Source of the DNA: a bacterium | GTDB taxonomy: Bacteria; Actinomycetota; Acidimicrobiia; Spongiisociales; ZC4RG35 | Assembly: GCA_028824015.1 (NCBI GenBank) | Contig: JAPPFC010000036.1 | Location: 1 to 64,000 of the forward strand | Reading direction: 5' to 3' | Length of the DNA: 64,000 bases | Shown here: in pieces, positions 1-64,000 of the stretch | Position numbering within the stretch: the first letter of the stretch is position 1 | How the letters are laid out: each line of letters starts with the position of its first letter | Made by a program: the position numbers and the translations under genes | Notes under the pieces: generated by a model | Databases searched by the model: none | What the model was told of the DNA's origin: nothing | The model's input: only the letters and a program-made list of their open reading frames with translations

Positions 1-277
1 AAGCCACATCACCCGTAATCGCATTCAACGACCGAATCTGAACAGCCTCACCCGGCCCCACTTCAACGACACCCAGCGAACCATCGCCCAGATGGTCCAT
101 CATGGGCATCTCCTCATCCATGGGTTCATCCGGGGCTGCAGTGGTCGGCGCCGCAGTGGCGGTTGGCTCTTCGGTCTCATCGTCGCCGCAAGCCGAAAGG
201 ACCAGCGCTGCGCAAGAGAGCACGACCAGGAACTTGAGCAACCCCTTAGCCCTCGTTGTTGTTGGTAGGTGGAGCAT
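1..277 (-). CDS. ABC transporter substrate-binding lipoprotein (partial, runs off the left edge)
   Basis: Reverse-strand translation from ATG at 275-277: MLHLPTTTRAKGLLKFLVVLSCAALVLSACGDDETEEPTATAAPTTAAPDEP...LGVVEVGPGEAVQIRSLNAITGDVA; lipobox LSAC and substrate-binding-protein-like N-terminus. Absent from the ORF track because it is truncated. Confidence 0.7.
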   Translation of the reverse strand, partial: MLHLPTTTRAKGLLKFLVVLSCAALVLSACGDDETEEPTATAAPTTAAPDEPMDEEMPMMDHLGDGSLGVVEVGPGEAVQIRSLNAITGDVA

Positions 278-366
278 GATTCTCTCCTTTCATCCGAACA
301 GCGAAAATTCTTGACAGTTCACTCTTTTAATGAACGCTGAAGATAATACCCCCCTTCTCAACGAAA

Positions 367-392
367 GAGAATTATATACCAAAGTGGCGAAA
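367..392 (+). repeat. Left terminal inverted repeat GAGAATTATATACCAAAGTGGCGAAA
   Basis: Reverse complement of 3842-3867 except at position 2 (A/G). Confidence 0.9.
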
Positions 393-423
393 CCGGGATT
401 TGACATTGTAGACTCGCCTTGCA

Positions 424-762
424 ATGGGCGAGATGACGATAGGTCAAGAGTTCGCCATGCGATGGCTATACCAGAACCGTCCGGTGCGGTCACCTCGTGG
501 TCAGCAACCTGAAGTGGACCCGTTTGAATTCGGCAACGAAGTCGCAGCGGCTGTTGATGCTTATGCCGACAAGAAGCGAGCGGAACTAGATCTGGTCTTA
601 CGGCGTGTGATCTGTGCCGCGTTGGATGACGAGGGACGTCCCAGCGATGTGAGAGTCAGCGCCAAGGAGTTACTTGAATCGGAGTGCATGACTTTTATTG
701 CTAGGAAGGTCACGGGAGGCTTTGATCGTCCTCGTCGTTTCCCCACCAATTTGCATGCATAA
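424..762 (+). CDS. Hypothetical protein (transposon passenger)
   Basis: 112-aa ORF immediately inside the left TIR and upstream of the transposase; no recognised domain. Confidence 0.5.
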   Translation: MGEMTIGQEFAMRWLYQNRPVRSPRGQQPEVDPFEFGNEVAAAVDAYADKKRAELDLVLRRVICAALDDEGRPSDVRVSAKELLESECMTFIARKVTGGFDRPRRFPTNLHA

Positions 763-800
763 CCCCTAGTTGACCTGCGGTTTTGTCACAGGCCGCCACT

Positions 801-1772
801 ATGCTTCCATATATGGAAGCTCGGATCAAAGCCCCCGGAAAGGCACACCGCACAGGCATCAGCCTGATCGACCTATTCGCCAAGTTCCCCGACGACGACA
901 CCGCCGAAGCGTGGTTCCGCGGGTTGCGGTGGCCGAACGGCATCACCTGCCCCCAGTGCGGGAGCGACAGGGTGCAGGACGGATGCGCTCACAAGACCAT
1001 GCCCTTCCGCTGTCGGGACTGCAACAAGAAGTTCTCGACCAAGACCGGCAGTGTGATGCAATCATCGAAGCTGGGGTATCGGGTTTGGGCGATAGCGATT
1101 TATCTGTTCAACACGAGCATCAAAGGCACGTCGTCGATGAAGCTCCACCGAGACCTCGGGATCACTCAGAAGTCGGCATGGCATCTGGCGCATCGGATTC
1201 GGGAGGCTTGGGGAGACCAGCACGAGGTGTTCTCCGGGCCGGTGGAGGTCGATGAGACGTACATCGGGGGCAAGGAGAAGAACAAGCACGCTCACAAGAA
1301 AGCCAACCTCGGCCGCGGCACAGTTGGTAAGACCGCCGTGGTTGGGGCGAAGGACCGGGCTACGAACTGGGTGTCGGCTCGGGTGGTGGACCGCACCGAC
1401 AAGTTGACGCTTCAGGGGTTTGCCCTGTCACACATGGACGGTGGGGCGGAGGTGTTCACCGACGACGCCAAAGCCTATCAGGGATTGCCGAACCACCAGA
1501 CCGTCAAACACTCCATCAGCGAATACGTGAACGGGGAGGCGCACACGAACGGCGTCGAGTCGTTCTGGGCGATGCTGAAACGCGGGTATCACGGCACCTA
1601 CCACCGTCTATCCCGCAAGCACCTCCAACGGTATGTGAACGAGTTCGCCGGGCGTCACAACATGCGAGATTTGGACACGATCCATCAGATGAGCTGGATG
1701 GTCGTGGGGATGCTGGGCAAGCGACTCCGCTACGAAGACCTCAAAGCGGGCGGGAGAACCCACGCAACCTAG
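801..1772 (+). CDS. IS1595-family (ISXO2-like) transposase
   Basis: N-terminal zinc ribbon CPQCGSDRV...CRDCNKKF; DDE-type core VEVDETYIGG / FTDDAKAY / NGVESFWAMLKRGYHGTYH. Confidence 0.95.
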   Translation: MLPYMEARIKAPGKAHRTGISLIDLFAKFPDDDTAEAWFRGLRWPNGITCPQCGSDRVQDGCAHKTMPFRCRDCNKKFSTKTGSVMQSSKLGYRVWAIAIYLFNTSIKGTSSMKLHRDLGITQKSAWHLAHRIREAWGDQHEVFSGPVEVDETYIGGKEKNKHAHKKANLGRGTVGKTAVVGAKDRATNWVSARVVDRTDKLTLQGFALSHMDGGAEVFTDDAKAYQGLPNHQTVKHSISEYVNGEAHTNGVESFWAMLKRGYHGTYHRLSRKHLQRYVNEFAGRHNMRDLDTIHQMSWMVVGMLGKRLRYEDLKAGGRTHAT

Positions 1773-2026
1773 AGTTCGTAGACGACTACCCGTTTCTGTC
1801 TTCGCCGACGCCGCCGTCTAACACGTTTACGTCCTGATCGGTGGTCTGCTAACGCGGCTTTTTGCAAGTCTGCGTCGGTGAGACTGGACGGGTTGCCTTG
1901 GAGTTTCTTGTGAATGTGATCCGCTATCAGTCTGTTGACTGCCGTGGTGGGATGGGTGACTCGCTCGTGTCGATGGGTGATCTTGACCTCGACAAGCGGC
2001 CGGCTATCATACGAGCCGTTCGGCAT
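1769..2026 (-). CDS. Small basic hypothetical protein
   Basis: 85-aa ORF with Arg-rich C-terminus, convergent with and overlapping the transposase stop; weak support. Confidence 0.3.
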   Translation of the reverse strand: MPNGSYDSRPLVEVKITHRHERVTHPTTAVNRLIADHIHKKLQGNPSSLTDADLQKAALADHRSGRKRVRRRRRRRQKRVVVYEL

Positions 2027-2074
2027 CGTGTTCTCCTTGGAGTGATGTTTTTGGTTGTCACGGTGCTGAGCGCA

Positions 2075-2105
2075 GTTCGGGTCTCGGGATAAGGGAGACC
2101 CGAAC
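2075..2105 (-). terminator. Hairpin downstream of the SLH gene
   Basis: GTTCGGGTCTC-9 nt-GAGACCCGAAC, 11-bp perfect stem; no clear T tract. Confidence 0.5.
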
Positions 2106-2155
2106 CGTCAGCTATCCACTCCCTGAGTTTAGGCCCTTCACTCGGCGGTACTGGT

Positions 2156-2923
2156 TCAGCAGTTTCCTAGCTGTTCTTTCACGAAGTCGTACTCTGCTTG
2201 GTCCATGGTGGCCTGGTAGCGGTACTTGACGTCCACGTGCATGTGTAGATACTCGCACCAGCCGGGATAGTTCGTGTTCTGCGGAGAAGCCGGATCGTCG
2301 CGGTTCCACCACTCCAACGGGTCGAAGTAAGCCTTGGACTCGTCCACCGACCCCACGACGGGCCGCGTGTTGTACGCATCCAACGTGAACATCCTGTTAC
2401 GCACGCCGGAGCACCACGCCTCATAGGGAGACACCACAAAATCGACTGTCGTGTGTGTTCCGTAGCTCAGATAGCCCACGGTGTCGCCCCGGCGCCAGAA
2501 CATGGTGGGCGGCAACTTCTCGAAGTAGGCACCCCCGGAGATCCATCCGTCGCAGTTCGCCGGTGCTATGTCGATGTGCTCCATTTTCGCCAGTGACGTT
2601 TGGGCGGTTTCGCCGGTGGTTGGAGCGTATTGCCCTGGGCGAAGGGTGTAGGTCGTGGAGGTAGTGGTCGGGGATGTTTGCTCTTGCAGGTGGTAGCGGT
2701 AGAGGAACGTGACGATCTCGGCGCGGGTGACCTTCTCGTCGGGGCAGAAGCGGTCGTCGGCGCATCCCTGGGTGATGCCCTGTTCGACTGCCCAGGCGAT
2801 GGCGTCCTCGGCGTAGTGACCGGCAGGTACGTCCGTAAACCCGGTGGTGGATCTGGCCAGCACCACCCCACCGGTCAGCCCCAACACGAACGCCAGAACG
2901 ATAAACAGATGCCTTGTACTCAC
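2156..2923 (-). CDS. SLH-domain secreted/surface protein with HNH (DUF1524)-like C-terminal region
   Basis: Signal peptide; SLH motif FTDVPAGHYAEDAIAWAVEQGITQGCADDRFCPDEKVTRAEIVTFLYRY; C-terminal ...DPLEWWNRDDPASPQNTNYPGWCEYLHMHVDVKYRYQATMDQAEYDFVKEQLGNC. Confidence 0.75.
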   Translation of the reverse strand: MSTRHLFIVLAFVLGLTGGVVLARSTTGFTDVPAGHYAEDAIAWAVEQGITQGCADDRFCPDEKVTRAEIVTFLYRYHLQEQTSPTTTSTTYTLRPGQYAPTTGETAQTSLAKMEHIDIAPANCDGWISGGAYFEKLPPTMFWRRGDTVGYLSYGTHTTVDFVVSPYEAWCSGVRNRMFTLDAYNTRPVVGSVDESKAYFDPLEWWNRDDPASPQNTNYPGWCEYLHMHVDVKYRYQATMDQAEYDFVKEQLGNC

Positions 2924-2927
2924 AATG

Positions 2928-3323
2928 TCACCGCGTGAAGGTCTTGAAGGATATAAACGGTTTGGAATATCCAGTGAGAGTCACCACATTGCGTCCGGGT
3001 TTCAGATTGACTCTCTCGTTGATGCGGTCAACTTGGAACCCTTCTTCGTCATAGAACCGTACCTCGAAGTACACACCGTCCTCGGTCCCGCCCCAGTCAA
3101 GTTCCAAACGGCATGACACCTCCCAATGATCACCGGCGAAGTCGTCATCTATCACCTTGCACCGCTCCTCGAAAAAGTCCGGTGCCGATGTTGTGGAGGT
3201 AGTGCCTCTGGTGGTGGTCGGGAAGTCCGTTTCGACATTGGATAGGTCTGCGCTGAGTTCTTCTAAGGCTGTGCATCCCGCCACTAGCAGCAGAAGCAAG
3301 GCTATGGTGATGGTTCTGGTCAT
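2928..3323 (-). CDS. Lipoprotein (transposon passenger)
   Basis: MTRTITIALLLLLVAGCTALEELS lipobox; Thr-rich linker; start placed at MTRTI (approximate). Confidence 0.6.
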   Translation of the reverse strand: MTRTITIALLLLLVAGCTALEELSADLSNVETDFPTTTRGTTSTTSAPDFFEERCKVIDDDFAGDHWEVSCRLELDWGGTEDGVYFEVRFYDEEGFQVDRINERVNLKPGRNVVTLTGYSKPFISFKTFTR

Positions 3324-3417
3324 GGGGCTGTCCTTTCCACACCCAACTCTACCCGTCGCTCTGCTACCATGGTTGGTTATGACCACTACATTCCCTCTTT
3401 GCTAAGCTGGACCGGTC

Positions 3418-3660
3418 ATGACTTCTCGCATGAAGCCACCTGCTGACGTCACCCGCCTTCCGCAGGACATCTACGACCATCTCAACCGCATCGAAGGCAA
3501 GCTCGACTCGGGGCTGGATCGTCTCGAAGGCAAGATGAATGCTGGGTTCGCCCGCTTGGACACGAGGATGGATCGCTTGGACACGAGGATGGATCGTCTA
3601 GAAGACAAAGTGGACCGTCTTCAGGACGGCATCAACGCCCTACTCAACGGACAACAATGA
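3418..3660 (+). CDS. Coiled-coil small protein
   Basis: 80 aa with heptads RLDTRMD-RLDTRMD-RLEDKVD-RLQDGIN; 21-bp DNA tandem duplication. Confidence 0.6.
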   Translation: MTSRMKPPADVTRLPQDIYDHLNRIEGKLDSGLDRLEGKMNAGFARLDTRMDRLDTRMDRLEDKVDRLQDGINALLNGQQ

Positions 3661-3818
3661 CCACCACCGCCAAACCCGAACGGCGCCAGAGGGGCCGCCC
3701 AGTCGAGAAGCCCCTCCCCCCGCCTATCCCAGACACACCCGAGAACATCGCCCGGGCCGTGATAACCACCCCTCCGAAGCGGCGTAAGGACTGGAAGTAC
3801 CTCAAAACCCAGACTTAG
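3657..3818 (+). CDS. 53-aa small protein MTTTAKPERRQRGRPVEKPLPPPIPDTPENIARAVITTPPKRRKDWKYLKTQT
   Basis: ATGA overlap with the preceding coiled-coil gene; below the ORF-track length cut-off. Confidence 0.55.
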   Translation: MTTTAKPERRQRGRPVEKPLPPPIPDTPENIARAVITTPPKRRKDWKYLKTQT

Positions 3819-3841
3819 CTAGGCGAGCGCACCCCTCCTAC

Positions 3842-3867
3842 TTTCGCCACTTTGGTATATAATTCCC
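3842..3867 (-). repeat. Right terminal inverted repeat (rc GGGAATTATATACCAAAGTGGCGAAA)
   Basis: Matches the left TIR 25/26, inward-facing. Confidence 0.9.
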
Positions 3868-3945
3868 CAACGAAATGTAAACGAATGGGGCCTTATTCTT
3901 AACACTCTTCCCTACCGGGCGCCCCCATCAGGGGTGTGGAGACTG

Positions 3946-4791
3946 CTAGCGGCCCTTGGGATGCCAGACGGTTTTGATCTCGGTGAAGGCCGAGATCCTG
4001 TAGAGGTTGGCGTCGGATCCCTCCCAGCGCCCGGTGCGTTTCAGGTTGTGGGACGCCGCCTCCTCAAGATCCGAGATGCCCTCGGGGTGAACTCCCGAAA
4101 AGTCTACGCCGTTGACGTCCATGTGGCCGGCCAGCCAGGGCGCCAGTTCCTCGGGAAAACCGGTGAGGATGTTCACCACCCCCGCCGGGACATCGGCCGT
4201 AGCCAGCGCCTCCGCCAGGGTGATGGCGATCATCGGCTGGGCGGGGGAGGCCACCACCACGGCTGTGTTCCCGCTCGAGACGACGGGAGCCAGCCCCGCC
4301 ACAAGCCCCCGAAGCACCGGTGCGGAGGGAGCGATCACCCCCACCACCCCCACCGGTTCGGGGACGGAGATGTTGAAGAACGGCCCGGCCACCGGGTTCA
4401 TGTTCCCGACCACCTGCATGTATTTGTCGCACCAGCCCGCATACCAGATCAGGAGGTCGATGGCCTCCCCGACTTCCCCCCGGGCATCCTCGGCCGAGGA
4501 GCCTCCCAACTCCAGTTGGGCGGCAAAAGTCGCAGCCCGGTCCTCGACCATCTCGGCGATCCGATAGAGGACCTGGCCCCGGTTGTATCCGGATCGCCCC
4601 TTCCATCCCGCCAGGGCGGCGCGGGCGGCGCGCACCGCCATCCGCAGATCCTTGCGGGAAGCCCGGGAGATGTGAACCACCTCCGAGCCGTCATCGGAGA
4701 CAACAGGGAAGGTGCGGCCCGACTCGGACCGTGGAAAGCCCCCATCGATGTAGAGCTTGTAGGTCTTTCGAACGGCCAGCCGCTCACCCAT
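3946..4791 (-). CDS. ALDH-superfamily protein lacking the C-terminal catalytic half (ALDH16 second-domain-like)
   Basis: MGERLAVRKTYKLYIDGGFPRSESGRTFPVVSDDG...EPVGVVGVIAPSAPVLRG...TEIKTVWHPKGR; no catalytic Cys motif; ATGA overlap with the upstream ALDH. Confidence 0.85.
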   Translation of the reverse strand: MGERLAVRKTYKLYIDGGFPRSESGRTFPVVSDDGSEVVHISRASRKDLRMAVRAARAALAGWKGRSGYNRGQVLYRIAEMVEDRAATFAAQLELGGSSAEDARGEVGEAIDLLIWYAGWCDKYMQVVGNMNPVAGPFFNISVPEPVGVVGVIAPSAPVLRGLVAGLAPVVSSGNTAVVVASPAQPMIAITLAEALATADVPAGVVNILTGFPEELAPWLAGHMDVNGVDFSGVHPEGISDLEEAASHNLKRTGRWEGSDANLYRISAFTEIKTVWHPKGR

Positions 4792-6272
4792 CACCCGACT
4801 CCCCTCAGGTAGGCCGCCAGGCCGTGTCGACCCCCCTCCCTGCCGAACCCGGATTCTTTCACTCCCCCGAACGGGGAGGCAGGGTCGAACTTGTTGTAGG
4901 TGTTGGCCCACACCACCCCCGCCGCCAGGCGGTCGGCCATCCACAGGATGCGGGACCCCTTGGAGGTCCAAACGCCGGAGGCCAGCCCGTACGGGGTGTT
5001 GTTGGCCCGCTCCACCGCCTCGTCCGGGGTGCGGAAGGTGAGAATCGACAGCACCGGACCGAAGATCTCCTCCCGGGCGATGCGGTGGGACTGTGAGACA
5101 TCGGTGAAGAGGGTGGGAGGGAACCAGAATCCTCTCTCCGGCAGGTCGCACGGCGGCTGGTAGATGAGGGCGCCCTCCTCTTGCCCGGATTCCACCAACT
5201 CGGTGATCCTCCGCAGTTGGGCGGCCGAGTTGATGGCGCCGATGTCGGTGTTCTTGTCCAGGGGATCCCCCACCCGAAGGGTGGAAAGCCGGCGGCGAAG
5301 GCGATCCACGAACTCGGAGGCGATGGACTCCTGCACCAGAAGCCTGCTGCCCGCACAGCAGACCTGTCCCTGGTTGAAGAAGATGCCGTTCACAACCCCT
5401 TCCACGGCCTGATCCAACGGCGCATCCTCGAACACCAAGTGCGCTCCCTTCCCACCCAACTCCAGGGTGAGCGCCTTCCCCGAGCCCGCCAGCCGTCTTC
5501 GTATCTCCTTTCCCACCTGCGTCGAGCCGGTAAACGCCACCTTGTCCACTCCCGGATGGCCCACCAGTTCCGCCCCGGTCTCCCCGGCGCCGGGAATCAC
5601 GTTCAGCACCCCCGGGGGGAGACCCGCTTCAGCGGCGATCTCAGCCAATCGCAGCGCCGAGAGCGGAGTGGTCTCCGCCGGTTTGAGAACCACCGTGTTA
5701 CCGGTGGCCAGGGCGGGCGCCACCTTCCAGGCCGCCATGAGCAATGGGAAGTTCCAAGGGATCACCTGTCCCACCACTCCCAAGGGACGAGGAGCGGCTC
5801 CCGGAAAGGCGTACTCCAGCTTGTCGGCCCACCCGGCGTGATAGAAGAAGTGGGCGGCCACCAGCGGGAGATCGGTGTCCCGGGCCTCACGGATCGGCTT
5901 TCCCCCGTCCCGTGTGTCCAGAACCGCCAACTCGCGGCTGCGCTCTTGGATCAGCCGGGCGATGCGGAACAGCGACTTGGCCCTCTCGATGGGGGGCAAA
6001 CCGGCCCATTCCGCCGCCGCGTCCCGGGCGGCGCCGACCGCCCGGTCCACATCGGCCGGCCCCGCCTCGGCCACCATTGACAGATGCCCCTCGGTGGCCG
6101 GCTCGATGGTGGAGAACCACTTGCCGGAGAGAGGCTCGGTCTCCTCTCCGTTTATCCACAGCCCCGATCGGTCGCGGACCTCGGCCAGATCAGGATTCTC
6201 GCGGGATTCCTGGTACTCCCACATGGGCAGGCCCGCGTCAGGACGGGGCGCAAGAGTGTCGTCGACGCCCAC
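4791..6272 (-). CDS. Aldehyde dehydrogenase (catalytic)
   Basis: PWNFPLLMAAWKVAPALATGNTVVLKPAE, FTGSTQVGKEI, LELGGKGAH, FFNQGQVCCAGSRL. Confidence 0.95.
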   Translation of the reverse strand: MGVDDTLAPRPDAGLPMWEYQESRENPDLAEVRDRSGLWINGEETEPLSGKWFSTIEPATEGHLSMVAEAGPADVDRAVGAARDAAAEWAGLPPIERAKSLFRIARLIQERSRELAVLDTRDGGKPIREARDTDLPLVAAHFFYHAGWADKLEYAFPGAAPRPLGVVGQVIPWNFPLLMAAWKVAPALATGNTVVLKPAETTPLSALRLAEIAAEAGLPPGVLNVIPGAGETGAELVGHPGVDKVAFTGSTQVGKEIRRRLAGSGKALTLELGGKGAHLVFEDAPLDQAVEGVVNGIFFNQGQVCCAGSRLLVQESIASEFVDRLRRRLSTLRVGDPLDKNTDIGAINSAAQLRRITELVESGQEEGALIYQPPCDLPERGFWFPPTLFTDVSQSHRIAREEIFGPVLSILTFRTPDEAVERANNTPYGLASGVWTSKGSRILWMADRLAAGVVWANTYNKFDPASPFGGVKESGFGREGGRHGLAAYLRGVG

Positions 6273-6276
6273 GCGC

Positions 6277-7236
6277 TCAGGCCCTGGTGAAGTAGTCGGG
6301 GGACTGATACCTCTCCGTCCCCAGCCATCTGATCTGCATCAACAGGTCGTTGAGCAGGCTTGAGGCCCCGAACCGGAAGCGTTGGGGGGTCATCCACTCA
6401 AGACCGAGGGTCTCGTTGAGCAGGACGAGCCATCTGATGGCCTGTTTGGCGGAGCTAATCCCCCCGGCGGGCTTCATCCCCACCGCTCTTCCGGTATTGC
6501 GATAGAAGTCCCTGATCGACTCCAGCATCACCAGGGTCACCGGCAGGGTGGCAGCCGGGGAGACCTTGCCGGTGGAGGTCTTGATGAAATCGGCGCCGGC
6601 CGCCATAGCCAGCGTGGAGGCCCTTCGAACGTTGTCGTAGGACCCAAGCTCTCCGGTCTCGAGTATCACCTTCAGGCATGCATCCCCCGCCGCTTCCCGG
6701 ACAGCCGCCACCTCGGCGAAGACCTTCACGTAGTCCCCCGCCAGAAACGCCCCTCGATCGATCACCATGTCCACCTCGTCCGCCCCGTCGGCAACCACCT
6801 GGGTGGTCTCGGCGATCTTCAGGTCGAGGGGAGCCTGCCCCGACGGGAAGTAAGTGGAGACCGCCGCCACCTTCACCGCACTGCCTCCCACAACCTCCGC
6901 CGCAGCCCCCACCAGGTTGGGATAAACGCACACCGCCGCCACCGGGGGAATGGAGAAGTCCGTGGGGTCCGGCCTGATAGCCTTATGGCAGAGTTGTCTT
7001 ACCTTATCTCTGGTGTCCATCCCCTCGAGGGTGGTCAAGTCGGTCATGGATATGGCGGCCCGCAAAGCCCACATCTTGGCTTCCCGCTTGATCGAACGGG
7101 TGGAGAGTGCCGCGACCCGCTCCTCCACCATCACTTCATCGGTCGACGGCGCCGATCTCACAAGAGAGCGGAGTTCTCGCTCTGACAGTCCCGTCCACGC
7201 CCGATCCGGAGCAACAGTCAACACATGTTCGGCCAT
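6277..7236 (-). CDS. deoC: Deoxyribose-phosphate aldolase
   Basis: ADEVDMVIDRGAFLAGDY, KVILETGEL, ADFIKTSTGK, GMKPAGGI; start MAEHVLTV. Confidence 0.95.
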   Translation of the reverse strand: MAEHVLTVAPDRAWTGLSERELRSLVRSAPSTDEVMVEERVAALSTRSIKREAKMWALRAAISMTDLTTLEGMDTRDKVRQLCHKAIRPDPTDFSIPPVAAVCVYPNLVGAAAEVVGGSAVKVAAVSTYFPSGQAPLDLKIAETTQVVADGADEVDMVIDRGAFLAGDYVKVFAEVAAVREAAGDACLKVILETGELGSYDNVRRASTLAMAAGADFIKTSTGKVSPAATLPVTLVMLESIRDFYRNTGRAVGMKPAGGISSAKQAIRWLVLLNETLGLEWMTPQRFRFGASSLLNDLLMQIRWLGTERYQSPDYFTRA

Positions 7237-8223
7237 AGAGCCCCGATTGTAGGAAGACAACCCGCCCACGGGTCAGGGGCCGCAGGGCGGTGGCATGGCA
7301 TCACCCACAATCCATGGATACCGATCGCAATCGCCTCGCTGGCCTGGGGAAGCTCCCCGGCCGCCACCAAAGCTGTACTGGTGAACGGGGTGAGTCCCTT
7401 CACCATCTTCCCTCTCAAGCAAACCGGAGGGGCCTTGATGGTGATCTCTGCCCTGGCCCTGGTGGGACGCCTGCCCAGGATCGACGCTGACACTCTCAAA
7501 GCGGGAGCGGTGATCGGCATCTTCAACATGACGGTGCCCACCATCTTGTTCACATTGGGGTTCGAGATAATCCCCGCCAGCATCGGAGCGGTGATCGCGG
7601 GCGTCATCCCCCTCACCACCATTCTCTTCAGCCACTGGGTCGTGCCCGGAGAACGGTTCCGGCTCGGCAGGCTGCCAGGTCTTCTGCTGGGGATGTTCGG
7701 GGTGGCGATCATCGGATGGGCGCCGGTCGGTCAACCCTCTTCCCGGTGGATTCTGGGTGTAGCCCTGACCACCCTCGGGGCGGCCTGCGCCGGGTTGGGA
7801 GGGGCGTTCACCCGTCGCTTCGCGGTCCGCTACCAGAACCGCTCTTTGATCGTCGTCCAGTTCATCACCTCGGCGGCGCTTCTTTCGCTGATCTCGATCC
7901 CCTTCAACGGCTACGCCGGCTATCTGACCATCGACACGGCCAGCCTGTGGCTGATCATCTACATGGCGGCGGTGCCCACCGTGATCTCGTTCGCGGCCTT
8001 CATGTGGGCCTCCCGGATCGCCACCGCCGCCCGGGCCGCCCTGATCGGGTACGCAGTGCCGGTGCTGGGAGCCATGGGCGGAGTGGTGCTCCTGTCGGAA
8101 CCGATCACGCTGCAACTGACAGTGGGAGTGCTGGCGGTGGCGGTGGGCATCGTGTTCAGCGACCGCCCCGATCGCCAGGACGACCGACGGAGAGCCGCGG
8201 CCCGGACGACTCCCCCTTGCTAG
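7225..8223 (+). CDS. EamA/DMT-family transporter
   Basis: Ten-TM-like protein NPWIPIAIASLAWGSSPAATKAVLVNGVSPFTIFPLKQ...; paralog of the next gene. Confidence 0.85.
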   Translation: MFGHRAPIVGRQPAHGSGAAGRWHGITHNPWIPIAIASLAWGSSPAATKAVLVNGVSPFTIFPLKQTGGALMVISALALVGRLPRIDADTLKAGAVIGIFNMTVPTILFTLGFEIIPASIGAVIAGVIPLTTILFSHWVVPGERFRLGRLPGLLLGMFGVAIIGWAPVGQPSSRWILGVALTTLGAACAGLGGAFTRRFAVRYQNRSLIVVQFITSAALLSLISIPFNGYAGYLTIDTASLWLIIYMAAVPTVISFAAFMWASRIATAARAALIGYAVPVLGAMGGVVLLSEPITLQLTVGVLAVAVGIVFSDRPDRQDDRRRAAARTTPPC

Positions 8224-8392
8224 AGTCGTCGGGGAGGGTCACCCCGAAGGGCTGAAGGAGTGGGCACGGAGAGAATCCGTTCCCGTCCCCGCTTCATTCT
8301 TTCCGGTGGGTCTCTCCAACCTGCCAAGCCATCTGAGAGAATCACGCCACCAACAGCCCGCCCCAATCCAGATCTGGAGAGACCGCCATCCA

Positions 8393-9393
8393 TGTTCGGC
8401 CACAAGACCCCCATCCGCAACGGGCTGGGCCCGGCCGCGTTCGGCGAAAGCGGGCGTTGGTTCGCCTTCACCCACAACCCGTGGATACCCATCATGATCG
8501 CCTCCCTTGCGTGGGGAAGCGCCCCGGCCGCCAACCGGGCGATTCTCCTCCTCGGAGTCAACCCATTCACCATCTTCCCGCTCAAGCAGACGATCGGAAC
8601 CGCGGTGATCGTCACCACGCTCGCATTGACCAGGCGCAATCTCAGAATGGACCGGGAGACGCTGGTGGCGGGGGCAGCCATCGGGGTGTTCAACATGACT
8701 GTTCCCACCATCCTGTTCACATTGGGATTCCTGGTGATACCGGCCAGCATCGGGGCGGTGATCGTGGGGATCATCCCGCTGACCACCATCCTCCTGACCC
8801 ATTGGGTGGTGCCGGGAGAGACCTTCAGGATGGCCCGGCTACCCGGCCTGGCTCTGGCGATCGCGGGTATCGCCGTGATGGGTTGGGCGCCGGTTGGAGA
8901 GCCGTCTTCCCGATGGATTCTGGGGGTGGTCCTGATGACGGTGGGTTCGATCTCAGCAGGGCTGGGCGGTGCGCTGACCCGGCGGTACGCGGTACGTCAC
9001 CGGAACGCACCCCTGATCGTCTCCCAGTACCTGACGTCTACGGTGATCCTGGGGCTGTTGTCGATTCCCTTCGGCGGGTACCAGGGGTACCTCACCATCG
9101 ACACCACCGCGCTGTGGCTGATCGTCTACATGGGAGCGGTTCCCACGGCCGTCTCCTTCGCAGCCTTCATGTGGGCCTCCCGCATCACGACCGCCGCCCG
9201 GGCGGCCCTCACCGGGTACTTCTCGCCTCTCCTGGGAGTCACTCTGGGAGTGGCGCTGCTGTCTGAGCCGGTCACCCCGCAACTGATCGTGGGCATGGGG
9301 GCGGTGGCCCTCGGCATCGTGGTCAGCGACCGCCCCGATCGACAGGACGATCGGCGGAGAGCCGCATCAGCCGGTCCCCCCGCTGCCGGGTAA
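8393..9393 (+). CDS. EamA/DMT-family transporter (tandem paralog)
   Basis: MFGHKTPIRNG... closely similar along its length to 7225-8223; start chosen by paralog N-terminus MFGH(R/K)xPI. Confidence 0.85.
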
Positions 9394-9408
9394 ACTCGGA
9401 GGTCACCG

Positions 9409-11061
9409 GTGAACTCCTCACGTCACATACTGGTTGCGGTGGCGTGGCCCTATGCAGCAGGCTCCCGCCACCTGGGACACCTGGCCGGCGCATACCTGCC
9501 CGCCGACATCTTTGCCCGCTATCACCGCCTGGCGGGCAATCGGGTGCTGATGGTGTCGGGCAGCGATGTCCACGGAACACCCATCACGGTGTTGGCGGAC
9601 CAGGAGGGCGTGGAGCCCCAGGCGATCGTGGACCGCTATCACGCCGAGTTCGTGGCCGACTGGGAAAAGCTGGGGATCTCCTGGGACCTGTACACGTCCA
9701 CCGGCACCCCCAATCACTACGCCGTGACCCAGGACGTCTTCTCCCGCCTCCTGGAGAAGGGTTACATAACGGAAGGGGCCTCCATCCAGTTGTTCGACCC
9801 GCAGGCCGAGCGGTTCCTTCCCGACCGTTATGTGGAGGGGACCTGTCCCCACTGCGGATACCGCGACGCCCGGGGAGACCAATGTGACGACTGCGGCCGC
9901 ACCCTGGACGCCGTCGAGTTGATCGAGCCTCGCAGCAGGATGTCGGAGGCCACCCCGGTGACCCGGGAGACCAGGCACTACTTCTTGCGGCTGGACGCCT
10001 TCGAGGAACGGTTGGGCGATTGGCTGACCACGCGGCAGGGCTGGCGGCGCCACGTCAAGAACTGGGCGATGGGCATGGTGAACGAAGGGCTGCCCCAGCG
10101 GGCCATAACCCGGGATCTCTCCTGGGGAGTGCCCCTCCCTCCACCCGCCGACCGGCTAGGGGACCGGAAGCGTATCTATGTGTGGTTCGACGCGGTGATC
10201 GGATATCTGTCGGCCGCCAAAGAGTGGGCGCAGATACAGGGGACCCCTGACGAGTGGAAGCGTTGGTGGGAGGACCCGGATGCCGAGTCCTACTACTTCA
10301 TCGGCAAGGACAACATCCCATTCCACGCGGTCATCTGGCCGGCCATGCTGATGGGATACGGGGGACTCAACCTCCCCACCGATGTTCCGGCCAACCAGTA
10401 CGTGACCTTCCGCCAGGAAAAGGCCTCCACCAGCCGGGGAGTGGGCCGTTCGATAAGCTGGTACGCCGACCGCCTCCAACCCGACGCTCTCCGCTACGCG
10501 CTGGGATCGGTGCTCCCCGAGCAGAACGACACCGACTTCTCCGACTCCGAGTTGATCCGAAGGGTGAACGACGAGTTGGTGGCCACCTGGGGGAACCTGG
10601 TCCACAGGGTGCTTTCCATGGCTCATTCCTGGTACGGCGCCAGGATGCCGGAGGGCGGTTCCCCCGCCACCGGGGACGTGGCCCTACTGGCCAAGATCGA
10701 CGCCGGTCTGGAGCAGGCCGGGAAGCTCTTGGAGAGAGTGGAGTTACGTGCTGGACTGCGCCAGGCGATGGAAGGCGCCCAGGCGGTCAATGTCTACCTC
10801 AACGCCCAGGCTCCTTGGTTATTGCGCAAACAGGATCCTCGACGGGCCGAGACGGTGCTTCACACCGCTCTCTCCTCGATCAACGGACTGAAGACAGCTT
10901 TCTCTCCCTACCTGCCCTTTTCCTCCGAGAGGCTCCACGCGATGCTCGGACAGCCGGGTTCGGTGTCGGATGGAGGCTGGCGCCGGTCTCCGTTGGTCCC
11001 AGCAGCCCTGGAAGCGCCCCGGCCGCTATTCGCCAAGCTGGACGAGGATCTCTTGGATTGA
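9409..11061 (+). CDS. metG: Methionyl-tRNA synthetase
   Basis: VAWPYAAGSRHLGHLAGAYLPADIFARY; zinc site CPHCGYRDARGDQCDDC; ENDTDFSDSEL region. Confidence 0.97.
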   Translation: MNSSRHILVAVAWPYAAGSRHLGHLAGAYLPADIFARYHRLAGNRVLMVSGSDVHGTPITVLADQEGVEPQAIVDRYHAEFVADWEKLGISWDLYTSTGTPNHYAVTQDVFSRLLEKGYITEGASIQLFDPQAERFLPDRYVEGTCPHCGYRDARGDQCDDCGRTLDAVELIEPRSRMSEATPVTRETRHYFLRLDAFEERLGDWLTTRQGWRRHVKNWAMGMVNEGLPQRAITRDLSWGVPLPPPADRLGDRKRIYVWFDAVIGYLSAAKEWAQIQGTPDEWKRWWEDPDAESYYFIGKDNIPFHAVIWPAMLMGYGGLNLPTDVPANQYVTFRQEKASTSRGVGRSISWYADRLQPDALRYALGSVLPEQNDTDFSDSELIRRVNDELVATWGNLVHRVLSMAHSWYGARMPEGGSPATGDVALLAKIDAGLEQAGKLLERVELRAGLRQAMEGAQAVNVYLNAQAPWLLRKQDPRRAETVLHTALSSINGLKTAFSPYLPFSSERLHAMLGQPGSVSDGGWRRSPLVPAALEAPRPLFAKLDEDLLD

Positions 11062-11478
11062 AACCTGTGCAAAGCCGACGCGCATCGCCTCGGTTCGGGC
11101 CGGGCTGAGTTGTGTCCCGGATGTAACGACAGGGCAAGCAAGTGAAGGGCAAGTCGCCAGGCTGGCCGGTCAAACCGGGATACGTCTACCAAAACGGGAA
11201 CTCGCGAAATTCCCGGCCCCTATTTCGGGAAGCCCACCCCCGCCACCACCTTTCCATGAGCAAACAGGCTCCGTCCAGCCTGGCGCGGGGCCTCTTGATC
11301 AGATCGATTTGATCCCTTGACGTGGTCCGGGCGACGCCTGGGCGGACCGGTCGTGGTGTTTAGCTGGCGTCAGTATGGGATGCCCGGTGGGACAGGATCA
11401 ACCTCCCCGGCACAACTTTTTTCACAACCTCTGGCAAAACCCACGGTAGGTGTCGACCCAACCCCGCGACAAGCCCGG

Positions 11479-11895
11479 CTACGCGGGCGGGTAGACCCCC
11501 GCGGCCTTCGACTCTTCGGTCTGCCAGAAAATGCCGGAGATCTCACCGATCAAGTCAACCAGACCCTGGGAGACAGCTGGATCCATCGACTTCTTGGCAT
11601 CACCGGCGGCTTTGAGAGCCCGCCAGAACAGGTCATGCAACTGGGGGAACGAATCAGCGTGATGGGGCTTGAAGAAGTCCGACCACAGCACCGAGAGGTG
11701 GTGCTTCACCAACTCGGCCTGCTGCTCTTTGATGATGACGCACCTGTCCCGGAACACCGGATCGTCGGATTCGGCGTACTTGGTGCAGGCGTTGAGCACC
11801 GAGCGAGCCTCGATCATTGCCTGGGCGGGGTCATAAACTCCACAAAAGAGGTCGCAGTGGGCATGAACGACGGTGGCAGGCCTGAATAGCGGCAT
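11479..11895 (-). CDS. sodN: Nickel superoxide dismutase (variant Ni-hook)
   Basis: MPLFRPATVVHA-HCDLFCGVYDPAQAMIEARSV...; propeptide plus Ni-hook; divergent from sodX-like protease. Confidence 0.93.
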   Translation of the reverse strand: MPLFRPATVVHAHCDLFCGVYDPAQAMIEARSVLNACTKYAESDDPVFRDRCVIIKEQQAELVKHHLSVLWSDFFKPHHADSFPQLHDLFWRALKAAGDAKKSMDPAVSQGLVDLIGEISGIFWQTEESKAAGVYPPA

Positions 11896-11946
11896 GGTTA
11901 ACTCCTCTCTGGGGTAAACAGGAATCCTGTAGTAGCCAGAATAGCG

Positions 11947-12405
11947 ATGATGAGCAGACTCAGCCTCAGACGCTTCGCGGTCTCCGGCGCCTCGATGAGC
12001 CCTGCGCTGCCCGACGGCGCCCGGTTCATCGGACGCCTGCCCCGGCGGGCAGGGTCCATCCGGCGGGGGAGCATCGTTGCCTTCCCGCATCCCCACCGAG
12101 ACGGATTCTGGATGGTCAAACGAGTGGTGGGTATGGGCGGAGAGATGATTAACATCGAGGGGGGAGAAGTTCTGATCGACGGGAATTCCGGTCTCGACCA
12201 CTGGGGAATTGGGTTCTCCACGCCCGATGGGCGGTGGGCAGTGCCCACGGGAAGGGTTTTCGTCCTCTCCGACCAGCGGCCACTGACCCGCGACGACTCC
12301 CGGACCTTCGGGCCGGTCGGCACCGACTGCATGTACAGGATGGTCCTTCGGTACCCGCGCCGGAGTCTCCCCGCCGACCCGCCGTCCGGGGACCGTCCCG
12401 GCTAG
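11947..12405 (+). CDS. sodX: S26-family peptidase, Ni-SOD maturation protease (SodX-like)
   Basis: VSGASMSPAL catalytic Ser motif; WMVKRVVGMGGE catalytic Lys motif; adjacent to sodN. Confidence 0.88.
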   Translation: MMSRLSLRRFAVSGASMSPALPDGARFIGRLPRRAGSIRRGSIVAFPHPHRDGFWMVKRVVGMGGEMINIEGGEVLIDGNSGLDHWGIGFSTPDGRWAVPTGRVFVLSDQRPLTRDDSRTFGPVGTDCMYRMVLRYPRRSLPADPPSGDRPG

Positions 12406-12421
12406 ACGGTCGTAGAAGGAA

Positions 12422-13282
12422 ATGCACCCCCCGCCCCCGCCCACCAATCGCCTGGAGAGATGGCAGAGAAACCTGCTGGTGACGCTGGGGACACTGGTGG
12501 TGATCATGGCCGTCACCGCCGTGGTCCTGGTCATTCGAAACGCTCTGGGAAGCTCCGGGCTGACCGGCGGACCGACCGGCGCCGACACCACCACCGTCAC
12601 CGCCGGCGCCACGACTCTATCGCAGAGCCCCGGGACCGAACCCACCCGGCCCGAAACCAATCCGGTTCCCGAGACGTCCTTGCCCGAGACCACTCTTCCA
12701 CCTGCCACCTTCGTGGAGGATCCCATCGTGGCGGCGGATCTCTACCTCCAACCCGAGGGACTGGGGCCCCTTCCGTTCGGGAGCGACGCCGAGAGGACCG
12801 TCGCCGTTCTGACCGGGGCCCTCGGGAACCCGGACAACGACACGGGATGGGTGCCGGCCGACCTCGATTTCCTCCGGTGTCCGGGGGTCAGGGCGCGGGT
12901 GGTCAACTGGGGAAGCCTGACGGTCTATCTCTCCGACGGGCCCACCGAGTGGGGTCCGGACGGCCATGAGCACCTGTTCTCTTTCACCTATTCACTCCTG
13001 GAGGGCCAGTCTTTGCCCGCCGGACCGGAACTCCGGACCTCCGAGGGCCTGAGACTGGGCACAACCCTGTCGCGTGCCTCTTCGATCTACGGCCAGGCCG
13101 CCATTTCCCACAGTGACACGCCCGTCCCGCCCGACGAAGCCTCCGAGGAGGTCGTTGTCGCGCAGGAAGCCGTGCTGGAAGTGGATGTCCCCGGACCCGG
13201 ATACCTGACGGGAACCTTCAGCGGACCCGGACCGGACGACACACTCGTGTCCATCTCCGGTGGAACGGGTTGCGAGGAGTAA
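12422..13282 (+). CDS. Membrane-anchored hypothetical protein
   Basis: Single N-terminal TM (LLVTLGTLVVIMAVTAVVLVI) followed by Thr-rich linker. Confidence 0.65.
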   Translation: MHPPPPPTNRLERWQRNLLVTLGTLVVIMAVTAVVLVIRNALGSSGLTGGPTGADTTTVTAGATTLSQSPGTEPTRPETNPVPETSLPETTLPPATFVEDPIVAADLYLQPEGLGPLPFGSDAERTVAVLTGALGNPDNDTGWVPADLDFLRCPGVRARVVNWGSLTVYLSDGPTEWGPDGHEHLFSFTYSLLEGQSLPAGPELRTSEGLRLGTTLSRASSIYGQAAISHSDTPVPPDEASEEVVVAQEAVLEVDVPGPGYLTGTFSGPGPDDTLVSISGGTGCEE

Positions 13283-13323
13283 AGCAACAGAACAACGCAG
13301 CCGGTGGTTTAGCATCCCTTTTC

Positions 13324-14556
13324 ATGCGAAGAGTCCTGACCGCGACGGCACTGGCCGTCCTTGCAATGGCATGCGGCGGAGATTCAGGAGAGGAACCGGT
13401 AACCACCTCCGAGCCGCCCACCACTGCAGCCTCAACAGCAGCCTCGGAGACGACAGCCTCGGAGACGACGGCATCCACAGCAGGCGAGACCACCACCACG
13501 ACCCCCGACACCACAACCACCACAGCAGACACCACCACCGAGACGACGGCTGCCGAAACCACCGACGCCGCGACCCCCGACACCACAACCACCACCACAG
13601 CAGACCCCACCACCGATGCCACCCCCGACACCACGACCACCACCGTTCCCGGGCCGCCGCTGACGCCCAGTCCGCTGACCGGTTTGGGCGTGGCCGACCC
13701 GGATTCCTTGAGCCGACGGACCATGGCGGTGAAAGTCGACAATCACTGGGACGCCCGTCCCCAGGTCGGCATCGGCGAGGCCGAGGCGGTGTTCGAACTC
13801 TTGGTCGAATCGGGGATAACTCGCTTCATAGCCTTGTTCCACTCCGTCGACTCCACCTACGTCGGGCCGGTGCGTTCGGTGCGGCCCACCGACCCCCATT
13901 TGCTCCGACACTTGAACACCACCGTGCTGGCCAGCGGGGGCCAGGACTGGATCATCAACACGTTTCCACGCAACGGGGTCGGGGTGATCGGAGAGATCGG
14001 CGTGGGAGGGTATCGGGACGAGTCGCGTCAGGCGCCTCACAACTACTTCGTCAACACGGCCGATTTTCGGCCCACGGCCGACCAGAGGCTTTATCCCAAC
14101 ACTCCCCCACCCCCCCTGTTCGAGATCGGAGACCTACCGGTCTCGGGCATCCCGGGCGGCGTCTCGGAAGTGACCATGGAGTGGGCCCCGACCAACACCG
14201 TCACCTGGAAGTGGAACGGAAGCACCTATGAGCGTCACCTGGAGGACGGTCCCCACACCTGGACCCACGTCGAGGGGGGCGAGGAAACAATCACCGCCGA
14301 CGTCCTGGTGGTGATATTCTCCCGGCTGTTCTACACCACGCCTCCCCAGGGAGGGGTGACTCTCCCCACCATGGAGACCACCGGCCAGGGACGGGCGCTG
14401 GTGTTCGCCGAGGGCCAGGTCGCGGCGGGAGGATGGGAGCGGGCGGACACCGCCCAACCGTTCTCGCTCACGCTGACCGATGGTTCTCCCATAACGGTCC
14501 CGGCCGGTCGCCCCTGGATCAGCCTCTTTCCGGACGGGCGTCTCGTCTCCTGGTAG
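13324..14556 (+). CDS. DUF3048-type lipoprotein with Thr-rich linker
   Basis: Lipobox LAMACGG; low-complexity TTTTT linker; VKVDNHWDARPQVGIGEAEAVFELLVESGITRFIALFHS. Confidence 0.8.
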   Translation: MRRVLTATALAVLAMACGGDSGEEPVTTSEPPTTAASTAASETTASETTASTAGETTTTTPDTTTTTADTTTETTAAETTDAATPDTTTTTTADPTTDATPDTTTTTVPGPPLTPSPLTGLGVADPDSLSRRTMAVKVDNHWDARPQVGIGEAEAVFELLVESGITRFIALFHSVDSTYVGPVRSVRPTDPHLLRHLNTTVLASGGQDWIINTFPRNGVGVIGEIGVGGYRDESRQAPHNYFVNTADFRPTADQRLYPNTPPPPLFEIGDLPVSGIPGGVSEVTMEWAPTNTVTWKWNGSTYERHLEDGPHTWTHVEGGEETITADVLVVIFSRLFYTTPPQGGVTLPTMETTGQGRALVFAEGQVAAGGWERADTAQPFSLTLTDGSPITVPAGRPWISLFPDGRLVSW

Positions 14557-14559
14557 GCG

Positions 14560-15999
14560 TTGGAGACCCCCTTGGTAAGCGCCCGGTCCCTGGCCCGGCA
14601 GGTTCGAACCGGCGAGCGTTCGGCGCGAGACGCCATCGGAAAGGCCCTGGCCGACCTGCACGACTCCCAGGATGCGCTTAATCTCACCACCTTCATAGAC
14701 GAGAGAGCGCTGTCGCGCGCCGATGAGTTGGATGGGCGGGTGGCGGCGGGCGAGGACCCCGGCCCGCTGTGCGGAGTGCCGGTGGTCATCAAGGACCTGA
14801 TCGATCAGGCCGGGGTGCCCACCACCTGCGGATCGGCGTTCTACAGGAGCCTTCCCCAACGGTCTGCGCCGGTGGTCGAACGGCTGGAGAGGGCCGGCGC
14901 GGTGATCGTGGCCCGGGCGAGCCTGCACGAATTCGCCTTCGGTTTCTCTTCGGAGAACCAATGGTTCGGCCCGGTGCGGAATCCCCACGACCCGGCCACC
15001 TCCCCGGGAGGATCGTCCGGCGGGTCCGGCGCGGTGGTGGCGGCCGGATTGTCTCCTATCTCAATCGGCACCGATACCGGCGGCTCCATCCGGGTCCCCG
15101 CCGCGCTGTGCGGCATCTTCGGCCTCAAGGTGACCCACGGGCGGGTACCGCTCACCGGAGTCTTCCCGCTGGGCCCTTCCCTGGACAGCGTGGGACCGCT
15201 GGCGGCCAACACCGGAGACCTGGCCCAGGCCTACGCCTCCCTGGCAGGATGGCATCCCGACGATCCCTGGTCGTCGCCCCGGCCCACCGATCTGGACCGC
15301 CTCGACGCCCCGATGGAACCCCGGAACCTCCGGGTGGGCCTTCCTGAAAAGTGGTTGGCGAAGGCTCCGTATGCGGCTGGATTCCAGGAGCGTTTCGGCG
15401 CCGTCATCGGCCAACTGGAGAGCCTGGGTGTGGGTGTGGAACAGTTCGACGATCCGGTCCTGTCACCTCCCGGAATGATCAACGACATCCTCTATCCGGA
15501 GGTGGCCGCGGTGCACCGCGCCTGGTGGGAGGGGGGAAGACCGTACGGCAGGGAAGTGGCGGGACGGATCGAAGAGACCCTCGAGGTGGGCGGTGAACGC
15601 CCAGCCGAGGCCCTGCTGGACGCCAAACGCTGGCAGGCCCATCTGCGGCACCGGATGAGCGCCGCCTTCCAACGCTTCCACCTGTTGGCCCTGCCCACCT
15701 CCGGTGCGCTCCGCAAGGTCATCGGCGACCAGGAGATGAACACCGTCACCCACGGCAGACTTGCCTACCGGGCGGTGCTCTCCTGGTTCACCTCCCTGGT
15801 CAACGTATCCGGTTGTCCTGGCATGAGCATCCCCGTTCCCCGCTCCGACCAGTCCTCCGGGGTCCCCTTCTCACTGCAATTGGTCGCTCCCTGGTGGAGG
15901 GAGGACCTGCTGCTCAGGGTCTCGTCGATCCTGGAGCGGGAGGGCGTCGCCCGCTCGGTCCTGGCGGTTGGGCCTCGGCCATCCCATCAGGCCCGGTAA
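14560..15999 (+). CDS. Amidase
   Basis: Amidase signature PGGSSGGSGAVVAAGLSPISIGTDTGGSIRVPAALCGIFGLK. Confidence 0.93.
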   Translation: METPLVSARSLARQVRTGERSARDAIGKALADLHDSQDALNLTTFIDERALSRADELDGRVAAGEDPGPLCGVPVVIKDLIDQAGVPTTCGSAFYRSLPQRSAPVVERLERAGAVIVARASLHEFAFGFSSENQWFGPVRNPHDPATSPGGSSGGSGAVVAAGLSPISIGTDTGGSIRVPAALCGIFGLKVTHGRVPLTGVFPLGPSLDSVGPLAANTGDLAQAYASLAGWHPDDPWSSPRPTDLDRLDAPMEPRNLRVGLPEKWLAKAPYAAGFQERFGAVIGQLESLGVGVEQFDDPVLSPPGMINDILYPEVAAVHRAWWEGGRPYGREVAGRIEETLEVGGERPAEALLDAKRWQAHLRHRMSAAFQRFHLLALPTSGALRKVIGDQEMNTVTHGRLAYRAVLSWFTSLVNVSGCPGMSIPVPRSDQSSGVPFSLQLVAPWWREDLLLRVSSILEREGVARSVLAVGPRPSHQAR

Positions 16000-16118
16000 G
16001 GTTGAGATTGCCGTCCCGGTATGGTTGTGATTGCCGGTAAGGTTTGCTATTAGAGGTTTGAAAAGTCGCGGCCCAAACTATCATTGGCTGCCTGACATCG
16101 AGGTTCTGAATTTCTGAC

Positions 16119-18004
16119 GTGACATCACCAACGGCCCACGCCGAGGCGGGCGTTTCCGACCCGTCACCCAACGGGAATATCACCCCACTAAGACAAGTAA
16201 CCGTCCGATTCGCCGGCGACTCCGGGGACGGGATGCAGTTGGCGGGCAACCGTTTTGCCGACACCTCGGCTGCTTTTGGGAACGACCTGTTCACCCTGCC
16301 CAGCTTCCCGGCCGAAATCCGGGCGCCGGCTGGCACCCTTCCCGGAGTCTCTTCCTTCCAGATCCAGATCGCCGACTGGGACATCTCCACTTCCGGTGAT
16401 CGGCCCGACTGCCTGGTGGCGATGAACCCCGCCGCTCTCAAAACAGACCTCGCCGATCTTCGCCAGGGAGGGACCCTGATAGTCAACAGCGAGGCTTTCG
16501 ACGAGCGGGGCCTCGCCAAGGCCGGATACGAGGACAGTCCCCTGATGGACGGCAGCCTCAATCAATACGACCTGATAGAAATCCCCATGAACACCATCAC
16601 CAAGGAGGCGGTGGCGGACAAGGTCAGCGGGCGATCGGTTCTCCGCTCCCGCAACTTCGTGGCGCTCGGGTTCCTGGCGTGGCTGTTCCAGCGGCCCCTC
16701 GAACCGATCATCACCTGGACCGAGAACAAGTTCGCCAAACTCCCGATGGTCGTCGCCGCCAACCTGGCCGCCCTGAGAGCGGGGTACAACTTCGGAATCA
16801 CAACCGAGACCTCGCGGAGCATCTTCCAGGTCAAGCCGGCCAGCCTTCCCGCCGGCGTCTACACCAGCATCACCGGCAACACCGCGCTGGCGTGGGGGTT
16901 GATCGCGGCCTCCTACTGCGCCAAGCTGCCCCTCTACTACGGGTCGTACCCGATCACCCCGGCCTCCGACATCCTCCATGAACTGGCGCGCCACAAGCGG
17001 CTGGGGGTGCGCACTTTCCAGGCCGAGGACGAGATCGCCGCGATCGGCGCGGTGATCGGCGCCTCCTTCGGGGGAAGCCTGGCGGTCACGGGCTCTTCGG
17101 GGCCGGGCGTCTCCCTGAAGAGCGAAGCGATCAGCCTGGCGTTGACCGCCGAGTTGCCCCTGGTGGTCGTCAATGTGCAGAGGGCCGGCCCGTCGACGGG
17201 AATGCCGACCAAGCCCGAACAGACCGACCTGCTGTTCTCCCTGTTCGGCAGGCATGGAGAATCGCCCCTCCCGGTTCTGGCCTGCGCCACTCCCTCGGAT
17301 GTGGTGGAGACCACCATCGAGGCGGCCCGGATCGCACTCAAGTACATGACCCCGGTGATCCTCCTCTCCGACAACCACATCGCCAACGGCTCCGAGCCCT
17401 GGAGGATCCCGGCGGCGGCGGACCTGCCGGACATAAGCGTTCCGTTCGCGTCGTCCCCCAACGGTGCAGGAGGGCGCTTTTTGCCCTACCTGCGGGACTT
17501 CAACACCTTCTCCCGACCCTGGGCCATCCCCGGCACCAAGGGCCTGGAACACCGGATCGGCGGTCTGGAGAAGGAGAACATCAGCGGCGACATCTCCTAC
17601 AACCCCGACAATCACCAGTTGATGACCGACTCCCGGGCCTGGAAAGTCGCGAACATCGCCAACGACATCCCGCCGGTGGAGGTACATGGAGAGTTGGACG
17701 CCAACCTCCTGGTACTGGGCTGGGGCTCCAGCAAGGGCACGATGGGCGCCGCCTGTCGCAACCTGAACCGGGAGGGTTACAAGGTCGCCTACGCCCATCT
17801 TCGATACCTGAATCCCCTCCCCGCCAACCTGGGGGACGTGCTGCACTCCTACGAGAAGGTGTTGATCCCGGAACTCAACACCGGCCAGTTGCGCTATGTG
17901 ATCCGGGCCAACTTCCTGAAGGACGCCTACGGTCTCAACAAGGTGACCGGTACTCCCTTCTACATCGGGGAGATAAGGGACAGGATCCTGGAGGTACTCG
18001 AGTC

Positions 18005-18008
<4 letters not shown>
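16119..18008 (+). CDS. korA: 2-oxoacid:ferredoxin oxidoreductase subunit alpha (gamma-alpha fusion)
   Basis: RFAGDSGDGMQLAGNRFA; GSYPITPASDILHELARHK; GTG start; GTGA coupling to korB. Confidence 0.93.
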
Positions 18009-19012
<1,004 letters not shown>

Positions 19013-19040
19013 AAGGGACCGGCGCGGCAGACAGGGGCGC

Positions 19041-19400
19041 ATGACCATGGTGAACGTGCTCGGCGGTGAGCTGGAGCCCTGCTCCTTGCAGCCTCTCACC
19101 GGGTACTACCGGACCGGCTCCTGTGAGACCCGGGGCGATGACATAGGCGTGCATGCGGTGTGTGCCGAGATGACCGAGGAGTTCCTCGAGTTCAGCAAGT
19201 CCCGGGGCAACGATCTCAGCACCCCGATGCCTCTCTACGGGTTCGAAGGGCTGGCGCCCGGTGACTGCTGGTGCCTGTGCGCCTCCCGTTGGCAGGAGGC
19301 CTTCGAAGCCGGGATGGCCCCACGGGTGCGGCTGGAGTCAACCTCGGTGGCCGCCCTGGAGTGGATCAACCTGGACGACCTGAAGAAGCACGCCCTCTAG
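19041..19400 (+). CDS. DUF2237-family protein
   Basis: NVLGGELEPCSLQPLTGYYRTGSCETRGDDIGVHAVCAEMTEEFLEFSKSRGNDLSTPMP...GDCWCLCASRWQEA. Confidence 0.85.
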   Translation: MTMVNVLGGELEPCSLQPLTGYYRTGSCETRGDDIGVHAVCAEMTEEFLEFSKSRGNDLSTPMPLYGFEGLAPGDCWCLCASRWQEAFEAGMAPRVRLESTSVAALEWINLDDLKKHAL

Positions 19401-19407
19401 GGAGACG

Positions 19408-20160
19408 CTATTTGCTGGAGGCGGCTGCCGCGGCGGCCACCGCCGCACTGATTATGGGATCGGCCAAACGGGAAAAGGGAAGGGACTGAACCCAGACCCG
19501 TCCGACGCCGCTGATCGTGGCCAGGAAGATTCCCTCGCCTCCGAAAGCCATCGTCTTGAGCCCCCCGGCCCGCTCGATGGAGTACTCCATTCCCTCCTCG
19601 AAGCCGACCAGGCATCCCGTGTCGAGACGGATGGTCTCTCCCGCCAGATGGCGCTCCACGACCATCCCGCCGGCGTTCACGAACGCGATCCCGTCGCCCT
19701 CCAGTTTCTGGAGGATGAAACCCTCGCCGCCGAACATGCCGCTTCCGAAGCGGCGATTGAAATGCATGGAGACCTTGGTGCCCAGGGCCGCGCACAGGAA
19801 GGCGTCTCGCTGGCAGATCACCGGCCGCCCTATCTCGGCCAAGTCAAGGGGCACGATCTTGCCCGGCACCGAAGCGCCGAAGGCCACCTTGGCCCGTCCG
19901 CCGCCCGAGTTGGTGAAGTGAGTCATGAACAGTGACTCGCCGCTCAGGACCCTTCCGGCCGCGCTCCTTGCCTTCCGGAAGAAGCCGCCTCCTCCCTCGG
20001 GTTCGGACCCGTCCCCCATCTTGGCTTCGAACGTGACGCCTTCGTCCATGAAGATCATGGTTCCGGCCTCCGCAACCGCCGTCTCCTCCGGATCCAGGTA
20101 CACCTCAACGAACTGCAGATCGTCTCCCCGGATCTCGTAGTCGATGTCGTGGCTTCGCAT
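19408..20160 (-). CDS. AIM24/TIGR00266-family protein
   Basis: [42 protein letters not shown]...[21 protein letters not shown]. Confidence 0.88.
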
Positions 20161-20268
20161 GGCGCTCCTTACCGATAGCTTGGTCGTTAAGTCTGGCGGA
20201 TCCGGGGGGTTTAGCGGGGGAAATACCGGGAATCGGGGAGGGGCGGTCCTTACTAACGTCATGGCCAA

Positions 20269-21294
20269 GTGAGCAACCTCAAAGTGAAGCCCTTCGACCG
20301 CCTGGGCCGGACCCTGGCGGACCTGCGCATCTCGGTCACCGACCGGTGCAATTTCCGGTGCACGTACTGCATGCCCAAGGAGATCTTCAATCGCGACTAC
20401 AAGTTTCTGGAGCGCTCGGCGCTCCTCAGCTTCGAAGAGATAACCCGCCTCGCCCGGATCTTCACCGCCCTGGGCGCCAGGAAGATTCGGCTCACCGGCG
20501 GGGAGCCTCTCCTGAGGGCCGGGCTGGAGAAGCTGGTGGGCATGCTGGCCGAGGTGCCGGGCGTCTCCGATCTCACTCTCACCACCAACGGCGTGTTGCT
20601 TCCCCGAAAAGCTCGGGCGCTGGCCGACGCCGGACTCGACCGGGTGACGGTGAGCCTCGACTCTCTCTCCGACGAGGTCTTCTCGGCCATGAACGACGTG
20701 GGAGCCAAGGTGTCGGACGTGCTGGCCGGGATCGAGGCGGCAGCCGACGCGGGACTCACCCCCATCAAGGTCAACATGGTGGTCCAGCGGGGGCTCAACG
20801 ATCATTCCATCCTGGAGATGGCGGAGCACTTCCGGGGGACCGGCCACATCCTCCGCTTCATCGAATACATGGACGTCGGGGTCACCAACGGCTGGAGGCT
20901 GGATGATGTGACCCCGGCGCATGAGATCATCAGCACCGTGAACGCCGTCTTTCCCATCGAGCCCCTCGAACCCAACTACCGGGGCGAGGTGGCTAAACGC
21001 TGGCGATACACCGACGGTCAGGGAGAGTTGGGCGTGATCGCATCGGTGACCCAGCCCTTCTGTGGCGACTGCACCCGAGCCAGGCTCTCGGCCGACGGAA
21101 AGCTCTACACCTGCCTGTTCGCGGTGTTCGGAACAGATCTCCGGGAAGCGGTCCGCTCCGGGGCTTCCGACCGGGAGATTCGGCGGCAGGTCTCCTCGGT
21201 CTGGTCGGAGCGGGTGGACCAGTACTCGGAGCTTCGCTCGGGCGAGACCGCTGGCATCGGGCAGAAGGTGGAGATGAGCTACATAGGTGGATGA
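20269..21294 (+). CDS. moaA: GTP 3',8-cyclase (radical SAM)
   Basis: [20 protein letters not shown]-terminal cluster [21 protein letters not shown]. Confidence 0.96.
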
Positions 21295-21349
21295 AAGTGC
21301 TGTCCGAAACGGATGAAGTCCGCCGCTGACGCGCCAGACTAAGGGGCAT

Positions 21350-21649
21350 ATGGGTTCCAATCAGAACGAAGCGACCGAATACAAGGTGTCCAATGGCTGG
21401 CGGGTGGGCCACGTCCCGCAGGAATCCACCACCCGCTCGGGACTCCTGGTGTCAACCGGCACCAACGGGCAGAACGACGCCCTGTCATTGATCGATGTGG
21501 TGACCGGCCGGCACTTCTGGGCGGTCCCCACCGGCGCCTGGCGTTTTCTGTGGCCGCCTACCGGAAAGCCCGTGGTGGCGGTCCGCCAATCGCAGATCAT
21601 CGCCGAAGAGGAGCCCGAGCAGGCTCTCGACGAGGGACAGTATCTGTAG
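21350..21649 (+). CDS. Hypothetical protein
   Basis: 99-aa ORF between moaA and hflX. Confidence 0.5.
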
Positions 21650-21673
21650 GTTCCCAACCCTTCGGACGAACAA

Positions 21674-23023
21674 ATGACCTATCAACATCTCGGCAGGGAA
21701 CGCCGCAGGCTCACCGCCACGGTCGAAGACCTCGAGGTACCCCGCCAAAGAGCATTCCTGGTGGGGGTGCGTCTCGGGCGCAACTCGTTTCTGGAGGTGG
21801 AGCAGTCCCTCGAGGAGTTGGCTCTCCTGACCGACACCGCAGGGTCGGAGCCGGTCGACCGGGAGGTGTTCAACCGGTCCGCTCCCGACCCGGGACTGTT
21901 CATCGGCAAGGGCCAGGCGGCGTCGGTGGCCGACATCACCAAGGCAGAGGACATCGACGTGGTGGTGTTCGACAATGCTCTCACCCCCGCGCAACAACGC
22001 AACCTGCAGGCATTGTTCGAATGTGACGTCGTGGACCGCGAGGCGGTGATCCTCGACATCTTCGCCCAGCACGCCACCTCCCGGGAGGGAGCGCTCCAGG
22101 TGGAACTAGCGCTGCTCCGCTACCGGCTGCCCCGTCTCCGAGGCACCGGCGAGGAGCTTTCCCAGCAGGCGGGAGGGATCGGGACCCGGGGACCGGGAGA
22201 GACTCGCCTGGAGAGCGACCGCCGCCGCATCCGTCAGAGAATCACCTCCCTCGAGAAGGACCTCTCCGCCCTCCGGCGGCAAAACCGCACGCGGCGTCAC
22301 TCCCGCGTCCAGGCCGCCATTCCCATCATCGCCCTGGTGGGTTACACCAACGCCGGCAAGTCGACTCTTCTGAACCAGTTGACCGGAGCCGGGGTGCTCA
22401 CCGAAGACCGACTGTTCACCACCCTGGATCCCACCATCCGCCGCCTCCGGCTGCCCGGAGGCCGGGAGATGCTTCTGGCCGACACCGTGGGATTCGTGCG
22501 GAGGCTCCCCCACCGCCTGGTGGAAGCCTTCCAGTCAACTCTGGAGGAGGTTCGCGACGCCGACCTGATACTCCACGTCGTGAACGCCGCCGACTCCGAT
22601 CCGGAAGGCCAGATCACAGCGGTCCGGGAAGTCCTGGCCGAGATCGGGGCGGACTCGGTGCCGACCATCATCGTGGTGAACAAGATCGACGAGGCCTCAC
22701 CCACTGCTGTCAGGCGCCTGGTGGGAGCCGGCGAGACCGCGGTCGGCGTGTCGGCCCTGACCGGCGAGGGAACCGAGCAACTGATGGAGACACTCATCCG
22801 CTGGTTGAACTCGCGTTCCTCGACCATCTCGGTACGGGTGCCCTACGACAGAGGGGATGCCCTGGCGGCCCTCCACCGGACAGGCGAGGTGCTCTCCTCA
22901 AATGGGGGCCCCGACGGAATGGATCTGGTGGTCAGGCTCCCTCCCGACCAGGTGATCCGGTTCTCCGCTTTCATGAGCGAAGAGACCGGCGGCCAGGCGT
23001 CCGACACGACCACTCCCCCTTAA
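21674..23023 (+). CDS. hflX: GTPase HflX
   Basis: GIGTRGPGETRLESDRRRIR; GYTNAGKSTLLN; DTVGFVRRLPHRLVEAF. Confidence 0.96.
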   Translation: MTYQHLGRERRRLTATVEDLEVPRQRAFLVGVRLGRNSFLEVEQSLEELALLTDTAGSEPVDREVFNRSAPDPGLFIGKGQAASVADITKAEDIDVVVFDNALTPAQQRNLQALFECDVVDREAVILDIFAQHATSREGALQVELALLRYRLPRLRGTGEELSQQAGGIGTRGPGETRLESDRRRIRQRITSLEKDLSALRRQNRTRRHSRVQAAIPIIALVGYTNAGKSTLLNQLTGAGVLTEDRLFTTLDPTIRRLRLPGGREMLLADTVGFVRRLPHRLVEAFQSTLEEVRDADLILHVVNAADSDPEGQITAVREVLAEIGADSVPTIIVVNKIDEASPTAVRRLVGAGETAVGVSALTGEGTEQLMETLIRWLNSRSSTISVRVPYDRGDALAALHRTGEVLSSNGGPDGMDLVVRLPPDQVIRFSAFMSEETGGQASDTTTPP

Positions 23024-23051
23024 GCCAGAGAAGCCTTAATGCCTTAGCGGG

Positions 23052-24299
23052 TCAAAGTTTAGCGAGCCGACGAAGCACTAACCGATAGTGCTGAACGAAA
23101 TCGTCGGGTTCGGAATCAGCTTCATAGAACACTTTAGAATCAACACCGTCCCGCTCCTGCAATTTGAGATCGGACCTGATCTTATTCAAAGTGTTTCTCT
23201 TCACCGTCGTCCCATCACCGGCCCACGATACCCTCGACACCAGCAACCTAGACTTTGTCCTCTGTCCGAATCGAGACCGATTCTCAATACGCCGAGTGAT
23301 CTCTATGCGATTGCCCCCACCTGACACAGGTGTGCTTTCGCAGTTAAATCTTCTGCTAAGAATGCGCCGCAGCCTGTGCCAAGGAATCGGTCGCTCTCCT
23401 TTCTCCATCCTCCGACTATTACTCCTAACCCATTGAGCGATTTGCATGACTTCCCTATCACTACGTTCGTCATAATGAGACGGAACCAATCTGTGCTGTG
23501 CAACACGTAGGGTGAACTTAAACAACTCGTCCTCGTCACACGTCGCGATTACTGAGTTGAGGTCAAGAAAGACAAGAAGTGCCACGAGTCCCGTGCGTTT
23601 ATTGCCGTTGTGAAAACAATGGTTTTGCACAACAGAGTGAAACAATGCTGCAGCCGCCATCTCAATCGTCGGGTATTTGAAGACGTTTCCAAGAGAGGTC
23701 AGTGGCCTATTGATAGCAGACCCCAAGAGATGCGTGTTTCTGACTCCTGGCGGTTCTATAGGATCTTCGGAGAGGAGGAAGTCCTTTACTAAAGCATGAT
23801 GTATAGCTAGAAGATCATCCTCACTAAGAAACCTATTCGGTTGTCGAGTCCCTACGATGTCCCAGTGAAATGGCGGAATTGGATCCAGCTTTGGCGTTTT
23901 CCTCTGATCGTCGTCGTTCAGTTTAGGGGGAACGGCCCCTTTTACTCCATAATGCTTGCGGATCTTCTTCAAGGCACCTTTAGGCAAGGTCCGAACATTA
24001 TCTCTAATGGATACTCCTATTGCTGCCATCTCCTTTACAAAGACTTCTCTACCTAGACCAGTTCTCTTCAACCAGTAGTCAATCCGCGTTTGTCTTTTCG
24101 CATTTTCGATCTCTAAAGCGCCCTCTGCCGATCTCATCTGACGTGCAGGTATCCTGTCCCCTGGGTTGTTGATGTGATCAAGTCCAGCATCCCAGAGTCT
24201 GACCAAGGCTTCATCCAGATCTAAACCGGCACTCGATGCAAGTTCCTTGACCGTTCGTGTCTTGCCTATGGCGACGACTCTCCTATTCTTGTCAGGCAA
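23052..24299 (-). CDS. Fic/Doc-family protein with N-terminal IF2_N-like segments and C-terminal HicA-like segment
   Basis: Fic motif HCFHNGNKRTGLVALLVFLDLN; N-terminal TVKELASSAGLDLDEALVRLWDAGLD; C-terminal PWHRLRRILSRRFNCESTPVSGGGNRIEI...VKRNTLNKIRSDLKL; TTG start. Confidence 0.85.
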   Translation of the reverse strand: MPDKNRRVVAIGKTRTVKELASSAGLDLDEALVRLWDAGLDHINNPGDRIPARQMRSAEGALEIENAKRQTRIDYWLKRTGLGREVFVKEMAAIGVSIRDNVRTLPKGALKKIRKHYGVKGAVPPKLNDDDQRKTPKLDPIPPFHWDIVGTRQPNRFLSEDDLLAIHHALVKDFLLSEDPIEPPGVRNTHLLGSAINRPLTSLGNVFKYPTIEMAAAALFHSVVQNHCFHNGNKRTGLVALLVFLDLNSVIATCDEDELFKFTLRVAQHRLVPSHYDERSDREVMQIAQWVRSNSRRMEKGERPIPWHRLRRILSRRFNCESTPVSGGGNRIEITRRIENRSRFGQRTKSRLLVSRVSWAGDGTTVKRNTLNKIRSDLKLQERDGVDSKVFYEADSEPDDFVQHYRLVLRRLAKL

Positions 24300-24413
24300 C
24301 CCGTGGTTTTGCCTCCCATGGAAGCTCTTCTACTTTTGGTTTTGCCATCTGTTCTCTCTACTTTATTCACTGGAGAGGGAGGTGTTGCCCGTTCCACACC
24401 GGGACCGGTGTTC

Positions 24414-25190
24414 TCAGGCGGGATCTCCCATTAGAACGTCCGGGTCCACCGCGGCCAGCGCGGCGCCGACGATGCCGGCATGGTTCCCGAGGTGAGCGGG
24501 AACCACATCCACCGGTACGTCCAAGCGGTGGCCGAAGCGGGACCACTTGTTCACCCCTCCTCCCCCGAGAACAATCAGGTCCGGAGCGAAGAGCGCGTTG
24601 ACGTGGCGTAGGTAGCGGTTCAAACGTTTGGCCCACTTCTTCCAACTCAGGTCCCGCTGTTTGAAGACGCGGTAGGCCACCCGGTCCTCGATGGGGTGAT
24701 GGCCGCCCAGTTCCAGCATGCCCAGTTCGAAGTTGGGGACCAACCGGCCGTCCCGGAACATCCCGCTCCCGATCCCGGTGCCAAGGGTGATCATCAAGAT
24801 CGTGCCGCTCCGATTCTTGGCCGACCCGAAGGCGATCTCGGCCGCCCCGGCAGCATCGGCGTCGTTGAGGACGGTGACCGGGCTCCCCAACGCCTCGGAA
24901 AGAATGGCGACCACATCGGCGCCCAGCCAGGCCTTGTCCAGGTGGGTGGCGGCGCTCACGACGCCCGATCTGATCACCCCCGGGAACCCGCACCCCACCG
25001 GCAGGGTTTCATCCCCGCACTCCCGCCGGAAGTGGTCGGCTATCTCCGCCACCACCGCGCCCACAGCCTCGGTGGACCCCGAACGGGGAGTGGCTATGCG
25101 TAGACGCTTGGACAGGAGCGCTCCGGTGGCGGTGTCCACCAGATTGCCTTTCACTCCCGATCCTCCGATGTCGATTCCCAGAGCGGTCAC
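24414..25190 (-). CDS. ppgK: Polyphosphate glucokinase (ROK family)
   Basis: GIDIGGSGVKGNLVDTATG; TLGTGIGSGMFRDGRLVPNFELG. Confidence 0.93.
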   Translation of the reverse strand: MTALGIDIGGSGVKGNLVDTATGALLSKRLRIATPRSGSTEAVGAVVAEIADHFRRECGDETLPVGCGFPGVIRSGVVSAATHLDKAWLGADVVAILSEALGSPVTVLNDADAAGAAEIAFGSAKNRSGTILMITLGTGIGSGMFRDGRLVPNFELGMLELGGHHPIEDRVAYRVFKQRDLSWKKWAKRLNRYLRHVNALFAPDLIVLGGGGVNKWSRFGHRLDVPVDVVPAHLGNHAGIVGAALAAVDPDVLMGDPA

Positions 25191-26551
25191 GCCTGTTCCT
25201 CCTGGCGTCCGTCTCGTCCCAACACATGATCGATCTCGAGCAGGCGTCGCCGGACTTCGGCCTCGAAACCGCTCTGCGTGGGACGGAAGAACACTTGTGG
25301 ATTCATCTCCGGCGGGAAGTATGCCTGGGAAACGATGTGGTGTGGGTGGTCATGGGGGTATACGTAGCCTTCCCCGTGTCCGATAACGTCTGCTCCACGA
25401 TAGCCACCGCTGCGAAGATGGAGGGGGACGGAGGGACTGGGCCCCTCCCGGACCGCGGACCGCGCCCGGGCCATGGCCGACATGACCGAGTTGGACTTGG
25501 GCGCCTGAGCCAGGAACAGGGTGGCGTGGGCCAGGTTATAGGCGGCCTCGGGCATTCCCACGTAGGAGAGGGCCTGGGCGGCGGCAGTCGCCACCGGAAG
25601 CGCCCAGCGATCAGCCATACCGACATCCTCCGATGCGAGAATTACCAGCCGCCGGGCGATGAACTCAGGATCCTCGCCACCCTCGAGCATGAGAAACAGC
25701 CAGTACAGAGCGGCATCGGGATCGGAGCCGCGCACGCTCTTGATGAAAGCGGAGATCACATCGTAGTGGCGGTCCCCCGCCTTGTCGTACCGTACTATCC
25801 GCCGACCCAGCGCTTCGGAGACGTCATCGGTCTCGATGACGCCCGACCCCCTCCCCTTGGCCAGACGCGCCGAGACCTCCAGGGCGTTCAGCAGTCCCCG
25901 CGCGTCTCCTCCCGACCTGGTCACCAGCGCATCCCGGGCGTCCCCGGCGATCTGCAGGTTGTCCTCCCCCAGTCCCCGGCGCGCCTCCGACAGAGCCCGA
26001 CCCACCAGCACTTCCAGGGCCTCGTCGGGGATCTTGTGAGTACGGAACAGCACCATCCGGCTCATCAGCGGACTGTTGATCTCGAAGAAGGGATTCTCCG
26101 TGGTCGCCCCGATCAGGATCAGGGTCCCGCTCTCCACCCCCGGCAACAGAGCATCCTGCTGGCTCTTGGAGAAGCGATGTATCTCATCGAGGAACAACAC
26201 CGTGCGCCGACCGTCGCCCTCCAGCCTGCGACGGGCGGACGCCAGGATCTCCCTCACCTGCTTGACGCCGGCGGAAGTGGCGCTGAGGGTCTCGAAAGCT
26301 GCCGAACAGTGCAGGGCGACCAATCGGGCCAGGGTGGTCTTGCCGCTTCCCGGGGGGCCCCACAACACCATCGAGACGGGTCGGCCGGACTCCACCAGGA
26401 CCCGGAAGGCGGATCCGGGGCCCAGGAGACCGGGCAGGCCCACCACCTCGTCCAGACTCCTGGGACGCATGCGTTCGGCCAGGGGCGCCACCTCCGCCAG
26501 GACCTCCGATCGCCGGGCGGCGAACAGGTCATCGGCGCCGTAGCTGGCCAT
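25187..26551 (-). CDS. rarA: Replication-associated recombination protein A (AAA+ ATPase)
   Basis: GPPGSGKTTLARLVA; LFLDEIHRFSKSQQDALLPGVESG. Confidence 0.95.
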   Translation of the reverse strand: MASYGADDLFAARRSEVLAEVAPLAERMRPRSLDEVVGLPGLLGPGSAFRVLVESGRPVSMVLWGPPGSGKTTLARLVALHCSAAFETLSATSAGVKQVREILASARRRLEGDGRRTVLFLDEIHRFSKSQQDALLPGVESGTLILIGATTENPFFEINSPLMSRMVLFRTHKIPDEALEVLVGRALSEARRGLGEDNLQIAGDARDALVTRSGGDARGLLNALEVSARLAKGRGSGVIETDDVSEALGRRIVRYDKAGDRHYDVISAFIKSVRGSDPDAALYWLFLMLEGGEDPEFIARRLVILASEDVGMADRWALPVATAAAQALSYVGMPEAAYNLAHATLFLAQAPKSNSVMSAMARARSAVREGPSPSVPLHLRSGGYRGADVIGHGEGYVYPHDHPHHIVSQAYFPPEMNPQVFFRPTQSGFEAEVRRRLLEIDHVLGRDGRQEEQA

Positions 26552-26555
26552 CGTC

Positions 26556-28307
26556 CTATACCGGCGGAGAAGCCTTGATCCGGCGGGGGTCGACCGCGAT
26601 GCCCAGTTCCTTCAACTGGCGGTCGCTGACCGCGGCGGGAGTGCGACTCAGCGGTTCGGCGCCTGTCTGGGTCTTGGGGAAAGGAATGATCTCCCGGATG
26701 CTCGCCACCCCACGGAGCACAGCTACCAGTCGGTCGAATCCCACCGCGAAACCGGCGTGGGGCGGCGTGCCGAAACGCAGAGCCCGGATGAACCATCCGA
26801 AGCGCTCTTCTGCCTCGTCGTCGGAGATCCCCAGGATCTCGAAGACTCTCCGCTGGATGTCGGAGTCGTGGATGCGGACGCTCCCCGAACCCAACTCCAC
26901 CCCGTTCAGGACCAGGTCGTAGGCTCGCGCTGCGGCTTCCAGCGGACGGTCCCTCATCATCTCAACGTCCGCCGGAGATGTAAACGGGTGATGGAGGAAG
27001 GTGATATCTCCGTCCCGTTCCTCGAACATGGGGAAGTCCACCACCCACAGGAACTCCAGACGCCCGGGATCGTCGGGCTGTCCCAACTCGGTCCGGAGAC
27101 GGCCCAAAACCTCAGAGACCGTCCGCTCGGCGTCCGCCACCAGCAAGAGCGCGTCGCCCGGATTCCCCCCCAGGCCCCGGACCACGCCGGTGAGTTCCGC
27201 GTCGGACAGGAACTTCGCCACCGGAGAACGGACACGTCCCCCCTCCTCCGCCACCATCCACACCAACCCTCCCGCTCCGAACTGCCGGGCCTTCTCTATC
27301 AGGGCGTCGGCCCGGGCCCGGCTCATGGGGATCGGTCCGGCGTTTATGCCCCGCACCACCCCTCCCGCCGCCAGGACGTTGGCGAACGCCCGGAAGCCGG
27401 TGTCGGCGAACACGTCGGACAACTCGACGATCTCCATGCCGAAGCGGAGATCGGGCTTGTCGGTGCCGTAGCGGCTCATGGCCTCTGAGTAGGTGAGGCG
27501 GCGGAAAGGGAGATCAAGCGGCTGATCGGGTCGAAGGGCCGCCGCCACCGCCTCGATCACCTTCTCCACCGTGGCCAGCACATCCTCCTGTCCCCAGAAG
27601 GACCCTTCGATGTCGATCTGGGTGAACTCGAGTTGCCGGTCGGACCGGAAGTCCTCGTCCCGGTAGCAACGGCACATCTGGTAGTAGCGACTGACCCCCG
27701 CCACCATCAGGAGTTGCTTGTAGATCTGGGGTGATTGGGGCAGGGCGTAGAAACTGCCCGGATTGTGCCGGCTGGGGACCAGCAGATCCCGGGCTCCCTC
27801 CGGGGTGGAGCGGATCAGGGTCGGGGTCTCCACCTCCCAGAAACCCAGGTCCTCCAGCGTCCGCCGCACCGTCCGCAGGGCCTCCGAGCGGGCCCGCAGG
27901 TTGCGGGCCATACGGGGGCGGCGCAAGTCCAGATAACGGTATTCCAGCCGAAGCAACTCCTCGGCCGTGATACGGTCCTCTATCAGGAAGGGGAGTTCCT
28001 CCGAACGGCTCAGGATCGTCAACTCCGAGGCCTCCACCTCCACCATCCCGCTGGCCATGTCGGGATTCTCCGAGCCCTCGGGGCGACGCACCGTCTTTCC
28101 CTGTACCTGGACGCAGAACTCGCGCCGCAACTCGGCCGATTCCCGAATTGCCGCAGGATCCAGCACCACCTGCACCATTCCGGTGTGGTCCCGCAGGTCC
28201 ACGAACACCACCCCACCGTGGTGGCGTCTCCGGTCGACCCACCCCGCCAGGGTGACCGTCTCCCCCACCGTCTCCAACCCTATCTGGGAGGTGGTATGGC
28301 TCCTCAC
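26556..28307 (-). CDS. aspS: Aspartyl-tRNA synthetase
   Basis: GTG start VRSHTTSQIG; VVFVDLRDHTGMVQVVLDP; RYYQMCRCYRDEDFRSDRQLEFTQID; GTGA overlap with hisS. Confidence 0.96.
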   Translation of the reverse strand: MRSHTTSQIGLETVGETVTLAGWVDRRRHHGGVVFVDLRDHTGMVQVVLDPAAIRESAELRREFCVQVQGKTVRRPEGSENPDMASGMVEVEASELTILSRSEELPFLIEDRITAEELLRLEYRYLDLRRPRMARNLRARSEALRTVRRTLEDLGFWEVETPTLIRSTPEGARDLLVPSRHNPGSFYALPQSPQIYKQLLMVAGVSRYYQMCRCYRDEDFRSDRQLEFTQIDIEGSFWGQEDVLATVEKVIEAVAAALRPDQPLDLPFRRLTYSEAMSRYGTDKPDLRFGMEIVELSDVFADTGFRAFANVLAAGGVVRGINAGPIPMSRARADALIEKARQFGAGGLVWMVAEEGGRVRSPVAKFLSDAELTGVVRGLGGNPGDALLLVADAERTVSEVLGRLRTELGQPDDPGRLEFLWVVDFPMFEERDGDITFLHHPFTSPADVEMMRDRPLEAAARAYDLVLNGVELGSGSVRIHDSDIQRRVFEILGISDDEAEERFGWFIRALRFGTPPHAGFAVGFDRLVAVLRGVASIREIIPFPKTQTGAEPLSRTPAAVSDRQLKELGIAVDPRRIKASPPV

Positions 28308-29527
28308 GCCCTTGCCTCCGTTCCGAGCGTCTCTCTTCCCCACTCTTCCAGGTCTTCTCGGTCCAGAGGCTCGCGATCCCGTCCCTGCCGCATCTCCAAC
28401 CGCGAACCGCTCACGACCCCCACATACCTGGCCCGCGAACGGGTGGCGGCCCGGAACTGCGCCTTGACGCTCCTTGCATCCAACTCGAACCCCACCCGGA
28501 GTCCCGCTCTGCGAAGCGGAGCGGCCCATCCCATCAGGTCGATGGCCGTCACCCCTGCTTCTCCCACCAGGAAGACATCCAGGGCCGCCGCCTCTCCGGG
28601 TGCGGCCAGGAGCATCCGGTCGATCCCCCCGGCAAACCCCACTCCGGGAACCGGGCGGCCGCCCAGCGTCTCGGCCAGACCATCGTACCGGCCTCCCCCC
28701 AGCACGGTCGACTGGGAGGTCTCCAGTGCGGTGGCGACGTACTCGAACGCTGTCCGGGAGTAGTAGTCGAGCCCCCTCACCAGCCGGGACGACCTCCGGT
28801 AAGCGATCCCGAGGCCGTCAAGGCCCTCTGTGACCTCTCCGAAGTGATCCCTGCACGCCTCGCACCAGTAATCGGCGATGTCCGGTAGGGACTCGGGATC
28901 GGGCTTGCACAGCGAGCAGTCCAGAATCCGGAGCGGGTTCAATTCCACCAAATCGCGGTGGCTGGGGCACAGGTCGGCAATCGACCGCTTCATCGCCGCC
29001 TTCAGATCCTCCAGATGGGCCCCGCGACACTCCCCATCCCCAAGGCTGTTGATCAAGAGTTCATTCTCCACTCCCACCGCCGACAGGAATTCTTCGGCCA
29101 GGGCGATCACCTCCACATCCGCCGCGGCCGACGCCGACCCCACGCACTCCACCCCGATCTGCCAGAACTGTCGTCGCCGCCCCCCCTGGGGCTGCTCGTA
29201 GCGGAACATCGGCCCCGAATAGGCGACCTTCCAACGCCCCGTCCCTCCCTGGGCGAGGTACGCCCTCATCACCCCGGCGGTGCCCTCGGGGCGAAGGCTG
29301 AGGGATCGTCCCCGACGGTCACCGAAGGTGTACATCTGCTTGGTGACCATCTCATTGGTCTCGCCGACGCCCCTCTCGAACAGTTCGGTGAACTCGAAGA
29401 CCGGAGTGACTATCAGCTCATACCCGTAGGAGCCGGAGAGGTTCTCCCACAGGGTCAGCACATCTCTCCAGCGAGCGGAGCGAGGCGGACCGATCACGTC
29501 GGTCCCCTTGGGGGAGCGGATAATCAT
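28304..29527 (-). CDS. hisS: Histidyl-tRNA synthetase
   Basis: LRPEGTAGVMRAYLAQG; RYEQPQGGRRRQFWQIGVE; GLDYYSRTAFEY. Confidence 0.96.
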   Translation of the reverse strand: MIIRSPKGTDVIGPPRSARWRDVLTLWENLSGSYGYELIVTPVFEFTELFERGVGETNEMVTKQMYTFGDRRGRSLSLRPEGTAGVMRAYLAQGGTGRWKVAYSGPMFRYEQPQGGRRRQFWQIGVECVGSASAAADVEVIALAEEFLSAVGVENELLINSLGDGECRGAHLEDLKAAMKRSIADLCPSHRDLVELNPLRILDCSLCKPDPESLPDIADYWCEACRDHFGEVTEGLDGLGIAYRRSSRLVRGLDYYSRTAFEYVATALETSQSTVLGGGRYDGLAETLGGRPVPGVGFAGGIDRMLLAAPGEAAALDVFLVGEAGVTAIDLMGWAAPLRRAGLRVGFELDARSVKAQFRAATRSRARYVGVVSGSRLEMRQGRDREPLDREDLEEWGRETLGTEARA

Positions 29528-29530
29528 CGT

Positions 29531-30178
29531 CTAGAGAAGGGAAGTCAGAAAGGGGTTGTGAAGACGTTCCCGACCGAGGGTAGTGGTCTCTCCGTGCCCG
29601 GGATACACGGCGGTTTCGGCAGACAGACCCAGGATCTTGCCGCGCATGCTTTCCATCAGGGTGTCGAAGTCGCCGCCGGGCAGGTCGGTGCGTCCTATCG
29701 AGTCCCGGAAGAGTTGATCCCCCGAGAAGAGTACCCCCTCCTCCTCGAGGTGGAAGCAACAATGCCCGGGAGTGTGACCGGGGGTGTGCAGCACGGTCAT
29801 CTCCAGCCCGGCCAGGGCCAGGACGTCGCCGTCGGACAGCGGGCGTCGAGAGGCCGGAGGACGGTATTCACCGGGCAGCACCTCCCCCATGAGGGCGATG
29901 ATCTGACGGAGGGGATTGAGCGACAGGAAGTCGTCGTCGGGATGGACGTAGGTAGCCACTCCCAGTTGTTCCTCCACCACCCCCGCCCCTCCGATGTGGT
30001 CGACATGGCCGTGGGTGACCACCAGGGCGACCGGAGCCAGATCGTGCCTGGCACATAGTTCGGCCACGCCCCGGGGATCCGGAGGGGCGTCGATCACCAC
30101 GCACGGGCCGCTTGCCTCGGGGGCCACCACGTAGCAGTTGGTCTGCGTGAACCACAACGGGACACCGTCGATCAGCAT
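29531..30178 (-). CDS. MBL-fold metallo-hydrolase
   Basis: THGHVDHIGG; LHTPGHTPGHCCF; YPGHGETTTLGRERLHNPFL. Confidence 0.92.
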   Translation of the reverse strand: MLIDGVPLWFTQTNCYVVAPEASGPCVVIDAPPDPRGVAELCARHDLAPVALVVTHGHVDHIGGAGVVEEQLGVATYVHPDDDFLSLNPLRQIIALMGEVLPGEYRPPASRRPLSDGDVLALAGLEMTVLHTPGHTPGHCCFHLEEEGVLFSGDQLFRDSIGRTDLPGGDFDTLMESMRGKILGLSAETAVYPGHGETTTLGRERLHNPFLTSLL

Positions 30179-30189
30179 CTAAGGACTGG

Positions 30190-32454
30190 TCAGGACGGCA
30201 CGTCGGAGGTGATCCGGAAAGCCTTGAACACCCCGTCAACCCCTCTCAGATCGGAGAAGAGGCGGCGCAACTGGTCGGCGTCGGAGAGTTCCACCTCGTA
30301 CTGCAGAACAGCCACCCGGTCGTCGCCCACCGCCGAGGTGGCCGCCACGATGTTGCCCCCCATCTCGGAGATCACCGCCGTGACGTCCCGCAGCAACCGG
30401 TACCGGTCCAGCGCCTCCACCTGCACCCAGACGGTGAAGGAACTGATCAGGTCCCGGGACCAGGCCACCTCCACCATCCGTTCCATTCCCGGGGTGCGGA
30501 CCTTCAGGTTGGTGCACTCGGTCCGGTGCACCGACACACCCCGGCCGGTCGTCACGTATCCGATGATGTTGTCGGAGGGAACCGGAGCACAGCACCGGGC
30601 AAGTTTCACCATGGTGTCCCCCATTCCCTCCACCAACACCCCCGGACTGTCGGCATCGGTCTGGCGTCGGCGCACGGGAGGCGTCAGCAGACTCACCTTC
30701 TCCTTCTCCTCCGGGAGGGTCGGCCTCACCGCCCTCTCCAGCCGCTGGATCACGGTGGACGGAGACATCTCACCCTGCCCCACCGCCAGGAAGAGATGAT
30801 CGACCTCGGACTTCCCGAAGTCCACGGCGATGGAGGCCAGCAACCGGTCCCGCCCTGCCGCGGTCAGTCCCAGCTTGGCCTTGCGAAGCTCGGCAAGCAG
30901 CGCCTCCCGACCCTCGGCGATGGAGATCGACCGGCGCTCCTTGGAAAACCACTGCTTTATCTTGGACCGGGCCCGGGAAGTCTGCACCGTCTTCAACCAG
31001 TCCCGGCTGGGCCCGCCGCCCTTGGAACGGGAGGTGATGATCTCCACGACGTCACCGGAGGCAAGCGGCGTGGACAGAGGCAACAGCCGGCCGTTGATCC
31101 GCGCCCCCACACACCGATCGCCCACCTCGGTGTGGATGGCATACGCAAAGTCCACCGGGGTGGCGCCCGCCGGGAAGGACTTCACCTCGCCCCGGGGAGT
31201 GATCACGAAAACCTCGTCCCGGTAGAGATCCAACTTGAGATGATCCAAGAACTCGCGGGGGTCTTCGAACTCTTCCCGAAGTCCCCCCAGATCACCCACC
31301 CACTCCAGGTCCATCGCTCCGGACCCCTCCTTGTAACGCCAGTGGGCGGCGATGCCCCGCTCCGCCAACTGGTGCATCTCCGTTGTGCGGATCTGGATCT
31401 CTATCGCCTTTCCGTCGGTCCCCACCACCGTGGTGTGGAGGCTCTGGTAGAGATTGATCTTGGGCATGGCGATGAAATCCTTGAACCGCCCGCTCAACGG
31501 CTGCCAGTGGGAGTGAATCTCACCCAGGGTCGCGTAGCAGTCCCGGATCCGGGGGACCACCACCCTGATCCCGATCAGGTCATAGATCTCCTCGAATTGC
31601 TTGCCGGTCTCCATCATCTTCCGGTAGATGGAATAGTGGTGCTTCGGCCTCCCGCTCACCTCGGTGGGGATTCCCGCATCCGAGAGGACTCCGGAGACCT
31701 CCTCGATCATCTTGTCTATCACCACTCCCCGCTCGGGGGCCAGGTTCAGCAGCTTGGCGTCGATCTCGGCGTACGGGCCCGGGTGGAGGATGGCCAGGCA
31801 CCGGTCCTCAAGTTCGTGCTTTATCTCCTGGATGCCCAGCCGGTGGGCCAGCGGGGCGTACACATCCAGGGTCTCGGTTGCCACCGCCTTCTGCTTGGAG
31901 GGGCGGAGAGCGCTGACCGTCCGCATGTTGTGAAGACGGTCGCAAAGCTTGATGACCAGGACCCGAACGTCCCGCGCCATGGCCACCACCATCTTGCGAA
32001 TGGTCGCCGCCTGTGCCTCCTCCCGGTTCGGATAGGTGATCCGGTCCAGCTTGGTGACTCCGTCTATCAGGTCGGCTATCTCCGCGCCGAATGCCTTCTT
32101 CACATCCCGGTAGCTGAGGTCGGTGTCCTCGAGGGTGTCGTGCAGCAGGCCGGCCGCCAGGGTGGCGGTGTCCATCCCCAGGTCAGCCAGGATCCGGGTG
32201 ACCGTCAGAGGGTGAATGATGAACGGATCACCCGATTTGCGGAACTGGCCCCGATGGGCCTTCTCGGCAACCCCGAAGGCCCGGCGCAACAACTCCACGT
32301 CACCCTGGGGATGGTGGTCCAGAAAGCGCGTTACTACTCCTGCCAACGGGTCATCCGACCCGGGGAATTGACTGGAAGCGGGGCGCTGCGCCGAAGTCTC
32401 GGCCACCCTCGATAGTCTAGCCGACCGCCGTCGGGGAGGTCCTATCTGCGGCAC
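30190..32454 (-). CDS. relA: Bifunctional (p)ppGpp synthase/hydrolase RelA/SpoT
   Basis: HD domain LLHDTLEDT; YQSLHTTVVG; TGS and ACT domains. Start approximate. Confidence 0.95.
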   Translation of the reverse strand: MPQIGPPRRRSARLSRVAETSAQRPASSQFPGSDDPLAGVVTRFLDHHPQGDVELLRRAFGVAEKAHRGQFRKSGDPFIIHPLTVTRILADLGMDTATLAAGLLHDTLEDTDLSYRDVKKAFGAEIADLIDGVTKLDRITYPNREEAQAATIRKMVVAMARDVRVLVIKLCDRLHNMRTVSALRPSKQKAVATETLDVYAPLAHRLGIQEIKHELEDRCLAILHPGPYAEIDAKLLNLAPERGVVIDKMIEEVSGVLSDAGIPTEVSGRPKHHYSIYRKMMETGKQFEEIYDLIGIRVVVPRIRDCYATLGEIHSHWQPLSGRFKDFIAMPKINLYQSLHTTVVGTDGKAIEIQIRTTEMHQLAERGIAAHWRYKEGSGAMDLEWVGDLGGLREEFEDPREFLDHLKLDLYRDEVFVITPRGEVKSFPAGATPVDFAYAIHTEVGDRCVGARINGRLLPLSTPLASGDVVEIITSRSKGGGPSRDWLKTVQTSRARSKIKQWFSKERRSISIAEGREALLAELRKAKLGLTAAGRDRLLASIAVDFGKSEVDHLFLAVGQGEMSPSTVIQRLERAVRPTLPEEKEKVSLLTPPVRRRQTDADSPGVLVEGMGDTMVKLARCCAPVPSDNIIGYVTTGRGVSVHRTECTNLKVRTPGMERMVEVAWSRDLISSFTVWVQVEALDRYRLLRDVTAVISEMGGNIVAATSAVGDDRVAVLQYEVELSDADQLRRLFSDLRGVDGVFKAFRITSDVPS

Positions 32455-32509
32455 CGCCGGAGTGACCCGCGCTCAGTTACCGAATCCTTGAATGTTTGTC
32501 CTGCACCTC

Positions 32510-33400
32510 CTAAACGATGTGATCACTCTTTTGCCTGTTGCAGTTTCCGCAAAGAATCTGAATGTTGTCGATTGAATTCCCACCTCCCTTCGCCACTGGA
32601 ATCACATGGTCAAACTGCAACTCTTGCTGTGCTCCGCACTTGGTGCATCGCCCCTCGTCGCGCTCCCACACAAACGCACGGACTTCATCGGGGATACGCT
32701 CGCGACGTGCGTTGTCGAGTTCCTCCTCGCGAGCGCGAATTTTGCGGAGGCGTTGCAGTTGCGACTCCTGCTTTCTTTGGCGATTCCAAACCAGCAATTC
32801 AACATCTTCATGAGACAACTCAAAGGCAGCCCAATACAGTCCAGACTCGGCCCACCACAGCACCCGACTTCCATCACAGTCAATCCCGCATTGATCCCTT
32901 TCTTCACATGTCGCATTGATTCCAGGAGCCCCAGAGCGAGCTCCACAGTTAGGAGAATTGCATCCAATCCTGTAGGGCACGGCGTTCTCAACCTGATCTT
33001 GGGCACACCTGTATGCGCTTTCTGACAATGCAAACCATCTGTATCTCTCGTAATAGAATTTTATTCTGTTCGACAATCCGAATCCGCCCCGCTTAATAGG
33101 CACCTCACGCATCACAGAGGGGTTAGACATGTCGGCTGCAGCCCAGAAGAATCCAGAGTTCGTCCACCACAACACCCGATCCCCGTCACAGGCTATGTCG
33201 CTATTCTCGCTAGCACGGGGGCAAGTGGTTGAATCACAACCTATCCTGGCGACACCAGACGTACCTCGTTGTTCTTCAGCCTGCTTAAACTCGCTGGCAT
33301 ACAGTTCAAAGTACTTCGTCTTGGTGAAGAAAAACCTCCACCGTTCAGGAGAGGCACCTGTGGGGCGAATGCTAGAAGTGGCAGCCTTTCGAAGACTCAC
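32510..33400 (-). CDS. HNH endonuclease with duplicated N-terminal Cys/Trp module
   Basis: CTKCGAQQELQFDHVIPVAKGGGNSIDNIQILCGNCNRQKSD; two copies of RIGCxSxxC...CDGxRVLWWxxSGxxWAA. Confidence 0.88.
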   Translation of the reverse strand: MSLRKAATSSIRPTGASPERWRFFFTKTKYFELYASEFKQAEEQRGTSGVARIGCDSTTCPRASENSDIACDGDRVLWWTNSGFFWAAADMSNPSVMREVPIKRGGFGLSNRIKFYYERYRWFALSESAYRCAQDQVENAVPYRIGCNSPNCGARSGAPGINATCEERDQCGIDCDGSRVLWWAESGLYWAAFELSHEDVELLVWNRQRKQESQLQRLRKIRAREEELDNARRERIPDEVRAFVWERDEGRCTKCGAQQELQFDHVIPVAKGGGNSIDNIQILCGNCNRQKSDHIV

Positions 33401-33454
33401 ATGGCTAGCTTAGGTCTCCCGTCCTAGCCGTTTTAGGACTCGCCAATGTGGGTC

Positions 33455-34525
33455 CTACCGGCGGCGCCGCCGGCGGGGCGGGCGAGGTGAGGCTCCTCCC
33501 TCCATGGAGAACAGCTCGGGGGTGGTGGGCGCCTCGGAGGGCTTACCGGGTTCCTCGGACGGATCGTCGCCCGACCCGCCTCGCTTCCTCGCCACCCTGC
33601 GTCGCTGATCGGACCAGGCCACTTCCCTCTCCCTCCACAGGGCCAGCAGTGGGGAGGCCACGAAAATGGATGAGTAGGTACCCGCGGCGATCCCCACGAA
33701 GAGCGCCAGGGAGAAGTCCCGCAATGGGGCGGCGCCCAGAATCAACGAGCCCACGAACAGGATGCTGCCCACCGGGATCAGGGAGGTCAGGGAAGTGTTA
33801 ATGGAGCGGGCCAGCACCATGTTCATAGACCGGTTGACAATCTCCGAATAGGTGAGAATGTCCGAGAAGTCACCCTCCAGTTCCTTCACCCGATCGAACA
33901 CCACCACGGTGTCATAGAGGGAATAGCCCAACACGGTGAGCGCCGCCACCACCGTGGCGGGAGTCACCTCGAATCGGGTGATTGCATATATGCCGATGGT
34001 CAGCACCAGATCATGCAGGAGGGCGACGATTCCCGAGAGGGCCATCTTCCATTGAAGGCGGATCGAGATGAAAATCACCACCGCTCCCAGGAACACTCCC
34101 AGGGCCCACAGGGCCCGCCGGGCCACCAGGGCCCCGAAAGTGGGGCCCACCGCCTGACGGTTGACGTCTTCGGGCGGAGCGCCCACCAGCACCGCCACGG
34201 AGGCAACCATCTCATCCTCCAGTGCGGAGGAGATCGGCCCGGTCTGGATGCGAATCGCCTGGCCCTCGTCTATCTCCTGGATGCGGGAATCGACAACTCC
34301 CAATCCCGTGATGGAGCTCTCCAATTCCCCCACCGTCACTCCGCTCCGGTTCTCGGTCTGGACCTGCACGCCCCCGGTGAACTCCAGACCCAGATTGAGG
34401 CCGAGCGCCGTCACCGTCGCCACCGACACCAGCAGCAGGACCGCAGAGATATAGAACCACCGGCGTCGCAGGCCCACAAAGTCGATGCGGGTCTCGCCCC
34501 GGGAGATGTTTCGCCAGAGACTCAT
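33455..34525 (-). CDS. secF: Protein translocase subunit SecF
   Basis: GLNLGLEFTGGVQVQ; GYSLYDTVVVFDRVKE; ATGA overlap with secD. Confidence 0.95.
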   Translation of the reverse strand: MSLWRNISRGETRIDFVGLRRRWFYISAVLLLVSVATVTALGLNLGLEFTGGVQVQTENRSGVTVGELESSITGLGVVDSRIQEIDEGQAIRIQTGPISSALEDEMVASVAVLVGAPPEDVNRQAVGPTFGALVARRALWALGVFLGAVVIFISIRLQWKMALSGIVALLHDLVLTIGIYAITRFEVTPATVVAALTVLGYSLYDTVVVFDRVKELEGDFSDILTYSEIVNRSMNMVLARSINTSLTSLIPVGSILFVGSLILGAAPLRDFSLALFVGIAAGTYSSIFVASPLLALWREREVAWSDQRRRVARKRGGSGDDPSEEPGKPSEAPTTPELFSMEGGASPRPPRRRRRR

Positions 34526-36051
34526 CGACTCTCTCCCGCGGCGGCAGGCATGGAGAACCAACCCTTTCTACCCAGGGGGCTGTGCGCCAGCACCCAGGCG
34601 GCTCGGCGGGTGAAGGTCCGCGCTACGAATATGTCCAGGACGGTGGCGATCCCCAGCGACAACGCGAACCCCCTGACCGCTCCGACCGTCAACAACCATA
34701 GGAGCGTGGCGCCCAGGATGGAGACCGTGTCGGCGGTCAGGATGGTCCGAAACGCGGTGCGGAACCCCTGTGCGGCGGCGGAGGGAACGGTCCGTCCCGC
34801 CCGGAGTTCGTCCTTGATCCGCTCGAAGTAAACGATGTAGGAGTCGGCTGTTATACCCACCGCCACGATTATTCCGGTCACCCCGGCCAGGGTGAGGGTG
34901 ACCCCCTGGTAGTGACCCAGCAGGGCATAGATGGCGATCAGCAGGGAGCCGAAGACCGCGATCCCCAGCACCGCCACCAACCCCAGCGCCCGGTAATAGA
35001 GCAACAGCACCACCGCCACCAGGACCAGCCCCGCTATACCCGAGATGAGGCCGATCTGCAGCGAGTCGGATCCCAGAGTGGCCGAGACCTTCTCCACCTG
35101 GCTCCTCTCGAAGGCAACCGGCAGGGAGCCGTAGCGGAGGATCACCGCCAGGTTCTGTGCCTGGTCCTCGGCGGCGGGATCGGCCCCCAGGGTGATGATC
35201 GCGTCCCCTCCCGTTATGCCCACCCCGGCGGCCACGTCCTCGGCGACCTGGGGAGAGGCGATGATCTGACCGTCCAGCACGATGGCGATCTGGCGGCGGG
35301 GATCGCCGATCGGGTAGGCGGCGGCCTCGCCGGTGAGTTCGGCGAACAGGTCACCCCCCTCCGAGTTGAGGGAGAGGTTCACGACCCACTGGGCCGAGAC
35401 GCTGTTGAAACCGGGAAGCGCCTGCGAGACATCGGACCCGGTCATGGCGGCCGGGCCGACGGTCAACACCTCCATCCCGAAGATGGTGAAATTCGGCAGA
35501 TAGGCGATCGTGTCGGGATCATCGGACACCGTGAGCCCGGTGATCGGGTCCACACCTTCCGGGACGTCCGGCAACGTGGTGGTGGTGACGGGGGCGGTGG
35601 AAGTCGTAACCGACTCTTCCGCGGCGGCTTCATCACCCTCCGTCGGTGCAATAGTGGTGGTGGTCACCGTGGTGGTGGTCACCAAGGGTCCCTCAAGGCC
35701 GGGGGTGGACTCGAGCACCGGGCGGAACGACAGGCGGCCGGTCCGGCCGATGGCGTCAAGCGCCTGCTGCTCGTTTTGAACCCCGGGTAGCTGCACCAGC
35801 ACCGTGGTGCCGCCCGAGATGGAGATCTCCGGCTCCTGCACGCCGCCCACGTCCTCGATGCGGCTGCGCATGATCTCCACCGCATACTCCATCACATCGG
35901 GATCCGTGTCGTCGGGTGCGGTCAGCACCACCGAGGTACCGCCCTGCAGGTCCAGTCCCAGCTTGGGCTCGATGCCCAGCAGGTAGACGGCAGCCAGGCC
36001 TCCCCAGGCGATCCCTGCGACAATCAGCAGGCCGATGACCCGCCGAAGCAC
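34522..36051 (-). CDS. secD: Protein translocase subunit SecD
   Basis: LGLDLQGGTSVVL; GVTGIIVAVGITADSYIVYFERIKDE; Thr-rich insertion. Confidence 0.95.
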   Translation of the reverse strand: MLRRVIGLLIVAGIAWGGLAAVYLLGIEPKLGLDLQGGTSVVLTAPDDTDPDVMEYAVEIMRSRIEDVGGVQEPEISISGGTTVLVQLPGVQNEQQALDAIGRTGRLSFRPVLESTPGLEGPLVTTTTVTTTTIAPTEGDEAAAEESVTTSTAPVTTTTLPDVPEGVDPITGLTVSDDPDTIAYLPNFTIFGMEVLTVGPAAMTGSDVSQALPGFNSVSAQWVVNLSLNSEGGDLFAELTGEAAAYPIGDPRRQIAIVLDGQIIASPQVAEDVAAGVGITGGDAIITLGADPAAEDQAQNLAVILRYGSLPVAFERSQVEKVSATLGSDSLQIGLISGIAGLVLVAVVLLLYYRALGLVAVLGIAVFGSLLIAIYALLGHYQGVTLTLAGVTGIIVAVGITADSYIVYFERIKDELRAGRTVPSAAAQGFRTAFRTILTADTVSILGATLLWLLTVGAVRGFALSLGIATVLDIFVARTFTRRAAWVLAHSPLGRKGWFSMPAAAGESR

Positions 36052-36054
36052 GGA

Positions 36055-36351
36055 TCAGCCTTCCACGGCCTGTTTGGAAGCTATGGCCCTCTTGGCGATG
36101 CGTATCGACCCGTACTCAAGTTCGATCACCACTGAGTCCTCCTCCACGCTGCGAACCTGTCCCATGATTCCCCCAATGGTCTGCACCTGGTCGCCCAAAT
36201 TCAGGTTCGCCACCAGTTCCTGCTGCTGGCGTGCTCGCTTGCGTTGGGGCCTGATGAGCAGAAAATAAAAGAACAAAAGAAACCCGCCGAGGACCAGCCA
36301 GGTGAAAATCGGGCTTCCTGCCGACTCTTGAGCGAAAATCATTACCGACAA
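36055..36351 (-). CDS. yajC: Preprotein translocase subunit YajC
   Basis: FFYFLLIRPQRKRARQQQELVANLNLGDQVQTIGGI. Confidence 0.93.
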   Translation of the reverse strand: MSVMIFAQESAGSPIFTWLVLGGFLLFFYFLLIRPQRKRARQQQELVANLNLGDQVQTIGGIMGQVRSVEEDSVVIELEYGSIRIAKRAIASKQAVEG

Positions 36352-36378
36352 CTCCTGTTTAAGTGCGCCTGAAAGCTA

Positions 36379-37503
36379 TCAGATTAGCGGGCCGGGTGCG
36401 TCGCCGGAAACTCTCAGTTCTGCGAACCGGCGACAGAACCCGGAGAAATCTCCCGCAACTATCGCCTGGCGGGCGGCGCTCATCAACCCTGTCACATAGG
36501 CGAGGTTGTGAATGGAGATCAGACGCTGAGAAGACATCTCCCGCACCCGCAGCAGATGTCGCAGATAGGAACGGGTGTAACGACCGCAGACCGAGCATTC
36601 ACAGTCGGGGTCGAGAGGCCGCTCGTCGGTGGCGAAGGGTGCTGAGCGCAGGTTGTAGTCGCCCCTTCGTCCCAGGACCTTCCCGTGCCGGGCCAGGCGG
36701 GTGGGCCAGACGCAGTCGAACATGTCCACGCCCCTGGCTATGCCGTCGAGGAGTCCCTGCGGGTCCCCGACGCCCATCAGGTAACGAGGACGCCCCGGGG
36801 GGAGTTCCTCCATGGCCGCCTCCAACGCCAGGTTGCGCTCCGACGCCGGCTCGCCCACCGAGAGGCCTCCGATGCCGAATCCCGGAAAGCCCAGTGCGGC
36901 GGTGGCCGCGGCGCTGGTCCGGCGGAGTTCCGGCGACACGCCTCCCTGCACGATCCCGAACAGGGCCTGGTCGGGACGGCGATGGGCGGCCAGGGACCGC
37001 TCCGACCAGCGGAGGGTGCGCTCCATCGCGCTCCGGAGATCGGGTAGCGGGGAGGGAAGACCCAGGCAGATGTCGAGCACCATGGCGACGTCCGATCCCA
37101 ACCTCTCCTGGTGTCGCACCGCCTGCTCGGGTGTGAGGCTCACCTCCGACCCGTCGTAGACGGAGCGAAAGACCGCTCCTTCCTCGGTTATCCGGGGACC
37201 GAGGGAGAAGACCTGATACCCCCCGGAATCGGTGAGGACCGGACGGCGCCACGACATGAAACCGTGCAGACCGCCCATCCGCTGGATCAGCTCCGACCCC
37301 GGTCTCAGCATCAGGTGATAGGTGTTGGCCAGCACCATGGTGGTCCCTATCTCCTCGAGGTCCGCGGCGTCCAGGCCCTTGACGGAGGCGCGGGTGCCGA
37401 CCGGCATGAACACCGGAGTGGGGACGTCCCCGTGCGGGGTGTGAAGCGTCCCCGCCCGGGCTGGGCCGTCAGTCGCCTCCGGCGTCCAGGAGACCGGGGT
37501 CAT
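36379..37503 (-). CDS. tgt: tRNA-guanine transglycosylase
   Basis: VLANTYHLMLRPGSELI; VLTDSGGYQVFSL; zinc site CECSVCGRYTRSYLRHL. Confidence 0.96.
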   Translation of the reverse strand: MTPVSWTPEATDGPARAGTLHTPHGDVPTPVFMPVGTRASVKGLDAADLEEIGTTMVLANTYHLMLRPGSELIQRMGGLHGFMSWRRPVLTDSGGYQVFSLGPRITEEGAVFRSVYDGSEVSLTPEQAVRHQERLGSDVAMVLDICLGLPSPLPDLRSAMERTLRWSERSLAAHRRPDQALFGIVQGGVSPELRRTSAAATAALGFPGFGIGGLSVGEPASERNLALEAAMEELPPGRPRYLMGVGDPQGLLDGIARGVDMFDCVWPTRLARHGKVLGRRGDYNLRSAPFATDERPLDPDCECSVCGRYTRSYLRHLLRVREMSSQRLISIHNLAYVTGLMSAARQAIVAGDFSGFCRRFAELRVSGDAPGPLI

Positions 37504-38528
37504 TCCCGGCCCATCCCGGGGTGGCGCTCGGCCAGCATCGCGTCACCGAAGGAGAGAAAGCGATACCCGTGCTCCAACGCCCTCCGATACGCCTCCCTCC
37601 ACTCTTCGCCCATGAAGGCCCACACCAGGGCCAGCAAACTTGATCTGGGGGCGTGGAAATTCGTGACCATGAGATCCACTACCCGGAACTGATAGCCCGG
37701 CGTCACGTACAGACTGGTTTGCCCTTCCCGAGCAGTCACCAGCCCGTCGGAGGTGGCGCAGCTCTCCAGGGTCCTGACCACCGTGGTGCCCACCGCCACC
37801 ACCCGGCCACCCCTGGCCCGGCAGCGTTCCACCGCAACCGCCGCCTGGTCGGGAAGCCGGAACTGCTCCGCTCCCATGGGATGGTCCTCGATCCGTTCGG
37901 CGCCGATCGGCCGGAAGGTGGCCCACCCCACCTCCAAGTCGATCTCGGTTCGCTCCACTCCCTTCTGGGACAGGGCCTGCAGGACCCGGTTCGTGAAGTG
38001 CAGTCCGGCGGTGGGGGCCGCGGATGATCCGAGACGGGAGGCGAAGACCGTCTGGTAACGCTCGGGGTCTTCGAGGGACCGGCTTATGTAGGGGGGAAGG
38101 GGCACCTCTCCTTCCCCTTCCATGAGTTCCTCCACCTCTCCGGGACCGGACAGTTCCAGTACCGCCACTCCATCAACCGGCCCGGAGACCACCTCCGCTC
38201 GAAGCGGGCCGAACCGTAGCAGGACCCCCGGACGGAGCCGCCGGGCCGGACGCAGGAGCGCCTCCCACCTCTCCGCCGAGAGTCGGCGCAGGACCAACGC
38301 CTCCACTCTTCCTCCCGTCCCCGCCTTCACGCCCCGCAGGCGGGCAGCCCGCACCCTGGTCCGGTTGACCACCACCAGGTCTCCAGCTTCCAAAAGGTCG
38401 GCCAGTTCCAAAAAGGTCCGGTGCGTGAAGGTCCGGGTGTCCAGCAGACGCGAGGCATGCCGCGGCTCGACCGGGGTCTGGGCCACCGCTTCCGGTGGAA
38501 GGGGATAATCCAACTCGACGGTGAGCAT
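37500..38528 (-). CDS. queA: tRNA S-adenosylmethionine ribosyltransferase-isomerase
   Basis: YPLPPEAVAQTPVEPRHASRLL; AAPTAGLHFT; FHAPRSSLLALVWAF. Confidence 0.96.
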   Translation of the reverse strand: MLTVELDYPLPPEAVAQTPVEPRHASRLLDTRTFTHRTFLELADLLEAGDLVVVNRTRVRAARLRGVKAGTGGRVEALVLRRLSAERWEALLRPARRLRPGVLLRFGPLRAEVVSGPVDGVAVLELSGPGEVEELMEGEGEVPLPPYISRSLEDPERYQTVFASRLGSSAAPTAGLHFTNRVLQALSQKGVERTEIDLEVGWATFRPIGAERIEDHPMGAEQFRLPDQAAVAVERCRARGGRVVAVGTTVVRTLESCATSDGLVTAREGQTSLYVTPGYQFRVVDLMVTNFHAPRSSLLALVWAFMGEEWREAYRRALEHGYRFLSFGDAMLAERHPGMGRE

Positions 38529-38540
38529 CTCCGGCCGGAG

Positions 38541-39563
38541 TCAGACCAAGCGGAGTTGAGGATCGGCCGGAGGGGTCAGGCCCAGATGGAGGTAGGTCCC
38601 CTCGGTGGCGACTCTTCCTCTGGGGGTCCGCTGCAGGAGTCCCGCCTGCAGGAGAAAGGGCTCGTAGGCCTCCTCCACCGTCTCCGGTTCCTCGCCGACC
38701 GCGATCGCCAGGGTCCCCAAGCCGACCGGACCGCCGCCGAACTTGTGAACCACCGACTCCAGGATCGCCCGGTCCACCTTGTCCAGTCCCATCTCGTCCA
38801 CCTCAAGCATCGCCAGGGCCCGGTGCGCCACCTCGCCGGTCACGGACCCGTCCGACCGGGCGATCGCGTAGTCGCGCACCCGGGCCAGGAGCCGGTTGGC
38901 CACCCGGGCGGTGCCCCGGCTCCGCGCCGCGATTATCTCGGCCCCCGCACCGGTGATCTTCACTCCCAGAATCCCTGCGGAGCGCACCACAATCTGGCGG
39001 AGTTCCTCGGGCGTGTAATAGTCGAAGCGCTCGATGATCTGGAAACGATCCCGCAGGGGGGATGAGATCATCCCCAGCCGGGTCGTGGCGCCCACCAGCG
39101 TGAAGGGCTGGAGGTTCAGCCGGTAGGTGGTGGCGCCTGCCCCTCTGCCGACCACTATGTCCAGCGCGTAGTCCTCCATCGCCGGGTACAGGACCTCCTC
39201 CACCATCCGGGACAGCCGGTGAAGTTCGTCCACGAAGAAAATGTCGCCTCTCTCCAGGCCCGACAGGATCGAAGCCAGGTCTCCCGGCCGGTCCAGGGCG
39301 GGGCCGGAAGTCCTTCGCATGTTGGCGCCCAACTCCTGGGCGATCACCCCCGCCATGGAGGTCTTGCCCAATCCGGGCGGACCGGAGAAGAGCACATGCC
39401 CCATGGGAATGCCCATCTTGGCGGCCGCCTCGATGGAGACCCGGAGCCTCTCCTGCAGGAGGGGTTGGCCGATGAACTCGCCCAGGAACCGGGGGCGCAA
39501 GGAGGCTTCCAACTCGGCCTCCCCCTTCACCGGCTGCTGGGCGACCACCCGTTCCTCTCTCAT
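38541..39563 (-). CDS. ruvB: Holliday junction helicase RuvB
   Basis: SLRPRFLGEFIGQ; GPPGLGKTSMAGVIAQE; FVDELHRLSRMVEE. Confidence 0.97.
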   Translation of the reverse strand: MREERVVAQQPVKGEAELEASLRPRFLGEFIGQPLLQERLRVSIEAAAKMGIPMGHVLFSGPPGLGKTSMAGVIAQELGANMRRTSGPALDRPGDLASILSGLERGDIFFVDELHRLSRMVEEVLYPAMEDYALDIVVGRGAGATTYRLNLQPFTLVGATTRLGMISSPLRDRFQIIERFDYYTPEELRQIVVRSAGILGVKITGAGAEIIAARSRGTARVANRLLARVRDYAIARSDGSVTGEVAHRALAMLEVDEMGLDKVDRAILESVVHKFGGGPVGLGTLAIAVGEEPETVEEAYEPFLLQAGLLQRTPRGRVATEGTYLHLGLTPPADPQLRLV

Positions 39564-40129
39564 CTCCCCAGCTCCGCCAGCGCGGCCTTCAATTGGTCCT
39601 CGAAGGGAGCGCCGGCGTCAATCCTCTCGGCCGCCCGGCGGATCTCGTGACTGCGATAACCCAGACCGGAGAGGGCTGCCCATAGGTCGGCGGACCGGGA
39701 GGCGCCCTCCAACACGTTTGCGTCCGATGCCTCCAGCTTGCCCTTGAGATCCAGTATCAGTCTCTGGGCGGTCTTCTTCCCCACTCCGTTCACCCTGGTG
39801 AAGGCAGCCACGTCCTCCTGGCGCACCGCCTCTCGAACTTCGTCCGTGGCCAGGGTGGAGAGGACCGCCAATGCCATCTTCGGCCCCACCCCCTGGGCGG
39901 AGAGCAACACCCGGAACAGGTCCCGCTCCTCGGAGTGGCCGAACCCGTACAGTCTCATCCCGTCGGCCCACACATGCATGTGAGTGCTTATCACGATCTC
40001 CCTCCTTTCCCCGGGGAGGTTCTCAACCGCAGAGGGCGGCATGGTCACCTCGTATCCCACACCCCCCACATCGATGACGATCCCCTCCGGTTTTCTCTCG
40101 GCCAGCGTTCCCCGTAATGATCCTATCAC
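39560..40129 (-). CDS. ruvA: Holliday junction DNA helicase RuvA
   Basis: MIGSLRGTLAERKPEGIVIDVGGVGYEV; HhH VNGVGKKTAQRLILDLK. Confidence 0.96.
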   Translation of the reverse strand: MIGSLRGTLAERKPEGIVIDVGGVGYEVTMPPSAVENLPGERREIVISTHMHVWADGMRLYGFGHSEERDLFRVLLSAQGVGPKMALAVLSTLATDEVREAVRQEDVAAFTRVNGVGKKTAQRLILDLKGKLEASDANVLEGASRSADLWAALSGLGYRSHEIRRAAERIDAGAPFEDQLKAALAELGR

Positions 40130-40608
40130 GTCACGATTTCCAGGTGCAGGTGCTGGAGGTGACAGATCGCCACCGCCACCGCATCGAACGCGTCATGAGG
40201 CAAGCCGTCCTCCGACAGCCTCAGGGTCTTCCACAGGGATCGTTGTACCGCCTCCTTGGTGGCGCGCCCATCACCGGTCACAACTTTCTTTATGGTGCTG
40301 GGAATGTACTCCCGAACGGGTATCCCCGCTTCGGCGGAGGTGAGCATCACCACGCCCGTGGCTCTCTCCACCGCCGATGCCGCGGAGCGGTTCCCCTTTA
40401 TGTAGACCTTCTCCAAGGCAAGAGCGCCCGGTTGGTACCGCCGTATCACGTCGGACAGATCGCCGGCCAACTCCTTCAGCCGGTTTTCGAGCGGCCACTT
40501 CACCGGAGTGCTGATCACGCCCATAGCCATCACCCGATGGGGGCTCCCCCGGCTTACCACCGCGTACCCGGTGCGGGCCAAACCAGGATCTACTCCCAAT
40601 ACCAACAC
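40126..40608 (-). CDS. ruvC: Crossover junction endodeoxyribonuclease RuvC
   Basis: VLGVDPGLARTGYAVV; ALEKVYIKGN; HDAFDAVAVAICHL. Confidence 0.96.
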   Translation of the reverse strand: MLVLGVDPGLARTGYAVVSRGSPHRVMAMGVISTPVKWPLENRLKELAGDLSDVIRRYQPGALALEKVYIKGNRSAASAVERATGVVMLTSAEAGIPVREYIPSTIKKVVTGDGRATKEAVQRSLWKTLRLSEDGLPHDAFDAVAVAICHLQHLHLEIVT

Positions 40609-40680
40609 CTAGTTAAAGTGTAAGGAAAGGCGAACAATCATCCCGGCCTTTCCCCTCTCCGCCGCCCTCCCCGGCGCCCG

Positions 40681-41424
40681 TCACAGGCCGGCCAGCGCCT
40701 CCAGGATCTGGTCGCTGATCTCGAAGTTCGAGAAAACGCTCTGCACGTCGTCGAGGTCCTCCAAGGCGTCCACCAACCTGAGCACCCGGGGCGCCGTGCG
40801 TTGGTCCACGGCCACCTCCGAGATGGGGAGTTGGGTCAGTTCCGCCGACTCCACCGCCAAGCCCGATTCCTCCATCGCAGCCCGGACTCCGGCCATGTCC
40901 CTCGGCGGGGTGATCACCTCCCAGGAGTCACCCGTCTCCCTCACGTCCTCCGCGCCTGCCTCCAGTGCGGCCAGCAGCACATCGTCCTCCTCCCCGGCTG
41001 CGGCGATCAGGCCTTTGGGCTGGAACAGGTAACCGACCGATCCCGGCTCACCCAGGCTCCCCCCATTGCGGGTGAACGCCGCCCGCACGTCGGCCGCGGC
41101 CCGGCGACGGTTGTCGGTGAGGACCTGCACGTAGACCGCCACTCCCCCGGGGGCATACCCCTCATACCACAACTCGTCGTAGGCCACCCCCCCACTCTCC
41201 CCGGTCCCCCGGTTGATCGCCCGGGCGATGTTGTCGTTGGGCATGGAGAACGCCTTGGCCTTGGACACCGCCGCCGCCAATGCATAGTTGGCGTCGGGAT
41301 CACCCCCGCCCTTTCGCGCTTCGGTCTCGATGGCCTTGGCCAGCTTGGCGAAGAGCTTCCCGCGGGCCGCGTCCTGTCGCCCCTTGCGGTGCTTGATGTT
41401 CGCCCACTTGGAATGGCCGGCCAC
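40681..41424 (-). CDS. yebC: YebC/PmpR-family regulatory protein
   Basis: MAGHSKWANIKHRKGRQDAARGKLFAKLAKAIE. Confidence 0.96.
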   Translation of the reverse strand: MAGHSKWANIKHRKGRQDAARGKLFAKLAKAIETEARKGGGDPDANYALAAAVSKAKAFSMPNDNIARAINRGTGESGGVAYDELWYEGYAPGGVAVYVQVLTDNRRRAAADVRAAFTRNGGSLGEPGSVGYLFQPKGLIAAAGEEDDVLLAALEAGAEDVRETGDSWEVITPPRDMAGVRAAMEESGLAVESAELTQLPISEVAVDQRTAPRVLRLVDALEDLDDVQSVFSNFEISDQILEALAGL

Positions 41425-41430
41425 GGTCCC

Positions 41431-42009
41431 CTAGCCCCCTCCCCCTTCCATCCACAGCCGGTGGATGCGGGAGTCGTCCGTCAACTCCGGGTGAAAGGAC
41501 AATGCCACGATGCGGCCGGAACGGACCATCACCGGCCGGTCCCCGACCCGGGCCAGCACCTCGACCTCGCTGCCGACCTTCTCCACCCACGGCGCCCGGA
41601 TGAACACGCCGTGAAAGGGCCGGTCCAACCCCTTCACATCCAGATCCATCTCGAAGGACTCGTTCTGCCGGCCGAAGGCGTTACGCCGCACCACCACGTC
41701 CAAGCCTCCCAGCAGTGGCTGGTCTCCCTCGACGATGGCCCCCGCCACCAGAATCATCCCCGCGCAGGTCGCCAGGGTGGGGAGTCCGTCGGCCAGGGCG
41801 GCGCGCAGGGGGTTCAGCAGCCCGAAGCGTTCGGCGAGGCGGCCGATAGTGGTGGACTCGCCCCCCGGAATGACCAACCCGTCCAGTCCCTCCAGCTCCT
41901 CCGGTCGCCGTACCGGTCGATAGGAGACTCCCAGCCTGTCAAGAGCCACCCGGTGTTCCCGCACGTCACCCTGGAGGGCCAGCACCCCGATGGCGGGCGG
42001 CATGGTCAC
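41431..42009 (-). CDS. pdxT: Pyridoxal 5'-phosphate synthase glutaminase subunit
   Basis: [39 protein letters not shown]. Confidence 0.95.
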
Positions 42010-42923
42010 CAGCCCCGTGCGGCCAAACGCTCTGCTGGTTCCAGGGTTCCTATCTCTTTGCCTCGCATGGGCTCTCCCAGACCCCGCGACACCTTCGCCA
42101 CCACCCCGGGGCTGTCCCAGAAGGTGGTCGCCTCCACGATTGCGGCGGCGTAGGCGGCGGGTTGGGAACTCTTGAAAATGCCGCTGCCCACGAACACCCC
42201 GTCACAGCCGAGCGCCATCATCAGGGCCGCGTCGGAGGGCGTGGCGATCCCACCCGCGGCGAAATTGACCACCGGCAGGCGACCCAGGGAAGCCACCTCC
42301 TTCACCAGTTCGACCGGGACCCTCATCTTCCGGGCCTGGTCGGCCTGCTCCTCGTCCGTCATGTCGGCCAGCGCCTCCATCTGGCTGGTGATGGCCCGGA
42401 TGTGTCGCACCGCTTCCACCACGTTGCCGGTACCCGCTTCTCCCTTGGTGCGGATCATCGCGGCGCCCTCCGACAGTCGGCGCAATCCTTCCCCCAGATC
42501 ACGGGCGCCGCAAACGAAGGGAGTGGTGAACGGCCACTTGTCCACGTGGTTCTCTTCGTCGGCAGGGGTGAGCACCTCCGACTCGTCTATGTAGTCCACC
42601 CCCAACTCCTCCAGGACCCGGGCCTCGAGGAAGTGCCCGATCCGACACTTGGCCATCACCGGAACGGTCACAGCCCCCATGATCTCGGTCACCTTGGCCG
42701 GATTGGCCATCCGCGCCACTCCCCCGTCCTTGCGGATGTCGGCCGGAACCCGCTCCAGCGCCATTACGGCCACCGCCCCCGCATCCTCGGCGATACGCGC
42801 CTGCTCGGCGTCGACCACGTCCATGATCACCCCGCCCTTCAACATGTCGGCCAGTCCCCGCTTGACCAACTCGGTGCCGGTCTTCATACCGTTGCTCTGG
42901 TCCATGCCCCTTATCGTAACCAC
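42006..42923 (-). CDS. pdxS: Pyridoxal 5'-phosphate synthase subunit PdxS
   Basis: [42 protein letters not shown]. Confidence 0.97.
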
Positions 42924-42976
42924 TTTTGCGCCCCGGCGGGCCGCAATAGGGACGGTTTACCCGGAGGCCTTCGAAG

Positions 42977-44020
42977 TCATGCGCTCCGGCGAATTACCTT
43001 TTCATAGCATTCCCGGTAAGCCGGGCCCACCCTGTCCCAGGAAAACCTGCCTGCACGTTCGGTACCGGCATCCGAGAGCCGATCCGAGGCGGTCCGACAC
43101 TCCAGTACCTGGTCGACCTGTTCCACCATCCCGGCGACGCTTCCCGGCGCGAAATACCTCGCCGCCGAACCGGCCACGTCCCGAAAGGACGTCAGGTCGG
43201 AGGCGATCACCGCGCAACCTGCCGCCATCGCCTCCACCAGCACTATCCCGAAGCTTTCCCCACCCAGGTTGGGAGCGACATAGACCTCAGCCGACCGCAG
43301 TGTCCGTTCCTTCGCTTCGGTGTCCACCCTGCCCAAATAGACCGCCCCCTCGGGCGGATCGGGCCGCTCGGCGCCCATCACCACCAACTCCGCATGGGGA
43401 TGGCGACTCCTGATCAGCGGCCAGGCCTCCAGCAGGACGCTCAGTCCCTTGCGAGGCTCGTCCCGGCCCAGAAACACCACCCTCCCCCTCTTCCGATCCA
43501 CCCCGTCCCCCCCGATGGTCGTCTCCACCCCGTTGGGAACGATCCGCTCCGGTTCCCATCCCGACGGCAGCGCGGCCGCCGCCTGACGGCTCACTGCGGT
43601 GACCAGGGTCCGGGGCGCTTTGAGGGAACGCACCCAGGGATGCAAACCCCGGTACAACCCGCTAACCCATCGGGGAGGGTCAGCGTGGAAAGTAGCCACC
43701 GCCGGACCCCGCATCCGCAGCGCAGCCACTCCCACCATGGGCATGAGCGGTTCGTGAATGTGCGCCACCTCACCCCAGCCGAGGGTCTCTTTCATCCGGA
43801 CCGAGACTCTCGGCGACAGACAGATCGGCGCCACCGACCGGTTGGCCCGGACACGCACCACCCTTCCCGCCTCCACCCCCATCAGGCCGCCCGGCAGACG
43901 GGGCGCCACGACCCGCACTTCGTCTCCCTGACGCGCCAGCCACTCGGCCAAGCCCAGCACCTGGGCCTGAACGCCCCCGTCCTGGGTCAGGTCATACGGT
44001 GAGACCAGGCAAACCCTCAT
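42977..44020 (-). CDS. GT4 glycosyltransferase, PimA-like
   Basis: MRVCLVSPYDLTQDGGVQAQVLGLAEWLARQGDEVRVVAP; synteny with acyltransferase and CDP-alcohol phosphatidyltransferase. Confidence 0.88.
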   Translation of the reverse strand: MRVCLVSPYDLTQDGGVQAQVLGLAEWLARQGDEVRVVAPRLPGGLMGVEAGRVVRVRANRSVAPICLSPRVSVRMKETLGWGEVAHIHEPLMPMVGVAALRMRGPAVATFHADPPRWVSGLYRGLHPWVRSLKAPRTLVTAVSRQAAAALPSGWEPERIVPNGVETTIGGDGVDRKRGRVVFLGRDEPRKGLSVLLEAWPLIRSRHPHAELVVMGAERPDPPEGAVYLGRVDTEAKERTLRSAEVYVAPNLGGESFGIVLVEAMAAGCAVIASDLTSFRDVAGSAARYFAPGSVAGMVEQVDQVLECRTASDRLSDAGTERAGRFSWDRVGPAYRECYEKVIRRSA

Positions 44021-44029
44021 AGGACCGGG

Positions 44030-44908
44030 TCACGCCCGATCGGAGGGCCAGTTGGGCTGGAGAAGGTGCCACTGCTCCGGGGCCGCTTTGATCAGGTCCT
44101 CAAAAGCATGCGCCATGAGCTGCGCGCCTTTGCGGAGCCTTTCGGAGAGGGTTCCTTCCCGGGGAATGGCCAGTGGCGGCCTCAGGGCGGCCCGGTAACG
44201 GCTCTTCTTCTCAAAGTAGACGGCCACCGGGATCACCGGACGCCCGGAGCGAATGCCCAACAGCAGGGGGCCGGCCGGCAGGGTTGTCTCTTCGCCGAAG
44301 AACTGCACCGGGATGCCTCTCCCGCTCAGGTCGCGATCAGAAGGCAGGCAAACCGCGGTCCGGCTGTCGAGCTTCTTCTCCAGTTCGCCGAGAAGACCCC
44401 GGTGGGCGAACACGACGTTTATGCCTGTCAAACCCCGCATCCGGGAAAACCAGTCTCGAATGTAGGAGTTAGCCAGGTTTTCGGCCACCGCCACCACCTC
44501 CACATTCAGATCCCAGACGGCTGCGCCGGCCATTTCCCAGTTACCCAGGTGGGGCAGCACCACTACCGCGCCTTTCCCGTCTTCCAGGGCGTCCTCCAGC
44601 ACTTCGACGCCGTCCAGGTCGAAGCGCCCGGCGATCCGCCTCACATTGCGGGGAGCCGCCCAGAGGGACTCCCCCCAGTACTGTCCGTAACTGGCGAACA
44701 TCTTTCTCACCGCCCGGGAGCGGCTGCCGAGCTTCTCGTCCAGCCCTGTCCTACCGGCGTGCCGTCCGGCCATGCGCCGACGCCGCGGCAGAAGCAGGGA
44801 AGCCACCACCCCGGCGGCGCCGCCCAGGGGTTGCACCACCCGCAGGGGCCAGATGCGCATGAATCCCGAAGCGGCCCTCACCCCCCAGTAGGCGAACCGG
44901 GACTTCAC
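44030..44908 (-). CDS. Lysophospholipid/phosphatidylinositol mannoside acyltransferase
   Basis: VVVLPHLGNWEMAGAAV; GTG start coupled (GTGA) to the upstream gene. Confidence 0.85.
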   Translation of the reverse strand: MKSRFAYWGVRAASGFMRIWPLRVVQPLGGAAGVVASLLLPRRRRMAGRHAGRTGLDEKLGSRSRAVRKMFASYGQYWGESLWAAPRNVRRIAGRFDLDGVEVLEDALEDGKGAVVVLPHLGNWEMAGAAVWDLNVEVVAVAENLANSYIRDWFSRMRGLTGINVVFAHRGLLGELEKKLDSRTAVCLPSDRDLSGRGIPVQFFGEETTLPAGPLLLGIRSGRPVIPVAVYFEKKSRYRAALRPPLAIPREGTLSERLRKGAQLMAHAFEDLIKAAPEQWHLLQPNWPSDRA

Positions 44909-45477
44909 CGCTTCAGTTCTCGGTAAGCCACCACGAAGCGGTGCAAGGCCGAAATCCAGCAGAGACCCGTCATGGCCCACAACATGGGCTCGACCCATCC
45001 GGTCAGCAGCCCCAGGGCAAAGAGAATCACCCTTTCGGCCCGGCCCATGAAGCCTCCGGTCCCTCTCAGTCCTTCCGCTTCGGCCCGGGCGCGCAGGTAC
45101 GGGATCATCAACGCGCCGGACACCGACAGGACGATCAGCATCAGCGTCCGCGGCTCCCCGGCGCGGGCCACCGCCAACCCCGAGAAGCAGGCGACCTCGC
45201 CGAGCCGGTCCACCGAGGCATCCAGGAACGCCCCTCTCTTGGAGACCTTGTCAGCCGCGCGCGCAAGCGACCCGTCCAGACCGTCGATCGCCGAACCGGC
45301 CAGGGCGATCAAGGAACCGGTCACCAGAAACTCCAGCGAAATGATCACCGCTCCAACGATGGTCACCCCCAAACCGAAGAAGGTCAGGCCGGCGGGGTTG
45401 ATCCCACACCGGTTCAAGAAACGCCCGATGGGATCAAGCACTCTTCTCAGATGAGGGCGTACCCAGATGTCGATCAC
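44905..45477 (-). CDS. CDP-alcohol phosphatidyltransferase (phosphatidylinositol(-phosphate) synthase-like)
   Basis: SAIDGLDGSLARAADKVSKRGAFLDASVDRLGE (CDP-OH-P motif). Confidence 0.9.
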   Translation of the reverse strand: MIDIWVRPHLRRVLDPIGRFLNRCGINPAGLTFFGLGVTIVGAVIISLEFLVTGSLIALAGSAIDGLDGSLARAADKVSKRGAFLDASVDRLGEVACFSGLAVARAGEPRTLMLIVLSVSGALMIPYLRARAEAEGLRGTGGFMGRAERVILFALGLLTGWVEPMLWAMTGLCWISALHRFVVAYRELKR

Positions 45478-45635
45478 GGCTCTATCACGCTAACCGCTCC
45501 GCCAACCAGCGGCAACTGTCCATCATTACCAAACGGGCCATGCATCCTTAGAAATTACCGTGTGCCCCGGCCAAACGGTGGGCGGGCGGTTTGCGCTATC
45601 CTGAATTGACCTGCCGAATGTCAAGAGGAGCCCGC

Positions 45636-47687
45636 TTGTCACCTGATTCGATTCGCACCATAGCCCTGATAGGCCACGGGGGAAGTGGCAAGACTTCCCT
45701 CGCCGAAGCACTCCTGTACACCGCCGGGGTCACCACCCGGCTGGGGTCGGTGGACCGGGGGACCACCATGTTGGACCACGAGCCGGAGGAGGAGGAGAGA
45801 AAGCTCTCCCTCAACCTCTCGGTCGCCTCTTTTGAGTGGGACGGATGCAAAGTAAACCTGATCGACACCCCCGGATACGCCGACTTCTCCGGTGACGCCC
45901 GTTCCGCCATCCGGGTTGCGGATCTCGCCCTCTTCGTGGTCTCGGGAGTGGACGGTGTGGAGGTACAGACCGAGTTGATGTGGAAAGTGGCCGCCGAGGA
46001 GGGGACTCCTCGGGCCGTGTTCGTCACCAAGCTCGACCGGGATCGCTCCTCCCTGACTCGAACCCTGGAGGAGTTGCGGGAAGCGTTCGGCAAGGGGATC
46101 GCCCCGCTGGTCATCAACGTGGGCGAGGAGGCCGACCTGAGGGGCGTGGCCCGGGTCAGTTCGGGCCAGGTGGATCTCTACGAGGAGGGGAATCCCCGGG
46201 GAACTGTGGCCACCAGCGCGCCTGCTGAGGTGGCGGGCGTACTGGAAGAGGCCCACCTGGAGTTGGTCGAGTCGGTGGTGGAGACCGATGACGACCTGAT
46301 GACCGCCTACTTCGAGGGAGAGGAACCCGAACAGGCAGTGATCGTGTCGGTGATTCGGGAAGCCATGCTGGCCGGAGAGATCTTCCCGGTGCTGGCGGGC
46401 TCCTCCAGCCAGATGATCGGAATCGATGTCCTGGCCGACTTTCTGAAGAGTTTTGCGCCAACCCCGCTCGAGCGTCCCGCTCCCCCTCTCTCGGAGGGCT
46501 CCGTGGAGATCACCGAGGACGGCGCGGCGGTCGCCTACGTGTTCAAGACGATCGGGGACCCATACGTGGGACGGATCTCCATCCTGCGGGTGTTCAGCGG
46601 GTCCATCCAGTCGGACGACACCCTGGAGTTGGCTGGGGGGCCGGCGGTACGGGTCAGTAACCTGTTCTTCCTCCAGGGTCGAAACCCGATCACCACCGAC
46701 CGGATCCGCTGCGGGGACGTGGCCGCGGTGGCGAAGGTGGACAGGGCCACCACCGGATCCACCCTGCGTTCTCCCGGATCGGATGCGGTCGTACTTCCCG
46801 CCGTCTATCCCAAGCCGGTGATGGAGTTGGCGGTGTTTCCCCGCTCCACCCAGGACGAGGAGAAACTCTCCACCGCGCTGCAGAGGGCTGTCGAGGAAGA
46901 CCCCACCCTCGCCGTGGAGCGCCGACCCGAGACCGGCGAGACGATCCTGGCGGGGCTGGGAGACGTCCATCTGGACGTGACCCTGGCCCGCATCAACCGC
47001 AAATTCGGGGTGGAAGTGGACACTGCCCTGCCCAAGATCCCCTATCGGGAGACGATCAAGGGAAGCGCCGAGTCCGAGGGGAAGCACAAGAAGCAGACCG
47101 GAGGACGCGGGCAGTTCGGCGTGGCCTTCGTGCGGTTCGCCCCCAAAGCCCAGGGGGAGGGTTATGAGTTCATCGACTCCATCAAGGGAGGGTCCATACC
47201 CCGCCAGTACATTCCGGCGGTGGACAAGGGGATCCAGGAAGCCTTCGCCCGCGGAGTGCTCGCCGGATTCCCGGTCATCGACGTCTCCGCCGAGGTCTTC
47301 GACGGGAAGTACCACTCGGTGGACTCGGACGAACTCTCCTTCCGCATGGCGGGAATCGCCGCGGTCCGGGCGGCCGCCCAGGAGCTTCGGCCCGTCCTCC
47401 TGGAGCCGATCACGCAACTCTCGGTGAAGGTGCCCGAGGAATACACCGGGGACGTGATCGGGGACATCAACTCCAAGCGGGGCCGTGTGTACGGAATGGA
47501 CACAGACGGATCGCTGCGGATAATCTCCGCCGAGGTTCCCATGGCGGAAATACAGCGCTACGCCGTGGACCTCCGCTCCATGACCAGTGGGCGGGGCACC
47601 TTCGAGGTGGCATTCGACCACTACTCCGAAATCCCTCCCCAGGAGGCTCAGAAGGTGATAAGCGCCTCCCGGAAAGATGACAATTAG
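45636..47687 (+). CDS. Elongation factor G-like protein (EF-G2 type)
   Basis: GHGGSGKTSLAEALL; DTPGYADF; EF-G domains. TTG start at 45636 preceded by AGAGGAG. Confidence 0.92.
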   Translation: MSPDSIRTIALIGHGGSGKTSLAEALLYTAGVTTRLGSVDRGTTMLDHEPEEEERKLSLNLSVASFEWDGCKVNLIDTPGYADFSGDARSAIRVADLALFVVSGVDGVEVQTELMWKVAAEEGTPRAVFVTKLDRDRSSLTRTLEELREAFGKGIAPLVINVGEEADLRGVARVSSGQVDLYEEGNPRGTVATSAPAEVAGVLEEAHLELVESVVETDDDLMTAYFEGEEPEQAVIVSVIREAMLAGEIFPVLAGSSSQMIGIDVLADFLKSFAPTPLERPAPPLSEGSVEITEDGAAVAYVFKTIGDPYVGRISILRVFSGSIQSDDTLELAGGPAVRVSNLFFLQGRNPITTDRIRCGDVAAVAKVDRATTGSTLRSPGSDAVVLPAVYPKPVMELAVFPRSTQDEEKLSTALQRAVEEDPTLAVERRPETGETILAGLGDVHLDVTLARINRKFGVEVDTALPKIPYRETIKGSAESEGKHKKQTGGRGQFGVAFVRFAPKAQGEGYEFIDSIKGGSIPRQYIPAVDKGIQEAFARGVLAGFPVIDVSAEVFDGKYHSVDSDELSFRMAGIAAVRAAAQELRPVLLEPITQLSVKVPEEYTGDVIGDINSKRGRVYGMDTDGSLRIISAEVPMAEIQRYAVDLRSMTSGRGTFEVAFDHYSEIPPQEAQKVISASRKDDN

Positions 47688-48972
47688 GCGCATGGGTGAC
47701 GATGCAAGAATCCTGCTAGGAGACCGGGAGCTGGAGCTACCGGTGATCAGGCCCACGCGCGGCGACCGGGGGCTCGACATCTCCCGGCTTCGATCCGAGC
47801 TGGGAGTCATCACCGTCGACCGGGGGTTTGCCAACAGCTCGGAGAATCCCAGCGCCGTCAGCTACGTGGACGGCGAGAACGGAGCTTTGAGCTACCGCGG
47901 CTATCCGATAGAGGAGTTGGCCGGCCGGGTCGGCTTCCTGGAAGCTGCCTGGCTGTTGCTGTACGAGGACCTTCCCGACCGCCCCGAGATCGACCGCTTC
48001 GAGGAGGAGATCGGACGTTACGCCGTCGACCGACCCTACATGGATGACTTTCTCGACACCTTCCCCGCCACCAGCGATCCGATGGCAATCCTGGCGGCCG
48101 GCGTCCTGGCCATGGGCGGACTTCACCCGGAGTTCTCCCAATCGAGCAGGCCGGAGGCCGTCGAGGAGGCGGTCCGGATCCTCCTGGCCGACATTCCCAC
48201 GCTGGCCGCCCTCATCAACCGCCGCCTGCTGGGACTGGGACCCATCAGGGTCAGGGAAGACCTCCCCTACACGTCCCGGTTCTTCCACACCGCTCTGGCG
48301 GAGTCCGACTCGTCCCCCCTTCCCGATCCCGAAGAAGTGGCGGTCCTGGATTTGCTGCAGATCCTCCACATCGACCACGGTCAGAACTGCTCCTCATCGG
48401 CGGTGCGGCTGGTGGGCTCGGGCGGAGCCAGCATCTTCTCGTCGATTGCCGCGGGGATCAGCGCCCTCTCCGGACCGCTTCACGGAGGCGCCAACCGGGC
48501 GGTGCTGGGGATGCTGGGGGAGATCCAAGCCGAGGGGGGAGACATCGAGAAAGCCCTGCATCGCGCCAAGGACCGCTCCGATCCGTTCCGGTTGATGGGG
48601 TTCGGGCACCGGGTCTATCGAAACTTCGACCCCCGGGCGAGAATCATCAAGGCAACCGCCGGAGAGGTGTTGTCTCGTCTGGGCAGGGACGACCCCCTTC
48701 TGCAGTTGGCCAAGGACCTGGAGGCTGCGGCGTTGGCCGACGAGTACTTCGCCAAGCGGCGCCTCTACCCCAACGTCGACTTCTACTCGGGCTTCCTGTA
48801 CCGGGCGCTGGGGTTCCCAACCGAGATGTTCACCGTGCTGTTCGCGATCGGCCGTCTGCCGGGATGGTTGTCCCACTGGAGGGAGATGGCGTCCGATCCC
48901 AAGGGACGCATCTTTCGGCCCCGCCAGGTCTACGTGGGCCGGACCGAGAGAAAACTCTCCGAGGGTCGCTGA
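47677..48972 (+). CDS. Citrate synthase
   Basis: GENGALSYRGYPIEELA; GPLHGGANRAVLGML; FGHRVYRNFDPRA; start may be ATG 47692. Confidence 0.94.
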   Translation: MTIRRMGDDARILLGDRELELPVIRPTRGDRGLDISRLRSELGVITVDRGFANSSENPSAVSYVDGENGALSYRGYPIEELAGRVGFLEAAWLLLYEDLPDRPEIDRFEEEIGRYAVDRPYMDDFLDTFPATSDPMAILAAGVLAMGGLHPEFSQSSRPEAVEEAVRILLADIPTLAALINRRLLGLGPIRVREDLPYTSRFFHTALAESDSSPLPDPEEVAVLDLLQILHIDHGQNCSSSAVRLVGSGGASIFSSIAAGISALSGPLHGGANRAVLGMLGEIQAEGGDIEKALHRAKDRSDPFRLMGFGHRVYRNFDPRARIIKATAGEVLSRLGRDDPLLQLAKDLEAAALADEYFAKRRLYPNVDFYSGFLYRALGFPTEMFTVLFAIGRLPGWLSHWREMASDPKGRIFRPRQVYVGRTERKLSEGR

Positions 48973-48984
48973 GATCCGCCGGAA

Positions 48985-49476
48985 CTAGGCCTGCGGAGGT
49001 TCCAGCACCTCTAGGTAGACATCTTCGGAGGACTCCCCGGTCACCCCGTCGATCTCCACCAGCGCCCTGTGCTTGGGCGGACTCTCCGAGGAGTAGACGA
49101 TCACCTGCCAACGGGGACGGGATCGGATCCCGCTGAACGTCACCGCCACTGAGGCATGCCCCACCCCGAAGGGCACCCTTGCGGCCGCGGTCTGCAGGGC
49201 GCCGGCTTGGTCGAGAGCCAGGGGCCAGGACGCCCACCATTGGTACGCGGCGATCGCGGCCAGGAGAAGAGCCGTGATCCACAACCCCGGCTCCGAGAAG
49301 GCCAATGCGGCCAACAGCGCGGCCACCGCCATATATATCCAACTCGCCCACCGCCGGCGTCTGGGGTCCGGAAAGCGATAGGGGCCCCGAGTTCCCGCGT
49401 CGAGGTCGTCAGGCACGGCCTCGGCGCGCGCCGTCTCCTCGGGGATGACGATCCCGTCACGTCCCCCGTAGCTCAT
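48985..49476 (-). CDS. Two-TM membrane protein, hypothetical
   Basis: Two hydrophobic segments WIYMAVAALLAALAF and LWITALLLAAIAAYQWW; stop/start coupled to thrS. Confidence 0.6.
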   Translation of the reverse strand: MSYGGRDGIVIPEETARAEAVPDDLDAGTRGPYRFPDPRRRRWASWIYMAVAALLAALAFSEPGLWITALLLAAIAAYQWWASWPLALDQAGALQTAAARVPFGVGHASVAVTFSGIRSRPRWQVIVYSSESPPKHRALVEIDGVTGESSEDVYLEVLEPPQA

Positions 49477-51479
49477 GGACGCCCTTCAGGCAGGCCGCTG
49501 GGAGGACGGGCTTCCTCCGCGAGGCTCCGGACGACCTCGGTCACCGGAACGGCCCTTTTCTCTCGCTTCTCCCCGTAGCGACGCACACCCACGGTGGCGT
49601 TCTCCACATCCTGGTCGCCCACCACCAAAACCAGGGGGTGCTTGGCGGTCATTGCCCGCCGGATCTTTTCCCCCAGCCGATCGGACGAAGCATCGACCTC
49701 AGCCCGTAGACCTGCCGACTCCAGGCGGGCTCCCACCTCCCGGGCATAGTCGAGGTGCCGGTCGGCCACCGGCGTCACCGATACCTGAACCGGCGCCAGC
49801 CACAGAGGAAAGGCTCCGGCGTAATGCTCCACCAGCACACCGAAGAACCGTTCAATGGATCCGGCTTTCGCACAGTGGATCATCACAGGGCGACGGAAAA
49901 CGTTGTCTGAGTCGGCATACTCCAGGCGGAAGTTCTCGGGAAGGGCAAAGTCGACCTGGATGGTGGACATCTGCCAGCGTCTGCCAATGGCGTCCCGCAC
50001 GTGGATATCGATCTTGGGTCCGTAAAACGCGCCCTCGCCCTCCGCCACCCGATGGGAGACGCCTCCTTTTCGTATCGACTGCAGGAGAGCCTCCTCCGCC
50101 ACGTCCCACATCTGGAGGTCTCCCACGAACCTCTCCGGCCGGGTTGAGAGGTCAGCCTCGAATTCCTCGAAACCGAAGTCCCTCAGCCAGTTGAGCACGA
50201 AGAGAAGATGCATGTCCAGTTCGTCGGTGAGTTGCTGGCGGGTGCAGAAGGTGTGGGAGTCATCCTGGGTGAAGCCACGAGCCCGCAATGCGCCGTGAAT
50301 CACTCCCGACCGCTCGTACCTGTAAACCGCGCCCAACTCCGCCAACCGCATGGGGAGGTCGCGGTATGAGCGGCCCCGGCTTCCATAGATGAGGACGTGA
50401 AAGGGGCAGTTCATGGGCTTCACCAGGTACTCTTGCCCGCCGTCCATAGCCATCACCGGATACATGTACTCGGCATAGAAGTCGAGGTGGCCGGAGGTCT
50501 CCCAGAGCTGGCTTCGAGCCAGGTGCGGGGAGAAGACGAACTCGAACCCGTATTGTTCATGGAGCCTGCGGCTATGGTCCTCGATCAGTTTTCTGACCAT
50601 GCCGCCTTTCGGGTGCCAGACCATCAGCCCGGATCCCAGTTGTCGGGGGAAAGAGAACAAGTCCAGACCCGGTCCGACCCTCCGATGATCGCGCCTTTCT
50701 GCTTCTTCCAGCCTATGCAGGTAGTCCGCCAGCGCCTTCGGCGACTCCCAGGCTGTTCCATAGATTCTCTGCAACTGCGGGTTGTTTTCATCGCCTCGCC
50801 AATAAGCCCCTGACGACCGCAGCAGTTTGACCGCTTTCAGCCGCCCGGTGGAGGGGACATGTGGACCTAGACACAGGTCGAAAAACCCGTTGTTGCTGTA
50901 GATGGTTACTTCTTCTCCCTCCGTCACCTCCGAAGATTCGACCGATTCGATTATCTCCACTTTGAAGGGATGGGAGCGGAACTTTTCGAGAGCCTCCTCC
51001 CGACTCATCGAATGTCGCACGAAGGGTTGGTCGGCAGCTATCAACTCGGCCATTCTCTCTTCCAACCGCGACAAATCCTCAGGGCTGAAGGGTCGCTCTA
51101 TCCCAAAGTCGTAGTAAAAGCCGTCCTGGATGGCCGGTCCGATCGCGAAAGTGGAACCCGGGAAGAGATCCAGTACCGCCTGTGCCAGGACATGGGCGGC
51201 CGAGTGTCGCAGGACCCCCCGGCCCTCCTCCATTCGGTCGGTGATTATCCGGAGCCTTCCCGACTCCTGCAGGGGCCGGGTCAGATCCAGCAACTCGTCG
51301 TCCAGTTGTACCGCCACCGCAGCCCGGGCAAGACCGGCGCCGATCCCTCGGGCAACCTCCCAGCCGGTGACGCCCGCCTCGCCCTCTATCCGGCCGCCGT
51401 CGGGCAGCTCCCACTGCAACTTCAATCGTGTCTCCTCACTCGACAGAAAGGGTACCTTAGGAGTCTTCCCGGTTCTCAA
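49473..51479 (-). CDS. thrS: Threonyl-tRNA synthetase
   Basis: HSAAHVLAQAVLDLFP; MVRKLIEDHSRRLHEQYGFEFVFSPH; MNCPFHVLIYGS. Start approximate. Confidence 0.95.
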   Translation of the reverse strand: MRTGKTPKVPFLSSEETRLKLQWELPDGGRIEGEAGVTGWEVARGIGAGLARAAVAVQLDDELLDLTRPLQESGRLRIITDRMEEGRGVLRHSAAHVLAQAVLDLFPGSTFAIGPAIQDGFYYDFGIERPFSPEDLSRLEERMAELIAADQPFVRHSMSREEALEKFRSHPFKVEIIESVESSEVTEGEEVTIYSNNGFFDLCLGPHVPSTGRLKAVKLLRSSGAYWRGDENNPQLQRIYGTAWESPKALADYLHRLEEAERRDHRRVGPGLDLFSFPRQLGSGLMVWHPKGGMVRKLIEDHSRRLHEQYGFEFVFSPHLARSQLWETSGHLDFYAEYMYPVMAMDGGQEYLVKPMNCPFHVLIYGSRGRSYRDLPMRLAELGAVYRYERSGVIHGALRARGFTQDDSHTFCTRQQLTDELDMHLLFVLNWLRDFGFEEFEADLSTRPERFVGDLQMWDVAEEALLQSIRKGGVSHRVAEGEGAFYGPKIDIHVRDAIGRRWQMSTIQVDFALPENFRLEYADSDNVFRRPVMIHCAKAGSIERFFGVLVEHYAGAFPLWLAPVQVSVTPVADRHLDYAREVGARLESAGLRAEVDASSDRLGEKIRRAMTAKHPLVLVVGDQDVENATVGVRRYGEKREKRAVPVTEVVRSLAEEARPPSGLPEGRP

Positions 51480-52377
51480 TTCGGAGTTGACCCAGGTAGG
51501 AACGGTCGGTGTGGTGGTGACGGAATCCCATCGAACGGTACATGTTCACCGCGGGGCGGTTGGCGGCGTCCACGTACAGAACGCAGGCCAGAGCATGGTC
51601 GCGGTCATGCATGTGGCGAATCCCCTCCAACAGCAAAGCCTTTCCGAGTCCTCTCCCCTGATAGCCGGGGAGAACGGCTATCACGTAGATCTCCCCGGCT
51701 CGGGACGATGGGACCTTGGTCCAACAGAACCCGGCCAGAGTCTCGCCGTCCCAGGCCATGCGCAAGCCCGCTGAAGAGAACCAGGGACGGCGGCGACGGC
51801 GATCCAGGTCGGCGATTCCCCAATTGCCGTTCTCCGGGTGGCCCGCAAAGGCCAGGTTGTTCCCGTCCAGCCAAGCCTGCTCGTCAATCCCCTCCCGGAA
51901 CCCCCGGATCGTGATCTCGGGAGGAAAGTGCGGCCGTTCGGCAAGCGGGAGAGGCAGCCTCATGTGATCGAGCTCCCGTTCCAGGGTGAAACCGGCCCTC
52001 TCGGCGGCCTGGGTGAGTTCGGGAATGTAAGCCCACAGCCGAATGCTCCTTCCCCCCCGGGTCCCCACGGCTTTCCCGGCTTCCGTTAGGAGAGCCGGCA
52101 TGTGGCCGCCACTGCGGTAATCGGGACGGACGGCGACCTCCACCGTCCAAAGCCGGTTGCCCTCCTCCAGCATGGCCACGTATGCCACGATCCTTCCTGC
52201 GCCGTCCTCGGCCACTAGGCCCGGTGGGGAGGGATCGGCATGAGAAGGGGGATCGACAAGGTGGAAGTACTTGCGCTCCCCCATTGCCGGATGGCCGTCA
52301 TGCTCTTCGATTCGAGCGACCAGATTCTCCAGGGCGGCCAGGTCGCCTGGCAGGTCAACCCAGCGTAAGTTCAACAT
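51457..52377 (-). CDS. mshD: Mycothiol synthase (dual GNAT)
   Basis: NLAFAGHPENGNWGIADL; PGYQGRGLGKALLLEGI; two GNAT-like halves. Confidence 0.8.
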   Translation of the reverse strand: MLNLRWVDLPGDLAALENLVARIEEHDGHPAMGERKYFHLVDPPSHADPSPPGLVAEDGAGRIVAYVAMLEEGNRLWTVEVAVRPDYRSGGHMPALLTEAGKAVGTRGGRSIRLWAYIPELTQAAERAGFTLERELDHMRLPLPLAERPHFPPEITIRGFREGIDEQAWLDGNNLAFAGHPENGNWGIADLDRRRRRPWFSSAGLRMAWDGETLAGFCWTKVPSSRAGEIYVIAVLPGYQGRGLGKALLLEGIRHMHDRDHALACVLYVDAANRPAVNMYRSMGFRHHHTDRSYLGQLRIENREDS

Positions 52378-52463
52378 TGATCAACTACTTTAAGGGGCGC
52401 CGCGGGTGTTCCGGCGACTATCCACCCGCTCCGCAACGGAGCCCTTTGGTTATCGCTTCGAAG

Positions 52464-52535
52464 TGGGCGCTACTGGGATCGAACCAGTGACCTCTGCCGT
52501 GTGAAGGCAGCGCTCTCCCGCTGAGCTAAGCGCCC
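52464..52535 (-). tRNA. tRNA-Val(CAC)
   Basis: Cloverleaf on the minus strand: GGGCGCT acceptor, anticodon loop TTCACAC, T-loop GGTTCGATCC, discriminator A. Confidence 0.95.
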
Positions 52536-52569
52536 TTCCCACACCGGCAATGGTAGCCGGAGGGAGTGG

Positions 52570-52971
52570 CTAGCCGCGGGTGCGGGCTATTCCGCTCCTG
52601 CTCAGTACCGCTGCCGCGACTCCCATCTCCCGCCATGCCTTGTAGGAGATACCCTTCCGATCCGAATAGGACCTGGCTACCGTGACAAATTCAGACTCCA
52701 ACGCCTCTATGTCGATGGGATCGGAAGACTCCGCCAAACGGCGCTCGGCATCGATTCGCCTTTGAATCAAAGCGAGCCTCTGAATCTGGTCTGACTCGAC
52801 ATCCAACTGCGCCTGCACTGCCTCGAGTTCCTGCTGGGGAGACTTGCGACGACCACGACGGGCGGAAGTTGCCTGCAAGCCTTCCAAGTACTTTCTCACG
52901 GCTCTGGTTTCTGCCCGAGCGGCGGCTCTGGCTTGTTTTACTTCAGGAGATAAGTTACTCCGCTTGTCCAT
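52570..52971 (-). CDS. Hypothetical Arg-rich/coiled-coil protein with C-terminal helical motif
   Basis: MDKRSNLSPEVKQARAAARAETRAVRKYLEGL...SYSDRKGISYKAWREMGVAAAVLSRSGIARTRG. Confidence 0.7.
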   Translation of the reverse strand: MDKRSNLSPEVKQARAAARAETRAVRKYLEGLQATSARRGRRKSPQQELEAVQAQLDVESDQIQRLALIQRRIDAERRLAESSDPIDIEALESEFVTVARSYSDRKGISYKAWREMGVAAAVLSRSGIARTRG

Positions 52972-53364
52972 TTCCTTTACACCTTTTCTGGCGGGTAGTT
53001 CTCACTATAAACAACCCCCTAAACGTACACAAAACTACAGGCGACGGACAATAACCATCCTGATATAACTATTACACCCCACCACTAACCCGTGACAACT
53101 CGACTTTCAAACCCTTTTACCACGGCTTACAAGATCTTCTAGAAACCTGGAGGAAGTGACTTCTCCTGATCCTCAAACGGTACGGCAACCAGTAGGGACC
53201 GCATCCTGTGCCAAGCCGTCGAATTGCTGCTCCGAACTCGCGAAAACACATGCTTGTTCGCGAAAGTCCCCAGCCAAGGTCATGTCCGAATAGCTTTGGA
53301 ACATCCCTCCCGTCTTCTGCCACCTACAGCGGGACGCCGTAATGTGATCCAGAGGAAATCAGGG

Positions 53365-53436
53365 TGGGCCCTAGTGGAATTGAACCACTGACCTCTTCCG
53401 TGTCAAGGAAGCGCTCTCCCTCTGAGCTAAGGGCCC
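53365..53436 (-). tRNA. tRNA-Val(GAC)
   Basis: Acceptor GGGCCCT; anticodon loop TTGACAC; T-loop GGTTCAATTCC; discriminator A. Confidence 0.95.
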
Positions 53437-53458
53437 CATCGGAAGCCCCCGATCCCGG

Positions 53459-53530
53459 AGGCGACGTCCGGAATCGAACCGGAGTAACGGGTTTTGCAGA
53501 CCCGTGCCTAATCCACTCGGCCACGTCGCC
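53459..53530 (-). tRNA. tRNA-Cys(GCA)
   Basis: Acceptor GGCGACG; anticodon loop CTGCAAA; discriminator T (U73, as expected for Cys). Confidence 0.95.
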
Positions 53531-53568
53531 GTGCCTCTTCTCCTGCCTCAGCAGAAGAAGCAGTGACG

Positions 53569-53641
53569 AGCGGAAGACGGGGCTCGAACCCGCGACCTCA
53601 ACCTTGGCAAGGTTGCGCTCTACCAGCTGAGCTACTTCCGC
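53569..53641 (-). tRNA. tRNA-Gly(GCC)
   Basis: Acceptor GCGGAAG; anticodon loop TTGCCAA; T-loop GGTTCGAGCCC. Its 5' end overlaps the dut stop codon. Confidence 0.95.
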
Positions 53642-54105
53642 GTCTCGGGGCCATTATAGTCGTCCCCTCGCCAACCGGTCGAGCCGAATCCGGCCTCACC
53701 CCGCTCGGTCGAGTCCAGGCGGTCCGCCTCGGCCAACTGGACCGAAGGGACGCTCACCACCATCAACTGGGCGATGCGGTCACCCTTCGAGAAGCGAACA
53801 GTCTCTCGGGAGAGGTTGACCAGTATCACCGAAATCTCGCCACGGTAGCCGGAGTCGATCAACCCCGGGCTGTTCACCACTCCGATGCCCAACCGGTCAG
53901 CGAGACCGCTCCGCGGCAACACCAAGCCGGCGCACCCCTGAGGGATGGCCACAGCAAGACCGGTCGGCAACTTGACTCTCTCCCCGGGCAAGATCTCCAC
54001 ATCGACCGCCGTGGGTAAATCGAAGGCGGCGTCTCCCGGATACGCAGCCCGCGGGAAAGGTACTTCGTTGTCCAGTCTCCGAACGCTAACCTTGATACTC
54101 TGCAT
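53632..54105 (-). CDS. dut: dUTP diphosphatase
   Basis: AYPGDAAFDLPTA; VLPRSGLADRLGIGVVNSPGLIDSGYRGE; GFGSTGW; start placed at MQSIKV. Confidence 0.95.
   Translation of the reverse strand: MQSIKVSVRRLDNEVPFPRAAYPGDAAFDLPTAVDVEILPGERVKLPTGLAVAIPQGCAGLVLPRSGLADRLGIGVVNSPGLIDSGYRGEISVILVNLSRETVRFSKGDRIAQLMVVSVPSVQLAEADRLDSTERGEAGFGSTGWRGDDYNGPETRK
53653..53658 (-). promoter_or_regulatory. Putative -10 box TATAAT inside dut for tRNA-Gly
   Basis: Minus strand ...GACTATAATGGCCCCGAGAC|GCGGAAG; perfect TATAAT 11 nt upstream of the tRNA 5' end; TCGACC 18 bp further upstream as a weak -35. Confidence 0.55.
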
Positions 54106-54143
54106 AGTGGAAGTCGGGCGGACAACCACAAAAGTAGGTCCGC

Positions 54144-55433
54144 TTGTCCAACCGAAACTTTACACCGCGGAGACAAAAGCCGCGCGGGAGGCACTTACTA
54201 CCCAGCACCCAGCGGAGCCTTGGGCACGCCCGCAGGTCGACTCCCCGCCGTAACTCCACCCCGCATAAGACCCTCGACTCGGATCCCAACACTAAACCTG
54301 CCGACTCGGGAAATCGCCAGAACCGCGCACAAGGCTCTCCGCGAGAAAAACCCGATCCCAACCGAAACGGAATAGACCAGTCGAAAAAGGGCACTAGCCC
54401 GGTCGCGAACGGAGCCCGTCAGGATCTGATCACCTCACAGAGTCCCGTTCTCGGAAACGGTTACCGTGGCGACCACGACGGAACAGCTACCCACACCCTG
54501 GCCTCTGCCACTGCCACCGGTGTGCTCTCCCGCCCCGAGGCCGAGGGCTATGACCTGACCGAGGCTGACATCCGGGAAATGTGGAATGCGCCATCACCCC
54601 CCATTTCACTTCCCCGTCTCCAGCCCCGTTCATCCCATTCCCTCCAGCAGATAACGGGACCCCCGTCCCGCACGACCATGTGGGTCACGATCGCGCTGGC
54701 GACGACCGCCGCAATCATCACTGCCGCCATCCTCACGCTCATTCGGGGAGCGGAACAGGACCAGAACGAAGTGCATGCCGCTGTGATAAACGCAGCCTCC
54801 CTCGCCGCCGGTTCCGTGAACGACAGCATCCACACCCTGGAATCCCTGCGGGAAGGCAGTGCTTTCACCCCGGAACTGGTCTCCGCTATCTCTGCCCTGG
54901 GAGACTCCTCACGAGGCTTGGTGGAATCCGCCGCATCCCTTCCCACCGATGGGTCCTCGCTGGCGGAGGTGCGACTCTCGGCCACGGCCCTGGCCGGACG
55001 TATCTCCCGGCTGGGAGAGACCTTCGGGGCCACGTTCTCCTACCGGGGGCAGATAGCCCCGAACCTGATGCCTCCCTCCTTGACCGATCCCCTGGAGATA
55101 GCCAACCTGGCGGACAACACGGCACTGCTGGCCGGTTGGCAATCCCGCCTCGAGCAGGCCGCAGCCAATCCACCCAGCCAACCCCGCCTCCTTCAAAACC
55201 ATCAAGCCCTGGAGGCAACGCTGCCATACCTGGCCGTTCATCTCCAGTCTTACGCAGATGCGGTTCAAAACGGCCGGCCGGAACAGGCTTCGGCCGCGCT
55301 CGGTCAGGTGGCGTCTCTGCTTCTGGCGATAGGCCAGGATCTTGACCAGGCCGTCTCCGAGATCACGGAGATAGCCGAAATCGAGATCCGATCCCTAACG
55401 ACCGATCTTCAGAATCTGTCGGCCGGGACCTGA
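54144..55433 (+). CDS. Membrane protein, hypothetical (true start probably downstream, e.g. GTG 54522)
   Basis: TM segment MWVTIALATTAAIITAAILTLI followed by an Ala-rich helical extracytoplasmic region. Confidence 0.6.
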   Translation: MSNRNFTPRRQKPRGRHLLPSTQRSLGHARRSTPRRNSTPHKTLDSDPNTKPADSGNRQNRAQGSPREKPDPNRNGIDQSKKGTSPVANGARQDLITSQSPVLGNGYRGDHDGTATHTLASATATGVLSRPEAEGYDLTEADIREMWNAPSPPISLPRLQPRSSHSLQQITGPPSRTTMWVTIALATTAAIITAAILTLIRGAEQDQNEVHAAVINAASLAAGSVNDSIHTLESLREGSAFTPELVSAISALGDSSRGLVESAASLPTDGSSLAEVRLSATALAGRISRLGETFGATFSYRGQIAPNLMPPSLTDPLEIANLADNTALLAGWQSRLEQAAANPPSQPRLLQNHQALEATLPYLAVHLQSYADAVQNGRPEQASAALGQVASLLLAIGQDLDQAVSEITEIAEIEIRSLTTDLQNLSAGT

Positions 55434-55714
55434 AGGACCTGACCGGGCCTCAACACCTTGGACTCCAGCCTGTTCAGGTCCACGAGTTCCTGCACGACCA
55501 GGCGAAGGTCCATGCTCTCGGGTGAGAACCGATCGGCTATCTCCCATAGGGTTTCTCCGGGCGCCACCACCACCGACTCTATTTCATGTTGGCCCGGAGC
55601 GCCCACCGCTTCCCCTTCAAGCATCAACAGCAGGGCCCCGGTAAGGGTCACTACCAGCAGCCCCAGGAAGAGGGCTCGCAAACCTGCTTGTGGGTCCGTA
55701 GTGGTCGAACGCAT
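55409..55714 (-). CDS. LysM-domain membrane protein, YneA/ChiZ-like candidate SOS division inhibitor
   Basis: N-terminal TM plus LysM VAPGETLWEIADRFSPESMDLRLVVQELVDLNRLESKVLRPGQVLQVP; divergent from lexA with SOS boxes. Confidence 0.8.
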   Translation of the reverse strand: MRSTTTDPQAGLRALFLGLLVVTLTGALLLMLEGEAVGAPGQHEIESVVVAPGETLWEIADRFSPESMDLRLVVQELVDLNRLESKVLRPGQVLQVPADRF

Positions 55715-55720
55715 GTTCGA
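55705..55720. promoter_or_regulatory. SOS (LexA) box 1: TCGAACGCATGTTCGA
   Basis: Near-perfect palindrome GAAC-N4-GTTC; overlaps the LysM gene start codon. Confidence 0.92.
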
Positions 55721-55730
55721 TCAGTATATA

Positions 55731-55742
55731 GAACATCTGTTC
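55731..55742. promoter_or_regulatory. SOS box 2: GAACATCTGTTC
   Basis: GAAC-N4-GTTC in the lexA/LysM intergenic region. Confidence 0.8.
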
Positions 55743-55752
55743 GATAGCCAAA

Positions 55753-55768
55753 TCGAACAAATGTTTGG
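55753..55768. promoter_or_regulatory. SOS box 3: TCGAACAAATGTTTGG
   Basis: CGAAC-N4-GTTTG, matching the actinobacterial LexA-box form CGAACNNNNGTTYG. Confidence 0.8.
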
Positions 55769-55801
55769 TTTTGTCAGGACCCCGGAGTAGGGTCTAGGGA
55801 C

Positions 55802-56437
55802 ATGACCAGCCTGACCGACCGCCAACGCCAGATACTCGACCTGATCAGGGACCGGATTGCCGATCGAGGATACCCGCCTACGGTGAGGGAGATAGGTGAG
55901 GCGGTGGGCCTCGCTTCACCGTCCTCGGTCCATGCGCAGATCTCAGCCCTGGTGAAGGCCGGCAGGCTTCGCCGGGACCCCTCCAAGACCCGCGCCCTGG
56001 TGGTGATCGACGAAGTCCGCCCAGCGCCGCGGCCGATCCGGCCGGACCCAACCAACCTCCGACCGGTTCCCCTTCTCGGGGCCATAGCCGCCGGCGCGCC
56101 CCTGCTTGCCGAACAACACATCGACTCGGTGATGACACTCCCCGGCCAACTGGTAGGCCAGGGCGAGTTGTTCATGCTGGAGGTGCAGGGAGATTCCATG
56201 ACGGGAGCCGGAATCCTCTCCGGTGATCGGGTAGTGGTCAGGGCACAACCCACAGTGGAGAACGGCGAAATAGCAGCCGTGCTCGTGGACGAGACGGAAG
56301 CCACCATCAAGCGGGTCCGGTTCCGGACCGACGGACGGATCGAACTCCTCTCGGAGAACCCCCAATACCCACCCCTCGTCCCCGATCATCCTCGCATCCT
56401 GGGCAAGGTGGTGACGGTCATCCGCTCCCTCAAATAG
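55802..56437 (+). CDS. lexA: LexA repressor
   Basis: LTDRQRQILDLIRDRIADRGYPPTVREIGEAVGLASPSSVH; VQGDSMTGAGI Ser motif. Confidence 0.97.
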   Translation: MTSLTDRQRQILDLIRDRIADRGYPPTVREIGEAVGLASPSSVHAQISALVKAGRLRRDPSKTRALVVIDEVRPAPRPIRPDPTNLRPVPLLGAIAAGAPLLAEQHIDSVMTLPGQLVGQGELFMLEVQGDSMTGAGILSGDRVVVRAQPTVENGEIAAVLVDETEATIKRVRFRTDGRIELLSENPQYPPLVPDHPRILGKVVTVIRSLK

Positions 56438-56524
56438 CCGGACAGACCTCCTCGGGCCCACCCGTCCCCCCGGGCATGTCCTGCTCTTCCGAAGTGAAAC
56501 TGTGAAAAAACGCGCGGCAGGGGA

Positions 56525-56554
56525 TTGACTTTTGTCCCACCAACCGTTCATATT
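56525..56554 (+). promoter_or_regulatory. Putative sigma70-type promoter TTGACT-18-CATATT
   Basis: In the 400-bp lexA/dapF intergenic region; AT tract upstream (GTGAAAAAAC). Confidence 0.35.
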
Positions 56555-56843
56555 GACAAGAGCCAAACACAAAGCCGGTCCGATCAGACGTCGTGAGGAC
56601 CGCGCCGAAGGATCAGACTATTTCCAATCAGCAAGCCCTACCCCCGGCTGGACAGGGCCTGCTCAACCCTGGAAAGGCGGTGGTGGGGGAGGGTCCCGAA
56701 AGGGGGGGAATTTCGCGACTTTGTGGCGGGCCGTCGGGGACGGGTGCTTGCTCGATCGCCACGCCGGATGCCCTCACCGCTGCTGGGCCTCTCCCCCATG
56801 GCCGCAACGCAGAGACGCCCGTCATCCTAACAGAGCGGAACTC

Positions 56844-57587
56844 TCAGCCGGGCCACTCCCCCCGGTAGACCAGCCGGGCGGGACCGGTGATCCACGATGT
56901 CCCGCCTTCCAGAGTCACCTGGGCGGCGCCTCCCACCAAGTTCACCTCCACTTTCTCCCCGGTGAGACCCTGGGCAAATCCGGCTGCAACAGCCGCCACC
57001 GCGCCCGTGCCGCAGGCGCTGGTCTCCCCAATACCTCGTTCCCAGACTCGCATCGATATCTCCGCAGGGGTATCCACCCTGACCATCTCCACGTTGATTC
57101 CCTCGCTGAACACATCCTGCAGCGCGCGACCGGTGGACCCCAACCGAATGCCCTCCAGCCCCTCCACCCAGGAAACGGCATGGGGGTTCCCCACCGACAC
57201 CAGATGGAAGTCCCGGTTCCCGATACGCCGCTTCTCCCCGACCGTCACCGGACCCAGTTCGGCGGTCACCTCCGATGAGGAGACCTTGACTCTCCTGGGA
57301 CCTCCGGGCGTGTCGACCGAGAACTCCCGCCGGTCTGTCATACCCAGGTCCACAGCCAGTCTGGCTACGCATCGCAGCCCGTTCCCGCACATCTCGGCCT
57401 CGGACCCGTCGGCATTGAAATACGACATGCCCACCCGATCCCGGTCTCCGGACACCACCAGCACGCCATCCGCCCCCACCCCTCTTCGTCTGTCGCAGAG
57501 GGCGGCAATCTCGCTGGTGGAAAAGGCATGGGAGCCGACTACCACCACGAAGTCATTCCCCAGCCCTTCCATCTTCCAGAATCTCAT
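56844..57587 (-). CDS. dapF: Diaminopimelate epimerase
   Basis: MRFWKMEGLGNDFVVV; EMCGNGLRCVARLAV; ETSACGTGAVA. Confidence 0.96.
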   Translation of the reverse strand: MRFWKMEGLGNDFVVVVGSHAFSTSEIAALCDRRRGVGADGVLVVSGDRDRVGMSYFNADGSEAEMCGNGLRCVARLAVDLGMTDRREFSVDTPGGPRRVKVSSSEVTAELGPVTVGEKRRIGNRDFHLVSVGNPHAVSWVEGLEGIRLGSTGRALQDVFSEGINVEMVRVDTPAEISMRVWERGIGETSACGTGAVAAVAAGFAQGLTGEKVEVNLVGGAAQVTLEGGTSWITGPARLVYRGEWPG

Positions 57588-58477
57588 CTGACCACCCCCG
57601 AGAAGGCTTCCCACGCCATGGCCAGCCTCTCATCGGGGTCCTGCGACCAGGGCAGCCAACGGATGCGGGGATCCCGCCGGAAGAACGTCCTCTGTCTCTT
57701 CACCAGGTCCAATGTAGCCCGCTCGGTCTGCCGGAACCCCTCCTCTTCGGTGATCTCGCCCCGGACCACGGCCAGCAACTGGCGATATCCCACCGCCTGT
57801 GAAGCGGTGGCGCCCATCCGGCCGGCCAGTCCGGCCACCTCCTCCAGCAATCCCTCTCTTCGCATCACCGCCAGCCGGGCCGCCACCCGGGCCCCGATGT
57901 GTTCGGCCGGATCGAGCCCCACTGCCCGAAAGGGGATCAGCGGTTCATAGCCCTGCACCTGTAGCCGACGGCCCTGCTCCGCCGGTTCCGAGGGAGTGCG
58001 CCCGCTCAGACTCAACACCTCCAAGGCCCGGGCTACCCGCCGGGGATTGTGCAGGTCAAGATGGACCCCGGCCTCCGGATCGGCCTCCAGTAACCGAGCG
58101 CTGGCAACCGCGGGGGGAAGCCGGTCCAGAACCGACCGTATCCGGGGGTTGTGCGGCGGGAAGGAATAGGGGTCCACCACCGCCCGGAAGTGAAGGCCGG
58201 ACCCTCCGCAGACAATCAAGGGGACCGGCGAGCCGGCGATCAGGTCACGAGCCCTCCTCTGGAACTCGGCCACGGTGAAGTTCTCATCCGGCTCGACCAG
58301 ATCGATCAGGTGATGACGGACCCGGGCCTGCATCTCCTTCGAGGGCTTGGCCACACCGATGTTCATTCCCCGGTAGACCTGCATGGAGTCAACCGAGATG
58401 ATCTCGGCCCCCATCCTCTCGGCCAAGCCCATAGCCACCTCGGTCTTGGCCGAGGCAGTGGGCCCCACCACCGCCAT
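57584..58477 (-). CDS. miaA: tRNA dimethylallyltransferase
   Basis: MAVVGPTASAKTEVAMGLAERMGAEIISVDSMQVYRGMNIGVAKPS. Confidence 0.95.
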   Translation of the reverse strand: MAVVGPTASAKTEVAMGLAERMGAEIISVDSMQVYRGMNIGVAKPSKEMQARVRHHLIDLVEPDENFTVAEFQRRARDLIAGSPVPLIVCGGSGLHFRAVVDPYSFPPHNPRIRSVLDRLPPAVASARLLEADPEAGVHLDLHNPRRVARALEVLSLSGRTPSEPAEQGRRLQVQGYEPLIPFRAVGLDPAEHIGARVAARLAVMRREGLLEEVAGLAGRMGATASQAVGYRQLLAVVRGEITEEEGFRQTERATLDLVKRQRTFFRRDPRIRWLPWSQDPDERLAMAWEAFSGVVR

Positions 58478-58485
58478 CAGAAGGC

Positions 58486-59874
58486 TCAGTACAACTCTCC
58501 GATCATGTGATGCCTCCTGGCCACGGTGATCTCCGCCTCGAGGAACGTTCCCGGCGGGAATTCTCCCCGGACATGGACGATCTTTCCTCCCCGGGTGCGG
58601 GACTTCACAACCCTGGGGTCCTTCCGGGAAGGTCCCTCCACCAGGACCTCCACCCGCCTCCCCACCATCTCGGCGTTCCGTTCCTCCGAAATCCGGTTCT
58701 GGATCTCCACCAGCCGTTGGAAGCGCCGTTTGACCACGTCGGGGTCTACGAACAGGTCGTTCATGCCCGCTGCGGCAGTCCCCGGCCGGGGAGAGAAGAT
58801 GAACATGAAGGCCTGGTCGAAACGGGCTTCGGAGACCACGGCCAGAGTGTCTTCGAAGTCTTCTTCGGTCTCCCCGGGGAACCCGACGATGATGTCGGTC
58901 GAGACCGTCAGGTCGTCGATCGTGTCTCTGGCCATGGCCAGGCGGGCCAGAAAACGCTCGGCGTTGTAGCCGCGATGCATCCTGGCCAGGATCCGATCGC
59001 TGCCGCTCTGGAGAGGCAGATGCAACTGCTCGCAAACCGCCTCGGTCTCGGCCATGGCCCTGGCCACGTTCTCCCTGAAGTCCGCGGGGTGAGGGCTGGT
59101 GAACCGGATGCGGCGAATCCCCCGGACCTCCCCCACCCTCCGCAGCAACTCCGCGAAGATGGGGCGGCGGCGTCCGTTCAAGGCAAGATCCCGCCCGTAG
59201 GTGTCTATGTTCTGCCCCAGGAGGGTGACCTCCACCACTCCCTCCGAGACAAGTTGCTCCACTTCCCTCACTATCTCACCGGGTCGACGGCTGACCTCCG
59301 GACCTCGAACGGCGGGAACGATGCAGAAGGTGCAGGTGTTGTTGCAGCCCAGTTGGACCGTCACCCAGGCAGAATGCTGAGACTCGCGCCGGGTGGGCAA
59401 CTGGGAAGGAAGGTCGTGCAGCGATTCGTAAATCTCGGTGACCCCTCCCCACTCCTGGGCATGGTCCATGAGATCCAGAATCCGACCCAGATTGTGGGTG
59501 CCCATCACGACATCCACCCACGGCGCCCTCTCCCTCACCAACTCGCGATCTTTCTGGGCGGCGCATCCACCCACCACCAGCAGCATGTCGGGCCGCTGGT
59601 CTTTGAGGACCTTCAGCTGTCCCAGGTTTCCGTACAGACGGTTGTCGGCATTCTCGCGAATGGTGCAGGTGTTGACGAACACCAGGTCGGCCCCGGTCGG
59701 CGAGGCAGTCCTCGCCATCCCGTCCGACTCGAGCAGGCCTGCGATCCGCTCCGAGTCGTGTTCGTTCATCTGACACCCGAAGGTGCGTATGTAGTAGGTC
59801 TGGCCCTGCCTCCTGGGCTCCCGGGTAGACCGAGGTTCCTTGCGAACCGGACTGGCGAGCATGGTCAAGCTCAT
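58486..59874 (-). CDS. miaB: tRNA-2-methylthio-N6-dimethylallyladenosine synthase
   Basis: YYIRTFGCQMNEHDSERIAG; radical SAM CNNTCTFCIVP; TRAM C-terminus. Confidence 0.96.
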   Translation of the reverse strand: MSLTMLASPVRKEPRSTREPRRQGQTYYIRTFGCQMNEHDSERIAGLLESDGMARTASPTGADLVFVNTCTIRENADNRLYGNLGQLKVLKDQRPDMLLVVGGCAAQKDRELVRERAPWVDVVMGTHNLGRILDLMDHAQEWGGVTEIYESLHDLPSQLPTRRESQHSAWVTVQLGCNNTCTFCIVPAVRGPEVSRRPGEIVREVEQLVSEGVVEVTLLGQNIDTYGRDLALNGRRRPIFAELLRRVGEVRGIRRIRFTSPHPADFRENVARAMAETEAVCEQLHLPLQSGSDRILARMHRGYNAERFLARLAMARDTIDDLTVSTDIIVGFPGETEEDFEDTLAVVSEARFDQAFMFIFSPRPGTAAAGMNDLFVDPDVVKRRFQRLVEIQNRISEERNAEMVGRRVEVLVEGPSRKDPRVVKSRTRGGKIVHVRGEFPPGTFLEAEITVARRHHMIGELY

Positions 59875-61412
59875 CGGGCGTAGTCGGTGTAGCGGCTTTC
59901 TCTGATGACCGTGACTTCGACCCTCCCCGGATACTGCATCTCGTCCTCCACCTGGCGGGCGATCTGGCGGGCCAGGGCTCCGGCAGTCAGGTCGTCAACC
60001 TGCCGGGGGTCCACCAGCACCCTCACTTCCCTCCCAGCCTGGAATGCGTAAGCCTTTTTGACCCCATCGAAGGATGTGGCGATATTCTCCAGACCCTCGA
60101 GTCTCTGGGTGTACTGCTCATAGGACTCCCGCCGAGCGCCGGGCCGGGCCGCCGACAGCGTATCCGCGGCCTGCACCAGCACGGCCAGGACCGTGCGGGG
60201 CGCCACCTCGTTGTGATGGGCTTCGATGCCGTGCACCACCTCCGGGTCCTCCCCGAGGCGGCGGGCTATCTCGGCGCCTACGTGAGCATGGGACCCTTCC
60301 AGCTTGTGGCTCACCGCCTTGCCGATGTCATGCAGGAGCGCCGCTCGCTTCACCGGGACGGGATCCACTCCCAGTTCGCTGGCCAGCAGACCTGCGGCGT
60401 GGGCCGACTCCACCAGGTGGTCAAGGACACTCTGCCCGTAGGAGGTGCGGTAGCGGAGCTGGCCGAGCAACTCGATCAGTTCCGGTCTCATCTTGCTCAG
60501 ATTGACCTCCAGCAGCGCCCACTCCCCGGCGTCCCGGATGGCGTGGGAGACCTCCGATTCGGCCTTGGCGACGGACTCTTCGACAGATGTCGGATTGAGA
60601 CGCCCGTCGACAATCAGGGCTTCCAGGGCGATGCGAGCCACCTCCCGTCGCACCGGGTCGAAACTGTTGAGAACCACGGCCTCCGGAAGCTTGTCGTCGA
60701 TTATCAGGCTGACCCCGGTGGCGGCTTCAAAGGCGCGGATGTTCCGACCCTCCCTACCGATTATCCGGCCCTTCATGTGCTCGCTGGGCAACTTGATCAC
60801 CGTGGAGGTGGCGTCTTTCACCACCTCGTGGGACATGCGCTGCACCACCCCCGCCAGGATCCTCCGCGACCGCCACTCGGCTTCCTCCCGGGAGCGGATC
60901 TCTATGTCGCGGACCAGCATCATGGCGTCTCGGCGAGCCTCGTGCTCCACCCTGTCCATGATCTGGCGGCGCGCATCTGCCCGGTCAAGGCCTGCAAGGC
61001 GGGTCAAATCGCTCCAAGCCTGGTCCTCCACCTCCTGTGCCTCTTCCCTGAGCCTCTTGGCTTCGACTTCCCGATCCAGGAGGAGCCTCTCCCGCTCGTC
61101 GAGGTTGGCGGCCTTTTGCTCCAGCCTCTCCTCCCGTTGGGCGATCCGCGTCCTCTGTGCCTCCACCAGTTCCTGCCGGCGGCCGAGCGTCTCTTCCTCG
61201 GCCACTCGCAGTTTCTCCGCCCTGGCCCGCGCCTCCTCCTCTGCCCGGGCAAGGATGCGCTGGGCCTCCAGCCGGGCTTCTGCGACCTTGTCCTCCACAT
61301 GAGCCGACCCGCCACCGACCCTCACCCTGATCAAGGCAATGATCAGGCCGACTATGACTACGACGACCGTGACCACCAAGGCCACGACCCAGGCAATTTG
61401 AGTTACTGGCAT
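59871..61412 (-). CDS. rny: Ribonuclease Y
   Basis: KGRIIGREGRNIRAFEAATGVSLIIDD KH domain; HDIGKAVSHKLEGSHAHVGAEIARR HD domain; N-terminal TM and coiled coil. Confidence 0.96.
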   Translation of the reverse strand: MPVTQIAWVVALVVTVVVVIVGLIIALIRVRVGGGSAHVEDKVAEARLEAQRILARAEEEARARAEKLRVAEEETLGRRQELVEAQRTRIAQREERLEQKAANLDERERLLLDREVEAKRLREEAQEVEDQAWSDLTRLAGLDRADARRQIMDRVEHEARRDAMMLVRDIEIRSREEAEWRSRRILAGVVQRMSHEVVKDATSTVIKLPSEHMKGRIIGREGRNIRAFEAATGVSLIIDDKLPEAVVLNSFDPVRREVARIALEALIVDGRLNPTSVEESVAKAESEVSHAIRDAGEWALLEVNLSKMRPELIELLGQLRYRTSYGQSVLDHLVESAHAAGLLASELGVDPVPVKRAALLHDIGKAVSHKLEGSHAHVGAEIARRLGEDPEVVHGIEAHHNEVAPRTVLAVLVQAADTLSAARPGARRESYEQYTQRLEGLENIATSFDGVKKAYAFQAGREVRVLVDPRQVDDLTAGALARQIARQVEDEMQYPGRVEVTVIRESRYTDYAR

Positions 61413-61567
61413 TCGGCGAGTTATCCAGACCGAGTCTTGACCGGGCGGTCACCTCGGGGGAGATGCCCGGATCTCGGTTCACATTGTTAGCAAGATTCGA
61501 AACCTATTTTAGATGCTCTCTCGGGCCTTGGCGGCCGATTTACCCAACCGGCCGCCTCCGGCCCGGA

Positions 61568-62623
61568 TCATCGAACCGTAGCCGCGCCTTCCATGGCGTC
61601 CAGCACCGCTCGCACCTCGCGGTCGGAGTCCAGACCGGGCACGCCGAATCCCACCCGTTCATAGATCTTGGCCTGCAACTGCATGGCGACCTCGGGGTTT
61701 TCGCAAAGGAACTGCTTGACGTTTTCCCGGCCCTGCCCAAGCTGGTCGTCGCCGAGGGAGAACCAAGAACCGCTCTTTCGCACCAACCCCATGTCCAATG
61801 CGACGTCCAGAAGACTTCCCTCCCGGGAAATCCCCTTGCCGAACATGATGTCGAACTCCGCCTTGCGGAAGGGGGGCGCCATCTTGTTTTTCACTACCTT
61901 CGCCCTGATGCGGTTGCCCACTTCCTCGCCACGGTGCTTGATCGAACCGATGCGGCGCACATCCACCCGCACCGAGGCAAAGAACTTGAGCGCCCGACCC
62001 CCGGGTGTGGTCTCCGGAGAGCCGTACATAACCCCGATCTTTTCCCGCAACTGATTGATGAATACCGCTGTGGTCCGGGAGCGATTGAGCGATCCGGCAA
62101 GCTTTCGGAGAGCCTGTGACATCAACCGGGCCTGCAGACCCACATGTGAGTCCCCCATCTCACCCTCGATCTCCGCTCGGGGCACCAGAGCGGCCACCGA
62201 GTCGACCACCAGCACGTCGAGGGCGCCGGAGCGGATCAGCATGTCGGCAATCTCCAGAGCCTGTTCGCCGGTGTCCGGCTGGGAGATCAGCAACTCATCC
62301 ACATCCACTCCCAAAGCCGCGGCGTAGGTGGGATCAAGGCAGTGCTCGGCGTCCACGAAAGCGGCTATCCCCCCGTTGCGCTGCGCTTCCGCCACCACAT
62401 GGAGAGCAAGGGTGGTCTTCCCCGAACTCTCGGGACCGAAAATCTCGACCACCCTCCCCCGCGGCATCCCGCCTATACCAAGAGCCACATCCAGGGACAG
62501 GGCGCCGGTGGAGATAACCTCCGGCCTCCCGTGGGCCGCCTGGCTCATTTTCATAACAGCCCCTTTCCCGTACTGTTTGGTGATCTGGCCCACCGCCATC
62601 TCCAAGGCTTTTTCCCTGTCCAT
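61568..62623 (-). CDS. recA: Recombinase RecA
   Basis: [69 protein letters not shown]. Confidence 0.98.
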
Positions 62624-62750
62624 CGTTGGTTCCTTTCTTTTGAACGGTCCTAGACAAGCTATAAGACCGCTGTGACAAAACTACGTGATTGTGGTCCGGT
62701 TTCGAAGCATTTTCAAGCGATCAGGGCCGGAAACTTTCCCAACATTGTAA

Positions 62751-62766
62751 TCGAACATTCGTTCGA
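62751..62766. promoter_or_regulatory. SOS (LexA) box upstream of recA: TCGAACATTCGTTCGA
   Basis: GAAC-N4-GTTC about 130 bp upstream of the recA start. Confidence 0.85.
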
Positions 62767-62811
62767 TGCCAAGCATTCTTTCGACCCAGCCCCCCGTACC
62801 CCCGCCCAGCC

Positions 62812-63372
62812 TCAACTCAGGGGGATTCTCTCCAGCGCCTCATAGCGGGGAGGGCCGCCGCCCAGGTGACTGCGGAAGACCGTCACCTCCCTCACCGTCA
62901 TCTCCACCTCCGCCGAAGGGGCGGACCCCAGGAGTGCCCGGACATCCCGGGGCGGACGGATCCGGGACAGGGTGAGATGAGGGGAGAAGGGCCGCTCCGA
63001 CAACGGTATCCCCGCACCGGCCACCGCCTCCTTCGTCGCGGCAGCCAGAGCGGAGAGGGATCGGGATCCCCGCGACACCCCCACCCACAGGACCGTGGCC
63101 CGCCGGGCGCGGGGAAAGCTCCCCAACTCCCCGAAGCGGCACCGGAAGGCGTCGCCGAGGGGAGTCTCGGACAGGTAATGGGACATCATCTCGTAACGGT
63201 CTCTGGCGACATCGCCGAGAAACCAAAGGGTCATGTGCCAGTTCCGGGGCGGAGTCACGCGCCCGGGGAGCTTTCTGTCGCCGGCCATCTCCATCACCCG
63301 CCGGCTCAGAGCCTGCCGGGCCTCGGACGTGAGGTCCACCGCCAGAAAGATCCGGCCTACCGATTCCACCAT
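62812..63372 (-). CDS. thpR: RNA 2',3'-cyclic phosphodiesterase
   Basis: 2H-phosphoesterase motifs HMTLWFLG and HLTLSRIRP. Confidence 0.93.
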   Translation of the reverse strand: MVESVGRIFLAVDLTSEARQALSRRVMEMAGDRKLPGRVTPPRNWHMTLWFLGDVARDRYEMMSHYLSETPLGDAFRCRFGELGSFPRARRATVLWVGVSRGSRSLSALAAATKEAVAGAGIPLSERPFSPHLTLSRIRPPRDVRALLGSAPSAEVEMTVREVTVFRSHLGGGPPRYEALERIPLS

Positions 63373-64000
63373 ACTCCGGTGATGCCGAGCCGCGCCAGGT
63401 GGAGGGCGGCCGTGGTCGTGTAGACCCGCACCCGTTCGCGGTCCCCAGGCATCTGCAGCCGCCGGGTCTCCACCCTCTCGGGCGTCGCCACCCCGACATA
63501 GACGACTCCCACGGGCCGGTCGGCCGGTGCGGGTCCCGCCGATCCGGTCACCGCCAGTCCCACGTCCACCCCCAGGGTCCGGCGCGCTCCCTCGGCCATC
63601 TCGCGGGCGGTACGGGCGGACACCACCCCCTCCCCGAGCGTCTCGGCCGCCACGCCCAAGAGCCGCTCCTTGAGGTCGGATGCGTAGCTCACCACCGATC
63701 CCCGGAACACCCGGGACGACCCGGGCGTCAAGGTGATGCGGGCCGCCACCAGCCCGGCCGTCATGGACTCGGCCGTCCCGATGGTCCACCCTCTCTCCTC
63801 CAGCAACTCCAACAGCCGCAACTCGATGGTCTGATCATCGAAGCCGAACACCGCCGGTCCCAGGCGTCGACAGATCTCCGAGGACAGGGGAGCGATCATT
63901 CGCTCCGCCTCCCCCACATCCGCCGCCTTGGCCGTTATCCGCACTTTGATCTCTCCGGCCGAGGCCAGGTAGGCCAAGCTCGGGTTCTCCGACCGGAGAT
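63357..64000 (-). CDS. CinA-family protein (partial, runs off the right edge)
   Basis: GWTIGTAESMTAGLVAARITLTPGSSRVFRGSVVSYASDLKERLLGV...AVTGSAGP; upstream residues resemble the end of the CinA N-terminal domain. Confidence 0.9.
   Translation of the reverse strand, partial: LRSENPSLAYLASAGEIKVRITAKAADVGEAERMIAPLSSEICRRLGPAVFGFDDQTIELRLLELLEERGWTIGTAESMTAGLVAARITLTPGSSRVFRGSVVSYASDLKERLLGVAAETLGEGVVSARTAREMAEGARRTLGVDVGLAVTGSAGPAPADRPVGVVYVGVATPERVETRRLQMPGDRERVRVYTTTAALHLARLGITGVWWNR

Follow-up and report, generated by a model that had tools for sequence, protein, structure and literature searches.

The 3,501-bp IS1595-family element at positions 367 to 3867 of the window, which is the whole 64,000-nucleotide stretch of DNA analyzed here, is in our reading a passenger-carrying transposon (tIS) from a family that joins a backbone to swappable cargo. 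We put the probability of this reading at about 0.85. The window opens a 286-kb contig, one of 60 in a 2.9-Mb genome, and relatives of this genome, along with their bin names, indicate that it is probably sponge associated. Passenger genes not needed for transposition, encoding an SLH protein, a lipoprotein, and small ORFs, lie between the element's ends, as in a tIS. The features are as follows.

359-366, no strand: left 8-bp target duplication CAACGAAA, read from the sequence; one copy in the empty sites of three congeners (G001, G004, and G003)
367-392, plus strand: left terminal inverted repeat (TIR), with tip GA where GG is near-invariant elsewhere in the family
424-762, plus strand: ORF of 112 aa that precedes the transposase gene and has a counterpart in element L025 only
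783-1772, plus strand: IS1595-family transposase by domain matches; likely true start ATG at 801 or 813
1769-2026, minus strand: 85-aa ORF with a good ribosome-binding site, AAGGAG
2156-2923, minus strand: exported SLH protein with a signal-peptide-like N-terminus, one SLH domain, and an HNH-like-related C-terminal domain
2928-3323, minus strand: 131-aa lipoprotein with lipobox LVAGC
3418-3660, plus strand: 80-aa coiled-coil protein, overlapping the TPE gene start (ATGA)
3657-3818, plus strand: TPE, a 53-aa protein with an AT-hook-like RGRP tail and a DTPENIARA helix
3842-3867, minus strand: right TIR, read from the sequence
3868-3875, no strand: right 8-bp target duplication CAACGAAA, read from the sequence

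Boundaries, transposase, and insertion site

Evidence for the boundaries is direct. The TIRs are 26 bp long and identical at 25 of 26 positions, and both 8-bp copies of CAACGAAA are perfect, exactly as a preliminary description of this DNA had placed them. The 24-bp TIR core occurs at two places within the window, both of them element ends, where 0 would be expected by chance. A DNA search of the whole genome with the TIR likewise returned the two ends alone, which disposes of the concern that it might be a widespread unrelated repeat. A composite or nested element was rejected, as inner inverted ends are absent from 300-3950, and the element has no Rfam match that would indicate an RNA feature.

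Assignment to IS1595, proposed in that description, is borne out by the 8-bp duplication and by both transposase domains, DDE_Tnp_IS1595 (PF12762; E 2.8e-38) and the N-terminal Zn_ribbon_IS1595 (PF12760; 33.9 bits, cut-off 25.4), together with an NCBIfam match to 'IS1595 family transposase' (NF033547) at 181.5 bits, above its cut-off of 75. Residues D157, D227, E259, and K266 are kept in at least 54 of 55 relatives. Overlapping the probable transposase start is a palindrome, GCTTCCATATATGGAAGC / CTTCCATATATGGAAG (core TTCCATATATGGAA), found in the window (803-820) and in elements L025 (632-645) and L026 (5010-5025) and preceded in all three by a TATGCT/TATACT-like box. It may be the operator of a leaderless transcript; a family-wide operator was rejected, the palindrome being confined to these three elements. 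The window's own genome holds a second related IS1595 transposase (L002; G000:C8:177363-179475), after which a DNA methyltransferase frame begins and is cut off by the contig end.

The insertion site can be reconstructed from relatives. With the element and one copy of the duplication taken out, the flanks form a continuous alignment with three congeneric genomes, at 87% identity to G001:C167, 82% to G004:C138, and 81% to G003:C36; G001 has TAACGAAATGTAAACGA where the window has CAACGAAATGTAAACGA. These sister genomes are without the element's genes at the locus, and the site is clean in all three, the outcome that the preliminary description had asked to see. The uninterrupted empty sites imply that the insertion postdates the split from the congeners and, given the divergence from them, it is recent in a relative sense only. 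A neighboring ABC-transporter lipoprotein gene had been placed about 90 bp away; the element does lie upstream of it, at a measured distance of ~80 bp between the duplication and the start codon (276-278, minus strand). The G003 orthologue of this gene (L122:1967-3784) encodes a substrate-binding-like lipoprotein by its sequence.

Whether the element can still move is a separate question. It had been called recent and possibly active, with intact ends and an intact transposase. Its being younger than the congener split stands, as does the transposase, in its open frame and conserved residues, but the left end does not: its tip reads GAG against GGG at the right end. Of 114 family ends, 112 have G at position 2, and A is found there solely in the window's left end. 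The unique GA, where related ends begin with GG, means that "both ends intact" is not warranted and that "intact ends, possibly active" is too strong, and with a single copy in the genome, present mobility is a proposal only. The contrary reading, a fossil insertion now immobile through a left-tip change from GG to GA, draws on that same unique A and on the single copy, but the transposase frame is open with its conserved residues kept, the target duplication is perfect, and GA is perhaps tolerated or a base error in a metagenome assembly. We rate immobility as a serious contender that falls somewhat short of even odds; the GA tip itself could be either a true mutation or an assembly error.

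Cargo of the window element

The cargo is as first described: an SLH protein (its domain confirmed by PF00395, E 1.9e-9), a lipoprotein, a coiled-coil protein, and small ORFs. The SLH gene, which starts with GTG, lies 4 bp downstream of the lipoprotein gene, and the two form a probable operon. No homologue of the 131-aa lipoprotein or of the 112-aa ORF was found among 198 genomes of the class, and a search for homologues of the 85-aa ORF gave none. The 112-aa ORF shares 76% amino acid identity with its L025 counterpart, at a dN/dS of ~0.11. A defence function of the cargo was considered and dropped, as a PADLOC match is absent.

The C-terminal 108 residues of the SLH protein resemble an exported protein of the related genome G005 (47% identity) and two of G038; the domain is without match in Pfam, NCBIfam, and PDB. 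These relatives carry a signature, V[DE]HVV...N(R)SK, which we take to be that of HNH/DUF1524 nucleases. Its H and N are present in L114, L115, and L116; the window protein reads VDFVV and VDESK. With F and D in place of the signature H and N, a nuclease function is unlikely, and we infer that the activity has been lost. A single-sequence structure model of the protein was too poor for use (pLDDT 37). Another SLH gene may be mobile as well: L117:1099-1692 in G003 and L114:291-671 in G005, both close to the end of a contig, share a nearly identical SLH gene stretch (93.5% over 418 bp).

Possibly a single insertion picked up host chromosomal genes by chance, and this cargo is unselected and now decaying. 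SLH proteins are abundant on the chromosomes of relatives, the HNH-like domain is without its signature residues, the lipoprotein and 85-aa ORF are without homologues, and the cargo is known from one copy. On the other hand, every cargo frame is open, the lipoprotein and 85-aa ORF have ribosome-binding sites, and exported-type cargo recurs in family members L030 (CsgG/LpoB-like) and L034 (a weak TbpB-like match). We consider such a capture conceivable but on balance doubtful.

A family with exchangeable cargo

A transposase scan of 84,980 species genomes gave 80 loci, each of which was searched for inverted ends and duplications, and from these and the window emerged 57 clear elements, the window's included. 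The duplication is a perfect 8 bp in 52 of them, the median length is 2.8 kb, and the hosts, mostly metagenome-assembled genomes, span at least 10 phyla. The end consensus is GGGAATTATATAC, and AT content is 76% in the target duplications, which follow the pattern WWWNNWWW, and 40% in the flanks. A bare IS of ~1.1 kb is not among the 57. At 1.5 kb, L045 is the shortest; its transposase is nearly that of L027 in the same genome, and the element looks like a shortened form.

DNA methyltransferases, detected by profile or Pfam, occur in 28 of 55 non-redundant elements. The combinations vary: a fused methyltransferase-Mrr protein (N6_N4_Mtase plus Mrr_cat) in L025 and L026, a methyltransferase with a BglII-type nuclease in L067, an EcoRI-type methylase with a GmrSD_N/HNH protein in L083, an N6_Mtase with a specificity subunit in L055, and a D12 methyltransferase in L087. 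Cargo other than restriction-modification (RM) genes includes, besides that of L030 and L034, a proteasome-family protein (L061) or unassigned proteins. Two elements, L039:4881-7754 and L040:4881-7955, share 93-95% DNA identity and come from two bins obtained in one sponge project, one assigned to Gemmatimonadota and the other to Gammaproteobacteria; their flanks are unlike (70% versus 59% GC), and the methylase gene differs in its middle. The pattern suggests transfer across phyla with a swapped recognition segment.

Mapping RM versus other cargo onto the transposase tree takes 14 changes, against a mean of 18.7 when shuffled, which argues that the type of cargo changes often. On this tree the window element groups with L025 as its sister (98/86), and L026 joins the two (100/99). 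L025:213-3120 (RHO1_bin_22) and L026:4687-7610 (OM1 bin76) share with the window its ends, a transposase of 82-83% identity, and TPE, and L025 also has the 112-aa ORF; they differ in carrying as cargo a DNA methyltransferase to which an Mrr-type nuclease domain is attached. The preliminary description held that the window cargo is not of the resistance or methylase kind, which is right for the window, where no methylase remnant is present, yet its two closest sisters carry methylase-nuclease genes. Since both closest relatives are RM elements, the window lineage probably replaced methylase-nuclease cargo with exported proteins, a direction read from a tree in which three elements are decisive.

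The TPE gene

An iterated profile built from the last ORF of the window element, with the core TPExxA+A, matched 37 times in the 165 kb of element sequence and once in the 353 kb of flanks (p ~1e-17). The gene is inside 37 of 57 elements, at most 60 bp from the right end in 24 of the 37. Comparisons among the copies in the window, L025, and L026 give a dN/dS of 0.19-0.27, marking TPE as a selected gene. The predicted structure (pLDDT 80) consists of short helices with a flexible tail and has no counterpart in the PDB. The AT-hook-like RGRP stands at the start of many TPE proteins and is missing from many others; as the ends are AT-rich, binding of TPE to them is a natural guess. We give about even odds to TPE being a conserved backbone gene that would encode an accessory protein of the element, and its lack in 20 of 57 elements means that it is not essential for all.

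Outside the element collection, a search of the 198 class genomes found TPE in three relatives, G005, G058, and G051, along with one 16-position match that looks like chance. It adjoins an IS1595 transposase at G005:C7 and G058:C38, and at G051:C68 (Acidimicrobiia bin SB0661_bin_37, of the same order as the window genome) it lies 1.5 kb from transposase matches. A TPE-like gene in G058 (L131; G058:C20:1055-1177) has as neighbors a coiled-coil ORF and GGTGTTGGTTTCATACGTCAATTATA repeated three times in tandem, and an IS1595 transposase is absent from the 2.7 kb examined there, at a contig end. A tblastn search for TPE on plasmids gave none.

TPE might instead be a frequent passenger, for example part of an RM, toxin-antitoxin, or coiled-coil pair, a reading that fits its lack in those 20 elements, its other location or strand in some, its place directly after a coiled-coil gene in the window and L093, and the one copy outside an IS1595 element beside such a gene; but TPE occurs irrespective of cargo type (RM 21/28, other 16/27; p 0.26), lies close to the right end in most carriers, and is confined in the class genomes, bar the chance-like match, to those with such transposases, and we therefore think this reading the less probable, if a possible, one.

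Relation to known elements and proposed model

The IS1595 family comprises seven subgroups with 8-bp duplications and usually one transposase gene (PMC8101967). Its tIS members MTnSag1 and tISCpe8 carry resistance genes and favor AT-rich targets (PMC5704250). They resemble the window element in their IS1595 transposase, ~25-bp ends, 8-bp duplications, AT-rich targets, and passenger gene; they differ in size (1.7-2.0 kb), in carrying lincosamide resistance, and in residing in Firmicutes, with only the resistance gene and transposase described (PMC5704250). An element on Roseomonas marmotae plasmid p1318-1 (L137:3915-6518) is closer to the window's in its GGGGATTATG-type ends, duplication TATCTTTA, and passengers after the transposase, and differs in its PIN-domain cargo, in TPE not being detected, and in its host, a cultured isolate.

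By its end consensus, the family presumably belongs to the ISNwi1 subgroup, with which it shares transposase domains, 8-bp duplications, and GGGAATTAT-type ends. Members of that subgroup have the end consensus ggnnatTAT, an 8-bp duplication, a length of ~1.1 kb, and one gene, whereas the elements described here measure 1.5-4.4 kb, carry cargo, and often have TPE. A search for open papers on such IS1595 elements in sponges gave none; the founding paper, Siguier et al. 2009, which lay outside our search, may already note methylase passengers. Passenger-bearing IS1595 elements are thus already known, and what is new here is the exported-protein cargo, TPE, and the family context.

In the model that we favor, the transposase would cut or copy the element at its AT-rich inverted ends, a chemistry taken from the family; insertion is into AT-rich targets with an 8-bp duplication, as the anatomy and the empty site show. 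The backbone would run from left end through transposase, swappable cargo, and TPE gene to right end. In the window lineage, ancestral methylase-nuclease cargo probably gave way to the lipoprotein-SLH pair and small ORFs, which would probably alter the host cell surface. TPE would most likely act as an accessory protein, perhaps binding the AT-rich ends through its AT-hook-like tail. A broader proposal, which we hold to be rather unlikely, is that an unnamed, widespread IS1595 branch is a modular vehicle, in which TPE would aid the transposase at AT-rich ends while the middle would alternate between exported surface proteins and compact RM systems, so that both spread across the phyla of one sponge.

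Resistance genes are what passenger IS1595 elements have chiefly been known for. Should this family pattern hold, transposons of less than 4.5 kb would carry RM genes and exported proteins from one phylum to another within sponge microbiomes, and the conserved small TPE gene would offer a candidate accessory transposition protein that can be tested.

Follow-up and report, generated by a model that had tools for sequence, protein, structure and literature searches.

The question raised by this locus is what a single Fic/Doc-type gene, flanked by hflX and ppgK, does for its host, and what the parts of its product on either side of the Fic domain contribute. The window, by which we mean the whole stretch of 64,000 nucleotides that was analysed, contains one such gene, and a preliminary description had suggested that it combines a Doc-type toxin with modules related to translation factors and to HicA. 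From its sequence, its relatives and their neighbourhoods we favour, on balance, the reading that it encodes a solitary, horizontally acquired and self-regulated anti-phage or abortive-infection effector of the Doc branch, which would likely be directed at translation.

The gene and its site of insertion

The gene (23052..24299, minus strand) encodes a Fic/Doc protein whose ends resemble IF2_N and HicA, with 415 codons open from a TTG. The choice of TTG as start was sound, as no other in-frame start could be used ahead of the first IF2_N-like unit, and the proteins of the relatives begin at the corresponding position. The gene lies in a segment of low G+C content (23024..24413; 49.4% against 64.0% for the window) inserted between hflX and ppgK. 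These two genes converge on the insert, ending at 23023 and 24414 respectively, and the only other open reading frame between them is one of 18 aa. The earlier picture of a lone gene in an AT-richer island is thus confirmed, as is the lack of a Phd or HicB antitoxin gene: no Phd-like or HicB-like ORF was found beside the Fic/Doc gene.

In the present genome hflX and ppgK are 1390 bp apart, whereas in the sister species the distance is about 366 bp (G001 and G003), about 120 bp (G002) or about 100 bp (G004). The Fic gene is absent from the junction in all four, and in a fifth species the junction is interrupted by a contig end. The insert is present in one of six sampled congeners. Since the gap in the four sister species is only about 100 to 366 bp and has no Fic gene, the gene was most likely gained in the present genome, and the comparison points to a horizontal acquisition that is most likely recent. 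No direct repeats were found at the ends of the insert, and searches of the low-G+C island for Rfam families and for signals of a promoter or terminator gave nothing.

The 18-aa leader ORF (MAKPKVEELPWEAKPRVA; 24292..24348, minus strand) ends in a TGA that overlaps the TTG at which the Fic gene starts, and its ATG is preceded by a purine-rich stretch, an arrangement in which translational coupling to the Fic gene is possible. A role for the ORF as antitoxin or as part of a frameshift fusion was considered but not adopted, as it is not conserved upstream of the relatives. Seven ORFs of the host genome (G000) have a Fic domain, and apart from the present one most of them lie in frames open for about 400-500 codons; there is a HicA gene on contig C41.

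The Fic core and its flanking domains

The central part of the protein, residues 157-297 (23409..23831, minus strand), is a Doc-type Fic domain, as had been proposed. It matches the Pfam Fic family PF02661 (E 1.1e-14), the NCBIfam Doc family TIGR01550 (E 2.7e-16) and the solved Doc-family protein 9vzc (E 6e-13), and Foldseek gives P1 Doc as the closest fold, with a TM-score of 0.87 to 3dd7. The AlphaFold2 model of the whole protein has a pLDDT of 80, and when compared at full length with a viral structure library it gave only two significant matches, both to unnamed proteins. Matches to PADLOC family PDC-S23 are confined to the Fic core.

The catalytic motif is HCFHNGNKR (residues 227-235; 23595..23621, minus strand), in which NH-F-NGNKR is invariant in the 16 aligned members. 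In place of the acidic residue of the Fic motif the present protein and the short forms described below have N, a point against the reading that we favour, and the last glycine of the motif is replaced by the lysine of GNKR, which is present in all aligned relatives. The lysine at the K73 position of Doc has been credited with the kinase chemistry of that protein (reviewed in PMC7180214), and the motif predicts an enzyme that fits Doc-type phosphotransfer. The inhibitory motif of type II and III Fic proteins, [ST]xxxE[GN], is not conserved in the family, and its lone match in the present protein, at residue 335, is a chance one in the C-terminal hairpin.

Pfam gave no meaningful match outside the Fic domain and called neither IF2_N nor HicA in the present protein, and for this reason custom profiles were built for both ends. 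The reference profiles comprised 34 IF2 N-terminal units and 27 HicA proteins, with a few reads left out that had an internal stop. For unit 1 (residues 13-61; 24117..24263, minus strand) the alignment of five long relatives over query residues 8-66 matched IF2_N in hhalign at 95.8-96.0% (P 4.9e-9), and still at 95.4% with the window sequence removed. Column-shuffled controls reached at most 12.7, as against 41 for the real alignment. Unit 2 (residues 72-121; 23937..24086, minus strand; query residues 68-124) is weaker, with 86% for an alignment of two sequences and 67% for one of three. The N-terminal part of the AlphaFold2 model has the order strand-helix-helix-helix twice, with helices at residues 17-23, 28-37 and 52-61 in the first unit and 73-80, 84-93 and 109-117 in the second, and this part is strongly basic (pI 10.0). 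Of the two IF2_N segments of the preliminary description, the first is therefore well supported as IF2_N-like from its profile, and the second is a probable case.

At the other end residues 304-382 (23154..23390, minus strand) form the HicA-like domain. Residues 298-385 matched HicA in hhalign at 95.4-95.8% with 13-17 relatives (P 6.7e-9 with 17), and the alignment spans all 60 HicA columns. When 350 segments of real ORFs were scanned against HicA the first place went to an unrelated segment, and the second to fourth places went to C-termini of this family that had been included by accident. In AlphaFold2 the domain has the order alpha-beta-beta-beta-alpha, both in the model of the whole protein and when modelled alone (pLDDT 75). 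Foldseek with the latter model found no significant PDB neighbour and HicA was absent from the top 50, and the assignment to HicA thus rests on the sequence profiles and the order of helices and strands. The HicA-like or dsRBD-like layout suggested earlier is in this way supported by sequence profile and strand order, and not confirmed by fold. Two relatives had Pfam matches of their own, L042 to IF2_N at the position corresponding to unit 1 (E 0.15, below the Pfam cut-off) and L167 to HicA_toxin (E 0.087, model positions 1-56 of 58). However, unrelated noise families scored equally well, and these matches are hints only.

One could take the view that both ends owe their likeness to chance, being generic helical and alpha-beta domains, and that what we have is a Doc whose flanks are unrelated to IF2_N and HicA. 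The silence of Pfam on both ends, the lack of a significant Foldseek match for the C-terminal model, the noise families and the fall of unit 2 to 67% with three sequences would all suit that view. However, we consider it improbable, as the hhalign P values for the two ends (5e-9 and 7e-9 when rounded) stand well clear of the controls, those with reversed sequences and crossed domains included, the order of secondary structure elements in the AlphaFold2 models matches that expected, and the family C-termini ranked so high in likeness to HicA.

Keeping then to IF2_N-like and HicA-like ends, we can ask what the latter might do. In HicA of Burkholderia pseudomallei Gly22 and His24 are essential (PMC3969222). 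In the present protein a histidine is missing where the hairpin begins, and the family conserves none at that place. With the catalytic GSH histidine missing and no adjacent HicB gene a second active toxin is unlikely, and the idea of two active toxins in one protein was rejected. We infer that a degenerate domain for RNA binding or regulation is the better description. It is followed by a C-terminal tail (23055..23153, minus strand), comprising the family-invariant GxDSxxFY (residues 385-392) and a last helix. The alignment shows D387, S388, F391 and Y392 to be invariant in all aligned members; the motif sits behind the second helix of the HicA-like domain and is missing from the HicA sequences collected for comparison. 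Like the N-terminal part, the C-terminal part is strongly basic (pI 11.1).

Relatives and the link to phage defence

The architecture is that of a family and is not unique to the present gene. The search for homologs that had been recommended gave four other long forms, with the N-terminal part present, so that long forms are known from five distant genomes. L042, from a Planctomycetes MAG (43%), can be aligned over its whole length, and L166, from a genome of the window's phylum (G1005), is a full-length relative of 405 aa with 45% identity. L167 (377 aa, genome G169) and L041 (349 aa, a Pacebacteria MAG) have a single N-terminal unit each. The relatives were recovered by an alignment-based genome scan, and a genome-wide pattern scan with the present protein as single query gave no match. 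Most other matches in genomes were to ordinary Doc/Fic proteins that have no HicA-like C-terminal domain, and a weak N-terminal match in G252 (L027) was dropped as it covers an unrelated sulfurtransferase-like region. The distribution of the family among the genomes searched is very patchy, and we did not find the same architecture described in the open-access literature.

The short forms, of about 242 aa, consist of the Fic domain and the HicA-like C-terminal domain only. At least a dozen are known from phages or prophages. Short forms occur in Vogesella and Pseudomonas, in filamentous phages of Vibrio, on Klebsiella plasmids, on a Salmonella filamentous-phage plasmid and on IMG/VR contigs. 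They correspond to phrog_18015, a family of 244-aa proteins that is filed without function and matches the present protein over residues 164-315 (E 1.1e-28); its C-terminus can be aligned in full with ours and the D-S-F-Y residues are invariant. In the tree the long forms are set apart from the short clade (support 100/99), with modest support (82/86) for the branch between the family and the outgroup.

Several members have features of their own. In Salmonella (L021:2672-3741) and Vibrio (L023:5007-5739) the short form is a moron-like gene of filamentous phages, and the Vibrio phage record splits the annotation of the gene into two pieces (35 and 200 aa). In phage contig L033 a gene for a cREC (cyclic-phosphate-processing receiver) protein (3603-3908; Pfam E 6e-28) is directly before the short form. 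A diverged member on a viral contig (L218:4977-5709) has a C-terminus that is HicA-like by eye (RTSDFVEKCRAAG...VVISTPQKKGIRIRNSTKKLSGPVVRSYMRSLGL), and when used alone gave only 16% in hhalign. At L170 (G195:C28:1650-1763) a remnant of the long-form C-terminal tail (...HGCDSRIFYEGDLRADEWINRYRKTLARLARL) lies between two ordinary Fic genes, and is probably a decayed copy.

Doc toxins mostly depend on a separate antitoxin. It could be argued that we are dealing with a plain type II toxin-antitoxin pair in which the present protein is the Doc toxin and the antitoxin has been lost or is supplied from elsewhere, the extra domains only adjusting specificity. This would be in keeping with its membership of the Doc family (TIGR01550), and there are small genes at some loci: a 94-aa CopG-antitoxin-like gene 68 bp behind L042 (L042:7289-7573; PF12441, E 0.002, below the Pfam cut-off), a 60-aa gene ahead of the Salmonella inovirus form, and a conserved small ORF with a second Doc gene ahead of the Pseudomonas forms. 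In three Pseudomonas prophages (L030:3682-5200, L034:3820-5236 and L044:5788-7209) the small ORF, a small Doc (HPFFNANKR) and the Fic and HicA-like protein are in a row; the product of the small ORF ends ...NNAFxxxFxQYExAFEELxKV and has no Pfam match, and it may act as antitoxin to the first Doc. However, the small neighbour genes vary from locus to locus and do not accompany the family as conserved partners, there is no antitoxin gene at the present locus or at L166, L041 or L167, and the present gene is intact with its motif kept, and yet has no partner. We therefore think a conventional toxin with a missing antitoxin rather unlikely.

A self-contained effector is better matched by the company that the family keeps. 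The start of L166 is 153 bp behind hmaC, which encodes a HmaC/DUF499 ATPase of 1096 aa, and the locus also has hmaA (1588 bits), hmaB (422 bits) and genes for HEPN, NOV_C and OLD-like ATPase proteins, making up a complete Hma/DUF499 defence locus. Hma is a known defence operon (PMC8565338, PMC12839542), and a 2026 survey of Hma/DUF499 systems mentions no Fic gene (PMC12839542). A gene for a NERD nuclease directly follows L167. The present gene, L042 and L041 are alone or nearly so at their loci, and L166 is the only one of the five long forms with a recognised defence system beside it, hmaA, hmaB and hmaC being absent from the present locus. With relatives in filamentous phages and one inside an anti-phage system, the present protein is probably a self-contained phage-defence protein.

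The present gene, L042 and L041 stand alone in the chromosome, and L041 comes directly after an rRNA-like stretch; such sites could also be accounted for by a housekeeping or regulatory Fic kinase with no role against phages, in which the IF2_N-like part would sit on ribosomes or 30S complexes and tune translation under stress. The IF2_N-like units and the basic ends would be at home in such a protein. However, the very patchy distribution, the insertion in one of six sampled congeners, the low G+C content, the short forms borne by phages and the long form linked to Hma are together what is expected of mobile conflict genes, and we regard a housekeeping role as quite improbable.

Proposed mechanism and comparison with known systems

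For the anti-phage effector that we favour, a possible course of events can be put together from the domains. The basic flanking domains would let the enzyme dock on the translation machinery, be it the ribosome, an initiation complex or RNA, and would also restrain the Fic domain in an inactive state, with the HicA-like domain serving as a sensor that binds RNA or ribosomes and not as a second toxin. Infection would disturb the docked state and release the Fic domain, which by analogy with Doc may then phosphorylate a translation GTPase such as EF-Tu, AMPylation being less likely, and the modification would stop protein synthesis and growth. In this specific form, a one-gene effector needing no antitoxin, in which IF2-related domains and a nuclease-dead HicA aim and restrain a Doc kinase and disturbed translation is the trigger, the proposal is a tentative one that we put forward as possible and not as probable.

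With regard to P1 Doc of the Phd-Doc system (PDB 3dd7, 3k33) and the Doc-family protein 9vzc, the present protein shares the Fic core fold and the HxFx..NKR motif with the Doc lysine. However, P1 Doc has about 126 aa and a separate Phd antitoxin, whereas the present protein has three extra domains and no Phd. If it is indeed a Doc restrained by its own borrowed translation-related domains, it would join toxin-antitoxin biology to single-gene phage defence.

The phrog_18015 proteins of inoviruses and prophages have the Fic domain, the HicA-like C-terminal domain and the GxDSxxFY tail in common with the present protein, and differ in that IF2_N-like units are missing and the hairpin of the C-terminal domain is shorter. 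If our reading is correct, these phage-borne Fic proteins would gain a purpose. In the case of HicA (PF07927) the whole profile is matched by the present C-terminus and the alpha-beta-beta-beta-alpha order is common to both, whereas the present domain has no GSH histidine and no HicB, and is fused to Fic. If a dead HicA serves here for binding or sensing, the HicA fold would have been put to a new use.

Sofic is, like the present one, a single-gene Fic protein, and it is an AMPylator that protects against phage. It belongs to the class II Fic proteins, has an inhibitory helix of its own and comes with a small antitoxin, AS1 (PMC12249575), whereas in the present protein the motif is of the Doc type and an inhibitory motif is lacking. 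Finally, in the BREX-related system centred on Hma/DUF499 the relative L166 lies directly behind hmaABC, in contrast to the present gene, which is alone, and it is this Hma-linked relative that makes the proposed role in defence directly testable.
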